Positions 1 to 64,000 of a DNA stretch of 64,000 nt are shown here, in pieces. The stretch is from NCBI GenBank assembly GCA_019359045.1, contig JAHHIA010000001.1, forward strand, positions 372,001 to 436,000. The letters run 5' to 3'. The first letter of the stretch is position 1. Each line of letters begins with the position of its first letter. The notes beneath the pieces were generated by a model, which was not told where the DNA came from, ran no database searches, and saw nothing but the letters and a program-made list of their open reading frames with translations. A program made the translations under genes and the position numbers. The DNA comes from Scytolyngbya sp. HA4215-MV1. GTDB taxonomy: Bacteria > Cyanobacteriota > Cyanobacteriia > Leptolyngbyales > Leptolyngbyaceae.

Positions 1-149
1 AATGAGTGCGTCCACGATTCTAAGGCAAGCTAAAGCCCCAGCCCTTTTGAAAGAGACCTTCCAACTTGTGGATATCCCTTAAAACGTCCTGATCCTAGAA
101 CACCCAGGTTAAGAAACGAAGAAACTGGCAGTCTCAACTCATAGACTCT

Positions 150-410
150 TCATTTTTCTTTGCTCTGTTTTTGGTGCATGACTTGTTTTAATGCAACCTG
201 ACGATTTTCCATGAAGCGGTTCCAGAAACCTGGAAGTATCCCATCCATAGTAGTGGCGATCGCCCAGACTTCCATTGCCATCAGATTGTAGAGGGACTGA
301 TCCGTTTGCTGAAACGATTCAAGCCATTGATCCGATTCCGTTGCAGGCGGCAACTTTGGTAAATGCGAGCGAGCGGGGGGTCGAGCGGAATGGAAGTTTG
401 GTTTGGGCAT
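150..410 (-). CDS. small hypothetical protein downstream of ffh
   Basis: An open frame of 86 codons from the ATG at 410. A TTG start 12 codons further out at 446 is also possible. The product is basic at both ends, has a proline-rich N-terminal part and a more conserved-looking middle (DQWLESFQQTDQSLYNLMA) that predicts helix. There is no signal peptide or membrane segment. I do not recognise the family. It lies on the same strand as ffh, 144 bases beyond the ffh stop, so it could share its transcript. The base composition resembles its neighbours and no overlapping frame is better. Confidence 0.5.
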   Translation of the reverse strand: MPKPNFHSARPPARSHLPKLPPATESDQWLESFQQTDQSLYNLMAMEVWAIATTMDGILPGFWNRFMENRQVALKQVMHQKQSKEK

Positions 411-554
411 GTTTCCAGCCAAGAACTTTCTCACTAGCGTTCCCAAAACATCAAATTACTAACACCCTGACTGATGAAAGATGACTGAGACAGCATCTGA
501 CTAGAAGCGGTTTCCCTGTCTCAAATTTCAAAACTCACTACCCTGAACCTATCT

Positions 555-2042
555 TTAAAGGCTGCCAAAGCCTTTCTTCTTTTTGTCCTTTTTCTTTTTC
601 TTCGGTACACCGCCGCCACCCGGATAGCCTCGCCAACCCGGTTGTGGGGCACGATTCCCTGCTGTAGGTGCACCACCACCAAAGAGACCGCCTCCCATAC
701 CCGGCATGCCCGGCATCCCAGGCATTCCCCCCATGCCGGGAAAGTTGCCTTGTCCCATTTGTTGCATCAGCGATCGCATCTTCTGAAAATCGCTAACAAG
801 CTTGCTGACATCAGTCTCAGCGTATCCGGCACCTTTTGCCACACGGCGGCGACGGCTGGGAGATCCTGCCAGCAAATCAGGATTTTTGCGTTCTTCCACA
901 GTCATCGAATTGATCATCGACTCAGCTCGTTTCAACTGCACTTCCCCCTGTCGCAGTTGTTCATCGCTGATTTTGCCCATACCAGGCAGCATTTTCATAA
1001 TGCCACCCAACGATCCCATGGTTTTGAGCAAACGAGTTTGTTTGAGAAAGTCGGTGAAGTCGAACTTGGCAGAAAGAATTTTCTCCTGCATCTTTTCGGC
1101 TTCTGCCATGTCTACTTCTTCGCGAGCTTTTTCGACCAGGGTGAGCACATCACCCATGCCTAAAATGCGAGAAGCCATGCGATCGGGGTAGAAAGGTTGT
1201 AGTGCATCGACCTTTTCACCCACGCCAACAAATTTGATCGGCTGTCCCGAAATCTGCCGCACGGAGAGGGCTGCTCCACCGCGCGTATCACCATCCATTT
1301 TGGTGAGAATGGCTCCGGTGATACCGATCTGATCGTGAAATGTGCGAGTTAGGTTGGCGGCTTCTTGCCCGGTCATGGCATCTACGACCAGGAGCACTTC
1401 ATGAGGCTGCACAGTTTCTTTGATTTGGGCAAGCTCTGCCATCATGTCTTCGTCGATTTGCAACCGTCCGGCGGTGTCAATGATGACGGTATCGATGCCA
1501 TCGGCTTTAGCTTTTTCGACTCCCTGTCGGGCAATTTCTACGGGATTGGCATCTTTGCCCAGGTCAAATACTGGGACATTGATTTGTTTACCCAGGGTCA
1601 CGAGTTGGTCGATCGCAGCGGGACGGTACACATCAGTGGCGACCAGCAAGGTACTGCGCTCCAGTTTGCGGAGATGGAGTGCCAGTTTGGCTGTCGCGGT
1701 GGTTTTCCCAGTTCCTTGCAATCCTGCCATTAGGACGATCGTCGGCTTTTGTTCGACATCTGCCAGGGGCACATTGGTGTCCCCCATGATCCGCAGCAGT
1801 TCATTGTAGACAATCTCAATAAATTGCTGATCGGGACGTACCCCAGCAACGACTTCAGCTCCTTGAGCATTGGTCTCAACCTCTGCTACAAAGTCTTTGA
1901 CGACCTGGAAATTGACATCCGCATCCAGGAGAGCACGCCGCACTTCGCGTACTGCTTCTTTGATATTGGATTCAGAGATCTTATCCTGCCCTCGTAGTTT
2001 TTTCCAGGCAGATTCCAGACGTTCAGAGAGGGTATCAAACAT
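555..2042 (-). CDS. ffh: signal recognition particle protein Ffh (SRP54)
   Basis: A full-length 495-residue SRP54 GTPase. It binds 4.5S RNA and signal peptides and delivers ribosomes making membrane or secreted proteins to FtsY. The N domain (MFDTLSERLESAWKKLRG) is followed by the G domain with P-loop GLQGTGKTT at about residue 107, the DTAGRLQ motif at about 190, and TKMDGDTRGG at about 248. The M domain is methionine-rich and ends in a low-complexity stretch of GMPGMPGMPG repeats and a lysine run before the terminal GFGSL, a tail common in cyanobacteria. The ATG at 2042 starts the canonical N terminus. This is a housekeeping gene bordering the nif island. Confidence 0.97.
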   Translation of the reverse strand: MFDTLSERLESAWKKLRGQDKISESNIKEAVREVRRALLDADVNFQVVKDFVAEVETNAQGAEVVAGVRPDQQFIEIVYNELLRIMGDTNVPLADVEQKPTIVLMAGLQGTGKTTATAKLALHLRKLERSTLLVATDVYRPAAIDQLVTLGKQINVPVFDLGKDANPVEIARQGVEKAKADGIDTVIIDTAGRLQIDEDMMAELAQIKETVQPHEVLLVVDAMTGQEAANLTRTFHDQIGITGAILTKMDGDTRGGAALSVRQISGQPIKFVGVGEKVDALQPFYPDRMASRILGMGDVLTLVEKAREEVDMAEAEKMQEKILSAKFDFTDFLKQTRLLKTMGSLGGIMKMLPGMGKISDEQLRQGEVQLKRAESMINSMTVEERKNPDLLAGSPSRRRRVAKGAGYAETDVSKLVSDFQKMRSLMQQMGQGNFPGMGGMPGMPGMPGMGGGLFGGGAPTAGNRAPQPGWRGYPGGGGVPKKKKKDKKKKGFGSL

Positions 2043-2393
2043 AAATTCAGAGTTCGCAGAGCGATCGCACTAGCTTAATGAAAAAGTAAATAATCGACGT
2101 TACTCACTATTTAACAGATTAACGCCTTTGCTTGTAAGATTTTGGATTTTGAATTTTGGATTCTAGATTTTAAAGGAGACTTTTGCCAGGTAAAAATATC
2201 AGGAGTTTCGAGCTCAGCGACAACCAGTCTCCCTCTTGCCAGGTTGTTGCGACTTATATTTTCCTGAATATCCTGCGTTTTCCGGTGTGGTGAATTTCGC
2301 GGGAAGGTAGGACATCTGCAACTCTTGATTGAGCAGGTGTCTCGTCGTCCAGCCAGTTAGAGCTGACTCATTCCATCCTTGCTGTAGGAACCC
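2043..2393. other. spacer between ffh and cnfR
   Basis: 351 bases without a recognisable gene. It holds the ffh promoter side and the end of the cnfR transcript. Around 2130-2175 there are loose repeats of the type TTTTGGATTTTGAATTTTGG, a short-tandem-repeat style seen in other spacers of this window. No convincing terminator hairpin was found for cnfR. Confidence 0.6.
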
Positions 2394-4031
2394 TTAAGGG
2401 ATACTGAGAATTTTTCGTAATATCGTTTGGTCAGCCGGTTTAACTTGAAACCGACCATTTTCAACATCACGAATCCAACTTTGACTCTTCCCTATCTTTT
2501 CGGCAAGGACTCTCTGACTTATCCCCAGATGCTTTCTGGCCGCAACAATTTGTTCAGAAGATAGCGTAATCGATGATACTGTTTTTGCTGATTTATGGGT
2601 TGCCCCTCGTTTTGAACCGTAGCGGGATTTCGATTTTCCCTTTTCGTTACCGATCGGTTTCTGATTCCAGTCGGAAGGGAGCTTGAACTGTAGAATTCGG
2701 GCGTTCATGAGTCGGTTCCATTTCCCCCGAGGCGCTGCATCCGTTAGCCGGATGTGGTTGCTACCATCATTCATCCAGAACTCTAAGGCATCATCAGCAT
2801 CGTCTGGCAGGTCAGTCAGTTTTGCCCATAAAGGTTGAATTTCTAAAGGGTAAGTGACTGGATCAAACACAGCGCTTAGCCCATAGTGATTTAGCACTTC
2901 GAGATCATTTTCAAAGGCTCGCAGGAGACGCTTGCGTTCTTTACGGTTTGCATCACAACGATTGATTTTCTCGTCTCCATAGGCTACGCGCATTAAAGTG
3001 GGTACAGTAATTCGCTGCTCCGCACCCACTTTGCTTTTAAAGAGTAACCAAAGCATCATGCGGGCAGCACCTTCATGTTGTTGCCAGATGCTCATTACGG
3101 CATTGATCAACGATTTTGGTAATGTGCCGTATTGATAAAAAGCAGAATAGTCTCTACAGCCCTGCTTGTTCAAAAAATATTTTGCCCAGATCCCGGCTTT
3201 GATTCTGAAGGTAAGGCCCACGAGATGTCTGCAGCCAGCATCATCTTCCTGTAAATGATGTTGAATGTCGAGGAGTTGCCATAAGGGACTTTTGGCAATA
3301 GAAAATCTTTTAATTTTGCCCTGTTGCGCCCACTCCACTTCTAGATTAAAAGCACAGGCTTGTTGTACCCATTCGCGAATCAGAATTAGTTTGGCAGCTT
3401 TGTTGAGGTCTCTGCGTTTTTCTAAGGCAAGATACTGTTCGATTTGACGATCGTTAATGATGAATTCTTGTTCCCAAGGGCGTTCCAAAGCAACGACATG
3501 CGCAGCATAAATCAAATGGAGGCAGGCTGCCCGAATATCCATAGTCTCCATCATATCTAGCTCAGACATCGGTGCACCAACGCTGGTTGAGCTAGACGGA
3601 CGCGCGTCGGCTGTCCCGTTCAGCCAAAACTTAATCGAACCGCGCCCCTGCTTAACTAGCCGTTCGTAGTAGAGCTGTCCGTTGGTATCTGTTTTCCAGG
3701 CTAAAGATTGGCGCTGTGCCAGAATATTGCAGCCTTCCCAAATGACGATCGCGGAAGCAAAAGGATTCGTTTTGCCATCCAAAAACAGATCAGGGCTGGT
3801 TGCAATTCTGTCATCTTCTTTCCATCGACCTTTTTTAGACTGTAGGGGGACGGGGGGCGTCTCAATGGGGCAATGAACGACACATTGAGGTGCATCATAA
3901 AATCCCTCACAGTTGTTACACAGTTCTGGGTCAATCCAATAATCCTGACCTTCGCGTTTGACAGCACCCGTTGGACATTCGGGCATACAACTACTGCATT
4001 GAATACATCGATTGGTAATCGTGTAAGGCAT
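2394..4031 (-). CDS. cnfR: CnfR/PatB-type nif transcription activator (ferredoxin domain plus helix-turn-helix)
   Basis: A 545-residue protein from the ATG at 4031, where the ferredoxin domain begins. An in-frame start at 4118 would add 29 residues that look non-coding. The N terminus has two [4Fe-4S]-type cysteine clusters (CIQCSSCMPECPTGAV at about 9-24, then CNNCEGFYDAPQCVVHCP). The middle is a long region of unknown fold, and the last 60 residues are a lambda-repressor-like helix-turn-helix (AARKHLGISQRVLAEKIGKS). This layout defines CnfR, also called PatB. In Leptolyngbya boryana CnfR switches on nif transcription under low oxygen and nitrogen starvation, and the Fe-S domain is thought to sense oxygen. 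It lies on the same strand as the main nif block but about 2.6 kb beyond its end. Its likely targets here are the nifB and nifP promoters. Confidence 0.93.
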   Translation of the reverse strand: MPYTITNRCIQCSSCMPECPTGAVKREGQDYWIDPELCNNCEGFYDAPQCVVHCPIETPPVPLQSKKGRWKEDDRIATSPDLFLDGKTNPFASAIVIWEGCNILAQRQSLAWKTDTNGQLYYERLVKQGRGSIKFWLNGTADARPSSSTSVGAPMSELDMMETMDIRAACLHLIYAAHVVALERPWEQEFIINDRQIEQYLALEKRRDLNKAAKLILIREWVQQACAFNLEVEWAQQGKIKRFSIAKSPLWQLLDIQHHLQEDDAGCRHLVGLTFRIKAGIWAKYFLNKQGCRDYSAFYQYGTLPKSLINAVMSIWQQHEGAARMMLWLLFKSKVGAEQRITVPTLMRVAYGDEKINRCDANRKERKRLLRAFENDLEVLNHYGLSAVFDPVTYPLEIQPLWAKLTDLPDDADDALEFWMNDGSNHIRLTDAAPRGKWNRLMNARILQFKLPSDWNQKPIGNEKGKSKSRYGSKRGATHKSAKTVSSITLSSEQIVAARKHLGISQRVLAEKIGKSQSWIRDVENGRFQVKPADQTILRKILSIP

Positions 4032-4202
4032 AGCGTTAGAGAGAGATTGAAGTGTGAGGTACCGAACTAAAGTGCGATGCCGATTAACAATGTTGAATGC
4101 GTCGATCACGCTCCACATGCAAGAGGGGGTTAGCTGCGATGTTGAGCACCCAGAGTTCCCCTACAGTCCCTCTTTTTAAGGCTACCGTATACACACAAGG
4201 GC

Positions 4203-4222
4203 TGCGTCTATATGCGTCTATA
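4203..4222. repeat. tandem 10-base direct repeat
   Basis: Two exact adjacent copies of TGCGTCTATA, about 170 bases upstream of the cnfR start. Ten-base spacing would place both on the same DNA face, but no function is known. Confidence 0.7.
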
Positions 4223-4232
4223 GCTAAGCATT

Positions 4233-4345
4233 AAAGATCCCCTTAAATCCCCCTTAGAAAGGGGGACTTCCGATCTGGTTCCCTCCTTTTTCTACGCCTT
4301 TGGCGCACCCCCACAGGGGTTTAGGAGAGTCAGGGAGGATTACAA
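4233..4345. repeat. imperfect inverted repeat of cyanobacterial intergenic type
   Basis: Runs of ATCCCCTTAAATCCCCC and AGAAAGGGGGACTTCC pair with each other, and the segment closes with GGTTTAGGAGAGTCAGGGAGG. Similar CCCCTT...AAGGGGG segments are widespread between cyanobacterial genes as small non-coding mobile or palindromic elements. The assignment rests on resemblance only. Confidence 0.45.
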
Positions 4346-5178
4346 CCCGACCTAAGCTCGATCAGAAGACTTGTGTCTACACCGTAGCTTTTTAAGAGGA
4401 GAATCAGTCTCAAAGTAACCCTTTTTTTCTAGCGCAGTGGTGTATCAGTACAAGGATTTAGGGAGATTATCTCTGTTGCTACTTGCGAAAGAACCTTCAA
4501 AACATCCTCCAATAAAAACGCACGCATACTGTGTACTAAAAGCATGAATGATGATTCACTCTCATCCAGTTTGATTGTTTATACTTTTAATCAAGATCTT
4601 GATATGTATTTGTTCCTACCAAGCAATTCAATGTTTATTTAATATTTTTAAGAAAAATGATTGATCAATGATTTTTTGAGCGATTGTTCAATGTGATCAA
4701 ATCATCACGAGTTTGATTGGCAATCTGTAAAAATAAGCACAGTTTGATCGCTGGCTGAGGGTTTGTGTGCTGAGATCGCGAATTTTTTCTCATATCGTTG
4801 GCGAGTAGAATTACAAGATTTTGAAGGGATGCGAATTCAAGAAATTCTGCCTTTCTTAACCCAATTCAAATATTTTGCAGAAAAACTTATAAATCCTACC
4901 CTAAAGATGCGTGCATAATAAGTTAAGCAGCTTGAATGAATTGTCAGAAGCGATTTTGGGGCTGTCCTTTGAGCAGGGGATAAAACCCTCTCCATCTCCA
5001 AAAATATCTTCTATGGAAGCCAGATATCTTTCTTTGGATATGGCTAGGCTGGTATCCAAAGAGTGGTACTTTGAGTCGCCAACGCTACAAAGATTTAAAT
5101 CCTTAAAATGCCCTCTTAGATAAAAAGGTCATTGCATTTTGCCTTTGTAAGATATGAAGTTGCTTGCAATGAATTGCC

Positions 5179-5529
5179 ATGATTACGGAAGAAGAACTGA
5201 CGAAGGAGTTTATCGCGATCGTTGATCGCTATTATCCAAAAACTGGAGAACTCTTGCGCCATTGCTATGTCAAAATCATCACGATGCATTGGGGTAAACC
5301 ACCTCGAAGGGTTCGGTACATCGGAATTTATTGTCCCGAAACGTTGGTATCATCCATCAAGGCGGATCTGGATGTGCTGTGGGATATTGCAGAGAATATG
5401 GGGTTGGTACAGGTGATTTGTCGAGATGCAAATCGATTATTGCGCGATCCATTATCGAAACTCAAACAGTCTGATCCGCGCTTCTGGCTTGAGTTGCACT
5501 GGCTGATGCGTGATGACGCAATGAGGTAG
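5179..5529 (+). CDS. hypothetical protein, 116 residues
   Basis: An ATG-started frame with even codon use. The product has no membrane segment or signal peptide. It contains a strand-rich middle (YVKIITMHWGKPPRRVRYIG) followed by a helical part (LDVLWDIAENMGLVQVICRD). I do not recognise the family. There is no clear Shine-Dalgarno sequence before the ATG. It is isolated on the plus strand between cnfR and a methyltransferase gene, so it may be an accessory gene carried with the nif island or a chance frame. Confidence 0.45.
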   Translation: MITEEELTKEFIAIVDRYYPKTGELLRHCYVKIITMHWGKPPRRVRYIGIYCPETLVSSIKADLDVLWDIAENMGLVQVICRDANRLLRDPLSKLKQSDPRFWLELHWLMRDDAMR

Positions 5530-5641
5530 AGAGTCTGTTTAAAGGCTCCCCATACTGTACGACAACTTAGAAGACCCCATCTGCAAGCCAGTAGGGTCGT
5601 CCATTTGGGTATCCGATTTTTAGCATTCACAAGCACATCTT

Positions 5642-6283
5642 TCAACCGGGCGCTGCTTGCTTTTGAGCCACGATATGAAAAATATGCCAATGCTTCTCTT
5701 CTCCCAATGCGGTGACACCTGGATGATCTTCTTCGTATAGATATTCAATCTTAAAAGGTTGGAGGAGTTGCTTAATTTGCTTCCGGGTTTGAAAAGTCAT
5801 GTTGGAGTAGATTGTCCAGGAATCGCGATCGCCAAACAACTGCCCACAAAACCGCCCCCCCACTTTTAATGAAGAGACGAGGGTATACCACAGAGTCGGA
5901 AAATTTTCAGGGGGGCAAAACGGTAAACAAAAGCTGGCATTGATGAGGTCTACCGAGGCTGGCAATATAAGGGATTCAAACCGAGCAATTTGCGTGGTGA
6001 GTTGCTCCAAGTTTACATCTGAACGCTGTTGTAGATGCTCGATCGCGGTTGCCTCTCCATCAATGGCTAAGACTTGCCAGCCTTGGCGCAATAATTCCAC
6101 TGTATCGCGCCCATCGCCACAGCCGAGATCAACGGCAAATCCTGGTGCGATCGAGGCATCTGTAAATCGGTCTAATGTTTGCAGTAGGGTCTCACGGGGT
6201 GGACGACCCTTAACCGCAGCATAATAGGTAGACCAATCTCGCACCAAAGGAGCATTTGTTTGTTCACTCACGATTTGTGCCAT
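5642..6283 (-). CDS. class I SAM-dependent methyltransferase
   Basis: 213 residues with a Rossmann methyltransferase fold. Motif I is VDLGCGDGRDT at about residue 50, the acidic residue after strand 2 lies in VLAIDGEA, and the later strands sit around DLINASFCLPF, which resembles motif IV. The C-terminal EEDHPGVTALGEEKHWHIF resembles the end of tellurite-resistance TehB-like and ubiquinone-type small methyltransferases. The substrate cannot be read from sequence. It lies on the cnfR strand between cnfR and the nif block. A single copy of the TGAGTAC motif found in the nifB-nifP control region lies about 65 bases upstream of its start (6348-6354). Confidence 0.8.
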   Translation of the reverse strand: MAQIVSEQTNAPLVRDWSTYYAAVKGRPPRETLLQTLDRFTDASIAPGFAVDLGCGDGRDTVELLRQGWQVLAIDGEATAIEHLQQRSDVNLEQLTTQIARFESLILPASVDLINASFCLPFCPPENFPTLWYTLVSSLKVGGRFCGQLFGDRDSWTIYSNMTFQTRKQIKQLLQPFKIEYLYEEDHPGVTALGEEKHWHIFHIVAQKQAAPG

Positions 6284-6665
6284 TAACGCGCTTAAACTGA
6301 GGGTTTGGAGCGGGCGACTGTAGCATAAAAATTAGTTTTTTGAACCAGTACTCACGAGATTACACAAACTCATGCATTCAGGAAGAACAAGTTTAGAAAC
6401 CATGCTCTTGAAGCAGTAGAGAGCTTTGGGAGCATGGTCTTCCCATCTTTAAGCTTTTTCTGGTAGAAAAGCACTGCTTCTGATGGATTTTGTGTTGGAG
6501 CTGTTAAACCCTGTAGGGGCGCGGCATTTGGACAAAGATTTTCAGGCTAAGCAAGGATTTCGCACCCAATGTCGCGCCCCTACGCCGGATCAACACAAAT
6601 TGAGTTAGAACCAGGAAAAGCACGGTCACAATCTCAATCAAATTGCAATTGTGACTATGGTTATT
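6284..6665. other. spacer between methyltransferase and CBS-CP12 genes
   Basis: 382 bases without a gene. It contains one GTACTCA motif at 6348-6354, a GC-rich inverted repeat at 6513-6583, and a short AT-rich hairpin (GTCACAAT at 6625-6632 with ATTGTGAC at 6648-6655) just beyond the CBS-CP12 stop codon, which may help end the nif-side transcripts. Confidence 0.6.
6513..6583. repeat. GC-rich inverted repeat with 16-base arms
   Basis: GTAGGGGCGCGGCATT at 6513-6528 pairs with AATGTCGCGCCCCTAC at 6568-6583 with one mismatch, enclosing 39 bases. GTAGGGGCGC...GCGCCCCTAC palindromes are common dispersed repeats in cyanobacterial intergenic DNA. It could act as a terminator or be a small non-autonomous element. 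Confidence 0.65.
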
Positions 6666-7271
6666 TTAGGTGAGAGCAGGTTCCCCTGCTTGGGGGGCTT
6701 CACCAAACGCTTCCTGCGCCGTTTTGGCAGGAGACTCTCCCCGATAGAATGCCAATTCAGCTTCCAGCTCATTGACAGCCTCCCAGGCATTGGCAGCCGA
6801 TTCTGAGTCTGTGCCCTCTGCCACAACGATGGCATGAGCATTGGCGATCGCACTCTGCAATGCTCTTTCTAAAAGCGGCACCTTCGGATTAATCAGAAAA
6901 TCCCCTTTGGTCAGTAGGTCAGTCACCGTAATGATACCGAGCAAGTCTCCCTGAATAACAGGCGCACGATCGATACGTGTTTGAGCGAACAGCCGAGCGA
7001 CATACTCAATACCCAGATCTGGATTAACCACAACACAGGGTTTGGTCATGATTTCATAAACACGAACTTGCTTGGGATCTTTGCCGAAAGCAATCACTTT
7101 GTAGGCAATATCCGTATCAGTGACGATCCCATAAGCGTCTTCATCATGACGGAGATCGACAATCAGGGAATGAACTCCTCTCAGCTTCATTAACTTCACT
7201 GCATCTGCGACCGTTGCTGAACCGCGAATAGTCGCTACATCTGGAGTCATGATGTCAATTGCTTTTGTCAT
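6666..7271 (-). CDS. CBS-domain pair fused to a CP12-like domain
   Basis: 201 residues. Residues 1-125 form two CBS motifs (DIMTPDVATIRGSATVADAV and YEIMTKPCVVV...DLLGIITVTDLL), an adenine-nucleotide sensing module. Residues about 135-175 resemble the CP12 core (AIANAHAIVVAEGTDSESA...AWEAVNELEAELAF). CP12 normally ties GAPDH and phosphoribulokinase together in the Calvin cycle. CBS-CP12 fusions are known in cyanobacteria. This CP12 part has no cysteine pair, so thiol-switch control seems unlikely. A good AAGGAG lies upstream of the ATG. It is the last gene on the nif strand before a large spacer, suggesting it couples energy state or carbon metabolism to nitrogen fixation (inference). Confidence 0.88.
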   Translation of the reverse strand: MTKAIDIMTPDVATIRGSATVADAVKLMKLRGVHSLIVDLRHDEDAYGIVTDTDIAYKVIAFGKDPKQVRVYEIMTKPCVVVNPDLGIEYVARLFAQTRIDRAPVIQGDLLGIITVTDLLTKGDFLINPKVPLLERALQSAIANAHAIVVAEGTDSESAANAWEAVNELEAELAFYRGESPAKTAQEAFGEAPQAGEPALT

Positions 7272-7519
7272 TTTAAGTTTTCTCCTTAATTGAAGCGGTG
7301 GAAAACGGGTTGCGTTGCTGACCGATTCGGATCAATCGAAGGTTTGATGATCCGGTAGATTGCATCTCTGCTGTCAGTAAATGCTCATCGATCCAAAAAG
7401 AGGGGGTTAGGAAATCTGAGAGAGCAATCCTCGTTGGATGACGGAAAAAAGTTTGTAGAGACTTTTTTCACAAAGTTGATTCATTTCACAAACGATTGTA
7501 GATTGCTCATAGAGCGGAC

Positions 7520-7816
7520 TTAGGCTAATGCCAGCGCTGCATGGGTATAGCAGTTTTTAGGACAAACTCTGCTACATGCCTGACACCCGATGCAGTGATC
7601 TGGATTTGCGATCGTCATTACCTTACGCTCAATTTCTTCATCTTCTTCGTTGTCTACAAACTCACCCGCATCATTTAATGCCCTGAGCTGTAGAATATCT
7701 CGACCACAGGCTTTGAAGCATCTGCCGCAGCCGATACATTTTGCTTGATTAATTGCTTGGACGAACAGAGGCGTCCAGACTTGCTTCCCAAAAGTTAACC
7801 CAGTCAACGTTGCCAT
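7520..7816 (-). CDS. fdxB: nif-associated 2[4Fe-4S] ferredoxin FdxB
   Basis: 98 residues from the ATG at 7816, which follows GGGAGAG at good spacing. An upstream in-frame ATG at 7945 would read through a palindromic element and is rejected. Two cluster motifs are visible: [16 protein letters not shown] and [16 protein letters not shown]. The N terminus ([19 protein letters not shown]) matches ferredoxin III of nif clusters. It is likely an electron carrier in nitrogenase reduction or cofactor assembly. No ferredoxin gene lies between nifB and nifS here, where cyanobacteria usually have fdxN, so this protein may also serve NifB. Confidence 0.9.
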
Positions 7817-7866
7817 GATCAATCTCTCCCGATTGCAGAATTGAGATGTTGATAGAGATGCAAACC

Positions 7867-7951
7867 GAGGCGTTGCTGAAAAGTAGGATGATTTGGAACG
7901 AAGTTTCAAATCATTCAGCATCATTTTCATCCCGTTGTTGAGCAACGCCCA
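7867..7951. repeat. nested palindromic intergenic element, copy A
   Basis: Outer arms GGCGTTGCT (from 7870) and AGCAACGCC (to about 7949) enclose an inner hairpin, GATGATTTG...CAAATCATTC. The inner loop GAACGAAGTTTC is the reverse complement of GAAACTTCGTTC in the element at 15653-15725. It lies directly upstream of fdxB, where it may affect the leader RNA. Confidence 0.6.
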
Positions 7952-8110
7952 AACCGAAGCCGTTAGGTGGGATGGTCATTTGTAGCTGTGAATACAATCT
8001 ATGGGAACTGATTCAAGCAAACTCTATTCTGATGGCAGGTGATTTCAATTCTTCTGCCCGAATTAATTTGCTAAAATCATTGAAATGTTTGTGTGAATGA
8101 GGAGTTCAGA

Positions 8111-8320
8111 ATGAAAGTTAGTGCCCGCAATGCACTCAAGGGAACCGTTAAAGCGATCGTACCTGGAACAGTCAATACAGAAGTTACGGTGGAAGTTGCG
8201 CCTGGTGTTGAAGTCGTTTCCATCATTACCAAAGCTTCAGCGGACAGTCTGGGTTTGGCGGAAAACAAAGAAGTCTATGCCGTTATCAAAGCCTCAGATG
8301 TCATGATTGCAGTGGATTAA
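8111..8320 (+). CDS. single Mop-domain molybdate-binding protein
   Basis: 69 residues from the ATG at 8111, which has GAGGAG about 8 bases upstream. An ATG at 8093 would place the ribosome site inside the gene. The protein is one Mop domain: MKVSARNALKGTVKAIVPG, then TEVTVEVAPGVEVVSIIT and SADSLGLAENKEVYAVIKA. Such 7-kDa proteins (molbindins) form hexamers that store molybdate or tungstate, fitting a role in supplying Mo to FeMo-cofactor. It is the only plus-strand gene inside the left nif block, so it has its own promoter. It ends 15 bases from the convergent feoA-like gene. Confidence 0.93.
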   Translation: MKVSARNALKGTVKAIVPGTVNTEVTVEVAPGVEVVSIITKASADSLGLAENKEVYAVIKASDVMIAVD

Positions 8321-8329
8321 TCAATCGAT

Positions 8330-8354
8330 GGTTGATCAACACGATTGATCAACC
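8330..8354. terminator. hairpin between convergent mop and feoA-like genes
   Basis: GGTTGATCAA at 8330-8339 pairs perfectly with TTGATCAACC at 8345-8354 around a 5-base loop. It sits between the two convergent stop codons and overlaps the last codons of the feoA-like gene. No long T run follows, so efficiency is uncertain. Confidence 0.5.
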
Positions 8355-8596
8355 ACTCGAACATAAACCGCACTGAGTAAATCCTCGTTTAAAGCAATAC
8401 GATCGCCATCAATCCAAACAATGTAACGGGGAAATCGTTGCTCTAATGTAATATGACTGCCCAGAGTTACTCCAATAGTGGTTAGTTTTTGCTGAATGGA
8501 ATCGCTCGATTGACTTAGCCTGACGACAACCCCTCGTTCCCCAGTTCTCATCAGTTTGAGCGGAGAAAGTAAGGTGGTGAATTTTTGCGTAAACAT
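8336..8596 (-). CDS. feoA: FeoA-like SH3-fold protein of the nif cluster
   Basis: 86 residues from the ATG at 8596. The longer frame starting at 8719 overlaps fdxH and lacks homology at its N terminus. The FeoA domain is visible: LKLMRTGERGVVVRLSQSS, then QKLTTIGVTLGSHITLEQRFP and IDGDRIALNEDLLSAVYVRV. FeoA proteins bind FeoB and modulate ferrous iron uptake. Stand-alone copies in nif operons may support the large iron demand of nitrogenase (inference, no feoB here). It follows fdxH by 59 bases on the same strand. Confidence 0.85.
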   Translation of the reverse strand: MFTQKFTTLLSPLKLMRTGERGVVVRLSQSSDSIQQKLTTIGVTLGSHITLEQRFPRYIVWIDGDRIALNEDLLSAVYVRVVDQSC

Positions 8597-8655
8597 CGCT
8601 GGAGATAATTGGAGAATAGAAGGGAGTGAAGAATAGAAAGGGTGTGAGTTCGAGT

Positions 8656-8955
8656 TCAAACCAGATAGGCTTCTTGATGCGTGCGAATCGTGCAATCTGA
8701 GCGGGGATAAGCCACACAAAGCAGCACAAATCCTTTCGCCACCTGTTCTTCATCCAGAAAAACCTGCTCGGATTGGTCGATGTCACCCTCGACCACTTTG
8801 CCAACACAACTAGAACAGGAGCCAGAGTGGCAGGAGAAGGGTAAATCTAACCCTTGTTCTTCGGCTGCTTCCAGGATGGTTGTGCTTTCATCTACCGAGA
8901 TGGTGAGGTCGAGCGATCGCTTTTTGTTGATCAAATGCACTTGATAGGTTGTCAT
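8656..8955 (-). CDS. fdxH: [2Fe-2S] ferredoxin FdxH, electron donor to nitrogenase
   Basis: 99 residues from the ATG at 8955 ([20 protein letters not shown]). Plant-type ferredoxin fold with the cluster loop [12 protein letters not shown] at about residues 42-53 and the last cysteine ligand in [11 protein letters not shown]. Lysines in INKKR near position 10 are characteristic of FdxH and help docking to NifH. It carries electrons to dinitrogenase reductase in the cytoplasm. It is the gene after hesB in the hesA-hesB-fdxH order known from other cyanobacteria. Confidence 0.95.
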
Positions 8956-9060
8956 GGTCGTGTTCTCCAAAAACACATTGAGTTTTGAGTTTTGAGCTAC
9001 AGCAATGGCATTCAGGTAGGCAGATGGGAATGAATAGATGCGTCTTAGCCTGACTGCTGT

Positions 9061-9429
9061 TTAGCTACAGGGCACACCCGTGGGTGAGCAATCTCCAGCT
9101 TTGAAGGATTGTCCACAGCCACAGGTTTCCGTCGCATTGGGATTGACAAACTTGAAGCCACTTTGGGTCAAGCCTTCTACGTAATCAATGACTACGCCTT
9201 CCAGTAAGGGGGCACTCTGACGATCGAGATAGACTTTGAGCTTACCCTGTTCGACCAACACATCATCGGGTTGGGGAATGGTGATATCCAGCCCATATTG
9301 ATAGCCACTACAGCCTCCATCCATTACCGCAACCCGCACACTTTTAGCAGGAACATCCGGTACTTGATTTGCACTTTGAACAAAGGCACGTAAGCGAAGT
9401 TCAGCAATTTCAGTTAAGTTGAGTGTCAT
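9061..9429 (-). CDS. hesB: HesB/IscA-family iron-sulfur carrier
   Basis: 122 residues from the ATG at 9429. The A-type carrier cysteines are present: GGCSGYQYGL at about residue 48, and the pair in ETCGCGQSF near residue 108. The C-terminal extension SFKAGDCSPTGVPCS adds two cysteines, as in HesB. It accepts or passes Fe-S clusters during assembly, probably for nitrogenase components. It lies between a small membrane protein gene and fdxH. Confidence 0.93.
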   Translation of the reverse strand: MTLNLTEIAELRLRAFVQSANQVPDVPAKSVRVAVMDGGCSGYQYGLDITIPQPDDVLVEQGKLKVYLDRQSAPLLEGVVIDYVEGLTQSGFKFVNPNATETCGCGQSFKAGDCSPTGVPCS

Positions 9430-9471
9430 GAGATAACCTCGAATTTTGAATTCAGTCAATGGATAGGATTC

Positions 9472-9741
9472 TTATCCGTGGGGATGAGAACAGTGAGAAC
9501 GAGCAATGCACCAGCGAGAACATCGTCCTTGACGAATGCTGTAGCGTTGAGTACAGACGGGGATCACGAAAATCGCAATCAGGATCAAGAACTTCATTAA
9601 CCAGGGCACATAAATCAGGCTAATAAACAGACAAAACCGACTAATGATCACTAGCGGAAGGCGGACTGTCTCATCGAGCAGGCTGCGGCTAATAGAGAGC
9701 GTTACCATCGCTAGCATCAACACAATCAGGGTCGTCAACAT
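9472..9741 (-). CDS. small membrane protein between hesA and hesB
   Basis: 89 residues. The first 60 contain two or three hydrophobic helices (MLTTLIVLMLAMVTLSI, LPLVIISRFCLFISLIYV, FLILIAIFVIPVC). The tail is rich in arginine, cysteine and histidine (RCSRWCIARSHCSHPHG) and could bind metal. The start codon overlaps the hesA stop in GCATGTTGA, so translation is coupled to hesA. I do not recognise a named family. The position suggests an accessory membrane role in Fe-S or metal supply to nitrogenase. Confidence 0.7.
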   Translation of the reverse strand: MLTTLIVLMLAMVTLSISRSLLDETVRLPLVIISRFCLFISLIYVPWLMKFLILIAIFVIPVCTQRYSIRQGRCSRWCIARSHCSHPHG

Positions 9742-10550
9742 GCGATACCTCGTGGTTCAGTGAGGGGAGATGTCACCCAATCGGAAGAGCCTACACTCAA
9801 TTCTCGGCTACGTTCACCACAGACTGGGCAGTTGGGATCGTGATAAGGACGGTGCTTGGTAAACGCCGCTCTGCCTAAATCCATCGTGAGTAATTGGTTG
9901 AATAAAGGCTGTCCAAAACCAGTGATGAGCTTGATCGCCTCCAGTGCGGTCAGACATGCCAAGGTTCCAGAAACCGCGCCTAATACACCAAATCCACGTT
10001 TGTCCCAATCAGGTTTTTCCGGAAAAATGCAGGATAGACATGGCGTTAGACCAGGAACGATCGTTGTCAAGTAGGCTTCCATGTCGTTCATTGCAGCTTC
10101 TACCATTGGCTTGCCCCATCGAACACAGGCAGCATTGAGCAAATCCCGTTCGACGAAGTTGTGGGCACAGTCGAGAGTGACATCTGCCGATCGCACCCAC
10201 TTATCCACATTGTCTGGATTCACATATTCACAAATCGCCTCCACTTGAATGTCTGGATTGATTGCGAATAGGGTTTCTTGAGCTTTGAAGACTCTAGGCT
10301 GACCCACCCAATCGTCCGTCATGAGAATTTGACGGTTCATGTCGTCTAGACGCAGTTCGCCACCCCGTAACAAAATCAGTTGTCCCACACCAGCGACTGC
10401 CAAATACAGTGCCGCTGTACCACCTAATCCTCCAACGCCTGTCACCAGTACTGTGGAATTCTTTAATCGTTGTTGGGCTTCTTCGCCAAATCCTGGCAAC
10501 ATTATCTGGCGACGATAGCGCTCAAGTTCAGTAGGAGTCAGAAGTGGCAC
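9735..10550 (-). CDS. hesA: HesA, ThiF/MoeB-like E1 protein
   Basis: 271 residues starting at the GTG at 10550, which follows AAGGAG with 7-base spacing. An ATG at 10577 would add nine residues and put that ribosome site inside the gene. E1-like adenylating fold: VTGVGGLGGTAALYLAVAG nucleotide loop near residue 37, the DMNRQILMTDDWVG loop, and two zinc cysteine pairs (CLSC near 188 and CPVC near 252). HesA is needed for efficient nitrogenase activity under some metal conditions, probably by activating a small sulfur carrier. It is upstream of and coupled to the small membrane protein gene. Confidence 0.93.
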   Translation of the reverse strand: MPLLTPTELERYRRQIMLPGFGEEAQQRLKNSTVLVTGVGGLGGTAALYLAVAGVGQLILLRGGELRLDDMNRQILMTDDWVGQPRVFKAQETLFAINPDIQVEAICEYVNPDNVDKWVRSADVTLDCAHNFVERDLLNAACVRWGKPMVEAAMNDMEAYLTTIVPGLTPCLSCIFPEKPDWDKRGFGVLGAVSGTLACLTALEAIKLITGFGQPLFNQLLTMDLGRAAFTKHRPYHDPNCPVCGERSRELSVGSSDWVTSPLTEPRGIAC

Positions 10551-10700
10551 GTTTTTTCTCCTTAGAAGTGAGAACAAAATAAGACGCGGTTTGGCAGGAA
10601 CTTCGCATTAGGGCAACGGCGATCGCACCTGATACCAGATTGATGCGTCCAATGCTAAACCTGCATAGCCAGGGATTTCATTGGATTCGGTTTGTCATCT

Positions 10701-11018
10701 TTAGCCCTGTCCAAGTTCTGAGAGCAACACGACATTTGGTGGCTTCTCGTTAAATACCTTGAACAACTTTTGTTCTAACGAATTGGATGTGAGGAATAGA
10801 TCATAGGCTTGCTGAAGGGCGAGGCGATATTGCTCAAGCTTTTCTGTTTCGTTCGCTCCGGCGAGTTCAGAAGTGTGTTCTTGAATCAACTTGGAAAACT
10901 TCTGTAAGATATGTAGACGATTCACGTTGACAACTTGCGGATCATACGGTAACTGAAAAAACTCAAAATACTGTTCCGCATCGACCAATTGACTGAAGTC
11001 TGCCAATGTTCTACTCAT
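10701..11018 (-). CDS. nifW: nitrogenase-stabilising protein NifW
   Basis: 105 residues of the NifW family (VDAEQYFEFFQLPYDPQVVN, then HILQKFSKLIQ and LALQQAYDLFLTS). NifW binds the MoFe protein and is thought to protect it from oxygen or aid its maturation. The start overlaps the stop of the upstream Rop-like gene by four bases, so the two are translationally coupled. Confidence 0.93.
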   Translation of the reverse strand: MSRTLADFSQLVDAEQYFEFFQLPYDPQVVNVNRLHILQKFSKLIQEHTSELAGANETEKLEQYRLALQQAYDLFLTSNSLEQKLFKVFNEKPPNVVLLSELGQG

Positions 11019-11236
11019 GATTCACGCTCCAGGTGCTTAAGCTGTTGTTTGAGTTCGTCGATCTGGCGGTAAATGGCATAGGTTTCGCTGGCAGCATCCA
11101 TGAGACGTTCGTAATCGGTAGGTAACCCCTCTGCCAGATCATGCAAATCCATTTTGAGCTGTCCGGCTTTGCTGTTGAGCCGCTTAATCTGAGTTTTCAA
11201 ATCTGCAATGGTAATTGCTTCGGTTGCTTGCGTCAT
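11015..11236 (-). CDS. Rop-like helical-hairpin metalloprotein (PF05082 family)
   Basis: 73 residues, almost wholly helical, with two amphipathic helices (DLKTQIKRLNSKAGQLKMDL and ASETYAIYRQIDELKQQLK) separated by EGLPTDYERL. It resembles the small nif-operon metalloproteins related to Cyanothece CCE_0567. Their exact role is unknown. It lies between the DUF269 gene and nifW. Confidence 0.88.
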   Translation of the reverse strand: MTQATEAITIADLKTQIKRLNSKAGQLKMDLHDLAEGLPTDYERLMDAASETYAIYRQIDELKQQLKHLERES

Positions 11237-11262
11237 AAGCCCTCATGATTTTGGATCTTAGA

Positions 11263-11312
11263 TTTTAGATTTTGAATTCAGTAGATAGCCCTAATTAATT
11301 CAAAATCTAAAA
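11263..11312. repeat. AT-rich inverted repeat between DUF269 and Rop-like genes
   Basis: TTTTAGATTTTGAATT at 11263-11278 pairs perfectly with AATTCAAAATCTAAAA at 11297-11312. It starts three bases beyond the DUF269 stop codon on the transcribed strand. In RNA it would form a 16-bp stem and could be a processing or stability element within the operon. Confidence 0.7.
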
Positions 11313-11315
11313 TTT

Positions 11316-11786
11316 CTAAAGGTTGCGAACTTCCGGGAAGCGCTGTGCTAAAGCAATTCCAGATTGAGTCAGCTTCTCTCCTTCGATCGCGAATTTCTCG
11401 AGTGAATCAAATCCGAACCGCTGAGCATCACGCAAAGTTCTGGAAACCAACAAGAGACGACCCGAGAAAATCAATGCCCAGCCAAAGCCTTCGTGACTCA
11501 GGTCAATTACAACTTGAGATAAAGCACCTGTTTCTTCTTCAATGCGGTGGGCGATCGCGCGGTAGAATGCCAGAATTCTTCCTTTGGTAATGGGATCAAC
11601 ATCACCATCAACCGAGATTTCGCGTTTCTGAGCTTTGCTCACCACATAGGGTTTGAGAAGCAATTCATCCGACCAATTCCGATAGGTGCCATAAGGATCG
11701 TTTGCTCGAATTTGTTGCACAACAGATTTCAAGAATAGGCTGTTGAGTAATTCAGTTGTGCTGGGAGTTACCGTGTTTGTAGTCAT
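11316..11786 (-). CDS. NifX-associated protein (DUF269)
   Basis: 156 residues of the DUF269/PF03270 family found next to nifX: FLKSVVQQIRANDPYGTYRN at the start, then LLLKPYVV, RILAFYRAIAHRIEEETG and SHEGFGWALIFSGRLLLVSR. It is thought to help FeMo-cofactor trafficking, without a proven reaction. Its start overlaps the nifX stop by four bases. Confidence 0.93.
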   Translation of the reverse strand: MTTNTVTPSTTELLNSLFLKSVVQQIRANDPYGTYRNWSDELLLKPYVVSKAQKREISVDGDVDPITKGRILAFYRAIAHRIEEETGALSQVVIDLSHEGFGWALIFSGRLLLVSRTLRDAQRFGFDSLEKFAIEGEKLTQSGIALAQRFPEVRNL

Positions 11787-12202
11787 AGGGCTGTTGCTTC
11801 CTCTCTTTCATCAAGTTCATCAAAGTTGGTATTGCTTTGTTGCAAGGCTTTTCTCAACCAAGGAGGGGGATTCCCATTCAACGTTTGCACCAGCTTATTT
11901 AACACATCACTAATTTCTTGTTCTTCCGACTGGGCTTTGACAGGGGTAATGCGTTTTTTAATCAACCGTGCCGCTGCACTACCGCCAATGGCTGAAACAT
12001 AGACGATCGTACAATCATGGAGTGCTTCAATTTTGGGCACGAGTTTGTCTTCGTTGCCGTCTTCTTTGAGATCGCCATCAAACCGCAGGGTCTCTAAAAA
12101 CTGATAGCCGTTGGTTGAAACGTTGTAGACATCAATCGTTTTAGCCCAACCAAAGTGAGCATTGATGTGTGTGCGATCGCTGGTTGTGAAAGCAATTTTC
12201 AT
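11783..12202 (-). CDS. nifX: NifX, FeMo-cofactor carrier protein
   Basis: 139 residues from the ATG at 12202, preceded by AAGGAG at 6 bases. The dinitrogenase-iron-molybdenum-cofactor fold is visible in MKIAFTTSDRTHINAHFGWA and IVYVSAIGGSAAARLIKKRI. NifX binds NifB-co and VK cluster and passes them to NifEN. It lies between nifN and the DUF269 gene in the usual order. Confidence 0.95.
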   Translation of the reverse strand: MKIAFTTSDRTHINAHFGWAKTIDVYNVSTNGYQFLETLRFDGDLKEDGNEDKLVPKIEALHDCTIVYVSAIGGSAAARLIKKRITPVKAQSEEQEISDVLNKLVQTLNGNPPPWLRKALQQSNTNFDELDEREEATAL

Positions 12203-12288
12203 TACATTCTCCTTCATGCTTGAATGATGAGGTTCAAGTTGTGAGTTTTGAGTTAATGGACAATTTAAGCTTCATTACTCAAAACGCT

Positions 12289-13608
12289 CTAGTGTTTTGC
12301 AGGTGCTTCCTCTTGTTCTAAAAATAAATTGCCAATATCAAACAGCAGTTGCATCGTGCCGCGATAGCCAATGGTGCAACGGTGTCCGTTACCCAGGCGA
12401 TCGAAGATGGGAAAGCCTAAACGATAGAGTGGGGTGCGAAGGCGATGGGCGATCGCTGCAATATTAGAATTGCCAATTAGTAAATCCGCCCGCTTTGCTA
12501 GGTGCTCAAAATCTTCCAAATCGCCGATCGTCACCGTTTCAATGGGGAGTTGATTCAGTAAAGGTGATTTTGTCGTGGTCACGGCTGCGTGAATCTCTGC
12601 TCCCATTGCTCGTAACCACTGAGCTACGGTGTACAGCAAATCGGGTTCCAGCGCCAGCGCCACCCGTTTCCGTCCAAAGAAAAAGTGAGTATCTAGCATG
12701 GCATCCTGCAACTGGCGACGTTGATGGCGATACTTTTCCGGTACAGGCACCCCGCTGAGGTCTGTGAGTGCTTGCAAAAATTCGTCAACGGCTCCCAGAC
12801 CAGTTAACTGAGGAAAAACCTCATAGGGAATACCCAGTTGCTTTTGCAAAATATCAGCAGCCCCGCGCATGCTCTCTCCTAATGCCAGGGTAAATGCCGA
12901 ACTTCCTAAACTCTGAAGTTGTGCAAGGGTAGTTCCTCCCCCGGTTACGGCACTGTAACTATCCCCCAAATGCCCATCCAGGGAGATGGAGAGATCGGGT
13001 ACGACAACGGGGTAGAGACCAAAAGCGGCAACAATTTCTTTGACTTCTTGTATATCCCCTGGACTAAAAGAAGGACCTGCCAGAATGACAACTTGAGAGG
13101 GAAGTGGATCGAGTGGCACAGGTCGCGACATGGCAGGAATTGTTTTAACAATGCTCTCAACGGCTGCTGCATAACCATCTTGCAAGGCTCCCTTGAAGTC
13201 TGCGGTGGAAACAAAGACGATCGGAAGGTGATCCAACTTAGGATGGCGTTTGCGAAAATTCTTGAGAATCCCTTCCATGTCATCTCCGCGCGTTTCGGTC
13301 AATCCCGTAGTGCAGAGTCCAATGATTTCTGGTTTTGACTTTTCTACCAAGGTCAGGATGGCAGTTTCCACATTATCTTCACCACCCAAAATGGTGCTAA
13401 CTTCTGTCATTGCTGTGGTTGCTAAAGGAATCGCTTCACGGAAATGTCGAACCAGCATCACTTTGGCAAAAGCTGTGCAGCCTTGGGAGCCATGAAATAA
13501 CGGCATCACTCCTTTCAATCCTAAAAATGCCAGGGCAGCCCCTAATGGTTGGCTTTGCTTGAGTGGATTGACTGCAACCGATTTTTTGGGAGTTGTGATA
13601 GTAGCCAT
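12289..13608 (-). CDS. nifN: NifN, FeMo-cofactor scaffold beta subunit
   Basis: 439 residues from the ATG at 13608. A GTG at 13617 would add three residues. Homologous to NifK: QPLGAALAFLGLKGVMPLFH, GSQGCTAFAKVMLVRHFREA, ILGGEDNVETAI and IIGLCTTGLTETRGDD. With NifE it forms the scaffold on which the FeMo-cofactor precursor matures with molybdenum and homocitrate. The length is normal and there is no interruption. The spacer to nifE carries a 14-base tandem repeat. Confidence 0.96.
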   Translation of the reverse strand: MATITTPKKSVAVNPLKQSQPLGAALAFLGLKGVMPLFHGSQGCTAFAKVMLVRHFREAIPLATTAMTEVSTILGGEDNVETAILTLVEKSKPEIIGLCTTGLTETRGDDMEGILKNFRKRHPKLDHLPIVFVSTADFKGALQDGYAAAVESIVKTIPAMSRPVPLDPLPSQVVILAGPSFSPGDIQEVKEIVAAFGLYPVVVPDLSISLDGHLGDSYSAVTGGGTTLAQLQSLGSSAFTLALGESMRGAADILQKQLGIPYEVFPQLTGLGAVDEFLQALTDLSGVPVPEKYRHQRRQLQDAMLDTHFFFGRKRVALALEPDLLYTVAQWLRAMGAEIHAAVTTTKSPLLNQLPIETVTIGDLEDFEHLAKRADLLIGNSNIAAIAHRLRTPLYRLGFPIFDRLGNGHRCTIGYRGTMQLLFDIGNLFLEQEEAPAKH

Positions 13609-13633
13609 TGGAGTCACTGGGTGATGAATTACA

Positions 13634-13670
13634 AGTCATTCGTCCTGAGTCATTCGTCCTGAGTCATTCG
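13634..13670. repeat. 14-base tandem repeat in nifE-nifN spacer
   Basis: AGTCATTCGTCCTG occurs at 13634-13647 and 13648-13661, followed by a partial copy AGTCATTCG at 13662-13670. Confidence 0.85.
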
Positions 13671-13707
13671 GCATCGGTTCTCAGCTTGGGGACTCAGCCC
13701 TTAGCCT

Positions 13708-15117
13708 TTACTCTTCAGCATCGGAAACTGCTTCGGTATTGGGAGCCTCTGTTTCCCAAGGAGCAGGCTGACGAATTTGCTCCCAGATGGGGCTGTGGAG
13801 CGCTTCATCTAACTCGCGTGCCATCTCGACCAAACCGGCATAACCGGCATAGGGATGATGGCGTTCCTGATTAATATCTAGAAAGGGAATGCGGGCTTTG
13901 AGTGCGGTGTATTGGTTCCGTCCGCCTGCAATCAACATATCTGCCTGTGTTTGGGCTATGACTCGCAGCAATTCTTGAGCATTGCCTTTTTCCAGCATGA
14001 TGCCGTCTTTGCCCAGCAAAGTCTGGATGCGGGCTTTGTCTTCTTCCGTGCTTTTTTTCGTGCTGGTGGCGCAGACTTCCATACCCAGGTCTTTTGCCGC
14101 AGAGATGATCGACCAACTTTTAACCCCACCGGTGTAAAGCACCACTCGCTTGCCTTTGAGCCGATCTCGATAAGGAATGAGCGCTTCATTTAGCTTTTCG
14201 GTTTCTGCCGCAATCAGTTGCTCAACCCGCTGTTGTAGATCAGAATCACCCAATTTTGCCGCAATATTTCGCAAGCAACGGTTCATATCCTCCACACCGT
14301 AGAAGGATTCTTCTATGTAAGGAATGCCGTATTTCTCCTCCATCTTGCGTGCCATGTTGATCAAAGCCTTAGAGCAAATCATGACATTCAACTTGGCACG
14401 GTGAGAGCAGGCAATATTGTGGTAGCGCCCATCTCCGGTAATTTGTGCTAGCACCCGAATGCCTAGTTTCTCAAACAGGGGCAACACATTCCACAGTTCC
14501 CCAGCAATGTTGTACTCACCAATCAGGTTGATGTCGTAGGGTGTGGTAAATTCTGGTTCACGGGTGCCGACGACATACTCTAACAGTGCTTCTCCGCCCA
14601 CTCGATTACCCAGATTTTTGCTACCGATGAAGCCAGGAGAATTGACCGGAATGATAGGCGTTCCTGTTTTTTCGGCAGCCTTTTGACAGACCGCATCGAT
14701 GTCATCGCCGATCAGCGCAGTGACGCAGGTGGAATAAACAAAAATTGCGGCTGGGCTGTAACGTTGCTGTACTTCTAGAATTGCTTTGTAAAGCCGCTTC
14801 TCACCACCAAAGATGACATCATTTTCATTCAGATCGGTTGTGAAGCCCATTTTATAGAGCGTTGGTCCGGAAGAAAGACTGCCGCGCCCCCCCCAGGAAT
14901 TTCCGGCACAGGCGATCGGTCCATGCACTAGGTGCGCTGCGTCTGTGATTGGAACTAGAGCAATCATGGCGCCATCAAAGGCACATCCGCCTTGGGCTGC
15001 TCCCGGTTGCGCTTGCTGTGTACAAGATTTGTTTTTGCCTTTGCTGTCCTTTTTGTGGTTGTGCTCACAAGCAGACTCGCTCAGAAGTTCGTTGATTTTG
15101 CCTTGAGTAATCTTCAT
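13708..15117 (-). CDS. nifE: NifE, FeMo-cofactor scaffold alpha subunit
   Basis: 469 residues from the ATG at 15117 ([20 protein letters not shown]). The frame continues upstream to 15207 but through repeat-like spacer. NifD homologue: [51 protein letters not shown] and the GEYN strand. The N terminus has a cysteine- and lysine-rich stretch ([16 protein letters not shown]). It pairs with NifN as the cofactor scaffold. It ends in an acidic tail (TEAVSDAEE). Confidence 0.96.
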
Positions 15118-15232
15118 AGGGATGAGCTTTGAGTGATGAGTTCTGAGTTGGCAACCAGAGATGGAACGGGAGGAGTGATGAGTTCTGAGCCGATCGCTTT
15201 CACCCAAAACTCAAAACTTTCAGAAAATGTAT

Positions 15233-15541
15233 TCAGCAAATGTATTGGGTGACATCTTCGCCGCACACATCTGTGAGATAGCTGAGGGCACGAAATCGTA
15301 GCGCAACAAATTCGTTGTAGAGCGGGTTGAGTTTGCAGAAGGGGGGGATGTGTAAGGTTTTGCCAAAGAAGGTGATGGTGCGCTCAAAGGGGCAGGTACA
15401 AGGAATCAGGCGACAAAGAAGATGGGCGAAGCGATCGTTGGGGATTTCGATGCGATCGATCCAGTGACGCAAAGGAGCCAGGATATCGAAATGAGGATGA
15501 CCGCGGGAGGTCAGTGTGTTGTGATGAGTGAGGGTTGCCAT
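15233..15541 (-). CDS. Mo-dependent nitrogenase C-terminal domain protein (PF06967)
   Basis: 102 residues. The family core is seen in FERTITFFGKTLHIPPFCKL, NPLYNEFVALRFRALSYL and CGEDVTQYIC. Such small proteins are found next to nif genes in cyanobacteria and the domain takes its name from fusion to nitrogenase-related proteins. The function is unknown. It lies between nifK and nifE on the same strand. Confidence 0.88.
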   Translation of the reverse strand: MATLTHHNTLTSRGHPHFDILAPLRHWIDRIEIPNDRFAHLLCRLIPCTCPFERTITFFGKTLHIPPFCKLNPLYNEFVALRFRALSYLTDVCGEDVTQYIC

Positions 15542-15652
15542 GGTGAGGGAAAAAGAGTAAGGGATAAAAGGTGAGAAGTCAGGGATGAGGGAGGGAAAAT
15601 CCAGCGTTGCTCGATATTGTGACCTTCCGTCATCCCATTCACGACTAACGAA

Positions 15653-15725
15653 TCGGCGTTGCTGATTCTGGGTATGAATTTGGATGAAACTTCGTTCCCA
15701 TTCATACTGCTATTCAGCACCACCC
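15653..15725. repeat. nested palindromic intergenic element, copy B
   Basis: Begins GGCGTTGCTGATTCTGG. The inner arms GTATGAAT (15672-15679) and ATTCATAC (15700-15707) enclose a loop with GAAACTTCGTTC. The segment ends CATACTGCTATTCAGCACC and abuts the nifK stop. It matches the element at 45439-45500 over CCATTCATACTGCTATT, and in inverted form the loop at 7867-7951. Confidence 0.65.
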
Positions 15726-17263
15726 TAACGAATCAGGTCATAGGAAATGTCCGTTTTTGCAGGAATGATGGTGTTCCGATCCAACTCATCTAGAAGCGTG
15801 TTGACAATCCAGTTGAGTAGATTGATGGTGCCCTGGTAACCATAGGTGGCATAACGGTGCAGATGATGACGATCGAAGATGGGATAACCAATCCGCACTA
15901 GGGGGGTCTGGGTATCACGCCACAGGTACTTGCCGTAAGAGTTACCAATTAGCAAGTCTACGGGTTCTGTGAATAGGAGCGATCGCAGGTGCCAGAGGTC
16001 ACGTCCGCCATGAATCGTAGCACCCTGACCAAAAGGACTGGAATCCAGCAGGGTACGTAGTTCTGATTCAAAGACCTCGTTACTATTACTCACTACAATA
16101 TGAACAGGTTCTGCACCGATTTCTAGCAAGAACTGGGTCAACCCAATCACCAGATCGGGATCGCCATACATAGCAATTCGCTTGCCGTGCAGCCATGCCT
16201 GGGAATCGGTCAATGCATCCACTGCCCGTCCCCGCTCATCCTCTAGTTCTTGGGGAATGGGCTTGCCAGTCAAGGCGGAAAGCTTGATTAGAAACTCGTC
16301 GGTACCGCGAATCCCCACAGGACGCACCACTGAAGTCGTCTGTTTCCAGTCTTTTTCAATGTATTCGCGAGTTTTGAGGGTGGAGTAAGCCTGGAAGGCG
16401 ATCGTGCTTTCTGCATTAATCGAATCTGCGGCAGCTTCCAAGGGAGTTCCTCCCGGATACATGTTGTACTCACCCGTATTAGGAGAGTCCAGATATTCCG
16501 AGTTGTCTGCTAGCAGCGTATAGTCTACACCCATCAGATTTGCAATTCGCTTCACTTCCCGCAAGTTGCCAATGTAGGTTTCAAAACCGGGAATGAAGTT
16601 GATTTTGCCGTTGGTGGTTTCAGCTTTTTTGCCATTGGTCAAGTTGGACAAAATTCCCTTCATCATGTTGTCGTAACCCGTAATGTGGGAGCCAACAAAA
16701 CTGGGGGTATGGGCATAGGGAACCGGAAATTCTTGGGGTACGGAGCCTACTGCTTTTGCGTTGTTGATGAAGGCTTGCAGGTCATCCCCAATCACCTCAG
16801 CCATACAGGTAGTGCAAACCGCAATCATCTTGGGATTGTAGAGGCTATAGCTGTTGGCTAAACCGTCAATCAAGTTGTTTTGTCCCCCAAACACCGCTGC
16901 ATCTTCTGTCATGGAAGAGGATACGGCAGAGAAGGGTTCTTTAAAGTGGCGAGTAAAGTGAGAGCGGAAATAGGCAACACAGCCTTGTGAACCGTGCACA
17001 AAGGGAAGTGTGCTTTCAAAGCCAACTGCTGCAAGAATTGCGCCCAGGGGCTGGCAAGCTTTTGCAGGATTGACAGTTAGGGCTTCACGAGCGAAGTTCT
17101 TTTCTCGATAATCCCAAGTCTTTGTCCATTCAGCGATGCGATCGATTTCTTCAGGGGAATGCCCGCCTTCAAATGCCTTCTTAGCAGCAAAAAGCTCCTG
17201 ATATTCGTCCTGGTGAAATAGTTCGGCGTGATCCTTGATCTTGTTGATGTCATTCTGAGCCAT
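15725..17263 (-). CDS. nifK: nitrogenase MoFe protein beta subunit NifK
   Basis: 512 residues from the ATG at 17263 with AGGAG at good spacing. The frame runs on to 17443 but only through a pyrimidine-rich repeat spacer. P-cluster ligands are visible in [25 protein letters not shown] and [12 protein letters not shown], with the NifK landmark [16 protein letters not shown]. With NifD it forms the dinitrogenase tetramer that reduces N2. The N terminus is the longer type ([20 protein letters not shown]) usual in cyanobacteria. Confidence 0.98.
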
Positions 17264-17282
17264 TGTGGTTCTCCTGTTGGGG

Positions 17283-17400
17283 GTGAGAGTGAGGAATGGG
17301 AGGGTGGGAGAGTAGAAGAGTGAGAGGGTGGGAGAGCAGAAGAGTAGGAGGGTGGATGAGTGGGAGGGTGAAGAACCCATCACCCCACACCCCATCACCC
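17283..17400. repeat. GA-rich degenerate short tandem repeats in nifD-nifK spacer
   Basis: Plus-strand repeats of GGGAGGGT, GGTGGGAGAG and AGAAGAGT run through the spacer. On the transcribed strand the RNA is C/U-rich and nearly unstructured. Similar tracts lie between nifH and nifD and between nifS and nifU. Confidence 0.8.
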
Positions 17401-17411
17401 CATCACTCCAT

Positions 17412-18911
17412 CTACCTCTCTGCTTTCTTCCACGGCGTTCCAATCAAACTCCAGGTTGGGCTGTTGAGTGCTAAATCCATGTCACGGGCAAAGATGGCAA
17501 ATCCGTCATAGCCGTGGTAGGGACCGGAGTAATCCCAGGAGTGCATCTGGCGGAAAGGCAGCGCCATTTTCTGGAATACATACTTCTCTTTGATGCCAGA
17601 AGCAATGAGATCCGGTTTCAGTTCTTTGACAAACTGCTCAAACTCATAGGCAGACACATCGTCGTAAATGAGTGTGCCATTCTCAACGTAGTGAGTGGTG
17701 CGCTTGTAGTCATCGTTATGACCGAACTCATACCCGGTACCAATCAACTTCATACCCAGGTCGTAGAAAGCAGGAACAACGTGACGGGGACGTAAGCCGC
17801 CCACCATCAGAGCAACGGTTTTACCTTCTAACCGTGGACGGTATTTGTCAATTACTGCCTGGGTTTGGGCTTCATACTTGGCGATGACTTTTTCAGCATT
17901 TGCCTGAATGGTTTCATCGAACTTAGCGGCGATTTCTCGCAGGGATTCGGCAATTTTGGTGGGACCGAAGAAGTTGTACTCTAGCCAGGGAATCCCGTAG
18001 GCTTCCTCCATGTGACGGCTGATATAGTTCATGGAGCGATAGCAGTGAACCAGATTCAGCTTTACGGAAGGGGTGTTGATCATTTCATGGAGGGTGCCGT
18101 CACCCGACCATTGAGCTACCACCCGCAAACCGATTTCTTCTAGCAGAATGCGGCTAGACCAAGCATCTCCACCAATGTTATAGTCCCCGATGATTGCAAC
18201 ATCATAGGGAGTGCCCGAAGGAACCTCTCCTGCTTTCTTTGCTTTGTCATACTGGGGAAATACCCAATCCCGCACAGCATCATTCGCGATGTGGTGACCG
18301 AGAGATTGGGATACACCCCGAAAGCCCTCACAGCGAACAGGCACTACTGTTTTGCCAATTTCTTTGGCAGACTTTTTCGCAACGGCTTCGATGTCATCTC
18401 CAATCAGACCGATCGGGCATTCTGATTGAATGGAAACACCGCGATTGAGGGGGAACAGTTCTTCCAGCTCGGTGATCAATTTAGCCAGTTTTTTGTCACC
18501 ACCAAACACAATGTCCCGCTCCTGAAAATCGGAGGTAAATTGCATTGTGCCGAAGGTATCGATCCCCGTAGTTCCAATGTAATAGTTGCGGCGACCAGAC
18601 CAGGAGTAGTAGCCACAACCCACCGGACCATGACTGATGTGAATCATGTCTTTGATCGGTCCCCAAACGACCCCCTTCGAGCCTGCATAGGCGCAGCCAC
18701 GGGTGGTCATAGAACCAGGGACAGACTTGATATTGGACTTAACGCCACAGTCCGATTTGCCTTCTTCGTAGACGTTCAAATGTTTTTCCCGCTTTTTCTT
18801 CGCCTTATCGGGATAAACTTCTAGGACTTCTTTAATCAAGGCTTTTTTATCAACGGTTGTGAGTTCAGCAGTCGTTTCGTCAATTAATGTAGCGGATTCG
18901 GGAGGTGTCAT
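17412..18911 (-). CDS. nifD: nitrogenase MoFe protein alpha subunit NifD
   Basis: 499 residues from the ATG at 18911. The extended frame to 19013 reads repeat spacer. P-cluster ligands are seen in SDCGVKSN and [16 protein letters not shown], with [13 protein letters not shown] and the FeMo-cofactor cysteine region [20 protein letters not shown]. The homocitrate-side histidine region is [14 protein letters not shown]. The frame is complete, so the nifD excision element known from heterocyst-formers is absent. Confidence 0.98.
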
Positions 18912-18934
18912 ACTGTGCCTCTCTAGGTATAAGG

Positions 18935-19020
18935 ATGGAGTAGGAGAGTGAAGAGGGGGAAGAGTCGAGGGGGGAGAGGGTAGATGAGGGGGAGGAACCC
19001 ATCCACCCATCACCCTTTTT
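18935..19020. repeat. GA-rich degenerate repeats in nifH-nifD spacer
   Basis: GGAGAGTGAAGAGGGGGAAG followed by GAGTCGAGGGGGGAGAGGGT and GATGAGGGGGAGG. Same style as the tract between nifD and nifK. Confidence 0.7.
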
Positions 19021-19027
19021 CGGAAAA

Positions 19028-20002
<975 letters not shown>

Positions 20003-20202
20003 CTATGTTCCAGGTCTCTGTTTGTTAGAAACCGCTGTCCATGAAAACGTTGTCCAGAAACAGGAGGTGCTCGTTCACCTGGAAATAGATGCGGAAATGG
20101 GTCATTGATGTGAGAGTTCATAGGGATGGGGAAACGATTTGAGTTGTGAATTTTGAGATTGGTATGATCACCATGCTCAAAACTGAGAACTCAAGACGCC
20201 TG

Positions 20203-21087
20203 TTAGACGGCTTTAACAACCAAACTGGGTAACACTCGTTCTTTCAAGCGGGCTTCGATCGCAAACTTCAAGGTTTCTGTACTGGAGGAGCAAGAACCGC
20301 AAGCTCCTTTTAAGACCACTTTGACAACCTCACCTTCCACGTCGTACAGTTCGACATCACCGCCATCTGCCAGTAAAACGGGACGCACTTCTTCTGCCAA
20401 GACTTGCTGAATCAGATTAATTTTTTGCAGAGTAGTCAGTGGACGCTGCTGCTGCGCGATCGCCAGTTCTGCGGCAACCCTGGCAGAGGTGGCAGTTTTC
20501 TCATCCTGTACAGCCGCAATTAAGTCTTCGATATCTGCTAGACAGGAACCACAGCTCCCACCTGCTTTGACATAACTCGTCACCTGTTCAACCGTGGTCA
20601 AATCGTTTTCGATAATGACACGACGAATTTTATTGTCAGTGATGCCAAAGCAGGTACAAATCAGTGCGCCCTCATCCTCTTCGTGATGTTCAACTTCAAT
20701 GCCACGGTATTTATAAATGGCAGCTTCGAGCGCTTCCTGCCCCATGACGGAACAGTGCATTTTGGCTTCTGGCAACCCACCCAGGTAATCTGCAATTTCT
20801 TTGTTTGTAATTTGCAGAGCCTCATCCAAGGTGAGTCCTTTGATCAGTTCAGTCAGGGCTGACGAAGAAGCGATCGCGCTGGTGCAACCAAAGGTTTGGA
20901 ACCGTGCATCCAGAATGGTGTCACTTTCAACATCAATCTTTAAGTGCAGTCTTAAGGCATCTCCGCAGGCAATGCTGCCCACTTCACCAAACACAACGGC
21001 AGTTCCAGATCCCTGGGTATCTTCGATGACGCCCTGATTTTTGGGATTGTAGAACAGGTCTAGTACTTTCTCGGTGTAGTCCCACAT
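20203..21087 (-). CDS. nifU: NifU, Fe-S cluster scaffold
   Basis: 294 residues from the ATG at 21087. Three domains in order: an IscU-like scaffold (MWDYTEKVLDLFYNPKNQG, FGCTSAIASSSALTELIKG, MHCSVMG), a central [2Fe-2S] BFD-type domain (CTCFGITDNKIRRVI, then AGGSCGSCLADIEDLI), and a C-terminal NfuA-like domain (GACGSCSSSTETLKFAIE). It builds clusters for NifH and NifB with sulfur from NifS. It lies between nifS and nifH. Confidence 0.97.
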   Translation of the reverse strand: MWDYTEKVLDLFYNPKNQGVIEDTQGSGTAVVFGEVGSIACGDALRLHLKIDVESDTILDARFQTFGCTSAIASSSALTELIKGLTLDEALQITNKEIADYLGGLPEAKMHCSVMGQEALEAAIYKYRGIEVEHHEEDEGALICTCFGITDNKIRRVIIENDLTTVEQVTSYVKAGGSCGSCLADIEDLIAAVQDEKTATSARVAAELAIAQQQRPLTTLQKINLIQQVLAEEVRPVLLADGGDVELYDVEGEVVKVVLKGACGSCSSSTETLKFAIEARLKERVLPSLVVKAV

Positions 21088-21129
21088 AACGGTACTTCCT
21101 GAAGGATAAGAGTGAATGAGTGCAAAGAT

Positions 21130-21177
21130 GAAAGGATGGTTGGGTGAAAGGATGGTTGGGTGAAAGGATGGTTGGGT
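21130..21177. repeat. 16-base tandem repeat in nifS-nifU spacer
   Basis: GAAAGGATGGTTGGGT occurs three times head to tail at 21130-21145, 21146-21161 and 21162-21177, followed by a degenerate fourth start (GAAAGGGGGG). A second short set of CCACTCATCGACTCA copies follows near 21210-21242, reaching the nifS stop. Confidence 0.9.
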
Positions 21178-21240
21178 GAAAGGGGGGTGGGAGTATTGAC
21201 CCATCCACTTGTCCACTCATCGACTCATCCACTCATCGAC

Positions 21241-22443
21241 TCACCGTGTTCCTACAACGGCTGCTGCTCGGTCTTGTAACCAATCGGCAGCTTCACTGTT
21301 AAAGGGTGAAAGGGCACGTAACCGGGAAACGATACCAGGCATCACTTCTAAGGTGCGATCGATTTCGGCATCGGTCGTCAAACGAGAAAGACTGAAGCGG
21401 ATAGAGCCATGCAAAATGGTGTAGGGTAAGCCCATCGACCGAAGAACATGGGACGGTTCGAGGGAGCCAGAAGTACAGGCAGAGCCGGAGGAGGCACAAA
21501 TACCGTATTGATTGAGGGAGAACAGAATTGCTTCACCTTCGATGTATTTGAAGCCGATATTGGTAGTGTTGGGCAGCCGTTGAGTAGGGTGTCCGTTGAC
21601 TTCACAATCGGGAATGGTGGAAAGCAGCCCGTGTTCTAGGCGATCGCGCAGTCGAGTTTCTCGCTGCATATATTTCAATTCAAAGTTTGCCAGTTCAGCC
21701 GCTTTACCCAATCCAATGATGCCAGGAACGTTTTCAGTGCCTGCTCGCCGTCCCCGCTCCTGATGTCCACCCAAAAGCAAAGGACGGAACCGAAAACCGC
21801 GACGGACATACAGTGCCCCCACGCCTTTGGGTGCATGGAGCTTGTGACCCGAAATGGTCAATAAATCGATCGTGCTGGTTTTCATGTTCAGTGGCAGTTT
21901 CCCAGCAACCTGCACCGCATCTACATGGAAGGTGGCACCATATTCTTTAGCAATGGCTCCCACTTGTTCAACTGGAAAAATTACGCCTGTTTCGTTGTTG
22001 GCATACATGGTAGTTACGAGCGCGGTATTGCCCGTAATTGCCGCCTCCAACTCCATCAGATCTAACTGTCCCTGATTGTTAACAGATAAATACGTAACGG
22101 TGTAACCCTGTTTTTCCAATTGCTTACAGACATTCAGCACGCAGGCATGTTCAACCTGGGTTGTAATGATGTGACGACGATCGGGTTGAGCAGCCAGGGC
22201 AGCACGGATGGCAGTATTGTTTCCCTCAGTGCCACAACTGGTGAAAATGATTTCAGATTCTTCTGCGCCTAGCAATTGAGCAACCTGCGATCGGGCATCT
22301 TTAATTGCCTGTCCCACCTGTCCGCCAAAGGCGTGCATTGATGATGGGTTGCCATAGTATTTGCTCAGGTAGGGTAGCATCGCCTCGATCACAACCGGAT
22401 CAACTTTTGTAGTGGCGTTATTGTCTAAATAAATGACAGTCAT
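21241..22443 (-). CDS. nifS: NifS, nitrogenase-type cysteine desulfurase
   Basis: 400 residues, PLP-dependent. Starts MTVIYLDNNATTKVDPVV. The PLP lysine is in TISGHKLHAPKGVGALY and the active cysteine in ASSGSACTSGSLEPSH. It takes sulfur from cysteine and gives it to NifU. It sits between nifB and nifU. The fdxN gene that usually separates nifB and nifS in cyanobacteria is missing: only 117 bases lie between them. Confidence 0.97.
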   Translation of the reverse strand: MTVIYLDNNATTKVDPVVIEAMLPYLSKYYGNPSSMHAFGGQVGQAIKDARSQVAQLLGAEESEIIFTSCGTEGNNTAIRAALAAQPDRRHIITTQVEHACVLNVCKQLEKQGYTVTYLSVNNQGQLDLMELEAAITGNTALVTTMYANNETGVIFPVEQVGAIAKEYGATFHVDAVQVAGKLPLNMKTSTIDLLTISGHKLHAPKGVGALYVRRGFRFRPLLLGGHQERGRRAGTENVPGIIGLGKAAELANFELKYMQRETRLRDRLEHGLLSTIPDCEVNGHPTQRLPNTTNIGFKYIEGEAILFSLNQYGICASSGSACTSGSLEPSHVLRSMGLPYTILHGSIRFSLSRLTTDAEIDRTLEVMPGIVSRLRALSPFNSEAADWLQDRAAAVVGTR

Positions 22444-22560
22444 CGTTTAATCTCCACTGATGAATCGGGAGGAGTTAGAAATGTTGTGATTTGCGCAGGT
22501 GGAGGTAGGGGTTTAAATTTGGCATAAGGGGTTTCTCATCCCAAATTCAAACCCTTTCAC

Positions 22561-24036
22561 TCAGCTCTTTTGCACGTATTGGTCGTAGAACTCTCTTGCC
22601 ACTTTTTCGATCACATCGTAGGCTTCAACGACGACTAAGCCAGCTTCTCGCAGTTCGGCTTTGGGACACTCTCCCACTTTTGAAACCAGAATTGCTTTAC
22701 AGTCTGCGATCGCTTTAATCGTGTGTTCCAATGTGGCATCTTCACCGTAGCCACTCTGGCAATAGTGATCAATCTTCCGATGTCCCACAAATTTTGCCTC
22801 GTTGGCATCGACTTCGTAAATCATGAACTCCTTAGCGTGACCAAAGTGTTGATTGACAATGCCACCCCCTTTCGTTGCCACTGCCACCAGGATTTTGGGA
22901 CTGTCTTTGGTTCGCTCACTGGGCTTAACTTTCGTTTTGGCAAGCTTAATCTCTTCTTTGAATTTCTCAATTCCGGCATGAACTTCTTGACGGAGTTCCA
23001 GATCATACTGGGGAGCCATTTCCATGAACTTATCTTTCGTAAATTCTTGGCTCCGGTCTTCACCTAGCAATCCCACAGCATCAGCACGACACTGGCGACA
23101 GTGGCGCATCATTTTCATGTTGCTGTCAGCGCACTGATCCTGTAGCGCCTTTAATTCTTTGGGTGTTGGACCCCGTTGCCCATTTAAGCCAAAGTAGGTG
23201 CCATGTTCTGGCGCAGAAATCAGTGGCATGATGTTGTGCAGAAAAGCACCTTTCTCTCGAATGACCTGATCGACTTCAGCCAGGTGCTGATCATTAATTC
23301 CAGGAATCATGACCGAGTTGACCTTGCATAGAATGTCAGCTTCTTTGAGTGCCTGCAATCCCTCCATTTGCCGTTCATGCAGGATTCGCGCTGCTTCTAG
23401 CCCCTTGTACCGTTTGCGTCGGTAGTGCACCCAGGGATAAATTTGAGTGCCGATTTCCGGGTCCACCATATTAATCGTGATGGTAACGTGATCGACATTG
23501 AGTTGTTTGATGCGATCGACGTAATCTGGCAGCATCAATCCGTTGGTGGACAGGCACAACTTAATATCGGGCGCTTTGTCAGCAATCAGTTCAAAAGTGC
23601 GAAATGTTTTTTCTGGATTGGCAAGCGGATCACCTGGTCCCGCAATTCCCAGCACCGTCATTTGAGGAATTTTCCCCGCAATGACCAGAACCTTGTGGGC
23701 GGCTTCTTCAGGCGTCAACAGCTCACTCACAACACCGGGGCGGCTCTCGTTGGCGCAATCGTATTTACGGTTACAGTAATTGCATTGGATGTTGCAAGCA
23801 GGTGCTACCGCAACGTGCATCCGGGCATAGTGATGGTGAGCTTCTTCGCTATAGCAGGGATGCTTTTCAATCCGTTGTCTCATGCGCTCATCGAATGCGG
23901 GCGCAGGTTTGGTGCTGGTACAACCACAACTACTAGCGCTATCTTTCCGTGTGACTGTGTTTTTCGTAATAAGAATGTCCGTAACCGATTCTGTGGTTGG
24001 GGACGTTAAAAGTCCTGAAGAAGGGGGGGGTGTCAT
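22561..24036 (-). CDS. nifB: NifB, radical SAM FeMo-cofactor core synthase
   Basis: 491 residues. Radical SAM cluster motif [14 protein letters not shown] at about residue 81, with [12 protein letters not shown] and [11 protein letters not shown] further on. The C terminus is a NifX-like cofactor-binding domain ([20 protein letters not shown]). It makes NifB-co, the 8Fe-9S-C precursor of FeMo-cofactor. It is the first gene of the long minus-strand operon and faces the shared control region with nifP. The coding frame is intact. Confidence 0.97.
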
Positions 24037-24268
24037 GGACTCTCTGGGGTTCGGTGGACTCAGCTGTTTTTGCGAAATCCAGAGTAATGCGAAAGGAGAA
24101 AAGGGTCATTGATGCAAAAGAAGCCAGGGATGTTTATCCATTACCCGATACTCGTTTCCCATCACTCTGAACCATGGGTGTTTCGGTGTGATGTGAAAGT
24201 TATATCAGTCGTCAAAAACCAAGCTTGGCCACTGGCTCGGCTTTGGATTTATTGAATCAATTAATGAT

Positions 24269-24462
24269 GTACTCAACCTCTAAAACCCTGTTTTGAAGCG
24301 CAACCAAAATTTCTTTTGGGTCAGGGTACAGGTATTGATTGATGGGGGGACAAGTATTTATGAGGGAGAGGCGCTTGTATTTCTGTACTCAGCTCAAACC
24401 TAGAAATCACAGGAATTTGAAGAACTTTTGGTTGATTTTTAAAACCAAGAATAAGGTACTCA
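24269..24462 (-). promoter_or_regulatory. three-site TGAGTAC array facing nifB, candidate CnfR operators
   Basis: Sites at 24269-24275, 24385-24391 and 24456-24462 all read TGAGTAC on the nifB coding strand. Start-to-start spacings are 116 and 71 bases. The site nearest nifB lies 232 bases from its ATG and has the extended form GGGTTTTAGAGGTTGAGTAC. In four of six sites in the region the base before the heptamer group follows a purine-rich AG(A/G)G run. The link to CnfR is inference. Confidence 0.65.
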
Positions 24463-24675
24463 AAGCTTCAGTAAAATTCGGAAGTTCGATAACCTTCTAT
24501 TCAATATTGCCAAGAATTCTTCAAAAACGCAAGATTCGGTATCTAAATTAACAGATTCAAGTTTGTACCTTATAATACGACAAGACCTTGAAAAAGATGC
24601 AGGTTCTTTAGAAAATCTTTGTGCTTGATTCCACATAGAAGTTCAAAGTGATATTTTCAGTTCTGAAACCCCTTT

Positions 24676-24872
24676 TGAGTACAATCTTGCTGTCAAGAAA
24701 GTAGCTTCAAAAATGCTGTTGAAAGCTGAATGTCAAAGGGCTCGAGTTTGAGTACAGCAATGCTTGTCCCTATCCCTTAGAAATGCTCATGCCTCCCTGG
24801 TAAAATACTCATCCCCTCTCCCCCAAAAAAACTTTTAATCCCTAGTATGAAAGGTTTAAGAGGGCTGAGTAC
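24676..24872 (+). promoter_or_regulatory. three-site TGAGTAC array facing nifP, candidate CnfR operators
   Basis: Sites at 24676-24682, 24749-24755 and 24866-24872 read TGAGTAC on the nifP coding strand. Spacings are 73 and 117 bases, the same order as on the nifB side when counted outward. The site nearest nifP has the form GGTTTAAGAGGGCTGAGTAC and is 114 bases from the chosen ATG. Confidence 0.65.
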
Positions 24873-24986
24873 ATTCCTAATTGGTTTAATAAATCCGAAT
24901 TGCGGTGGGGTGAAGCAGTACTGCGAAAAGCACCTGATATAAGCAGGAACAACGGAATTTGTTGTCCTCCTCATCCCCAGCGTGCA

Positions 24987-25739
24987 ATGTTACAGCTTTT
25001 CCCTCCCGATAGGTTTTTCGATCGCTGTCCAGTCTGGTTGCCAAGTGATCATCGCTTCCCACAGGCAATCTATCAAGTCATCCGCACCCTACAGGCTGAT
25101 TTTGGCATCATTTTTGAGCGTGACCCCGCCGCCCGCCACTGGCTGGAGGTGTTGTGTTGTTATCCAGGATTCCACGCCCTCATGATGCACCGGATCGCCC
25201 ATTGGCTTCATCGCTGGGCGATTCCCTTTCTGCCACGTTTGATCTCTCATCTGTCGCGTTTTTTGACTGGGATTGAAATTCATCCTGGTGCTGTGATTGG
25301 GCAAGGCGTTTTTATTGATCACGGCATGGGCGTTGTGATTGGTGAAACCGCGATCGTCGGCGACTACACGCTCATCTATCAGGGGGTCACCCTGGGCGGC
25401 ACAGGCAAGGAAACTGGCAAGCGTCATCCTACGGTGGGGATGCATGTCGTGATTGGCGCGGGCGCAAAAATCCTTGGCAATATTCAGATTGGCGATCGCG
25501 CTCGGATTGGCGCAGGCTCGATCGTGCTGCGTGATGTTCCTTGCAACTGCACAGCGGTCGGGGTTCCCGGTCGCAATATTTGTCAGGAGCCGCCATCTGA
25601 TTGCCCGCTCGATCATGCAAAACTGCCGGATGCGGAGGTAACCGTCATTCGTACTATGCTGAACCGCATCGAGCGATTAGAACATGTTTTACAAACCCTT
25701 CAATCTGCTCGGAGCTACGACGATGTTCCAATCCCCTAA
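24987..25739 (+). CDS. nifP: NifP, serine O-acetyltransferase
   Basis: 250 residues from the ATG at 24987. An in-frame TTG at 24900 would add 29 residues not typical of the family. CysE-type: helical N-terminal domain ([20 protein letters not shown]), then left-handed beta-helix hexapeptides ([55 protein letters not shown]). It makes O-acetylserine, the precursor of cysteine. In nif clusters this isozyme boosts sulfur supply for NifS. First gene of the plus-strand nif operon. Confidence 0.93.
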
Positions 25740-25995
25740 CCCGAACGCCTTGACTGGCTATGCGGTAGAAGTTTCATTGGGCGATCGCTGGCGGATTTAT
25801 TTCCGATTGCAAGAACTGATGATTCCTTGTGCTTGCGCCAGAGATGGTTCCCTGCGCGTGGAAGTCAATCACGGCATCGCTGCCATTTTGGTTCGCAGTA
25901 CCGTTCAGCAATTTACTGCTCCTCGCCAGGATCTCGTGAATTGGCTGGAACGATGTTGGTACACAGAATGTCCGACAGCCTCATGGGATTCCTAA
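25723..25995 (+). CDS. small nif-operon protein of unknown function
   Basis: 90 residues from the ATG at 25723, overlapping the end of nifP by 17 bases. An ATG at 25684 would deepen the overlap. The product reads [20 protein letters not shown], then [20 protein letters not shown] and [12 protein letters not shown]. It has four cysteines and looks like a compact mixed alpha/beta protein. Small uncharacterised genes occur at this place in other cyanobacterial nif clusters. I cannot name a function. Confidence 0.75.
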
Positions 25996-26034
25996 CTTCA
26001 ACCATGCCTTACTTAGATAACCAGGAGCAAAATC

Positions 26035-26583
26035 ATGACACAAACAAGTGCGATCATTCAAGAATTTGGGCAGGTGCAGAGCAATCCGGTTGGGCTAGGC
26101 GAGGAGGTTACTTTGCCCATCTGTGAAGGGCTTAACCTGGTCTATGCAAGCTTTCAAGCTCTTTACTTACAGTACCAGAAACATCACTTCGTCGTGGAAG
26201 GCGCCGAGTTTTACTCCCTACACGAGTTCTTTCAAGAAAGCTATGAAGCGACAAAAAGCCATGCTCATGATCTGGCTGAACGACTCAACGGTTTAGGTGG
26301 GGTTCCCGCGGGTAGTTTTAGCAAACTCGCGGAGCTATGTTGCTTCACTCCCGAAGTCGATGGGGTGGTCACAGCGCGTCAAATGGTGCAAAACGATCTG
26401 CAAGCTGAACAAGCCATCATTGATCTGATTCGACGGCAAGCCAGTCAGTCTGAAAGTATTGGCGATCGGGCAACTCGTTATCTATACGAGCAAATTCTCA
26501 TCCAAACTGAAGACCGAGCGTTTCATCTCGCCCATTTTCTGGCTGAAGACAGCCTCACTTTAGAGTTGGTGAACCGAGCATAA
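26035..26583 (+). CDS. Dps-family ferritin-like protein of the nif operon
   Basis: 182 residues. The Dps core is visible at about residues 38-95: [51 protein letters not shown]. The usual tryptophan next to the ferroxidase histidine is replaced (QKHHF). The ferroxidase residues H, D and E appear kept in HEFFQESYE and AHDLAE. It would store iron and detoxify peroxide in a 12-mer shell, sensible near oxygen-labile Fe-S enzymes. It is in the nifP-nifV operon with AGGAG before the ATG. Confidence 0.88.
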
Positions 26584-26608
26584 TTACTCACTGAATCAGG
26601 AGATGGCA

Positions 26609-26836
26609 ATGGGTAGCAACACGCGATTGATTCAATTCTTGCAGCAGGAGTTGGCTGTCTCATCGACCGAAATTGCTGTGTTGCTGCGCCATCCTGAGCA
26701 AGCCCACGCGCCTTTGCCGATGCTGCTTTGGCAATATGGGTTGATCTCGCTTCAGCAATTAATTCAAATTTTTGACTGGTTAGAAGCTCAAGCTCACCTC
26801 AATTCTGATAACTGGTTATTGGTTAATAACAACTAA
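26609..26836 (+). CDS. DUF2949 family small protein
   Basis: 75 residues from the second ATG at 26609. The first ATG at 26603 touches the AGGAG ribosome site and is too close. The family pattern is clear: RLIQFLQQELAVSSTEIAVL, PLPMLLWQYGLISLQQLIQI, FDWLEAQ. This is a cyanobacterial family without known function, soluble and mainly helical. It belongs to the nifP-nifV operon. Confidence 0.82.
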   Translation: MGSNTRLIQFLQQELAVSSTEIAVLLRHPEQAHAPLPMLLWQYGLISLQQLIQIFDWLEAQAHLNSDNWLLVNNN

Positions 26837-26874
26837 TTGATAAAAAGCAACCTATAACCCATCAGGAGGAACTC

Positions 26875-27045
26875 ATGATTGGAGTGCTGATTACAATCTC
26901 AGGGATGTTCGCCATCATCTTAGTCACTCATAATTACATTTTGGAGGCAATGCATCAGGAGACATTAGGTGAATCAATCTCTCGCTATCAGTCAACCGAT
27001 TCTACCTTACAAATTCACCATGAAGAAACATTCCATTCGGATTAA
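26875..27045 (+). CDS. small one-helix membrane ORF overlapping nifV
   Basis: 56 codons from the ATG at 26875, with a strong AGGAGGAA 4 bases upstream. The N terminus MIGVLITISGMFAIILVTHN is one transmembrane segment. The rest is hydrophilic (ILEAMHQETLGESISRYQST) and ends in a histidine- and glutamate-rich tail. It overlaps the start of nifV in another frame by 77 bases if nifV starts at the GTG. It may be a real small membrane protein, or a leader ORF controlling nifV translation. I do not recognise it. Confidence 0.5.
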   Translation: MIGVLITISGMFAIILVTHNYILEAMHQETLGESISRYQSTDSTLQIHHEETFHSD

Positions 27046-28159
27046 TGACACCACGCTACGGGATGGAGAACAGGCAGCAGGCATCGCTTTTAATATTGAA
27101 GAAAAAGTTGCGATCGCGACCTTTCTCGACTCAATTGGCGTGCAAGAACTCGAAGTTGGTATTCCAGCCATGGGGCAGGAGGAGGCAGAATCGATCCGGG
27201 CGATCGCCCGCTTGGGCTTAAATGCTCAATTGCTGGGATGGAACCGGGCGAATATCTCTGACATTCAGGCGTCCCTAGATTGCGGATTACAGCGCGTCCA
27301 TATCTCCGTTCCTGTTTCAGAAATCCAGATCGCGGCAAAGTTTCATGGACAGTGGCGAGTCATGCTCGATCGCTTGCGGGATGTAATCAATTTCGCCCGC
27401 GATCGCGGCTTGGATATATCAGTAGGGGGCGAAGATTCTTCCAGAGCCGATGAATCTTTTCTAATGGATGTTGCCCTCTTTGCTCAAGAATGGGGAGCTT
27501 TTCGCTTCCGCTTCTGCGATACCGTTGGGATTCTCGACCCACTGACCACCTATCGCAAAGTGCAGCGGCTGGTAGAGCAATTAGCCATTCCGATCGAGAT
27601 GCATACGCATAATGATCTGGGTTTAGCAACGGCAAATGCATTGGCTGGCATTCAAGCAGGCGCAGCCTCAGTCAACACCACTGTCAATGGCTTGGGTGAA
27701 CGAGCAGGGAATGCAGCACTAGAAGAAGTGGTGATGGCACTGAAGCGCATTTATGGTGTGCAAACTGGCATTGATACCAAGCGGCTCCTGGAACTGTCGC
27801 GTCTGGTTGTCAAAGCTTCCAAATGTCCCTTACCCCCCTGGAAGGCGATCGTGGGTGAAAATACCTTTGCTCACGAATCAGGCATCCATGCCCACGGAGT
27901 GCTACAAAATCCAGGCACTTACGAACCATTTGCACCGGAAGATGTGGGTTGGGAGCGTCGCTTTGTCGTCGGTAAACATTCCGGTCGGCATCTGGTGCTG
28001 AATGTACTGCAACAACAGGGCATCATTCTTAACTCGGAAGAAGTGCAAAGAGTGTTGAAGGCTGTGCGGCATCAGTCGGTACGAGTCAAACGCAATCTGA
28101 CTGTTGAAGAACTTTTGAGTCTAGTTCCCCAAGCGAGGTCTTATACCCATGCAACCTGA
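26969..28159 (+). CDS. nifV: NifV, homocitrate synthase
   Basis: 396 residues from the GTG at 26969, chosen because AGGAG lies 7 bases upstream. The ATG at 27020 has no ribosome site but would give a more typical length. Motifs: INDTTLRDGEQAAGIAFNI, HISVPVSEIQIAAKFHG, VGGEDSSRADESFL, FRFCDTVGILDPL, HTHNDLGLATANALAG and the NTTVNGLGERAGNAALEEV loop. It condenses acetyl-CoA and 2-oxoglutarate to homocitrate, the organic ligand of FeMo-cofactor. It overlaps nifZ by 11 bases. Confidence 0.95.
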   Translation: MNQSLAISQPILPYKFTMKKHSIRINDTTLRDGEQAAGIAFNIEEKVAIATFLDSIGVQELEVGIPAMGQEEAESIRAIARLGLNAQLLGWNRANISDIQASLDCGLQRVHISVPVSEIQIAAKFHGQWRVMLDRLRDVINFARDRGLDISVGGEDSSRADESFLMDVALFAQEWGAFRFRFCDTVGILDPLTTYRKVQRLVEQLAIPIEMHTHNDLGLATANALAGIQAGAASVNTTVNGLGERAGNAALEEVVMALKRIYGVQTGIDTKRLLELSRLVVKASKCPLPPWKAIVGENTFAHESGIHAHGVLQNPGTYEPFAPEDVGWERRFVVGKHSGRHLVLNVLQQQGIILNSEEVQRVLKAVRHQSVRVKRNLTVEELLSLVPQARSYTHAT

Positions 28160-28430
28160 TGAATTAGCGCTTGATCTGCCCCCGCGATTTGACATTGGTG
28201 AAAAAGTACGGGTTCGAAAATTGATTCGCAACGACGGTACTTTTCCGGGTCAAGAAATTGGAGCGACACTGGCAAAAAAAGGTGAAACAGGTTATGTGAT
28301 CAGCATTGGCACCTTTTTGCAGAATTCCTATATTTATGCCGTGCATTTTTTGAACACGGGCTACATCGTTGGCTGTCGCGGTCAAGAGTTAGAGCCGATC
28401 GAAGTTAATCAACCAGAGGTTATTTCATGA
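28149..28430 (+). CDS. nifZ: NifZ
   Basis: 93 residues with the NifZ core FDIGEKVRVRKLIRNDGTFP, KKGETGYVISIGTFLQNSYI and YAVHFLNTGYIVGCRGQELE, an SH3-like barrel. NifZ aids P-cluster formation in the MoFe protein. Starts inside the nifV end and overlaps nifT by 4 bases, so the three are coupled. Confidence 0.95.
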   Translation: MQPDELALDLPPRFDIGEKVRVRKLIRNDGTFPGQEIGATLAKKGETGYVISIGTFLQNSYIYAVHFLNTGYIVGCRGQELEPIEVNQPEVIS

Positions 28431-28630
28431 AAGTAATGTTGCGTCAAAATTCCGCAGGCACACTATTGGTGTATGTGGCAAAGAAAGACCTGGAAGAAGA
28501 AGTCGTCCATCAAACTACCGGAGAGCAAGGCAGAATTTTGACTCTGGCAAATGGCTGGGAACTGGCGATCGACCTTCTACAAGACCCCCTCCAATTACCA
28601 CAAACCGTTGAGGCAAGGCGATTAGCGTAA
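28427..28630 (+). CDS. nifT: NifT/FixU
   Basis: 67 residues: MKVMLRQNSAGTLLVYVAKK, DLEEEVV, LTLANGWELAIDL. NifT is a small protein of unknown exact role that accompanies nifZ. Last gene of the plus-strand nif operon, followed by a hairpin terminator. Confidence 0.93.
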   Translation: MKVMLRQNSAGTLLVYVAKKDLEEEVVHQTTGEQGRILTLANGWELAIDLLQDPLQLPQTVEARRLA

Positions 28631-28691
28631 TAGTGATACTGGTTTGCCGCAGCTGAGCGCTATACCAGCCAGATGTTAACCCAAATAGGTA

Positions 28692-28734
28692 CAAAAAGGC
28701 GATCGCTCTGCTTCAGACAACAGCGATCGCCTCA
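28692..28734. terminator. bidirectional terminator built on HIP1 palindromes
   Basis: GGCGATCGCT at 28698-28707 pairs with AGCGATCGCC at 28722-28731 around a 14-base loop. On the minus strand the stem is followed by TTTTTGT, which makes a good intrinsic terminator for cpcG. On the plus strand it is followed by TCATTT and may end nifVZT. Each arm contains a HIP1 octamer. Confidence 0.75.
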
Positions 28735-28840
28735 TTTGGATTATATTGTCGCGGCGAACCATTTACCTCAGTCCAAAAAAGCCTTTTAGACTCGCATTTG
28801 TGAATCCAGGAACCCATGGCTCCTGCTGAACAAGAATCAC

Positions 28841-29593
28841 TTAACGACCGCGGTAAGGAACAGACTTTGCAATATCGATGTTTTGAGTATTTGTGGTACT
28901 CGGTCTGCCAGATCTGGGACTGATGCTTTTCGCCATGTTGAGGAACAACGAAGGATCGCCAGCTCGAGGCTGTCTGTCGTAGGCACGGAAGTTGCGAACA
29001 GACTCTTGCCAAATCGATTGTGGGAAGCCCAACTGACCACGGTAGTAAGCATCATACCGGGGTGAAGTAATGTTGAAGGGCGTTTCGCCAGTCACACGAC
29101 TGGGCAGAAGCCGACGACGATGATAAGGAACAGTATTTTCACCAAAGTTCTCAATGTATTCGTCACTGTTGAGAAGTTCATCAATGAACCCCTTAACACC
29201 CTTCGTCATGACTACAGCCGACCAAGCAATTTTCTCAGCATTGCTGTAAACTCGACGTCCCAAAACCTTTTCGACACAATGTTCAACAAAGCGATAGTTA
29301 CTGTTTTTGTTGTAGAAGCTGTCGATAAAGGTATTAGATAGCAACAATCCACGAATGAAATCACGAACCGTAATCTGTCTGTTGCGAAGTTGAGATTCTA
29401 GAACAATCTCACGATCCCACTTGAATGCATGGAAAAAGATCTGGCGATAGGCAGCATTAATGAGATTTCCTATCTCGGTGGGTGAAAACAAATCATCAGT
29501 TGAATAAATGGTAGCTTCGTCATCCCGAGCACCTAGCGGGTTTACGCGCTGGTTTGGACAAGAAGGAGCATAAGCTAATAAAGGAATAGCCAC
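28841..29593 (-). CDS. cpcG: phycobilisome rod-core linker CpcG
   Basis: 250 residues. One phycobilisome linker domain at about 25-175 ([60 protein letters not shown]). The N terminus [17 protein letters not shown] is typical of CpcG. The C terminus (SVPYRGR) is soluble and has no membrane helix, so this is the core-attaching type, not the membrane-bound CpcL type. It joins phycocyanin rods to the allophycocyanin core. Divergent from the cpcBA operon. Confidence 0.95.
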
Positions 29594-30307
29594 GTTTACA
29601 CAAACCCCCAGCCTTATAAAACTTGGAAAATGGCATTTTGATCATAAAAGATAAGGGGATTTCAACTTTCAACAGTCCCGCAAAACTTTACAGACCTTAA
29701 CCTCTTAGTTTTTAGTGAATCATGCAAAAAAAATAGAAATTTAGGTCATAATAATCTAGAAAAGAGCGACCATAAAAAGTATTCTAAACCTTACTATTCA
29801 ATGCTTTCAGCAATTTCCAACTTCCTTAATCAAGCAATCTTTTATCGAAATATAAAGTACTCTTTCCAGAGTTCATCTTCTAGACAAACTCTGGAAAACC
29901 CTCAAAAAGCTTACTGGAAAAGCGTCTCCACCTTTCTTTGCATTTCTTAATCAACTCCAATGCTGATGGGCTTGGAATTGCACTAATTTTGCACAAACAG
30001 GTTGCTCTAATTAGCTCAGTGAGGATACCAAGCAGAACTGAACGCTTAGTTTGTAAAACTTAGGCTTCAGAGTCAAAAGGTTATTCTTCATTGCGTTGGC
30101 AAAGTTGGCTTCTCGATCCATCGAATCTTCTTTTAAGAAAATCTGATGGTTTATACAACTCTATTTTGAGAGAGAGGTATGAAAGTAGACCATTTTGTGC
30201 GACGATCTTGCTCAGACTGCTTAAGCAGTTGGACATAAAACTTAAACTGAATCCGTTCAGTTTTGAAGCGACACTATAATTTGAGCAAAATTTAGGAGAT
30301 TGGATCA
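29594..30307. promoter_or_regulatory. cpcG-cpcB divergent promoter region
   Basis: 714 bases with no gene. It should hold the cpcG promoter and the cpcB promoter with a long leader. The cpcB leader ends in TTTAGGAGATTGGATCA before the ATG. There is a T/A-rich stretch at 29690-29900. No regulator site was recognised. Confidence 0.65.
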
Positions 30308-30826
30308 ATGTTAGACGCCTTTACCAAGGTCGTTTCCCAGGCTGATATGAATGGTCAGTTGGTGAGCAATGCTCAGATTGATGCTCTGTTGGCTATGGTT
30401 AAAGAGGGTGCGAAGCGTACCGATGTTGTAAACCGTATTACCGGTAGCTCTTCGACGATCGTTACCAATGCTGCACGGGCTTTGTTTGAAGAGCAACCCC
30501 AGTTGATTGCTCCCGGTGGTAATGCTTACACCAACCGTCGGGTTTCGGCTTGTATGCGTGACATGGATATCATCCTGCGCTATGTCACCTATGCAGTGTT
30601 CTTAGGAGATGCTAGCGTTCTTGACGATCGCTGCTTGAATGGACTGCGTGAAACCTATTTGGCACTGGGTGTTCCTGGTTCTTCCATGGCAACCAGCATC
30701 CTCAAGATGAAAGATGCTGCAATTGCGATTGCGAACGATCGTAATGGTATCCAACCAGGCGACTGTAGCGCTTTGATGTCTGAATTAGCTAGCTACTTTG
30801 ATCGGGCAGCATCAGCTGTAGGCTAA
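30308..30826 (+). CDS. cpcB: phycocyanin beta subunit (divergent paralogue)
   Basis: 172 residues. Both bilin-binding cysteines are present: C82 in [20 protein letters not shown] and C153 in [15 protein letters not shown]. The methylated asparagine region GGNAYTNRR is kept. Many otherwise constant positions differ ([37 protein letters not shown]), suggesting an accessory phycocyanin rather than the main one. It absorbs orange-red light in phycobilisome rods. AGGAG lies before the ATG. First gene of the operon. Confidence 0.93.
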
Positions 30827-30968
30827 TTGTCTGTCGTTCACACGCAGCTTAAGTCCACTTCTCAAGTGCGCTTATTGCTTTGATCCGGATAGGTTCCAGC
30901 TACACTTCTTTTTAGCTGAAGCTATGTCCATTTAAGACTTTCTAAAAAACTAGGGAGATATTATTCCG

Positions 30969-31454
30969 ATGAAAACGCAATTGACTGAAGCAGTTGCAAC
31001 TGCTGATTCTCAAGGTCGTTACTTAGGCAACGTCGAGCTTCAAGTTGCATTTGGTCGCCTACGCTTGGCGACCGCCGACCTGGAAGCAGCAAAGGCAATT
31101 GGTGCTAAAGCTCAGCAGTTGGCTGAAGGTGCTGCGAATGCAGTTTACCAAAAGTTCCCCTACACCACGACGATGCAAGGGAATAACTATGCTTCTGATG
31201 CTCGTGGTAAAGCCAAGTGCTTGCGCGACATTGGTTATTATGTGCGGATGATCCAATACTGCTTAATCGCAGGTGGAACTGGTCCTGCTGATGATTTCCT
31301 GTTAGCAGGTCTGGCTGAAATGCACAGCAGTTTTGAGCTAGTTCCTGGCTGGTATGCGGAAGCGCTCAAGTACATCAAGGCAAATCATGGTTTGAGCGGC
31401 GACCCCGCACTTGAGGCTAATTCTTACATCGACTACATCATCAACGCGCTCTAA
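30969..31454 (+). CDS. cpcA: phycocyanin alpha subunit (divergent paralogue)
   Basis: 161 residues. The bilin cysteine C84 is in [18 protein letters not shown], and [17 protein letters not shown] and [20 protein letters not shown] mark it as CpcA. Departures from the usual sequence, such as [14 protein letters not shown] in place of the RTF-LSPSWY-EAL type, support a divergent paralogue. It lies 142 bases after cpcB. A hairpin follows its stop codon. Confidence 0.93.
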
Positions 31455-31462
31455 TTGCGTAT

Positions 31463-31526
31463 GTTGCCCGGAAAGATAAGCAGTTCTGTCGATGATCCGA
31501 TGGCTTTGTTTATCATTCCGGGCAAC
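31463..31526 (+). promoter_or_regulatory. attenuator-like hairpin after cpcA
   Basis: GTTGCCCGGAA at 31463-31473 pairs perfectly with TTCCGGGCAAC at 31516-31526, with further pairing just inside. It is followed by TCTTTTATG. It lies 8 bases past the cpcA stop and 151 bases before the first linker gene. In other cyanobacteria such a structure lowers linker expression relative to cpcBA or protects the cpcBA message. Confidence 0.75.
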
Positions 31527-31676
31527 TCTTTTATGAGCATGGTTATTCTTTTAATGTGGGACAAAAATGGATCAATATTCAAATTGTCTCGCTTAATGCG
31601 GATAGCCTATGATTCAGTGAAGTTAAAAATCCGTGAAAAAAGTCGTTTAGTGATTAGTTTCGTGGGGAAAACAACC

Positions 31677-32492
31677 ATGGCTGGTTTACAAGAAGCAGGG
31701 AGATTGGGGATTAGACCCTTTGAAGAAGCAGAACCCGTCGAATTACGCCCTAATTGGACTTCAGGTGAAGTTCAGACGGTGATTTCGGCTGCCTATCGGC
31801 AGGTTCTTGGTAATGACTACCTGATGGAGAGTGAGCGGTTAGTTGGGCCTGAGTCGCTATTGGTGAAAGGTGCTATCTCGGTGCGAGATTTTGTCCGAGC
31901 GATCGCAGAGTCGGAACTCTATCGCAAGAAGTTTTTATATCCCAACTTCCATGTTCGCTTTATCGAGTTGAACTATAAACACTTACTGGGAAGAGCACCC
32001 TACGATCAGACAGAGATTGCCTATCATTTGAATCTGTTCATCTCTGAGGGGTATGAAGCTGAAATTAACTCCTACCTCAACTCCGTAGAATATCAAAATA
32101 GTTTTGGGGATAGTGTTGTTCCCTATAACCGGGATTTTCAAGTGGATCATCCTGGGCAAAGAGCGATCGGCTTCAGCCGTTTGTTGCATCTCTATCGCGG
32201 CTACGCAAATAGCGATCGGGCGCAGGGTCAAAAACAACCTCGCTTGACCTGGGAAGTTGCTAGAAATTTGGCAACGCCGATTGAGGCTCCGACTACTGGG
32301 GCGCTTTCTGGTGGTTTGGGGGGTGCTCGTGGGGATGTTTATCGGCTGCGGGTGGTACGAGCTGCGTCTTCTAAAACAGCAGTGGTGCGGCAGAGCACAA
32401 CCGACTTGCTGGTTTCCTACGACCAATTAACGACCAAGCTACAACAGTTGAGTCGTTCTGGCGGTAAGGTGATCAGTGTGACCGCTGTCTAG
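31677..32492 (+). CDS. phycocyanin rod linker 1 (CpcC/CpcH type)
   Basis: 271 residues from the ATG at 31677 preceded by GGGGA. The open frame begins at 31455 but would run through the hairpin. Linker domain at about 20-150 ([60 protein letters not shown]), then a C-terminal CpcD-like domain ([23 protein letters not shown]). It joins phycocyanin hexamers into rods. Confidence 0.92.
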
Positions 32493-32631
32493 ACTGTCTA
32501 AATCTGTTGGGTATCAGGGGGAATCGGTAAGCAGGAATGGTAGAGTTTCTGCCTATTGCTGGTTCCCCTTGAGTGATCCACCCCACCCATTTTATCCATC
32601 CCATTACGAATAATTTCAAGGAGAATTTCAG

Positions 32632-33501
32632 GTGGCTATTACAACAGCTGCATCTCGCCTAGGAACGTCGGCGTTTAGTGATGCCGCTCCAGTAGAACTA
32701 CGTCCTTATGCAACTTCGGGAGAAATTGAAGCGGTTATTCTTGCTGTCTATCAGCAGGTATTGGGTAATCCTCATCTCCTAACCTCTGAGCGTCTTGTCA
32801 TTGCTGAATCTTTGCTGCGCGATCGCCAAATCACCGTGCAGGAATTTGTTCGTCAAGTGGCTAAGTCTGATCTGTATAAACAGATGTTCTTCCACAGCAA
32901 TTTCCAAAGCCGAACGATCGAGCTGAACTATAAGCATTTGCTGGGCCGGGCACCTTATGCTCAATCAGAAATCACGGAGCACATGGATCTGTATCAATCC
33001 AAAGGGTTCGATGCAGATATCGATTCCTACATTGACTCGCCTGAATATCAGACAACCTTTGGGGAAAATATTGTGCCCTACTATCGCGACCTGGTGACCA
33101 CAGGTGTGGGTCAGCGATCGGTGGGATTGCCTCGGTTACTGCAACTTTATCGCGGTGCTGCTAACAGTGATCGGGCGCAGTTGATCGGTGGTGCACCCCG
33201 ATTGGTCAAAGATGTGGCTCAGAATACCGCTTCTACGGTGGTACCGCCTTCAGGCAGTGGTGCGGGCTTTGCGTTCTTACCCGCACTCAAAGGTGATGCG
33301 TCCTTTAGTGCATTCGGCGGTTCAAAAGCGTTTGGATCAGGGCAACTGTTCCGGGTTGAAGTGGCAGGCATCAGTGGACCGGGCTATCCAAAAGTCCGTC
33401 GAGTCAACAAGGCTGTCATTATTCCTTATGAAGAGTTGACTCCTCATATGCAGAGAGTGCAGCGTCAAGGCGGCAAAATCGCTAGCGTTACTCCGCTCTA
33501 A
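32632..33501 (+). CDS. phycocyanin rod linker 2 (CpcC/CpcI type)
   Basis: 289 residues from a GTG at 32632 with AAGGAG upstream. Same two-domain design as the preceding gene: [57 protein letters not shown], and C-terminal [13 protein letters not shown] and [10 protein letters not shown]. The pair probably arose by duplication. The cpcB-cpcA-linker-linker order resembles inducible phycocyanin operons (cpcB2A2H2I2). A separate small cpcD gene is absent. Confidence 0.92.
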
Positions 33502-33515
33502 ACTGAAGTCTAAAA

Positions 33516-33568
33516 ATCAGCAAAATTTTAGGGGTGTGGGTTAACCGCACCCCTAAAATTTTGCTGAT
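33516..33568. terminator. strong bidirectional terminator after the cpc operon
   Basis: Perfect 21-base arms at 33516-33536 and 33548-33568 around an 11-base loop. The stem has a GC-rich top (AGGGGTG/CACCCCT) and A/T base (CAAAATTTT/AAAATTTTG). It sits 14 bases past the linker stop and 12 bases from the stop of the convergent AraC gene, so it can end both transcripts. Confidence 0.92.
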
Positions 33569-33580
33569 CTATCTATTTTG

Positions 33581-34453
33581 CTATTGGCTTCTGTAGACTT
33601 TGGGAGGCATGCCGGTGAACTGGCGAAATTGTTTACTGAGATGGCTATGGCTATTGAATCCACATAGAAAAGCGATATCCGTGATAGATTGATCGGTTTG
33701 TTTCAGTAATTGTTTTGCCCGTTCTATGCGTTGTTGAAGTAAATATTGGTAAGGAGCGATGCCGATCGATTGCTTAAAAAGATGACTGAAATGAAATTGA
33801 CTCATATTGAGCAACGCAGCTAAATCGGCAAGCTTGATCTCTTGCTCCAGATGTTCGTTGATGTATTCCAGAATCTGCAAAAGTTGACGCTCCGGTAAGC
33901 CACCCTGATAAATTGACAGATGAGGGGTGACCGATGCATATTGCCGGAGTAAATGAACTGCCAAAACATTGGCTAGAGAGTCAATGTAGAGCCTGCCCCC
34001 TAAATTTTCTTGTTTGAGTTCTGCCAAGAGCAGCAGCCCGATCGCCTCAATTTGGGCATCGCGAGTTCGAAATTCAGGCAGTAATTCCAACCGCTCAAAA
34101 TTTTTGTCAATGGTTTCTTGAGCAACCCGTTGGATGAACTGAGACGGAATCCGAATCATCAAATAGTGGTCATCACTTTCCCAACGAGCAAAAAATGGTG
34201 TCTTTGCAGGTGTAATAGCAATATCGCCCTTTCCATAGAGTCCAGTATAGGTTTTGCCTCCTCGCACTTGCAACAAGCGCACCGGACGAGTGGCAAGCGA
34301 CAGACAAAGAGCGTGTTCATCAGGGTAATGACAGCTGCCTTCACCGGGTGGGGGTTGGTATTGTTCCACCAAAATATTTTGCCAACCCTGATTTTGGCTA
34401 GACAAAATGGGCAAGTTTGTTGGTTCAGGTGGACGGATCGCTGAAGTCTTCAT
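33581..34453 (-). CDS. AraC-family transcription regulator
   Basis: 290 residues. The C-terminal 100 residues carry the two helix-turn-helix units of AraC/XylS (IKLADLAALLNMSQFHFSHL, FKQSIGIAPYQYLLQQRIER, SITDIAFLCGFNSHSHLSKQ, FRQFTGMPPKVYR). The N-terminal part resembles cupin-like effector domains (GKGDIAITPAKTPFFARWES). It is divergent from an azoreductase gene 246 bases away and may control it. The ligand is unknown. Confidence 0.9.
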   Translation of the reverse strand: MKTSAIRPPEPTNLPILSSQNQGWQNILVEQYQPPPGEGSCHYPDEHALCLSLATRPVRLLQVRGGKTYTGLYGKGDIAITPAKTPFFARWESDDHYLMIRIPSQFIQRVAQETIDKNFERLELLPEFRTRDAQIEAIGLLLLAELKQENLGGRLYIDSLANVLAVHLLRQYASVTPHLSIYQGGLPERQLLQILEYINEHLEQEIKLADLAALLNMSQFHFSHLFKQSIGIAPYQYLLQQRIERAKQLLKQTDQSITDIAFLCGFNSHSHLSKQFRQFTGMPPKVYRSQ

Positions 34454-34699
34454 TACACAAAGCCAATTCGTCTAGTTTTGATTGTATTCATTTTTAGCAG
34501 TTTCCTGCCGATCACAAATAATGGGGAACCTGGATGCACTCTAAAGAGGGTAAGGCAAAGGATTCGATCGAATTTTCGTCTTTGGATTGTGGCATCTTGT
34601 CTGGAAATTGATCGCAAGATTTTGATAGTGACGCAGGAATCAGATAGTGCAATAGCGGCAAATTTCCTACGCTGAAGGGGTGATGGATCAGGAGGAAAT

Positions 34700-35380
34700 A
34701 TGGCACATCTATTGCACATTGATTCGAGTCCCAGAGGCGCACGATCTCGCTCCCGTAGAATGACAAAAGAATTTGTTGAGGCATGGCAGCGGGCAAATCC
34801 GACTGATGTTGTAACCTATCGGGATGTGGGTCGTCAGCCCGTTCCTCATGTCGATGAACCCTGGATTGCAGCCGCCTATGCACCATCAGAGCAAAGTTCT
34901 CCTTCGCTTCAGGAGGCTATTCGCGTTAGCAATCAACTGGTAGATGAGTTCTTAGCAGCAGATTTCTACGTGATTGGCGTGCCTATGTACAATTTCAGCG
35001 TACCCAGTACGTTCAAAGCGTATATCGACCAAATCGTGCGTCCGGGGCGTACCTTTGCGTTTGAGCCAGAGAAGAGGGACAACCGTTACAAACCGCTCGT
35101 ATTAGGTAAAAAGATGGTTATCATTACAGCGCGAGGGGACTCCGGCTTTGGAGTGGGTGAACGAAATGAGAAGCTCAATTATCAAGATCCTTATCTAAGA
35201 ATGATTTTTGGGTTTATGGGTATCACTGACATCACCTTTATTCCTGTTGAGAATGACGAGTTTGGTGGCACCAGTTTAGCCCAATCGATCGCGGCGGCGT
35301 CTGCTCAAGTGGCTCAAGTAGTGAGCAGGGAGAAACGGTGGAGTGGCAACAGTTCATCGTCAGGATTCGAGCTGGATTAA
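34700..35380 (+). CDS. azoR: FMN-dependent NADH-azoreductase / quinone reductase
   Basis: 226 residues of the flavodoxin-like AzoR family: LHIDSSPRGARSRSRRMTKE (FMN phosphate loop), FYVIGVPMYNFSVPSTFKAY (flavin contact) and ITARGDSGFGVGERNEKLNY. It performs two-electron reduction of quinones or azo compounds in the cytoplasm and protects against quinone stress. AGGAGG lies upstream of the ATG. The DUF1772 gene follows after 47 bases. Confidence 0.92.
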   Translation: MAHLLHIDSSPRGARSRSRRMTKEFVEAWQRANPTDVVTYRDVGRQPVPHVDEPWIAAAYAPSEQSSPSLQEAIRVSNQLVDEFLAADFYVIGVPMYNFSVPSTFKAYIDQIVRPGRTFAFEPEKRDNRYKPLVLGKKMVIITARGDSGFGVGERNEKLNYQDPYLRMIFGFMGITDITFIPVENDEFGGTSLAQSIAAASAQVAQVVSREKRWSGNSSSSGFELD

Positions 35381-35427
35381 CGGGTGGCTTTTCCAAGGAC
35401 TTCGGCAATCGCTAGGAGGTCAGTTGT

Positions 35428-35898
35428 ATGTTTGCATTGAAGCTTTTTGCCACACTGGGCTGTGGACTAATGGCGGGTGTTTTCTTTGCCTTCTCGACTT
35501 TTGTCATGAGTGCCCTGTCGCGGCTCCAGCCACCCCAGGGTATTGCTGCGATGCAATCGATCAATATCATGGTGATCAATCCGTTGTTTATGATGGTGTT
35601 TCTTGGTGCGGCTGTGGCTTGCATTTTTTTGGTGCTTACCTCGCTGGGACGGTGGCATCAACCCAGTACCCTTTACCTGCTCTGTGGTAGCTTGCTTTAC
35701 TTAGTTGGGACAGTGCTCGTGACGATCGCATGCAATGTACCAATGAACGAAGCGTTGGCAAAACTCGATCCAGCTAGCGCCGACAGTGCAAGTTTCTGGG
35801 CTAAATACCAGATTGATTGGACATTTTGGAACCACATTCGAACCTCTGCAGCACTTGCCGCCGCTGCCGCGCTGACCCTCTCGCTGGGGAAAGGGTGA
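35428..35898 (+). CDS. DUF1772 membrane protein
   Basis: 156 residues with four membrane helices (LFATLGCGLMAGVFFAFSTF, NPLFMMVFLGAAVACIFLVL, LYLLCGSLLYLVGTVLVTIA, SAALAAAAALTLSLG) and the family motif CNVPMNEALAKLD before DWTFWNHIRT. This resembles the anthrone-oxygenase-like DUF1772 family. It probably shares a transcript with azoR and may act on small aromatic compounds (inference). Confidence 0.85.
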   Translation: MFALKLFATLGCGLMAGVFFAFSTFVMSALSRLQPPQGIAAMQSINIMVINPLFMMVFLGAAVACIFLVLTSLGRWHQPSTLYLLCGSLLYLVGTVLVTIACNVPMNEALAKLDPASADSASFWAKYQIDWTFWNHIRTSAALAAAAALTLSLGKG

Positions 35899-36013
35899 AA
35901 AAAGGCCAAGGGCAGCCATCTCAATCAGCCGTTTGACCTTAGCAACTGGGTGAATGAAATTTACCCGCAAGGTGAAAAAAGGCTGAGGGCAGCCATCTCA
36001 ATCAGTCTGTTGA
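35894..36013. repeat. 43-base direct repeat after the DUF1772 gene
   Basis: Two copies, 35894-35936 and 35971-36013, with a 77-base period. Both begin GGTGAAAAAAGGC and contain GGGCAGCCATCTCAATCAG. They differ at six positions. The first copy overlaps the DUF1772 stop. Confidence 0.85.
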
Positions 36014-36029
36014 GTTTTTTTAACAGACT
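36006..36029. terminator. hairpin following the direct repeat
   Basis: GTCTGTT and AACAGAC form a 7-bp stem around GAGTTTTTTT. It lies between the DUF1772 gene and the convergent TetR gene and may stop transcription. Confidence 0.5.
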
Positions 36030-36185
36030 TGGCTTCAAATTTGATAGGCGATCTACTGACGAAACAGCTGCTTGCAGGGTTGTGGCAAGGACATCGATGT
36101 CATGTTATTGATGCTGGCCAAGTTGTTTGGACAAAACGCTTGAGCGATCGTGCACAGTCTAGAAGAACCCTAATTGCCCAATCTC

Positions 36186-36977
36186 TTACACTTGCCCAGG
36201 CGCGACAAACTGTTTCCCACAATCTCGACAGCGATAACATTGCTTTCCCCGACGATACCCATTTTTCGATAACCGCTGCGATCGACAATGGGGACATATC
36301 ATTACTTTCATTACATTTGTCGATCGCTCATCTCCCATATGCGGTTCTAAATAGGACACCAACAACGCCTCAATTTGCTGAGTTAACCGTTGACGATGTG
36401 CCTGATCTGGACTGCGAAGTGCTGCCAGGATAATGGCATTGCTACTATGCACACAAATTTCTGCCAGCAGATTGCATTGTTCCTCCCCAAGAACAGGATT
36501 GCGCTGCTTTAAAATATTTGCCATAAAGTTGATCGCTTCCTGCGTCATACTTTCATCGATCGACTGGAAAATCTCGCGTGCTAGATAAAATTGCACAAAT
36601 ACCACTCGCGACACGGGCTGCTCAAAGAGCTCGGCGATCGTCGTGACCAGGGCATGAATCATCTGGCGCAGGGGGAGTTGCAGAATTCCGGATGCGTTGA
36701 TTTGCTGGTACATCAATTGGACACAATCGGCGTGGCGTAATTCCATCGCTTTGAAAATAGCCGCCTTATCTGGAAAAAACTGGTAAAGAGAACCGATCGC
36801 CGTCCCCGCCTTTGCCGCGATCAGATGGGTTGTTGCCGCGTCATAACCAACCTCATCAAATACCGCTGCCGCCGCATCCAGAATTTTTTCGACTCGTTCC
36901 TTGCCTCGTTGTTGTTTTGGTTGGCGACGCAATTGAATTAACTGTTGGAGACTTGACGAACGTGAATGTTCTGTCAT
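36186..36977 (-). CDS. TetR-family regulator with a C-terminal transposase-type zinc ribbon
   Basis: 263 residues from the ATG at 36977; a longer frame to 37091 overlaps the divergent Rieske gene. Residues 15-65 are a TetR helix-turn-helix (KILDAAAAVFDEVGYDAATT, KAGTAIGSLYQFFPDKAAIF). The ligand-binding region runs to about residue 222 (LVSYLEPHMGDERS). After a short linker the last 36 residues form a four-cysteine ribbon: MICPHCRSQRLSKNGYRRGK, then QCYRCRDCGKQFV. That is the N-terminal pattern of IS1 InsA-like transposases. No transposase catalytic part follows. The fusion suggests capture of an insertion-sequence fragment. It probably represses the divergent Rieske oxygenase gene. Confidence 0.85.
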   Translation of the reverse strand: MTEHSRSSSLQQLIQLRRQPKQQRGKERVEKILDAAAAVFDEVGYDAATTHLIAAKAGTAIGSLYQFFPDKAAIFKAMELRHADCVQLMYQQINASGILQLPLRQMIHALVTTIAELFEQPVSRVVFVQFYLAREIFQSIDESMTQEAINFMANILKQRNPVLGEEQCNLLAEICVHSSNAIILAALRSPDQAHRQRLTQQIEALLVSYLEPHMGDERSTNVMKVMICPHCRSQRLSKNGYRRGKQCYRCRDCGKQFVAPGQV

Positions 36978-37029
36978 ATTTTGAAAACACGACGGATCTC
37001 TCACAATTTTATCTTTAACGGAGAACCCC

Positions 37030-38022
37030 ATGCAGTCCATGCTTCCTGGTGCACCCTGGTTGTTGGCACACAAGTCGATGCTGGGTGTCAATCAACCCCG
37101 AAAAATTTCCTTATATGGCATTGACTATGTAATGTGGAAGGACGCTGCCGGAGCCATTCATGCCTTACCCAATGCCTGCCCCCACATGGGAGCGATGCTT
37201 TCAGAGGGATGGTGCGAAGTGCGTAACGACGGCACTAGTGTAGTGGTTTGCCCATTTCATGCGTTGCCATTTGATGCAGCAGGCTGTACGGTTTTACCTG
37301 GTTCTGGCAAACCAACACGCCCCCAATTGCAGCCTTTAGATCTCATCGTGCAAGGCGATTTCATCTGGTCTTATGGTGGACATGAACCGAAAATCCCCAT
37401 TCCCACCATCCTGAATGAGATTGCCAACACCTACTCCTGGATTGGGCACGCTGCCGATCGCAGTGTCGAGACGGATTTACTGACCATGCTGCTCAATATG
37501 CATGACTACAATCATCAAAACGGTACCCATCGAGAGTTGTTTCGCATTACTGATATTGAGTTTCATCAGTTTATTGATGAAGGGCATCATTCCCATGCGT
37601 TTTATGACATGCCTACTGCTCCCTACCGTTTGATTGAGAAACTGAGAAAACCCGATCTGTTCCTGCTACCCACCACGATCAAAGCCCATCTCGAAAATCA
37701 CTTCCCCTCTCTCGTCATCTTTTATGGGGAAATGCCGTTGGGGAAAGCGGCTCAGTGTCATATTTTTGTACCTGAAGCCGAAAATCAGACTCGGACTTAC
37801 ATCCTGCTTTTTGGTCAAGCCAGGCATCTGGCTTTTAAGGTATTTGGCAACACTTACCTCAAATTCGGTAAAGTTGTCGTGGATCAAGACGCCGATATTC
37901 TGGGCAAAATTTATCCGAATACGCCGCAAAAGATTAAACTCAACAATGAAGTTGGCATGGATTGGGTACGGCGTAACTTTGAAAATTTCCCAGCCGTTGT
38001 AGAACCTCTGCTCTCTAGATAG
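37030..38022 (+). CDS. Rieske-type ring-hydroxylating or demethylating oxygenase
   Basis: 330 residues. Rieske [2Fe-2S] motif with NACPHMGAMLSEGW and then CPFHALPFD at about 48-78. The catalytic mononuclear iron site is suggested by LLNMHDYNHQNGTHRE (D-x2-H-x4-H pattern). It would hydroxylate or demethylate an aromatic or similar substrate using electrons from a reductase that is not encoded nearby. GGAG precedes the ATG. It is divergent from the TetR gene, with 52 bases between starts, so that regulator probably controls it. Confidence 0.87.
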   Translation: MQSMLPGAPWLLAHKSMLGVNQPRKISLYGIDYVMWKDAAGAIHALPNACPHMGAMLSEGWCEVRNDGTSVVVCPFHALPFDAAGCTVLPGSGKPTRPQLQPLDLIVQGDFIWSYGGHEPKIPIPTILNEIANTYSWIGHAADRSVETDLLTMLLNMHDYNHQNGTHRELFRITDIEFHQFIDEGHHSHAFYDMPTAPYRLIEKLRKPDLFLLPTTIKAHLENHFPSLVIFYGEMPLGKAAQCHIFVPEAENQTRTYILLFGQARHLAFKVFGNTYLKFGKVVVDQDADILGKIYPNTPQKIKLNNEVGMDWVRRNFENFPAVVEPLLSR

Positions 38023-38261
38023 GCAACAATTGTCACTTGTGCGCCTGACAGGATACCTCTACTCCTCCACGGCGGCTGCATCCTCAAACGGTCAGATGAT
38101 CTTCAAGCTTCTCACACTAATTTTATTCTCTGATGATGAGCGATGCCCTGATATTCTTCCAGACTTTAAGATGGGGATAGGGGATAGGATAATGCCGATC
38201 GCTTCTTGATTTGCTTTTTCTTTCCCTTTACCCTAACCGAATCCCCACTCTTTGAAAGCTT

Positions 38262-38537
38262 ATGCCCTGCCAACATCTCAATGAATTGACGCTGGAAAAC
38301 CTGATCTCTAAAGCCAACTATCCCGTATTTCGGTGTGAAGAGTGTATTCGGATCAACGATCGCTGGGTGCATCTTCGGATTTGCCAGACCTGTGGCAAGA
38401 TGCTATGTTGCGACTCTTCCAAGAACCAACATGCACGCCGTCATTTTGAAGAAAGTGGACATCCTGTCATTAGTTCAGCAGAATTAGGGGAACAATGGCT
38501 GTGGTGTTTTGCAGATGAGCAACAAAAGCAATATTGA
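38262..38537 (+). CDS. UBP-type zinc-finger protein
   Basis: 91 residues built on the zf-UBP pattern: MPCQHLNEL, RCEECIRINDRWVHLRICQT, CGKMLCCDSSKNQHARRHFE and ESGHPVISS. The histidines and cysteines needed for two or three zinc ions are present. Bacterial copies are stand-alone and of unknown function. No partner gene is evident. Confidence 0.85.
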   Translation: MPCQHLNELTLENLISKANYPVFRCEECIRINDRWVHLRICQTCGKMLCCDSSKNQHARRHFEESGHPVISSAELGEQWLWCFADEQQKQY

Positions 38538-39141
38538 GAGAAGCGGACGCCTTCGGAGAGATTGCTGAGGAGAAACGGGGGAGCAATGACGCCAGCATTG
38601 CAGCCTCTAATTGCCTGATCGGGAGTGCGCAACCGCGATACCCAAACGAGTGGTCAGTAAATTAGTTCTTCAGAAACCATTCATCCAGAATGGCGTACTG
38701 GGAAAATTGTGGGATTGTTGGGTGCTTTGGGAACAGGCAAATTGACCTGGATGCGCACGATGGCGGCGCTATCGGGTGGAATACGGCAACGAGTGGGGTT
38801 TGCCCTTTCATGCCATAATATTTCGCCACATTGGAATTGAATGGACCCATGATGATGAATGATTGAGGCAATTGCTTGTCCTTTCATCGGGTTTATCATG
38901 TGATCGATTGTGCGAGCGATCGTTCACACAACCGCTTTATTTTTGATTGTGCACAATATTTGAGCGGCAATATTCGCAAAGATAACCCTGCAAACACAGT
39001 CTGCGAAGGAATCGTAGTGGACTAGACTTATCTCTGCAATTGCTCAGTTTTATCCTACAATTGCCCTGCAATATCTAGCGTTACTATATTTGATGGATGT
39101 CATGATGACAGGATTCGGTTGAATATCATACAGATAGCACG
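38538..39141. other. spacer with no recognised gene
   Basis: 604 bases. Frames on both strands between 38640 and 38900 are open over 60-70 codons but match nothing I recognise. It could hold a decayed gene. The last 100 bases should contain the esterase promoter. Confidence 0.5.
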
Positions 39142-40134
39142 ATGATGAAACCCAAACGGTTGTTGCTGACTGGCGCAATCTCGTTAACTCTGGTAGCAGG
39201 AGCTGGTTATTGGTACGTATTCATTGCAGATGCGCCTCAACTTGACCCCCCGCAAGTGGAGAAGAATACGGGTTTGACATTTCAGGTTAAAACGTTTACC
39301 AGTCAGGCAATGGGCAAAGTCCGTCGTTATGGAGTCGTACTCCCCCATGACTACGACAAACAGCCCAATCAGCGCTATCCAGTCATCATTCTGTTGCATG
39401 GCGGACATGGCAACGAGCGCGATTTTCAAGACAAAGCCCAATTAACGTCTGTTCTACATGATCTGTACCAACGTGGAAAATTACCGCCTGTGATCGTCAT
39501 TACTCCGGATGGAAACGACAACCGAGGGAGCAGCCCTTTTTGGGATTCAGACTATTACGATGGACCCAATGGCAACATTGGAACATTGATTGGAACGGAG
39601 TTAATTCAGGTGGTGAAATCTCACTATCGCACGTTGAATCAACCGCAATTTTGGGCAATGGGTGGGATCTCTTCGGGTGGATGGGGGGCATTAAACATTG
39701 GGTTGCGTCATCTAGATCAATTTCATCTTTTGTTTAGCCACACCGGTTACTTTACAGACAACAGTGGTGCAGCCAATAGCCCGCAATCGTTTATTCAACA
39801 AATTCCTGCCTCGCAACGCAAATCATTGAGCATTTATTTAGACGCGGGGGAAGATGACCATCGGTATGTCAAAGCGACTCGTCAATTTCATCAAACCTTG
39901 CAGCGGTTGAGGATCTCGAATGAATTTCACCTTTTTCCGGGAGGACATGGCATTGTCGGGAAAAATGTCGGGTGGAATTACTGGCACCAACATCTGGCAA
40001 ACTCGTTGACATTTGTGGGTCAACGGTTCAAATTTTCATTGCAACAAATCCAACGACAAACTATCGAAAAGCCTCAGGAGAGCCGTCATGACAGGGCAAA
40101 TCTTCCCAGCCCCCCCTCAAAAGAGCATCGCTAA
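39142..40134 (+). CDS. exported alpha/beta-hydrolase esterase (esterase D/PHB depolymerase-like)
   Basis: 330 residues. N-terminal signal or anchor helix (RLLLTGAISLTLVAGAGYWY). Hydrolase core: PVIILLHGGHGNERDF with the oxyanion region, nucleophile serine in MGGISSGGWGALNIG, acid residue in YLDAGEDDHRYV and histidine in FHLFPGGHGIVGKNVGWNYW. The substrate is unknown. Its 3' end overlaps the start of the next gene by 47 bases, so the two are likely co-translated. Confidence 0.88.
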   Translation: MMKPKRLLLTGAISLTLVAGAGYWYVFIADAPQLDPPQVEKNTGLTFQVKTFTSQAMGKVRRYGVVLPHDYDKQPNQRYPVIILLHGGHGNERDFQDKAQLTSVLHDLYQRGKLPPVIVITPDGNDNRGSSPFWDSDYYDGPNGNIGTLIGTELIQVVKSHYRTLNQPQFWAMGGISSGGWGALNIGLRHLDQFHLLFSHTGYFTDNSGAANSPQSFIQQIPASQRKSLSIYLDAGEDDHRYVKATRQFHQTLQRLRISNEFHLFPGGHGIVGKNVGWNYWHQHLANSLTFVGQRFKFSLQQIQRQTIEKPQESRHDRANLPSPPSKEHR

Positions 40135-41827
40135 ACTGAGATATCTGAGAAAGCGCATTCGCATTAATTTATGGATGGCGACCTTGCTGACCGCCACGAT
40201 GGGAGTGGTGAATTTACTGTCTGCGGTAACCCCCGGTTTGCCGGCTCGTCGGAATTGGTTAGAGCTTTTTTTCCCATTTTCGATTCGAGCGGGTGGGCAT
40301 TTATTTGCTGCGATCGCAGGTTTTGCACTCTTGCTCCTCTCGATCAACCTATTGAGACGAAAGCGCGTTGCCTGGTGGCTCACCATTGGATTGTTGATTG
40401 TCTCGATTGTGAGTCATTTAATCAAAGGTTTAGATTACGAAGAATGTATTTTAGCAACTCTTTTGCTAGCGCAATTGTTTTTAATGCGGCGAGTATTTAC
40501 GGCTCAATCCGATCGTCCTTCGATCGCGCAAGGGTTGCGAGTATTGATTGGTGCAGTTCTATTTACCCTCGCCTATGGCACCGCAGGATTCTACATTTTG
40601 GATGGGCACTTTAAGGTCGATGGACAGTTGAGCAATTTTGGCTTTGTGCAATCGCTGCTGCAAACATTGGCAATGTTTTTTACGGAAGACAATGCTGGGC
40701 TAGAACCACAAGGGCGGTTCGCGAATTTTTTTGCTGATTCCATCTACATTGTCGGTGCGGTTACGCTCACTTTTGCCTTACTGATGCTGCTGCGTCCCGT
40801 GTTGCTACGCAACGATTCAACAACCCGAGCAAACTATCAGCGCGCCCGACAGATTATTGATCAGCATGGACAGACCTCTCTGGCACGGCTTGCCCTGCTG
40901 AATGACAAAGTCTATTATTTCAGCCCGACCGGGCAGAGCGTGGTGGCATACGTTGCCAAGGGTCGTGCGGCGATCTCCCTTGGCGATCCGATTGGACCTG
41001 CCACTGATCGACAAGAAACTCTGGTCGCATTCTGTGAATTTTGCGATCGCAATGATTGGTTTCCTACCTTCTACGAAGTGCTACCAGAAAACCTGCCTTT
41101 GTACGATGCGTTGGGCTTTCAGCGAGTACAGATTGGCGAAGAAGCCATCGTTGATCTAAAAACGTTTACCTTAAAGGGCAAAGCTAACCAAAACCTGCGA
41201 ACTGCCTGCAATCGCTTGACCAAAACCGGGCATACCGTGCAAGTCTATCAACCGCCGATTAGTGACGAATTGATTCAAAGCCTTAAACCGGTTAGCGATG
41301 AGTGGTTACGTGCTAAGCAAGGAGCGGAAAAGCGCTTTTCGATCGGTTGGTTCGATCGGGACTATTTACGAAATTGTTTCATGGGTGTGGTGTATGACTC
41401 TGGCGGGCGGATTGTCGCCTTTGCAAATTTGTTATCTGGTTACAATCGATTGGAAGTGACGGTTGATTTGATGCGACATCGTCAGGAAATTGAAAAAGGG
41501 ACAATGGATTTTCTCTTTGTCTCGTTGTTTCAATCTCTTCAATCGCTGGGCTATGAAGCGTTTAATTTCAGTCTGTCTCCGCTGGCGGGGGTGGGACAAA
41601 CCCCTGATTCCCAACGGATTGAAAAAGGCTTGAACTATTTCTTTGAACATCTGAATCAGTTTTACAACTTCAAAGGCTTGCATCAGTTCAAAGAGAAGTT
41701 TCAGCCTCGCTGGGAACCTCGATACTTGGTTTATCCCAGCCTGGCTACTTTGCCAGATGTGGCGGTGGGGTTAGTGCGGGCAGATGCGGGCGATCGCCTG
41801 CTGGATTATCTCAAACCTGACACCTGA
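40088..41827 (+). CDS. DUF2156 membrane protein, phosphatidylglycerol lysyltransferase (MprF)-like
   Basis: 579 residues from the ATG at 40088 with AGGAG upstream. An N-terminal half of about seven membrane helices (INLWMATLLTATMGVVNLLS, LFAAIAGFALLLLSINLLRR, WLTIGLLIVSIVSHLI) is followed by a GNAT-like C-terminal domain: SVVAYVAKGRAAISLGDPIG, FYEVLPENLPLYDALGF, KGTMDFLFVSLFQSLQSLGY. MprF-type enzymes transfer aminoacyl groups from tRNA to lipids. The acceptor here is unproven. The tight overlap with the esterase suggests a joint envelope role. Confidence 0.85.
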   Translation: MTGQIFPAPPQKSIAKLRYLRKRIRINLWMATLLTATMGVVNLLSAVTPGLPARRNWLELFFPFSIRAGGHLFAAIAGFALLLLSINLLRRKRVAWWLTIGLLIVSIVSHLIKGLDYEECILATLLLAQLFLMRRVFTAQSDRPSIAQGLRVLIGAVLFTLAYGTAGFYILDGHFKVDGQLSNFGFVQSLLQTLAMFFTEDNAGLEPQGRFANFFADSIYIVGAVTLTFALLMLLRPVLLRNDSTTRANYQRARQIIDQHGQTSLARLALLNDKVYYFSPTGQSVVAYVAKGRAAISLGDPIGPATDRQETLVAFCEFCDRNDWFPTFYEVLPENLPLYDALGFQRVQIGEEAIVDLKTFTLKGKANQNLRTACNRLTKTGHTVQVYQPPISDELIQSLKPVSDEWLRAKQGAEKRFSIGWFDRDYLRNCFMGVVYDSGGRIVAFANLLSGYNRLEVTVDLMRHRQEIEKGTMDFLFVSLFQSLQSLGYEAFNFSLSPLAGVGQTPDSQRIEKGLNYFFEHLNQFYNFKGLHQFKEKFQPRWEPRYLVYPSLATLPDVAVGLVRADAGDRLLDYLKPDT

Positions 41828-41841
41828 TCAGATCACCCCGA

Positions 41842-42492
41842 TTAGATCAGTCCAGCAATAATGTTGATACTCATTGCCAAAATCGCAGTGTTGAAAAAGA
41901 AAGAAAGGACGCCGTGCAAGAGTGCCAGCCTTCTTAAAGCGCGTGAAGAAATGCCGACATCGGAGACCTGGCTGGTCATGCCAATTACAAAAGAGAAGTA
42001 GAGAAAGTCCCAGTAATCAGGTTGACGATCGTCTGGAAATTCCAGCCCTCCAGCAATCTTGTTCGGCTGGTCACCATCCCGGTAATAGCCATAGGCATAA
42101 TGCAACGCAAACACCGTATGCACCACCATCCAGGAACCCACGATCGTGAATGCAGCAATGGCAACATAAAAGACCAGGATAGCGGTGGGCACGCCCTTGC
42201 CATTGCTAAGCATAAAACCGATCGCCAGCAAACTCACACAGGCTGCTGCCGTAATCAGGCTCAAAATTGCCACCCGTCCTTCATCTTGCCGTTGGGCATT
42301 TTGGCGCATTGTTTTGGGAACTGCCCTCAGCATGATCCACCAAGTTAGCGCCAAAAAGCAGATCATCCCAGCATCCCAAATGCAAAGAATTCGTGCAGGT
42401 AAATGTAGCCAGGATGGTAACAAGGTAGAGACGCCTATTCCAACCCCCAGCGAGATCAACAAACGAGTTTGGGCATTCAGCCGTTGTAGCAT
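41842..42492 (-). CDS. DUF1345 membrane protein
   Basis: 216 residues from the ATG at 42492. The longer frame to 42660 overlaps the EamA gene. Five predicted helices, and the family signature HTVFALHYAYGYYRD and PDYWDFLYFSFVIGMTSQVS, VSDVGISSRALRRLALLHGV. Function unknown. It lies 62 bases after the EamA gene on the same strand. Confidence 0.85.
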   Translation of the reverse strand: MLQRLNAQTRLLISLGVGIGVSTLLPSWLHLPARILCIWDAGMICFLALTWWIMLRAVPKTMRQNAQRQDEGRVAILSLITAAACVSLLAIGFMLSNGKGVPTAILVFYVAIAAFTIVGSWMVVHTVFALHYAYGYYRDGDQPNKIAGGLEFPDDRQPDYWDFLYFSFVIGMTSQVSDVGISSRALRRLALLHGVLSFFFNTAILAMSINIIAGLI

Positions 42493-42554
42493 TGAGGGAT
42501 ACCAGTTGAGATTTTTGGCTTGAGTCACACGTTGTCCAATCGGCAGAACCTCGA

Positions 42555-43613
42555 TCAAATGCCTCGAAAGCCCATGTTTGCTTCGATTCCCTGCTCCGCT
42601 GGCACAGAGTTTACGCTGACCATGGCGGCTTGACGAGCAGATTGCTGCTGAATTCCCCATTGGCTAAGCAATAGCCCTAACAGAATGACACTTCCACCAA
42701 TGTATTGGGCATGAGTGGGAACTTCGCCCAGAATAAAATAGGCTGCCAGAATGCCCGCGATCGGGGCAAAAGAACCAATCACCGATGCCGTCGAAACCGA
42801 AGAGGCTCGCAAGCCAGCAATCCAAAACGATTGCCCGACAACCACAATAATGACGCCGTACAGCAGCATCCACTGCCACAGAAACGGGGAAAGGACACCC
42901 ATAAAGTGGCGATGACCATAAATTATCAACGCAATGAAAAAAAAGATAACGGTTCCTAAGCCAGTCCGAACGGTACTGTAGACACCGAGCGGCACTTTCG
43001 CCAGGCGCTTTTTGCCAATGATGGTAGAAACAGCTAACGAGATCGCCCCGATCGCCGCCAGCAACTCGCCTAAACCAAGATGAAATCCGCCCATATGCAT
43101 CAGCGATTCCTGAGCGGGTTGCAAGAGAATGGTCAGGGCAACCCCAATGAAAGCCGCGATCGCTCCCATTACTTCCCAACCATTCACCCGGTCTCGTAAG
43201 AGCCAGATTGAGAGTGCCAGGGTGAGAGGAGGTTCCAATCGACCGACTAAAACGACGTTCGTCACTGGCGTTAACGCCAATGCCTGGAAAATTAAACCGG
43301 GCGCCAATGCACCCGATAAACTGGCAACTATGACTAAACTAATCCATTCTCGTTTGGATAATTGTCTCAATGTTTGCCAGTTCCAATACTGCCTGTAAAT
43401 TATCAACAAAACCAGCAAGGCACAGAGATTGCCGACAAACAAAACATTGCAGAGTGAGATGGGATTTTGCCCCCCCATGAAGTTTTGAGCACCAATTTCT
43501 GTGATTTTGCGGGTGACAGCACTCGAAGTCCCAAAGATTAGCACACCCAACCAGAGATAGGTTTGCCCAGGAATGCGGTTGCTGAATTGGCTCGTTTTTG
43601 TCAATTGCTGCAT
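42555..43613 (-). CDS. EamA/DMT-family transporter
   Basis: 352 residues with ten hydrophobic helices in two EamA repeats (TYLWLGVLIFGTSSAVTRKI ... ALTPVTNVVLVGRLEPPLTL ... LGELLAAIGAISLAVSTIIG ... VIGSFAPIAGILAAYFILGE). This drug/metabolite superfamily exports or imports small metabolites. The substrate cannot be told from sequence. Confidence 0.9.
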   Translation of the reverse strand: MQQLTKTSQFSNRIPGQTYLWLGVLIFGTSSAVTRKITEIGAQNFMGGQNPISLCNVLFVGNLCALLVLLIIYRQYWNWQTLRQLSKREWISLVIVASLSGALAPGLIFQALALTPVTNVVLVGRLEPPLTLALSIWLLRDRVNGWEVMGAIAAFIGVALTILLQPAQESLMHMGGFHLGLGELLAAIGAISLAVSTIIGKKRLAKVPLGVYSTVRTGLGTVIFFFIALIIYGHRHFMGVLSPFLWQWMLLYGVIIVVVGQSFWIAGLRASSVSTASVIGSFAPIAGILAAYFILGEVPTHAQYIGGSVILLGLLLSQWGIQQQSARQAAMVSVNSVPAEQGIEANMGFRGI

Positions 43614-44098
43614 AAAGCTGCATTAAAGAATGCACGTCTGTGCTTTTCAGGATTTAACTGGATCAATAACGCCAAAGATTGCGATTTGATATCTGAATCA
43701 TAAAAACTCTTGAGATTCATCTTACACAAGTCAACTGAGTTCTCCCTAAGAAATTGCTAAAGACTTTATCGAATCACCCATCCACACTTCAAATGCTGAA
43801 AATTGAACAACCCGATATAGCCGGTTTCATTGGCCTGAGCTACCCTCAAACCCATCTACCCATCTACACCCTCTACCAAACTTTGCTTACTCGTCTGAAA
43901 ATTGCTGTAATTCAATCTGACAAAGGCAATCTGAGAAACTGCTGAGTTTAGGCTGAGATCTTTGTCGGGATAAATTCAGGGAATCTCGGCTTTTGTTTCA
44001 GGCAGGCTTCAGTGCGGTCTGAGAAGCTTTACTCAGTGAGCCGATTGGGTTCACCTGCAAAAGACATGTCATTGTTCAATCGTCGTCGGGAGTAACCC
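43614..44098. other. spacer between EamA and secreted-protein genes
   Basis: 485 bases. It holds the promoters of two divergent genes. A 63-codon frame at 43754-43945 has no ribosome site and is not supported. No repeat or hairpin of note. Confidence 0.5.
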
Positions 44099-44476
44099 AT
44101 GAAATTAGCTTCTCTACTTACAGGTATTGCGATGGTCGGATTGGTTACGGTTGGAGATGCATCGCTGAAGGTGATCCATCCTTCAACGACTGGGGTTGCG
44201 ATCGCTGCTGAAGCGAAACAGTCTGGTCCTTCAGTACAAGAGAAAATTGCCCTCATTACCAAGAGCAAAGGTCAGATTGGCAGTGGTGATCAACTGCGTC
44301 GTTTCTTCTACGGTGATTTGGAACCGATCGCTGTTCAGCCTGGTGGTGCAGGGATGGTAGTAAATCTGTACAACAAAGCGAATAATATTACCTTTGCTTA
44401 TTGTGCGACCTATGACGTCGTGGTTGCAGTCAAAAAAGGCAGAGTAACTGCGTTCCCACCCAATGAAGTGAAGTAA
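44099..44476 (+). CDS. small secreted protein of unknown function
   Basis: 125 residues with a signal peptide (MKLASLLTGIAMVGLVTVGD), probably cleaved after the AAEA run near residue 38. The mature part includes KIALITKSKGQIGSGDQLRR, FFYGDLEPIAVQPGGAGMVV and a C-terminal VVVAVKKGRVTAFPP. It is beta-rich with a single cysteine. I do not recognise the family. A large palindrome lies downstream. Confidence 0.65.
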   Translation: MKLASLLTGIAMVGLVTVGDASLKVIHPSTTGVAIAAEAKQSGPSVQEKIALITKSKGQIGSGDQLRRFFYGDLEPIAVQPGGAGMVVNLYNKANNITFAYCATYDVVVAVKKGRVTAFPPNEVK

Positions 44477-44579
44477 AACTTGCTGTTGAGGAGTCAGATG
44501 GGGTCACCAGTATGAAGGCTAAATTCTGATTCCTCCCTCCCTTTTGCCAACACCGTTGCCCGGTAGTGTTTCAAAGTTA

Positions 44580-44630
44580 TGTTGGTATTTTTGCAAGCTT
44601 TGCTCAGCAAAGCTTGCAAAAATACCAACA
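44580..44630. repeat. 51-base perfect palindrome
   Basis: Arms of 25 bases at 44580-44604 and 44606-44630 match perfectly around a single central C. The left arm starts TGTTGGTATTTTTGCAAGC. It sits between two plus-strand genes, 103 bases after the secreted-protein stop. It can form a very stable hairpin and probably terminates transcription, though no T run follows directly. Confidence 0.9.
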
Positions 44631-44673
44631 ACATTTCTAGAACATACCCCATCGCCCTTCAGAGAGGTTCTCC

Positions 44674-45411
44674 ATGGAATTCAGGGATGTGATTTTGTTG
44701 CTGCATCCATTCGTTGCTGTAGTCGTTGTATTTCCATTAATCGGGATAGTAGTCAATCGTGCCCTGCAAACTCGTCAACGTCGATTGCAAACTGCCACGG
44801 AAGGGAAAAGTAAAATTCCTCCAGTTGTGGGGCAAGAGCATGTTCAGCTAGGTCGTTGGTTGACGAGTGCTGTGATTGGAGTGGTTTTATTAGCATTGGC
44901 AAATGATGTGTTTGGCAACATCATCGACAAAAACATGTGGACACAAAATCCATGGAAAGTGATGCTGATCAGCCTCATTTTTGGAGTCACGATCGCATCT
45001 CTTACTTTGCTCTATCAGGCGAAGGCACGACTGTGGCGAGGCGTATTTGCAACGCTTGCAGGTACCAGTCTGGTGGTGCTGGGTTGTCAGGAGGGTGTTT
45101 ATCGCAAAACTGAGCAATGGTATGTCTCTCACTACTATTACGGCATCACAGCGGCACTTTTGATGATTTTTTCGCTTGCCATCTTACGAGAAATTTACCA
45201 GGATAAAACCAACCGCTGGCGCACAGTTCACATTGTGCTGAATTCCATTGCATTGCTCATCTTCATCGGGCAAGGTTTTACGGGAACCCAGGCTCTTTTA
45301 GAGGTGCCTTTGGCCTGGCAAGAGCCTTATATCCAGAAGCTGTACGAGCAACAATGTGACAAAAAGCCCTGCACAGTTCAGGCGTCACCCGCTCCTCAAG
45401 CGACGCCATGA
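44674..45411 (+). CDS. DUF4079 membrane protein
   Basis: 245 residues with about seven membrane helices (ILLLHPFVAVVVVFPLIGIV, LTSAVIGVVLLALANDVFG, VMLISLIFGVTIASLTLLY, YGITAALLMIFSLAILREIY, VHIVLNSIALLIFIGQGFTG). The pattern LHP...FVA and the late GQGFTGTQALLEVPL fit the cyanobacterial and plant DUF4079 family, whose function is unknown. The cysteine-containing tail QQCDKKPCTVQ is unusual. The stop codon lies inside a hairpin. Confidence 0.82.
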   Translation: MEFRDVILLLHPFVAVVVVFPLIGIVVNRALQTRQRRLQTATEGKSKIPPVVGQEHVQLGRWLTSAVIGVVLLALANDVFGNIIDKNMWTQNPWKVMLISLIFGVTIASLTLLYQAKARLWRGVFATLAGTSLVVLGCQEGVYRKTEQWYVSHYYYGITAALLMIFSLAILREIYQDKTNRWRTVHIVLNSIALLIFIGQGFTGTQALLEVPLAWQEPYIQKLYEQQCDKKPCTVQASPAPQATP

Positions 45412-45434
45412 TGGACGTTGCTTGAGGAGCGGGT
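45387..45434 (+). terminator. hairpin spanning the DUF4079 stop codon
   Basis: ACCCGCTCCTCAAGC at 45387-45401 pairs perfectly with GCTTGAGGAGCGGGT at 45420-45434 around an 18-base loop containing the stop codon. A likely terminator or message-stabilising element. Confidence 0.7.
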
Positions 45435-45438
45435 ATCA

Positions 45439-45500
45439 ATTTGGAGTTGTATGAATTGAAATTTCGTTTCCATTCATACTGCTATTAAGTACTCCCCCAT
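45439..45500. repeat. nested palindromic intergenic element, copy C
   Basis: Inner arms GTATGAAT (45449-45456) and ATTCATAC (45472-45479) enclose a loop with GAAATTTCGTTT, followed by TGCTATTAAGTACTCCCC. It is closely related to the element at 15653-15725. Confidence 0.65.
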
Positions 45501-45566
45501 GATGAGAATCGTGATTGCATAGGAAGGTACGCTAATGATCTGGAGCAGGGATTACCAAATACCTCT

Positions 45567-47198
45567 TTAGCCGTGGGAAGATTGCTGATCAAACTCCACC
45601 TGTCCGTTGTCGAGTTTAATTAATCGATCGGCGATATGGAAATAGTGATCATCATGGCTGATGATAAATACAGTTTTTCCCTTGGCTTTTAGCGTGGGCA
45701 AAAATTGTTGATAGAAAACTTCTTTAAAAATGGGATCTTGGTCGGCTGCCCATTCATCAAAGAGATAAATGGGACGATCTTCCAGATAAGCCGTCAACAA
45801 TGCCAGTCGTTTGCGCTGCCCCTGTGAGAGCGCAGTTGTGGAAAGCTGTCCCTGTTCAACCGTAACCTTGCGATCGAGTTGTAGTTTGTCGATGTAATCT
45901 TTGGCGAAGTGATCGAGATTGGGCTGCTCCAACCCCAACAATCGTTCAAATAAATAGAAGTCAGCAAAAATGGCTGAAAAATGTTCGCGATACCATTCCC
46001 GATTCTGCTCATCAATAGGATGTTGATCCAGCCAAATGTCCCCTGATTCAGGAATGTAGAGACCCGTAATCAGTTTGGCTAAGGTTGATTTGCCACTGCC
46101 ATTACCCCCGACAATGAAAACCAGTTCTCCAGGTTGAAAGGTCAGATTTAGGGGACCCAAAACGAACTTCCCATCTTCCTGATCTCGCTGGTAGGGATAG
46201 ACGACGTCTTTGAGGGTGAGGCTGCGCCAGGGACGATCGATCACTGGGGGCATAGGAGCGACGGCGGGAAGATGGCGTAGCGATAATCCCAATGTTTCAA
46301 TTTTGCGGAGTGAAATGTTGGATTGGCTAATGTAAGGCAAATTGTTGACAATGTTGTCCATTGGCAACATCAGATAGGTGAAAGCCAAAATATAGCTGGA
46401 AATAACCGCATTACTGGTGGTCAAGATTTTGGGTAATGCAAATAAAACAAATCCAGCTGCAAAAAAGAATAAAAGCTTGCCAAAGCTTGAAGCGACAGCA
46501 AACAGAGTCAACCCCCGAATGTTGTAGCGACGGAAGTTAATCGCGGTGGATTCGACTTCTTCGCTGAGAAAGGCTTGTCGCCGTCGATGGTGCAGTTTGA
46601 GTTCTTTAATGCCTTCGGTGGTACTGCGGAAGTGCTTAAACAAGTGATCTTCTTCTTCACGTGCCAGCGATAGCCATTGCTCTCCCTTCCGCAGGAATTG
46701 AATGCAACTGACGATCGTGACTCCTAAAAGACTGAGAACCAACAGCAAGGCTGCCCAAGAAAGCCAGGTAATGTATAACAGGCAGCCTAATACGGTGGCA
46801 ATATCGATACAAACGAAGGGAATCCGAAAAATTGCATTGGTGACGGCTTGCACATCTTCGGTCAGGGTTGCCAGCAAGCGCGGATTCCCTAGTTTTTCCA
46901 GGTGGCTCAACTCAGAATTCAGAATTTGGCGAATCAGGCTCATCCGCAAACGGAAGACCGCCTGATGAGAGAGCCGAATGAGCATCACTTGAGCCACGAT
47001 ACTGGTTATCAGTGCAATCAACGCCAGTCCGACAAATCCCCCAATTGTCAGGGGTAGGGATACGGCTGAATGTTCACTTACCGCATGACTGATCAGCGCA
47101 ATTAGTCCAGCAGAACTGATGCCACTGAGGCATCCGGTGACTGTGGCGATCGTCACCATTTTCCAGGAAGAGCGCAGCAAAAACTGAATTAAATTCAT
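45567..47198 (-). CDS. ABC exporter of the cyclic-peptide transporter family (SyrD/PvdE-like)
   Basis: 543 residues from the ATG at 47198. Six membrane helices (VTIATVTGCLSGISSAGLIA ... LTLFAVASSFGKLLFFFAAG) are fused to an ATPase domain: Walker A VGGNGSGKSTLAKLI, signature LSQGQRKRLAL, Walker B IYLFDEWAADQDP and the switch histidine in FIISHDDHYF. Relatives export cyclic peptides or siderophores. No peptide synthetase is nearby. It follows hpnI by 132 bases on the same strand, so its cargo might be a lipid of the hopanoid pathway (speculative). Confidence 0.87.
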   Translation of the reverse strand: MNLIQFLLRSSWKMVTIATVTGCLSGISSAGLIALISHAVSEHSAVSLPLTIGGFVGLALIALITSIVAQVMLIRLSHQAVFRLRMSLIRQILNSELSHLEKLGNPRLLATLTEDVQAVTNAIFRIPFVCIDIATVLGCLLYITWLSWAALLLVLSLLGVTIVSCIQFLRKGEQWLSLAREEEDHLFKHFRSTTEGIKELKLHHRRRQAFLSEEVESTAINFRRYNIRGLTLFAVASSFGKLLFFFAAGFVLFALPKILTTSNAVISSYILAFTYLMLPMDNIVNNLPYISQSNISLRKIETLGLSLRHLPAVAPMPPVIDRPWRSLTLKDVVYPYQRDQEDGKFVLGPLNLTFQPGELVFIVGGNGSGKSTLAKLITGLYIPESGDIWLDQHPIDEQNREWYREHFSAIFADFYLFERLLGLEQPNLDHFAKDYIDKLQLDRKVTVEQGQLSTTALSQGQRKRLALLTAYLEDRPIYLFDEWAADQDPIFKEVFYQQFLPTLKAKGKTVFIISHDDHYFHIADRLIKLDNGQVEFDQQSSHG

Positions 47199-47330
47199 AA
47201 CGACAATATTTCGCGAATCCTTTCCCAGCAACGATTGAACTGCACTTCAGCATCGGACTGGCTCAGGGGACGAGTGCCATCCCTGGCATGGCTCGATGCA
47301 GGCGATATCTTCAGTGCCCAGGGTGTCTCG

Positions 47331-48527
47331 CTAAAGCAAAACCTTGGGTGTGAGGTCTGCCAACTTGCCCCCCTTCGTAATCTTGAGCGATCGCCCGCGC
47401 CACTCCACCGTATTGCCCCAAAAACTGTAGCACCACAGCCCAAAGCTCGTCAGATCGCGCAAAGGCAACAACCAGAAAAATTTTTGGGCGACGGGATCGC
47501 ACAGATATTTCACCCCAACCAACCACGCCATCATAAACCGCATCGTCCAGGTCGTTGCCAACACCACCCAACCTATCAGGGAGGCTCCTGTCATCAGCCA
47601 AAACAACAAACTGGTGGTTGTGCCATGGGTAAAAATCAGTCCCAAATAGCCCCAGGGGCGAGCTGCACGGGTACTTCTGCCCCATCGGGTTTGATGGTGA
47701 ATCAGTTCCATCAGGCTACTAGTGGACAGGACATGATCCACCACATAATCTGACAACACAACCTGATAGCCTGCTTGGGCAGGTAAATTACCCAATTTAA
47801 AATCGTCTTCTAAGTAATTTGCAACAGCTGAAAAACCACCGATCGCGGTCAACACCGATGCCCGAATTACAATGGTGGCACCCAACGCAAACGCCATTCC
47901 TTCTAGCTGCCGGGCAACCAGCACACTGGGCAGAAACTCGGTTGAAATCGATAGCGCCTCAAAGCCCGCCATTTTGCCTTCGGTTCGAGATCGATACAGG
48001 CAGGTCACCACACCGACCTGAGTTTCTTGCAAAGGTTGGATTACCTGCTTTAAGTAGTCTGTGCCTACCCAAATATCGCTATCTGCCAGCACTAGGATGT
48101 CGTACTTTGCTTCCACCACTGCGTTTGCCAGGTTACTCACTTTCAAATTGCTGCCAATTTGACGATCGCTCACCACAAAGTCAATCTCCAGGGCTGGAAA
48201 CTCCTCCATCAATTGCTTGACCACTGCCAAACTGGGATCACAGGCATCCTGAATGCCAAAAATGATCTGATAGGAGGGATACTCTTGGCGACAAAAGGAT
48301 GCCAGATTGTCATAGGTGCTGCTATCTACGCCGCAGAGGGGTTTGAGAACACTGACTGGTGGACAAAAATCGGGATTAGTTGCCGTGGGTTTAGAGAAAA
48401 ACTGGCTGGCTGCAAAGATGGCAAAGCTGTAGTAAGCGATCGCCGTGAGGCTCAGCAGGAGACATAATCCAGTGAATCCGACTGTGACGACCTGCCATGG
48501 AAAGGAAGCAAGCAGGGAGAGGAGCAT
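47331..48527 (-). CDS. hpnI: hopanoid glycosyltransferase HpnI
   Basis: 398 residues from the ATG at 48527. Ceramide-glucosyltransferase-like GT-A fold: CPPVSVLKPLCGVDSSTYDN, DILVLADSDIWVGTDYL (DxD-type metal site), EDDFKLGNLPAQAGYQV and the late HHQTRWGRSTRAARPWGYL (RxxRW-like). N- and C-terminal hydrophobic segments anchor it. HpnI adds N-acetylglucosamine to bacteriohopanetetrol. It is followed by the ABC exporter and preceded by hpnK. Confidence 0.92.
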   Translation of the reverse strand: MLLSLLASFPWQVVTVGFTGLCLLLSLTAIAYYSFAIFAASQFFSKPTATNPDFCPPVSVLKPLCGVDSSTYDNLASFCRQEYPSYQIIFGIQDACDPSLAVVKQLMEEFPALEIDFVVSDRQIGSNLKVSNLANAVVEAKYDILVLADSDIWVGTDYLKQVIQPLQETQVGVVTCLYRSRTEGKMAGFEALSISTEFLPSVLVARQLEGMAFALGATIVIRASVLTAIGGFSAVANYLEDDFKLGNLPAQAGYQVVLSDYVVDHVLSTSSLMELIHHQTRWGRSTRAARPWGYLGLIFTHGTTTSLLFWLMTGASLIGWVVLATTWTMRFMMAWLVGVKYLCDPVAQKFFWLLPLRDLTSFGLWCYSFWGNTVEWRGRSLKITKGGKLADLTPKVLL

Positions 48528-48564
48528 TGGGGATGGAGAATTTGAGCGTTTGGCTAAGGGGTGA

Positions 48565-49485
48565 TCAAGTAACCGGCTGAGAAAGCGATCGCAATCGCTC
48601 TTGATAGTGGGTGAGTTGAAAGCCCTGTTGGTCGAGAACCTGGCGGACGCGATCGCTGAGGAGAGCATCCAGCTCTGCGGCTCCTAGATTCAGCGGACTG
48701 TTGGAGGGTTCGCCGGGCAAGGCAATCGCGGGATGAGAATAAATTTCTACCCAATCTGCCTGGATCTGGGGAATCAGTTCCAGCAAATACGCTTCGGTCA
48801 TCCGTCCGGTTTGCAAGAGTCCATAAACGCGATCTGCATATTGAATGCCTTTCTGCTTCAGCAAACCCTCTCCATGACGACGCAAGCGGGTAAAGACCAG
48901 TGACCAGATGAGTTTGGTTAACCAATTTTCTCGGTTGTGTGCCAGCGTGAACTGAAGTTCTTCCAATGGCAATCGGATCACGCGAATGTTGAATTCATTT
49001 GCCAGGGACACCAAGTGGTGTAGCACAACAGGATGGACATGGTGATGCAGGTGTCCATCCACATGGGAAAGGGGCAGTCCCGTTTGACAAAATTTTTCCA
49101 ACTGAGCGCGAATCTCCAGAGGCAATTCACGACGGGCAGCCGGATGAAATTGGTAGCGCAATCCCGTCAGCACCGGGTCCTCTGGGAAATTGCCCTGAGC
49201 ATCAACCAGGTGTGGAATCTGACTGGGGGCAAGAACCGATTTGCCACAGCCCACCACGAGATGCAATCCCACTGCCAGCTTTGGATGCGCTTTGGCTAAC
49301 TCAACCGCCTCGGCAAATGCCTCCCCAGTTACCATCAGACTGGTACTGGTGAGAATCCCCTGTTCATGAGCCTGAATGATGGCACGATTGACCCCCTGCG
49401 AAAAACCAAAATCATCGCCATTGATAATGGCGATTCGACGCGGCCGGATAGGGCAAGGGGCTTCAGCGTTCACGATGGCGGACAA
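48565..49485 (-). CDS. hpnK: HpnK, YdjC/ChbG-like deacetylase
   Basis: 306 residues. Metal-site motifs: IAIINGDDFGFSQGVNRAII at the start, LAVGLHLVV, and LSHVDGHLHHHVHPVVLHHL. The family removes the acetyl group from the N-acetylglucosamine attached by HpnI, giving glucosaminyl bacteriohopanetetrol. It sits between hpnJ and hpnI in the usual I-J-K grouping. Confidence 0.93.
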   Translation of the reverse strand: MSAIVNAEAPCPIRPRRIAIINGDDFGFSQGVNRAIIQAHEQGILTSTSLMVTGEAFAEAVELAKAHPKLAVGLHLVVGCGKSVLAPSQIPHLVDAQGNFPEDPVLTGLRYQFHPAARRELPLEIRAQLEKFCQTGLPLSHVDGHLHHHVHPVVLHHLVSLANEFNIRVIRLPLEELQFTLAHNRENWLTKLIWSLVFTRLRRHGEGLLKQKGIQYADRVYGLLQTGRMTEAYLLELIPQIQADWVEIYSHPAIALPGEPSNSPLNLGAAELDALLSDRVRQVLDQQGFQLTHYQERLRSLSQPVT

Positions 49486-49606
49486 AGTAGAGTAACGGAA
49501 TCAGGTGAACCAGTCTGCGGCAATGGTGAGGCTTGATTTGCCTCAACCTTTCACAGCAGAAAGCTTGGTGGGGTATTTCTAACGGCTGAAAATATGGGAG
49601 AGGAAC

Positions 49607-51058
49607 TTAATGATTAACCCCAGCATGGGCTGCGGTTTGCTGGGTGCGACGTTCTTTGAGATAGGCAAAGAATTCGCCGCCTTCGCGCAGACGACGCACT
49701 AACATTTGCCGATCGCCCAACATTTCCCGCACGATCGGAATAATCGCTTTGGGGCGGAAATAGAACCGACGATACATCTGCTCAACAGCATCCTCAATCT
49801 CGGAGCTGGAAAGGGTGGGGTATTGCAAGGTTGAGGCTTGAATGCCTGAGTTGGCGACCAGGGAATTGTCGGTAAACCAACCATTTTCCTGTGCCTGGGC
49901 ATAGAGTTCTGTGCCGGGATAGGGGGCAGCGATCGACACCTGGATCGTATGAGGACTGATCTCGCAAGCGAAGCGGATGGTTTCCTCAACGGTCTCACGG
50001 GTTTCGATCGGCAAGCCAATAATGAACGTGCCATGCACGGTAATACCCAGATCACGACAGTTTTTCATGAATTGGCGCGCGACTTCCAGCTTCACCCCTT
50101 TCTTGATGTTATTCAAAATCTGCTGATTGCCGGACTCAAAGCCGACCAACAACAACCGCAAGCCATTGTCTCGCAGTGTTTTGAGTGTGTCGTAGTCGAG
50201 ATTGGCGCGGGCATTGCAGCTCCACGTCAGTTTGAGCCGCTTCATGTGTTCGCTGATAGCGATCGCCCGTTGCTTATCGATGGTAAAGGTATCGTCATCG
50301 AACATATACTCCCGCACTCGATCGCCAAAGAGGGCTTTTGCTTCTGCCATCTCCCGTCCAACCACATCCGGGCTTTTCGATCGATATTGGTGACCTCCGA
50401 TCGTCTGGGGCCACAGGCAGAATGTACACTTCGCCGGACACCCCCGTCCGGTGTAGAACGAAATGTAGGGATGCAACAAGTAGCCAATAAAGTACTTGGT
50501 GATATCCAGATCGCGAGCATAGGTCGGCAAAACGCTCGGCATCGCATCCCAATCGTGAATCAAGGCGCGATCGGGCGTGTGGCAGATTTTGCCCTGGGCA
50601 TCGCGATAGCTTAGCCCCTGGATTTGATCCCAGGGCAGGTCGGCTGCCAGATCTTTACAGGTGTAATCGAACTCGTGGCGACAAACAAAATCGATGATGG
50701 GGTGATCCTGGAGGGTCTGTTCTGGCAGCACTGCTACATGGGCACCAATGAAGCCAATCTGCGTGTCTGGTTTCTGGGCTTTAATCGCGGCTGCACACTT
50801 GACATCGTTTGCCAGAGAAGGGGTACTGGTGTGCATAATCACCAAATCGTAGTCTTTGGCGATCGCGAGCACATCTTCAATGGTTTGCCCGTGTGGGGGC
50901 GCATCCACGAGCTTACTGCCTGGAACCAGCGCAGCCGGTTGCGCCAGCCAGGTAGGATACCAGAACGAAGTGATTTCCCGTTTTGCCTGGTAGCGCGCTC
51001 CGGCACCTCCATCAAACCCATCGAAGGAGGGAGGACTAAGAAATAGCGTTTTCTTCAT
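49607..51058 (-). CDS. hpnJ: HpnJ, B12-dependent radical SAM enzyme
   Basis: 483 residues. N terminus MKKTLFLSPPSFDGFDGGAG with a cobalamin-binding-like domain, then the radical SAM motif GRGCPAKCTFCLWPQTIGGH near residue 207, FDDDTFTIDKQRAIAI, LLVGFESGNQQILNNIKKG and the late FYFRPKAIIPIVREML. HpnJ contracts the glucosamine ring to the cyclitol ether of composite hopanoids. The squalene synthase gene lies 10 bases upstream. Confidence 0.94.
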   Translation of the reverse strand: MKKTLFLSPPSFDGFDGGAGARYQAKREITSFWYPTWLAQPAALVPGSKLVDAPPHGQTIEDVLAIAKDYDLVIMHTSTPSLANDVKCAAAIKAQKPDTQIGFIGAHVAVLPEQTLQDHPIIDFVCRHEFDYTCKDLAADLPWDQIQGLSYRDAQGKICHTPDRALIHDWDAMPSVLPTYARDLDITKYFIGYLLHPYISFYTGRGCPAKCTFCLWPQTIGGHQYRSKSPDVVGREMAEAKALFGDRVREYMFDDDTFTIDKQRAIAISEHMKRLKLTWSCNARANLDYDTLKTLRDNGLRLLLVGFESGNQQILNNIKKGVKLEVARQFMKNCRDLGITVHGTFIIGLPIETRETVEETIRFACEISPHTIQVSIAAPYPGTELYAQAQENGWFTDNSLVANSGIQASTLQYPTLSSSEIEDAVEQMYRRFYFRPKAIIPIVREMLGDRQMLVRRLREGGEFFAYLKERRTQQTAAHAGVNH

Positions 51059-51068
51059 GGCATCTCTC

Positions 51069-51899
51069 CTAAACAGCGTTCATATTCGTGCCAATGACTT
51101 GTTCAATGAGCGCAATCACACGGCTACGGCTCAGTTTTGCTTCACCCAGTGCCATCGCATTCAACGTGCCATAGGCAAGGGTAAGCGGGATGCGGCAAAA
51201 ATCCAGCGTGGGACCCGGCGGCAGGGCTTTCGTGTAGGCATCTGCCAATGCCAGATTGTACCGAGCAAACTTTTGCATATCGTCTGCGCCCCAGCCATTG
51301 GGGAAAAAATCTGCTCCCCGTGCCAGGTCATCCTTATGGTTGCGGAGAATGTTGACTGCCTGTAAACCCCGACCAAACCCGATCGCGTGCATCCGGTTGG
51401 TTTGGGTGCCGTCATGCCATGCCCACAGATCCGAGAGCAGTAGCCCCACCGCTCCTGCCACACTAAACGTGTAACGATTCAGATCAGCTTCGGTTTCAAT
51501 TTGCCAGTTGCATTCTGCCCAATGTGCCATACGATCTGCCATGGCAGCAGTTGCGTCCCAAATCCGCGGCGCAATGCTAGGTGGAGCTAGCAGCGCCCAC
51601 TCGCCCACGCGCATAGTCACTTCTGCCAGAGAATTTTGATACGGTTGTAACCCGTGCGCAAAATCAGAGAGGGTTGATCCCTCAATCGATCCTTGAAGAT
51701 TCAAACTCACCGTCCGCAGGAGCTGTGCTTTCAATGAATTGTCCAAATCGGGATGATCTTCAATTTCATCGATCGCCCGCATACACAAATAGGCAGAAGA
51801 GACGGCTTCCAATAACCCTTCTGGCAATCGACTGATCGGAATATAAAACGTCCGACTCGTTTCCTTCAAAACATCCAACGCACCTTTACGCAAATCCAT
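51069..51899 (-). CDS. sqs: squalene synthase (squalene/phytoene synthase family)
   Basis: 276 residues. First aspartate-rich motif in AYLCMRAIDEIEDHPDLDNS and second region in AVNILRNHKDDLARGADFF, with TSRTFYIPISRLP near the start and FSVAGAVGLLLSDLW in the middle. It condenses two farnesyl diphosphates to squalene, the substrate of the cyclase at 58239-60191. A HpnC/HpnD half-pathway enzyme is the alternative, but no second paralogue or HpnE is present here. Confidence 0.85.
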   Translation of the reverse strand: MDLRKGALDVLKETSRTFYIPISRLPEGLLEAVSSAYLCMRAIDEIEDHPDLDNSLKAQLLRTVSLNLQGSIEGSTLSDFAHGLQPYQNSLAEVTMRVGEWALLAPPSIAPRIWDATAAMADRMAHWAECNWQIETEADLNRYTFSVAGAVGLLLSDLWAWHDGTQTNRMHAIGFGRGLQAVNILRNHKDDLARGADFFPNGWGADDMQKFARYNLALADAYTKALPPGPTLDFCRIPLTLAYGTLNAMALGEAKLSRSRVIALIEQVIGTNMNAV

Positions 51900-52154
51900 C
51901 TAGCCACTCCTCCAGAACACACATTAATTGTGAGATGCAATAGCATAATGCTTTCAAATGAAGAAAGATTGTTCTCCAGATGAAGAAAATCGGTCATTTT
52001 CGGACAATTCTCCGGAATTTTCTCCTTGAAATTAAAGACTACAAGTTTTTGCTGAATCCCAGGTGAGTGATTTGTGAAGGAGCGATGGATTATAGATGTC
52101 CGGTCAATCTCTCCGGTTGCTCCTTGAGCCAGGCGATCTCATCTGGTTGTTCTA

Positions 52155-53177
52155 CTAGTGGGCAACGCCCAACACACTGCCAAGTGCGCGCGTCAGGTTA
52201 GCAGGTTGCATCGCATCTAGCGCAGCAGTCGGTTCGTAGCCACAATGCACCATACAGTCAGCGCACTGGGGATTGCCGCTGGAGTGACCATATTGCTGCC
52301 AATCGGTTTCTTCCAGAAGTTCCCGAAAGGTGGTGTAGTGCCCTTCATTTAAGAGATAGCAGGGCTTTTGCCAACCGAGTACGCTGTAGCTAGGGCTGCC
52401 CCAAGGAGTGCACTCATAATCTTTTTCCCCGGTCAGGAAATCCAAAAACAACGGGTTGTGGTTAAAGTTCCAGTTCTTCTGCTTGGCTCTGAAAGGAGCC
52501 AGAATCTCTCGGAAAAGAGCACGAGTTTGTTCGCGTTGCAGAAAATGATTCTGATCCGGTGCCCACTCGTAGCTATAACCCGGTGAGATCATCATGCCAT
52601 CGATACCCAGGGTTTCTAGAAAGTCAAAAAATGTCTGCATTTCTTGAGGATCGGTGCCCGTGAAGATGGTGGTGTTGGTTGTGACCCGAAACCCTCTGGC
52701 TTTGGCAGCACGGATGGCTTTGACGGCGATATCAAAAACCCCCTTGCGATCGACGCAGTGATCGTGTTTCTCCTGCAAGCCATCCAAATGGATACTGAAG
52801 GTCAGATAGGGAGAGGGTTGAAATTTATCTAGGCTCTTTTCGAGCAACAGCCCATTGGTGCAGAGGTAGACAAACTTTTTGCGATCGACTAATCCTCGAA
52901 CAATTTCATCAATCTGGGGATGGAGCAAGGGTTCTCCACCGGGAATGGAAACGACGGGTGCACCACATTCTTCCACAGCGGCAAAGCATTGTTCTGGGGT
53001 CAAATTTTGCTTCAGAATTTCTGCAGGATGTTGAATTTTGCCACAGCCGGAACAGGCTAGATTACACCGAAACAACGGTTCCAACATCAAGACCAGGGGA
53101 AACTGTTTGCGTCCTTTGATGCGCTGTAGCATGAGGTATTTCCCAACCTCAAAGGCTTGCTGTAAGTGAATTGCCAT
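52155..53177 (-). CDS. hpnH: HpnH, adenosylhopane synthase (radical SAM)
   Basis: 340 residues. Radical SAM motif [20 protein letters not shown] near residue 33, [36 protein letters not shown], and a C-terminal cysteine set [14 protein letters not shown]. HpnH attaches the 5'-deoxyadenosyl group to diploptene, the first step of side-chain building. N terminus [20 protein letters not shown] is typical. Confidence 0.95.
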
Positions 53178-53441
53178 TAATTTGTTTTAGCCTCTGTCAT
53201 TGAACCAATGGTGGTGTGATGTTTGTGTGTATGGAGGTTACAGCAATCCTAGTTGGCAGCATCACAATGCATTGAATGAGTTCATGCACTTTACTAGTTT
53301 TTAACTTTTAAGTGTTATGCCATTGTGGAGATGCTGTCACGTTTGCAATGTCGATATCTAGAGGGATGTGTGGTTTAATAACACAATTTACCAGGAGAGT
53401 AAAGTCTTGTTGTTGTCGCTCAATTCTGTAACGGGAACGCT

Positions 53442-54476
53442 TCAGAATTTCACAGGCTTTTCAGTCTCAGTCTGTTGGGAAGATGCGGTTGTAATGTACC
53501 CCCTTGATTGAAACCACTCCATTGCATCTTGCAGTGCAGTTTCCAGTGAGGTTTGAGGTAACCCCAATTCATCAACTGCTTTAGTAGCATCGTAGTACAT
53601 TGGCTGTTGTGCCATCCGTACCCCATCTAGAGGAACTGAGGGCGATTTGCCCAGAGACGCGAGGATTTGTTCATCAATCCAGGCAACGCTTAGGGGAATC
53701 CAGTGGGGCAACGATCGAGTCGGTGCAGACAATCCGGTCAAGGTGGCAAGCTGGTCGAGCAGGGCTTTGAGGCTGAGGTTCTGGTGTCCCAGAATGTAAC
53801 GATCGCCTGGTTTTCCTCGCTCTAGTGCCAGTAAATGTCCCCAAGCCACATCTCGGACATCGATAAAATTTAAGCCTGTTTCAACATAAAAGGGCATCTG
53901 CCGTCGTAGGAATCTTAAAATAATATCCCCTGTAGGGGTGGGTTTAATATCCCATGGACCGATCGGGCTAGTGGGGTTCACAATGACGACCTCTTGTCCT
54001 GCCTGGATCGCCCGCACCGCTTCTTGCTCTGCCAGAAACTTAGATTGCTTGTAATGCCCAATCAATTTTTCTAACGGGCTTTGATGCGTCTCATCCACAA
54101 TCTCGCCAGCCTTGCCTGTGCCGATCGCTGCCACCGAACTGGTGTAAACCGTGCGCTGGATTTTGGCTTGCTGCGCCGCTGCCAAAACATTGCGTGTGCC
54201 TAAAACATTGTGGTGATACAGCAAGGTGCGATCGGCGCGCCAGAGGGAATAATGGGCGGCAACGTGAAAAAGGAAATGGCATCCCTGCATTGCCTGTGCC
54301 AAGTCGGGATCATGCAAGCTTCCCTGAACAATGTCGATGTCTAGCCCTTGCAGGTTGTCCAGGCGACTGCTAGTGCGCACTAATGCTCGCACTCGATAAC
54401 CTTGCTGCACTAGCAAGCGCACCAGGTTGGCACCGATGAAGCCTGTACCACCTGTGACGAAGACTGAAGTTGACAT
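53442..54476 (-). CDS. hpnA: HpnA, NAD-dependent epimerase-like hopanoid protein
   Basis: 344 residues of the extended short-chain dehydrogenase family: VFVTGGTGFIGANLVRLLVQ (cofactor loop), HFLFHVAAHYSLW, the catalytic Ser in VYTSSVAAIGTG and YxxxK in HYKQSKFLAEQEA, then IVNPTSPIGPWDIKPTPTG. HpnA is consistently linked to hopanoid loci; its exact reaction is not settled. The spacer before the ATG has a GGGGACGCGGAGAA repeat. Confidence 0.92.
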   Translation of the reverse strand: MSTSVFVTGGTGFIGANLVRLLVQQGYRVRALVRTSSRLDNLQGLDIDIVQGSLHDPDLAQAMQGCHFLFHVAAHYSLWRADRTLLYHHNVLGTRNVLAAAQQAKIQRTVYTSSVAAIGTGKAGEIVDETHQSPLEKLIGHYKQSKFLAEQEAVRAIQAGQEVVIVNPTSPIGPWDIKPTPTGDIILRFLRRQMPFYVETGLNFIDVRDVAWGHLLALERGKPGDRYILGHQNLSLKALLDQLATLTGLSAPTRSLPHWIPLSVAWIDEQILASLGKSPSVPLDGVRMAQQPMYYDATKAVDELGLPQTSLETALQDAMEWFQSRGYITTASSQQTETEKPVKF

Positions 54477-54533
54477 AAGGGGAACGCGGAGGGAGGGGGA
54501 CGCGGAGAAAGGAGAAATTCGATTTTTTCTGCA

Positions 54534-57287
54534 TCAATGGCTGCGTTGGGGTTTGCCGATTCGCTTGAGGTCATCGAGCAGGGTGTAGAGGACGGGGACG
54601 ACGATCAGGCTGAGTAGCGTGGAGGTGATGAGTCCACCGATGATGGTGATCGCCATGGGTGCCCGCAACTCTGCGCCTGCCCCCAATCCGAGGGCGATCG
54701 GCATCATACCCAAAATCGTGGCAGCGGTGGTCATGAGAATGGGGCGCAATCGAATGGGTGCAGCTTTGAGGATGGCATCGGTGCGTGAGATGCCAGAACG
54801 CCTTAGTTGATTGATGTAGTCCACAATCAGAATGGCGTTTTTGTTGGTTAATCCCATCAGGAAGATGATGCCAATTACGGCAATCATGCCAAACTCGCTG
54901 CCCGCAATCAACAGTGCCAACATTGCCCCCACCAGGGAGAGGGGCAGGGAGAAGGCAATCACTAGGGGATCAGTCCAACTACGAAACAGTAGCAATAAGA
55001 CGATGATGATACACAGAACACCTAATCCTAAAGTGGAGCCGAAGCTATTGAAAATTTCGCCAATGCGGGCAGAGTCTCCTCCTAAATCGATCTCAACCCC
55101 TGGTGTAAGGAGCGATCGAGCAATTTTCACCATCTGATCGGTGGCTTCGCCCACACTTAAATTTTGATTCAGGTTGGCAGTGACATGGGCTACCCGCTTG
55201 CCATCAGCGTGCTCAATTTGTAGCACAGTGTCTGTTTTGTTGATCTCTCCTGTGGTCGTCACATCGACAAACCCTGGCAGCTTTTGAACTTGGTCTTTAA
55301 CCTGTTTCGCGGTTTGATTGAGTGCCGCCAGGTCATTGCCTTGCAGTTTGAGTTGCAGCGGCTTTTCACCCCCCGTATCCACAAATTGAATATCTTCCAC
55401 ACCGACAGTGACACCCGGCAGTTTGGGCAATGCTTGGCGAAATTTCTCCTGGAGGTCACTGGTGGTTTGGCTGCGATCGTGTTTCAACTTGACATAGAGC
55501 GTCCCCTTGTTGGGTTCTCCCCAACGAGAGCCGACAATGGTGAATACATTCTGCACGTCAGGCGATCGTCGCACTACGGCTTCTAGCTTTTTGGCAACCT
55601 GGAACGAATCTTCCAAAGGATTGGGCAGGGGAAAGGGGAGATTTGTCAGACCCTGAGCACCCAGATTGGCATCGGCTGCCGATGGGGGCAGTCCGTTGTC
55701 TTGCCCTGCCTCTGGAATGGGGGCAGGAATGGCGGGTAAGGGTGCAGTAAATGTAATGTTGAATTCACCTCGATCGAGTTTGGGGATGAATCCTTTGGGG
55801 ATCAGGGGAACTAACCCAATGCCAACCACCAGGCTGACGATGGCAAGTCCCAACACCAGATAGCGCGCCTTGAGAGACCAGTTCAACAGGCGGCGATACG
55901 CCCGCACAAAGCCATCCCAGCGATGATTTTCAGGAGGGGTTGGGGTCGGTTTGAGCCAGTACACTGCCAGCAGGGGCGACAGCGTGCGTGCAACCAATAA
56001 TGAAGTGATGACGGCGGCTGAAACCGTGATCCCGAAGGGCTTAAAAAATTGCCCAACAACTCCCCCCATTAATCCCACTGGTAGGAAGACTGCCACGATC
56101 GTTAATGTGGCAGCTGTGACGGTTAATCCAATTTCATCAGTTGCAGCAATGGCTGCCTGTCGCGGCGGTTCTCCAGCTTCCAGGTGACGGGCAATGTTCT
56201 CTACATCCACGATCGCGTCATCTACAATGATGCCAACGACCAGCGCCAGTGCCAGGAGTGTAATAGTTTCCAGATTAAACCCACCGATCGCCATCACGAT
56301 AAATGTCCCTAGCAGGGAAGTGGGAATTGCCAGGGCCGAGATCAGGGTCGCTTGCCAGTTCCACAAAAACGGAAAAATGACAATCACCGAAAGCACGACT
56401 GCCAGCGCCAGGGCATCGATCGTGGCATTCGTTGCCTCCTGGATATATTCCGCCTGAGTTGCTGCCAGAAATATCTGCACATCGGGTCGCTGAGTGCGAA
56501 GTTGCCGCACGGCTTTTTCCACCTGCCGCACCACATCCAGGGTATTGGCTTCTCCCTTTTTGATCACCTGAATTGCCAGTGCCTGTGTACCGTTGAACTG
56601 GACTTTAGCGGGATAGAGCGCAGCCGAATTTTTGATTTTTGATTTTTGATTTTTGATTTTTGCGACGTCCTCTTCTCTCCTGCTTTGCGTCTCCGCGTTC
56701 GTAACGTCCGGCGGCTCTGGGCTACCCAACAAGCCGACCTTTAAGACTCCCGGCACCCGTGAGATCGCAGGCACAATCTGATCTTGAGCTACTTTTTTCA
56801 GCTCAGTTAGAGTTTTAGTGCGACTTACGATCGCGTAACTCACTGCTGCTGATTCGTTTAAGTTGAGGGGCAGAACTTCAAAGCTGGCTCCCGATGGAAG
56901 TTTGACCTTTTGCAGGGCAGTCTTCACACTCCGACTCGCCTTTTCCAGGTTTGTGCCCACCTCAAAAGAGAGGTTCACTGCTGTTTGTCCGGGATAGGTG
57001 GAAGAATCGAAATCATCCACGCCTGGCAAGGTCTTGAGCTGTTGTTCGATTGGGTTGGTCAGCTTCGTTTCCGTGTCCAATGCGGTTTGTAGGGGCGCAG
57101 ACGCATTCACAACCACGACTGGAAAGGTAATATCGGGAAATAATGCGTATTTAAGCGAACTGAACGCTAAGATGCCCGCAACGGTGACAGCAATCCAGAA
57201 GCCGATCGTCAGCCAGGGATAGGCGATCGCGAATCTGGAAATATTGAATTTCTCTCTCAAAGAGCCAGAACGAGCGGGTATAGGCAT
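54534..57287 (-). CDS. RND-family efflux permease (HAE1/AcrB type)
   Basis: 917 residues from the ATG at 57287 (MPIPARSGSLREKFNISRFA). A longer frame to 57503 lacks family similarity. Two sets of six helices with large periplasmic loops: LKYALFPDITFPVVVVNASA, ALVVGIIVDDAIVDVENIAR (motif with paired aspartates) and MGLTNKNAILIVDYINQLRR. Between residues about 190 and 225 is an inserted tract (NAETQSRREEDVAK, then IKNQKSKIKNSAA) encoded by intergenic-type repeat DNA. It lies among the hpn genes and may export lipids or drugs. Confidence 0.93.
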   Translation of the reverse strand: MPIPARSGSLREKFNISRFAIAYPWLTIGFWIAVTVAGILAFSSLKYALFPDITFPVVVVNASAPLQTALDTETKLTNPIEQQLKTLPGVDDFDSSTYPGQTAVNLSFEVGTNLEKASRSVKTALQKVKLPSGASFEVLPLNLNESAAVSYAIVSRTKTLTELKKVAQDQIVPAISRVPGVLKVGLLGSPEPPDVTNAETQSRREEDVAKIKNQKSKIKNSAALYPAKVQFNGTQALAIQVIKKGEANTLDVVRQVEKAVRQLRTQRPDVQIFLAATQAEYIQEATNATIDALALAVVLSVIVIFPFLWNWQATLISALAIPTSLLGTFIVMAIGGFNLETITLLALALVVGIIVDDAIVDVENIARHLEAGEPPRQAAIAATDEIGLTVTAATLTIVAVFLPVGLMGGVVGQFFKPFGITVSAAVITSLLVARTLSPLLAVYWLKPTPTPPENHRWDGFVRAYRRLLNWSLKARYLVLGLAIVSLVVGIGLVPLIPKGFIPKLDRGEFNITFTAPLPAIPAPIPEAGQDNGLPPSAADANLGAQGLTNLPFPLPNPLEDSFQVAKKLEAVVRRSPDVQNVFTIVGSRWGEPNKGTLYVKLKHDRSQTTSDLQEKFRQALPKLPGVTVGVEDIQFVDTGGEKPLQLKLQGNDLAALNQTAKQVKDQVQKLPGFVDVTTTGEINKTDTVLQIEHADGKRVAHVTANLNQNLSVGEATDQMVKIARSLLTPGVEIDLGGDSARIGEIFNSFGSTLGLGVLCIIIVLLLLFRSWTDPLVIAFSLPLSLVGAMLALLIAGSEFGMIAVIGIIFLMGLTNKNAILIVDYINQLRRSGISRTDAILKAAPIRLRPILMTTAATILGMMPIALGLGAGAELRAPMAITIIGGLITSTLLSLIVVPVLYTLLDDLKRIGKPQRSH
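56629..56712. repeat. repeat tract inserted in the RND permease gene
   Basis: Four exact copies of TTTTTGA plus a partial fifth at 56629-56662, then GTCCTCTTCTCTCCTGC and TTTGCGTCTCCGCGTTCG, which has the GACGCGGAGAC motif common in cyanobacterial spacers. The tract keeps the reading frame open. Confidence 0.85.
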
Positions 57288-57565
57288 TGTCAGAAGTGAG
57301 ACGAGAGGGCAGTGACGAGGACAAACTTTTAGCGTTAGGGCACAGATGGGATAGCAGAATGGATTAGCTCCAGGATAAATAATCTCAGACCTGGCTGCTT
57401 TTCGATTAAAGTCTGGGGAGAAAGTGCTAAGAAGGCAATAAAATTTCCGGTTTGTCGCATGAACAATTTTTCCAAAAAAATTGAAAATTCCAATCTCTGA
57501 CAACCTTTTTCACTTGGATCAGCCATACTCATCTCCCCATCTCGCCATCCCCCCATCTCTCCAAT
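57288..57565. promoter_or_regulatory. divergent promoter region of RND permease and hpnG
   Basis: 278 bases between divergent starts. No operator or hairpin was recognised. Confidence 0.5.
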
Positions 57566-58297
57566 ATGTCTTTATCCACGCAAATTCATGCCATTCTGGT
57601 GCCTCAGGGAGCAGAGTATCAGGCGGTAAGTCGAGGTTTGGGGGTACTGATGACTCCAACACCTCCTGTTTTGACCATTCCCATTGGGGCGATGCCGCTG
57701 ATTCAACGACTCAAACAGCTTCAGCAAATGGGGGAATTGTCGAGTCAGACTAGGCGGGTACTGCTGCTGGGACTGTGTGGCAGTCTAGACGCGCGGTATA
57801 GGGTAGGAGATGGGGTGGTGTATGCAGGATGCATGGATGGCACAGGGACAATTGCCCATTGGCAAGGTTGTGATCCGGAATTGACGACTCGGATGGGCGT
57901 CTTAACGGGGCTGCCGGAAACAGTGAAAGCTGTTACGAGCGATCGTGTCATTGCGACGGTGGCTGAAAAACACCTCCTGGCTCAGACTTATGGGGCGGCA
58001 GTAGTCGATATGGAGGGCTTTGCGGCTTTAGCCTGGTTACATCAAGCAGGCATTACGGCAGCAGTGGTGCGGGTGGTCAGCGACGACTGTCACCACGACA
58101 TTCCTGATTTGTCTTCAGCCATCACGGCAGAGGGCGCACTGAAGCCGTTGCCGCTGGCGATCGCCCTCTTGCAAAACCCGATCGCGGCTGTCCGCCTAAT
58201 TCGCGGATCACTCAAAGGATTGCAAGCGCTGCAAGCCATTACAACCCGTTTATTTGCCGACGTTCCACCAGTTCCACATACTGCCCCAACGCCGTGA
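57566..58297 (+). CDS. hpnG: HpnG-like adenosylhopane nucleosidase/phosphorylase
   Basis: 243 residues of the purine-nucleoside phosphorylase/MTA nucleosidase superfamily: HAILVPQGAEYQAVSRGL, VLLLGLCGSLDARYRVGDGV, GAAVVDMEGFAALAW (substrate-binding MEG) and VVRVVSDDCHHDIPD. HpnG removes adenine from adenosylhopane to give (phospho)ribosylhopane. The stop overlaps the convergent cyclase gene by 59 bases. Confidence 0.85.
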   Translation: MSLSTQIHAILVPQGAEYQAVSRGLGVLMTPTPPVLTIPIGAMPLIQRLKQLQQMGELSSQTRRVLLLGLCGSLDARYRVGDGVVYAGCMDGTGTIAHWQGCDPELTTRMGVLTGLPETVKAVTSDRVIATVAEKHLLAQTYGAAVVDMEGFAALAWLHQAGITAAVVRVVSDDCHHDIPDLSSAITAEGALKPLPLAIALLQNPIAAVRLIRGSLKGLQALQAITTRLFADVPPVPHTAPTP

Positions 58298-60191
58298 GGG
58301 AGAAATGCTGCTGATAGAGGTGGTATTTCAGGTAGAAATGGCAGGGAAAACCCGTACCGGTAAACTCTGACTCATCCCAGGTGCCGTCTACTCGTTGTGT
58401 AGCAATTAAATATGCAACCCCCCGTTGCATCGCAGTTAATGCAAAATTCTGGGTTGCCTGACCCGCTGCCAGGAGCCCAATCAACGCCCAGGCAGTCTGA
58501 GAAGCTGTGCTAACGCCCTTGCCTTTCAAAGCCGGATCTTGATAGCTCTGACAAGTTTCCCCCCAGCCACCATCAGAATTCTGGCAACTGACCAACCAAG
58601 CCGCCCCCCGCTCAATTTGCGTGCGATAAGCTACGGGTGCAATCAATGCCAGAGCTGACAACACGCCACTGGTGCCATAGATGTAGTTAACCCCCCAGCG
58701 CCCAAACCAGCAACCTTCTGGTGCTTGTTCGTGGGCGAGATAGGCAAGCGCGCGATCGATTCTCTGCGTCTTCGCGTCCCCGTGGCCCTCTTCCCACCTC
58801 ACTCCCAAGCGTCCCAACATCTCCAGCACTCGTGCTGTCACATCAGCCGTATTGGGATCAATCATGGCTTTCAGGTCAGCATAGGGCAAGGCATTCAACC
58901 AGCTTTGGTTGTTGTCCCGATCGAAGGCAGCCCACCCCCCCTCGCGACATTGCATGGAGAAGATCCAGTCCACCGTGCGTGCGATCGCAGCTTGTTTGAG
59001 GGCTTCATTGGGGAGCTTTACCGCCTGCAATGCCATCACCACCACTGCAGAATCATCCACATCGGGGTAAAAGCGATTGTCAAACTCAAATGCCCAAGCG
59101 CCCGGTTTACCCTGCGGATTCTTGACTGCCCAATCGCCATAATCCAGAATTTGCTTTTCTAAAAGCCATTCCCCTCCCCGGATCAGAGCAGCATGATCGG
59201 GAGAAACACCAGAGGCAACCAGCGATCGCATCACCAACGCTGTATCCCAAACAGGAGAAACACAGGGCTGAACGCGATAAGTGTCCGTAGTCTCAATCAC
59301 AAAGCGATCGACGGCTTGCAATCCCCGTTCCACGATCGGGTCAGCAGCAGCGTAACCCAAGCAACGCAATGCCAGCAGCGAGTTCAGCATAGCGGGAATA
59401 ATGCCGCCCCAATCACCTGTCGCTTCCTGGCGCTCCAGCACCCAACGCTCAGCGGCAGCGAGTCCCTGCTGGCGAAACGGGACAAGGTTTTGTCGTTCGC
59501 TGAATTTGAAGACGCCATCTAGCCTGACGAACAGATCACTCCAGTCATCCTGTCGGGGTAGCTCGTAACGGACGTTTTCGATGCCTTCGGTGTAGAGTTC
59601 ATCTAATTGAATGGCTGGTTGGGTCAAGAAGACGGGCTTCTGATCAAACACAATCAGCAGCGGTACTGTGCTGCCTCTTGCCCAACTAGACAGTTCATAA
59701 ATGGTAAAGGGAAACCAGTTGGGCAACAACATCACCCAGGGGGGAATGGAGGGAATGCCGCACCAATTGTAACAACCGATTAAAGCCAGATGGAATTTGG
59801 TAAAGATGCGAGTTTTGCTGATGCCTCCTCGTGCCAGGATGAACTGTCGTGCCCGCGCCATGGTTGGATCAGTAACCGGAACTCCAAGCAACCGCAATGC
59901 CATGTAAGCCTCGACGGAAGTGCTGAGTTCTCCCCCATCCCCGTAAAACAGTTCCCAACCGCCGTGGTCGCGTTGCTGCGATCGCAAATACGCCTCAACT
60001 TTGTGTAGCGAACGGGTCTGGTCAGTTCCCCAAATCTTGTGCAACAATACCACCTCGGCGGTGATGGTAACGTTTGATTCCAGCTCTGCCCACCAATACC
60101 CCTGAGGATTTTGGATCGAGAGAAGATAATTTTGACTGGCAGCGATCGCTGCTTCAGTTTGAGACGCCGACACCCTGTCTTGAGTTTGCAT
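58239..60191 (-). CDS. shc: squalene-hopene cyclase
   Basis: 650 residues with QW repeats (QNPQGYWWAELESN, QQRDHGGWELFYGDGG, QCREGGWAAFDRDN, QNSDGGWGETCQ). The catalytic DXDD acid is in RFYPDVDDSAVVVMAL. WFGRWGVNYIYGTSG is a family landmark. It cyclises squalene to hopene/diplopterol at the membrane. A short extra segment GHGDAKTQR after LGRLGVRWEE is encoded by GACGCGAAGACGCAGAG-like repeat sequence at 58761-58788. Also called hpnF. Confidence 0.97.
   Translation of the reverse strand: MQTQDRVSASQTEAAIAASQNYLLSIQNPQGYWWAELESNVTITAEVVLLHKIWGTDQTRSLHKVEAYLRSQQRDHGGWELFYGDGGELSTSVEAYMALRLLGVPVTDPTMARARQFILARGGISKTRIFTKFHLALIGCYNWCGIPSIPPWVMLLPNWFPFTIYELSSWARGSTVPLLIVFDQKPVFLTQPAIQLDELYTEGIENVRYELPRQDDWSDLFVRLDGVFKFSERQNLVPFRQQGLAAAERWVLERQEATGDWGGIIPAMLNSLLALRCLGYAAADPIVERGLQAVDRFVIETTDTYRVQPCVSPVWDTALVMRSLVASGVSPDHAALIRGGEWLLEKQILDYGDWAVKNPQGKPGAWAFEFDNRFYPDVDDSAVVVMALQAVKLPNEALKQAAIARTVDWIFSMQCREGGWAAFDRDNNQSWLNALPYADLKAMIDPNTADVTARVLEMLGRLGVRWEEGHGDAKTQRIDRALAYLAHEQAPEGCWFGRWGVNYIYGTSGVLSALALIAPVAYRTQIERGAAWLVSCQNSDGGWGETCQSYQDPALKGKGVSTASQTAWALIGLLAAGQATQNFALTAMQRGVAYLIATQRVDGTWDESEFTGTGFPCHFYLKYHLYQQHFSLTALGQYVELVERRQINGL
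58761..58788. repeat. short repeat-derived insert in the cyclase gene
   Basis: TCTCTGCGTCTTCGCGTCCC followed by CGTGGCCC, the same motif family as the GACGCGGAGAC repeats near 54490 and 56690. It adds about nine residues in frame. Confidence 0.6.
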
Positions 60192-60283
60192 ACTTTCCGG
60201 TCATCAAATCGCAGTTAAAAGTGCATTCCGTGGCTACCAAAGAATTGTATGGTGCTTCTGTTCCTAAAAATTGAGATCGCCTC
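60192..60283. promoter_or_regulatory. divergent promoter region of shc and hpnB
   Basis: 92 bases separate the two start codons, so the promoters must be close or overlapping and the genes are likely co-regulated. Confidence 0.55.
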
Positions 60284-61501
60284 ATGAATGAACTCGCTTT
60301 AGGCTTGGCGCTGGTCTCCCTGGTCATTTGGCTGGGCTTGTTGCTCGTTTGGGGGCAATTTTGGCGAGTCGATCAGCAACTGAATGAAAAAAATGAACAT
60401 AGCATAAGCACGCAGGGCAAGGAAGTCCCCGATCGGGCGAATTTGCCAACTGTCTGTGTGGTGATTCCGGCACGGAATGAGGCGGCGGTGTTGCCGATGA
60501 CGCTGCGATCGATCTTGACGCAAACTTATGCGGGTGCCGTTCACACAATTTTGGTGGATGACCACAGTACTGATGAAACTGCCCATATTGCCCGATCGAT
60601 GGCGCAAACACTGGAGCAATCATCGCGACTCACCGTGCTTTTGGGTCAACCGCTCCCTTCTGGTTGGACGGGCAAGCTGTGGGCAGTAGCACAGGGCGTT
60701 CAACAAGCAGAGACAATCGTCCCGCTGCCGGATTATTTTTTGTTGACTGATGCCGATATCCAACACGATCGTGACAATCTCGATCGTCTGGTTGCCAAAG
60801 CCCAACAGGCAAACTTAGACTTGGTTTCCCTGATGGTGCGGTTGCGCTGTGAGAGCTTTTGGGAAAAGTGCTTGATTCCTGCCTTTATCTTCTTTTTCCA
60901 AAAGCTCTATCCCTTTCGCTGGGTCAACCATCCCACCCGTCGCACAGCGGCGGCGGCTGGAGGCTGTGTTCTGATTCGACGGGAGGTATTGAGCCGCATT
61001 GGAGGAATTGCGGCAATTCACCAGGCATTGATCGATGACTGTGCGCTGGCTCAAGCGGTCAAGTCTAGCAATTTGACAATTCACGGGGAGGGGCGAATCT
61101 GGTTGGGGCTGAGCGATCGCACCCGCAGCCTACGTGCCTATCCCACTTTGTCTTCCATTTGGGAAATGGTTGCCCGTACTGCTTTTACCCAACTGGAATA
61201 CTCTTTGGGGTTGCTGCTAGGCACCCTGATGGGCATGAGTCTGATTTATGTTGTGCCTGTGCTCAGCGCCATGGTGGGTCTGTTATTGCATGACTGGGGG
61301 TTAATGCTCGCAGGCTTGGCTGGCTGGGGAGCGATGACGATCGCTTATTACCCCACGGTGCGGTTCTACCAAATTTCGCCGTTGTTTGCGCTGGGTCTAC
61401 CCGCGATCGCGTTGCTTTACACCCTGATGACTTTAGATTCAGCAATTCGCCATTGGCAGGGACGGGGTGGAGCCTGGAAAGGACGAACCTATCAAATCTG
61501 A
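60284..61501 (+). CDS. hpnB: HpnB, hopanoid-associated glycosyltransferase
   Basis: 405 residues. N-terminal helix (LALGLALVSLVIWLGLLLVW), GT2 domain: VCVVIPARNEAAVLPMTLRS, TILVDDHSTDETAHIARSMA, YFLLTDADIQHD (DxD), GGCVLIRREVLSRIGG and ALIDDCALAQAVK, then C-terminal membrane helices. The HpnB family accompanies hopanoid genes. The sugar acceptor is not established. Confidence 0.93.
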   Translation: MNELALGLALVSLVIWLGLLLVWGQFWRVDQQLNEKNEHSISTQGKEVPDRANLPTVCVVIPARNEAAVLPMTLRSILTQTYAGAVHTILVDDHSTDETAHIARSMAQTLEQSSRLTVLLGQPLPSGWTGKLWAVAQGVQQAETIVPLPDYFLLTDADIQHDRDNLDRLVAKAQQANLDLVSLMVRLRCESFWEKCLIPAFIFFFQKLYPFRWVNHPTRRTAAAAGGCVLIRREVLSRIGGIAAIHQALIDDCALAQAVKSSNLTIHGEGRIWLGLSDRTRSLRAYPTLSSIWEMVARTAFTQLEYSLGLLLGTLMGMSLIYVVPVLSAMVGLLLHDWGLMLAGLAGWGAMTIAYYPTVRFYQISPLFALGLPAIALLYTLMTLDSAIRHWQGRGGAWKGRTYQI

Positions 61502-61519
61502 TGACGAAGCAGGCTGCTG

Positions 61520-61768
61520 CTACGTTTGATCTTTGCTCAAGAGTGCTATCCACATATCTGATGGATTACAATAGTAATCAACTTGTTCGATTTTATACTT
61601 CTCAACCTTGGTTCCGGTCTGTAGAAGAATGTATTCGCCTTGCCGAACGCTTCTACCTTGGCTAGTCATGTAAGCCTTTGTGCCATCTCCAATGGCTTCA
61701 AAAAAGTAATCTGAGTCTAATTCATCCTGAGTACAGTCATGAATTTTGATATTTTGCCTTTGAGTCAT
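61520..61768 (-). CDS. small hypothetical protein
   Basis: 82 residues from the ATG at 61768. An ATG at 61819 would add 17 residues, and neither has a ribosome site. The product (MTQRQNIKIHDCTQDELDSD, YFFEAIGDGTKAYMTSQGRS, VDYYCNPSDMWIALL) looks like a small beta-barrel protein. It resembles uncharacterised cyanobacterial proteins of this size. Function unknown. Convergent with hpnB. Confidence 0.6.
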   Translation of the reverse strand: MTQRQNIKIHDCTQDELDSDYFFEAIGDGTKAYMTSQGRSVRQGEYILLQTGTKVEKYKIEQVDYYCNPSDMWIALLSKDQT

Positions 61769-61819
61769 AAAAGGGTTAAGGTTGGGTAGCCCTAGATTTG
61801 CTAAGACCATGGATTGCAT

Positions 61820-62174
61820 CTATATTCTGTAGATGTCGTCCCTACGGTAGCAGTACAGTAAAATTTCTCCTTTCAGAAAAGTTGATCTTTCACCTATCCT
61901 GATCAAAGTATATTAGTTTGTGCAGAAACTGGAATACTCGTCAGGAACCGTTTTCTATTGCGAAAGTAGTAGGATTTCATTGTCCTAAGCTAATAAACTG
62001 GTTTCTAAAATTAGGGTACTCAATGTCCTTGTTGACTTAGCTATGCCACCAGGTTAAGACAAGGGTTCTAAACCCCTTGTCAACGCCAGGCTTTGAAATG
62101 TTATATCGATAACTACTACGATAGCCCGACTTGCCCAAAACGTTTTTTGGGCGGACAGAGCATTGAGAGTCTGG
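61820..62174. other. spacer between small hypothetical and kinase genes
   Basis: 355 bases without a gene. GACAAGGG at 62058-62065 and CCCTTGTC at 62074-62081 form a small hairpin beyond the kinase stop, a possible weak terminator. Confidence 0.45.
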
Positions 62175-63923
62175 CTAGGGTTTGATGAGCGATCGTCCCG
62201 TTTTCCGATGGGATAAAGCCAGTTCCATGAGTCTGAAGGACTGTTGCACAAACATGAGAAAAAGGAGCAAGCTGCTGATGGCAATCACCGTTAACACCCG
62301 TGAATTGTAAAATCCGATGGTTAAGCCCAGCCCAAAGCCAAAACCCAAAACAAGCGTTAGCAGGGCAACCAACATAAGGAGTTTCTTTTGTTCCATCTGA
62401 GCCGCTAGGGTTTCGACGATCGCACCTAGGGCAAATCCCGTAATCATACCGCCCAACAGCCCCACTCCTGACCCAATCACAGCAGCCAATCCGGCAGCGG
62501 TCATTGCACCTGACAACACTTGAATCAGCACAATCCCACCCAGCGTCCCTGCCGACAATGTACAGGCAAGCGCGCCTAGCTGCCAATTGACCGTTCGCAT
62601 TAACCATGCGGCGATCTCAAACCCAATTCCTGCCCCGGCGATCGCACCGAAGTCTGCCATCCTAGAAGACGCAGTCATCATTGTGACAACTCGCAATATC
62701 TGAGTAAAAATCCAGGTATTGCCCAAGGCGAAACATCCCAAAACGGCGAGTAAAGGATAGGGGATGGGATTTCTGGAGGAAAAATTGGCTATCTGAATTT
62801 GAAGAGTGAGTGGATAGCTTTTTGCCAGCGTATTGGTATGGAGCATCAGTTTTCGACGATAGGTCTTGCCTGCCATGAGCCGACGGGTATCGATCGTAAT
62901 TTGACAGTTCACCTGATTGCCTGTGAATGTTGCAGGTTCTACCGCAATCCAGGTGTAAATCTCAGGCGCAGGATCGTGCGGATGAGCAACAATCTCCCAT
63001 TGCCCTTCTAGGGTCGTTTCGGGAATTGGATTGACGATTTTCACTGATTGGGTCAACCAATCGCCTGCTCGATGGGCACTGAATTCCAAAGCTGAACAAC
63101 TAAATTGAGCTTCTGGTGGACGCAGCGGTGAAACAGGAATAGCAGTTAATGCGGCAACTGCATTGGGAAATCGATCTTTTAAGCGAGGCTCCACCATCTT
63201 TTCTAGCCAGCCTACCCACTGCATGTTGAGTTTGGGTACAAGATGTTTAAAACTAACTCGATAGGTAATGTCTACCAAATTGCCCACCTGGTCAGCTTTA
63301 GTGCCTGTAAGCAAGCAGATCAAGGTCATTCCTAGTCCATAGAGATCTGACCCCTCGGTTAATTGTCGATTAAACAACTGTTCGGGAGGCATAAACCCCA
63401 AAGTTCCTTTGACCACGCTACTAATGCCCACCTCTCCCTCTCCCACATGAGCAAACCCAAAATCCACTAAGTAGACATTGCTGTTCGCATCTAAAAGGAT
63501 GTTGGCGGGTTTAATGTCGCGGTGGATGATGGGCGGTATGCGATTTTGCAAATACACCAGAATTTCTAGGGTGGCGATCGCGATGGTTTTAATTTGGGCT
63601 GGGTTCAGGCTGGAAGCGGTTGCTAACGAGGTTGCTGGTTTGTATTCTTGGACTAGGCAAAATCCATCTCCGGTTTGAAAAGAGTTGAGATAGCGGGGAA
63701 TCCCAGAATGGTTCAGATCCTTTAAAAGTTGCACTTCCCGGTCGTGAGCATCGTAGTCAGCCCAACTTACACCTGTCTTAGCAAATTGGAACTGCTTAAT
63801 CACAACCTTTTGTTGTGTCTCGACAGTTGATGCCAGATAGGTAATTCGTCCACCCGCCAGATTATGCCCTAGCGCTTGTTCAACTCGATACCCTTGGTGC
63901 GTAAAGTCTGGAAACTCATTCAT
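62175..63923 (-). CDS. membrane serine/threonine protein kinase
   Basis: 582 residues. Kinase domain at about 10-270: lysine in KVVIKQFQFAK, catalytic loop PPIIHRDIKPANILLDANS, YLVDFGFAHVGEG (DFG) and GTLGFMPPEQLFNRQLTEGS (APE-like). The glycine-rich loop is weak (LGHNLAGGRITYLA). A beta-rich extracytoplasmic-looking segment follows (VKIVNPIPETTLEGQWEIVA), then about six glycine-rich membrane helices (LSAGTLGGIVLIQVLSGAMT, VGLLGGMITGFALGAIVETL). The signal it senses is unknown. Confidence 0.9.
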   Translation of the reverse strand: MNEFPDFTHQGYRVEQALGHNLAGGRITYLASTVETQQKVVIKQFQFAKTGVSWADYDAHDREVQLLKDLNHSGIPRYLNSFQTGDGFCLVQEYKPATSLATASSLNPAQIKTIAIATLEILVYLQNRIPPIIHRDIKPANILLDANSNVYLVDFGFAHVGEGEVGISSVVKGTLGFMPPEQLFNRQLTEGSDLYGLGMTLICLLTGTKADQVGNLVDITYRVSFKHLVPKLNMQWVGWLEKMVEPRLKDRFPNAVAALTAIPVSPLRPPEAQFSCSALEFSAHRAGDWLTQSVKIVNPIPETTLEGQWEIVAHPHDPAPEIYTWIAVEPATFTGNQVNCQITIDTRRLMAGKTYRRKLMLHTNTLAKSYPLTLQIQIANFSSRNPIPYPLLAVLGCFALGNTWIFTQILRVVTMMTASSRMADFGAIAGAGIGFEIAAWLMRTVNWQLGALACTLSAGTLGGIVLIQVLSGAMTAAGLAAVIGSGVGLLGGMITGFALGAIVETLAAQMEQKKLLMLVALLTLVLGFGFGLGLTIGFYNSRVLTVIAISSLLLFLMFVQQSFRLMELALSHRKTGRSLIKP

Positions 63924-64000
63924 ACCGGAATGTCTCCAAGATTTAATTTGCCAAATTCATTCTCATCAGATTTTACAACCATGAATTTTTTCAATCACTT

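Follow-up and report, generated by a model that had tools for sequence, protein, structure and literature searches.

The spacer between nifB and nifP in the window (by which we mean the whole 64,000-nucleotide stretch of Scytolyngbya sp. HA4215-MV1 DNA analyzed here) holds two mirrored arrays of the heptamer TGAGTAC, which are back-to-back nif control regions, very probably acting through the low-oxygen activator CnfR. The relatives examined here preserve the layout of the arrays nearly base for base, and it is specific to nif loci. We consider it likely that the spacer comprises two divergent CnfR-dependent promoters of the sigma-70 type, built to one rigid design; CnfR as the binding protein, and the response to oxygen, we infer from the literature. 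The finding is largely an understood one: a conserved CnfR nif promoter, of a kind already known in part from Anabaena (CS1–CS3) and Leptolyngbya boryana, is present here twice.

The flanking genes and the six heptamers are arranged as follows:

22561–24036, minus strand: nifB (TIGR01290, E 2.8e-203), heading nifB-S-U-H-D-K..E-N
24269–24275, minus strand: TGAGTAC, proximal site of the nifB arm, 5' base at about -83 from the predicted start
24385–24391, minus strand: TGAGTAC, middle site of the nifB arm, exact match
24456–24462, minus strand: TGAGTAC, distal site of the nifB arm, exact match
24676–24682, plus strand: TGAGTAC, distal site of the nifP arm, exact match
24749–24755, plus strand: TGAGTAC, middle site of the nifP arm, exact match
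24866–24872, plus strand: TGAGTAC, proximal site of the nifP arm, about -84 from the predicted start
24987–25739, plus strand: nifP, serine acetyltransferase family (CysE TIGR01172, E 5e-74; hexapeptide and SATase_N domains)

A preliminary description of this DNA had reported the cluster, and all six exact copies were located in the spacer in the orientations given there (three aimed at nifB and three at nifP) and with the same spacings, namely 116 and then 71 bases on the nifB side and 117 and then 73 on the nifP side, each counted outward from its gene. Its spacer length of 950 bases matches a nifP start at ATG 24987. As listed, the open reading frame of nifP, the first gene on the divergent side of the spacer, begins at TTG 24900, but the ATG is probably the start, because the predicted -10 element lies at 24935–24942. 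Similarly, its estimate of about 0.1 chance copies is close to the 0.081 expected in 951 bp at the genome's own rate; six or more copies in 951 bp have P = 3.6e-10 (uncorrected for the choice of heptamer and spacer). The heptamer is ordinary in this genome, with 561 copies in 6.62 Mb (below the 655 of the reversed control) and 12 in the whole window, six of them outside the spacer (shuffle mean 3.5, largest 8); its clustering in the spacer is not. The proximal sites of both arms lie in a 37-nt inverted repeat (24242–24278 and 24863–24899; 81%). A longer shared form proposed for these two sites, GGTTT-n-AGAG-nn-TGAGTAC, fits the nifB-proximal site as written, but the nifP-proximal site needs three n. 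The TGAGTACTCA palindrome is absent from the spacer. TGAGTACAA is said to be the cis-element of L. boryana; a text search for it returned no paper on cyanobacteria by title.

Both arms lead into a core promoter of the same composite architecture, consisting of GGGTTT..AG, the proximal heptamer, a TAAT/CAATAA block, and an extended -10 element, and recognized by a sequence profile (R1, see below):

24192–24293, minus strand: nifB core promoter (R1 63.6 bits, E 7e-17, whole genome)
24200–24207, minus strand: extended -10 of nifB, TGATATAA; start predicted at about 24192, 5' UTR about 156 nt
24850–24948, plus strand: nifP core promoter, same composite as that of nifB (R1 52.3 bits, E 2.4e-13, whole genome)
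24935–24942, plus strand: extended -10 of nifP, TGATATAA; start predicted at about 24950, ATG 24987

The window's two extended -10 elements arose in 0 of 100 shuffles, and the best match to a TTGACA -35 element is 1–2 of 6 in both arms. The middle and proximal sites are separated by three 13-base repeats of the AAATACTnGTnCC type, 22 bp apart, which we refer to as iterons. The extended -10, the three iterons of each arm, and a central NtcA-type box had all been overlooked when the module was described:

24370–24382, minus strand: iteron 1 of the nifB arm (AAATACTnGTnCC type)
24347–24359, minus strand: iteron 2 of the nifB arm
24325–24337, minus strand: iteron 3 of the nifB arm
24565–24578, no strand assigned: NtcA-type palindrome GTAN8TAC, at the spacer centre midway between the two arrays
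24758–24770, plus strand: iteron 1 of the nifP arm
24781–24793, plus strand: iteron 2 of the nifP arm
24803–24815, plus strand: iteron 3 of the nifP arm

A search of 388 genomes of the class for the triple pattern (distal–middle spacing 65–81, middle–proximal 107–135) identified arrays at 116 places in 78 genomes, compared with 1 place for the reversed pattern. The fetched loci contained 118 arrays, of which 114 were kept after removal of two duplicates (locus L216 was left out as a duplicate of L126, from the same genome) and of two arrays in genome G091 (locus L209), which we dropped as chance because of their odd spacings (77/134 and 78/112) and because G091 has no match to the heptamer-plus-extended-10 pattern. 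The retained arrays face nifB in 63 cases, nifP in 45, and other genes in 6. The upstream regions of relatives, which had been put forward as a check, show the same arrangement, with three heptamers toward nifB and three directed away on the nifP side.

The internal structure of the arrays recurs as well. The extended -10 (TGNTATAA) is present in 114/114 arrays, its TATAA beginning 68–72 nt past the proximal heptamer, which places the predicted start about 82 nt downstream of that heptamer; the best TTGACA match is 1–3 of 6 in 106 arrays and 4 of 6 in the other 8 (spacer 16–18). Iterons start about 2, 24, and 46 nt past the middle heptamer, with a spacing of 22 in 177 of 211 neighbouring pairs, and number three in 99 arrays, two in 13, and one in 2 (at least 7 of 11 letters), compared with three in 3 of 114 shuffled segments, counts that are favoured because the consensus was derived from the same 114 arrays. 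An exact iteron-pair pattern, which misses the window because the blocks there are inexact, occurs at 27 places in 18 of the 388 genomes (control 0). By position, 26 of these are no more than about 1 kb from a triple array, at a third operon described below (G243 C23, locus L266), or beside nifB–nifP (G089, locus L267); the 27th (G283 C627) falls outside the positional comparison. In 12 chosen loci named Nostoc, Anabaena, and kin, with the start codon taken as the one closest to the aligned region, the predicted nifB 5' UTRs measure 258–337 nt in 11 and 441 nt in the twelfth (L058), the former agreeing with the value of -328 for nifB1 of A. variabilis in a figure legend of PMC4284476 (in the part of that paper covered).

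The same promoter is characteristic of cyanobacterial nifB more generally. From a larger number of nifB loci in named genomes we used the best 80, taking 66 as cyanobacterial and 14 as controls; together with 13 loci from the window's family and the window itself, this gave 80 cyanobacterial loci. Among the 74 of these having at least 900 bp upstream (some genomes counted twice), the heptamer plus extended -10 is exact in 65 and present with one mismatch in 6 more, and it was found in 0 of the 14 non-cyanobacterial loci. The promoter is absent from nifB loci L055, L070, and L074, the last of which probably has a mis-set gene start. Profile R1, built from 56 proximal promoters of other genomes with the window excluded, matches the organism's own 6.6 Mb genome at three sites with E < 1e-3, namely those at nifB and nifP and a partial one at a TIGR01616 nitrogenase-associated gene. 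This third match (G000:C23:219125-219167, plus strand, locus L264; partial, E 4e-6) lies about 106 nt upstream of the ArsC-like TIGR01616 gene, which is followed by a cupin gene. In the family, under stricter filters, R1 matches 15 of 42 genomes, comprising 14 with a strong NifB match and G026, where cnfR and an array at nifP are present without a strong NifB match; the other 27 gave no match. Eleven of the 15 had supplied sequences to the profile (G000, G021, G026, and G029 had not).

The spacings within an arm are narrowly distributed. Across the 114 arrays the distal–middle spacing is 70–75, and the middle–proximal spacing falls into two classes, 113–118 in 82 arrays and 124–129 in 32, with none at 119–123. 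When same-strand heptamer pairs up to 260 bp apart are tabulated with no spacing window (near relatives included, some genomes twice), those toward nifB fall at 70–74 (47), 80 (2), 115–118 (15), and 124–129 (36), again with none at 119–123, and those away from nifB at 72–74 (14), 114–117 (14), and 127 (2), plus five short ones at 10–14; the remaining pairs are longer, mostly near sums of the two spacings. Sixteen arms have exact distal and proximal sites and no exact middle one, and 12 of them show a match of 5–6 of 7 letters at 71–74, which the other 4 lack. It is the stretch from iteron 3 to the proximal site that is extended in the long class (median 73 vs 62). On the nifP side of loci L130, L131, and L132, an extra heptamer lies 10 bp from the distal site and the middle site is lost; the extra copy is possibly a one-turn shifted duplicate.

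The spacings had been read as close to whole turns of DNA, a reading that survives only in part. In the window itself, 71 bp corresponds to 6.8 turns at 10.5 bp, leaving the nifB distal site slightly off. Among relatives the two spacing clusters do lie about one turn apart, but the independent changes are few and the periods come out near 11–12. By parsimony, the NifB tree (62 rows) requires 3 changes of spacing class, 2 of them forced by branches with good support, and the NifP tree (45 rows) requires 4, with 1 forced, so that one-turn changes probably arose more than once; the empty gap at 119–123 has P = 0.27 under a uniform spread of seven independent values. We rejected a whole-turn periodicity of the total span, for which the best Rayleigh period is 11.8 over all 116 arrays (12.3 over distinct family–span pairs) rather than 10.5. 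The case for phasing therefore depends on the two-cluster spacing, which loses force once kinship is counted, and the helical phasing of sites within an arm is suggestive only.

Six arrays face genes other than nifB and nifP. Four front a three-protein operon; another lies before a weak match to an integrase, and the last before an unnamed ORF with an MFS transporter behind it. At the integrase locus (L191, genome G380), the ORF behind the triple array is weakly phage-integrase-like and may belong to an element that inserted downstream of a nif promoter. The third operon encodes proteins of about 140–170 (small, membrane-like), 80–90, and 103 aa, and carries the full exact triple array at L172, L174, L196, and L197; a nif-type promoter precedes it at these loci and at L257–L261 and L266, in family f32, which we take for heterocyst-formers. 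At E 0.01, its proteins gave no Pfam match (the three of L172 and one of L196) and no NCBIfam match (the three of L172), and the window contains no homologues of them or of CoxB at E 1e-3. Judged by eye, an ORF upstream of cnfR in the window (5179–5529, plus strand) is similar to the fourth ORF in the L261 copy of the third operon.

The shorter heptamer-plus-extended-10 pattern is found in 131 of the 388 genomes, and in the organism's own genome once per strand, at nifB and nifP, with one control match. Its reversed control occurs at 45 places in 41 genomes (counted by eye), so some of the matches are chance. Ten other genomes, picked for this nearness, have the pattern near cnfR (L247–L256), with no exact heptamer within 400 bp upstream. 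It precedes coxB at L252, a ParB-like gene at L250 (by Pfam) and at L251 and L255 (by eye), and at the other loci a small operon encoding a cupin-like protein, which at L247 is a weak match below threshold and at the remaining ones was assigned by eye.

The presumed binding protein is encoded in the window itself:

2394–4031, minus strand: cnfR, with an N-terminal 4Fe-4S ferredoxin domain and a C-terminal HTH

Alignments of many homologues begin at residue 1 of the 545-aa form. A CnfR match at E <= 1e-40, a cut that also lets in weaker, partial relatives, is present in 75 of the 78 array genomes (weakly in G050, G091, and G338) vs 85 of 310 others (counted by eye), G014, G044, and G382 being the array genomes without one; 85 of the 160 genomes with a CnfR-like match have no exact triple array. 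Because CnfR and nif co-occur anyway, this co-occurrence does not single out CnfR as the binder. No copy of the promoter appears in the stretch examined upstream of the window's own cnfR, the genome's only exact promoters being the two described. According to the parts of PMC8510180 covered, the N-terminal Fe-S region of CnfR and its C-terminal HTH region are both required in L. boryana, nifB is preceded by three conserved elements 'thought to be' CnfR sites, and nifB1 expression is cut by about 50% on losing either of two sites and about 75% on losing both. The main text of the ChIP paper PMC3898017, as far as covered, does not contain the terms nifB, nif genes, or nifP. The earlier idea of two copies of one regulatory module is supported; the module is nif-specific, co-occurs with CnfR, and matches the published nifB elements (PMC8510180, in the parts covered).

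Several other explanations for the arrays deserve weighing. Under the looping or cooperative coupling suggested at the outset, both arrays could form a single unit, in which a two-sided CnfR assembly loops the spacer and co-activates both promoters. Such a unit would fit the presence of both arms in many genomes, their mirror symmetry, and the distance of 220 bp (start to start) between the distal sites here. At the 23 loci with both triple arrays, however, the arms are 200–1,595 bp apart, with spacers inside an arm far more constrained than this distance, and show no 10.5-bp rhythm (p 0.17), although distal–distal distances carry a weak rhythm of 11.1 bp (p 0.012, periods 9.5–11.5) and the 13 distances under 300 one of 11.5 bp (p 0.007), both with kinship ignored. 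Single arrays also front other operons. Given the variable separation and the weak 11-bp rhythm, we find little support for coupling and think a single unit unlikely. A reading of the array as an old repeat that was duplicated and has no regulatory function draws on the 37-nt inverted repeat common to both arms, but the geometry is fixed across families, and site loss lowers expression in Anabaena (PMC8510180, in the part covered); we regard it as extremely improbable.

Control by NifA and sigma-54, as in proteobacteria, would involve a -24/-12 GG-GC promoter element; 24037–24986 contains none, and the extended -10 is present in every one of the 114 arrays. A single TGTN10ACA at 24620, about chance level, speaks for such control, which we would all but discount. 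NtcA binds boxes of consensus GTAN8TAC, and NtcA-activated promoters carry the box about 22 bp upstream of the -10. The copy at the spacer centre is like the consensus, but it lies outside the arrays and about 360 bp from both -10 elements, not in that layout. Between divergent promoter pairs GTAN8TAC is found at 23 of 52 distinct loci (a count inflated by near relatives) vs 0–3 for nine other spacer lengths, and in this genome the box may add nitrogen status. These boxes, the equally conserved second repeat set formed by the iterons, and the guarded wording 'thought to be' (PMC8510180, as far as covered) would all accommodate another regulator binding the heptamers, with CnfR acting indirectly or via the iterons. 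Against it, TGAGTAC is not an NtcA box by the consensus above, and heptamer-type promoters adjoin cnfR in ten genomes, a weak argument since these were picked for that; we judge such a regulator improbable, to about the same degree as the single looped unit.

The closest known systems are nif promoters of A. variabilis and L. boryana. In the parts of PMC8510180 and PMC4284476 covered, the nifB1 and nifB2 genes of A. variabilis (CS1–CS3) have, like the window, three elements upstream of nifB in the same orientation with a TGAGTATA-type motif, and their CnfR-dependent promoters have an extended -10 without a -35, as here; 'another conserved motif' in Figure 11 of PMC4284476 may be the iteron. 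The A. variabilis nif2 system, as far as covered, has one apparent CnfR site for nifB2 and the divergent nifZT2, whereas the window has a full array per side. In L. boryana, CnfR activates both divergent operons of the nifB–nifP spacer (PMC5943405), and the window is alike in position and orientation, with an array before nifB and another before the divergent nifP; there too, three elements lie upstream of nifB (according to PMC8510180), although the nifE and nifN genes, which the window has on its nifB side, lie on the nifP side of the L. boryana spacer (PMC5943405), all as given in the parts covered. The geometry here places the proximal element near -80 instead of at a distance of 300 bp. 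The fixed geometry, one-turn steps, 22-bp iterons, and third operon were not found in the published accounts covered, which stop short of the main cis-element papers, and we make no claim of priority.

The simplest mechanism would be one nucleoprotein complex per arm that contacts RNA polymerase, each arm presumably acting separately. At low oxygen, CnfR (4Fe-4S plus HTH) would bind the heptamer elements; the proximal one, at about -80, would place the activator to touch RNA polymerase and so offset the lack of a -35. DNA folding by the upstream elements, which face roughly the same side of the helix, and by the iterons might let several CnfR molecules cooperate. More tentatively, and with somewhat more doubt than confidence, we suggest that the nif promoter is enhanceosome-like, with three oriented CnfR elements, three 22-bp iterons that serve either a second DNA-binding partner or an additional contact with CnfR, a fixed extended -10, a housekeeping-type polymerase, and spacers evolving by whole turns, a third copy (probably in heterocyst-formers) driving new nitrogen-fixation parts.

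How CnfR switches on the nitrogenase genes is unsettled, and the question bears on moving nif into non-fixing phototrophs. A fixed map of three heptamers, three iterons, a -10 element, and two spacer lengths specifies the bases to mutate and the spacers to shift, and profile R1 has picked nif-linked genes out of whole genomes. The iterons, for their part, point to a possible second binding activity at these promoters.
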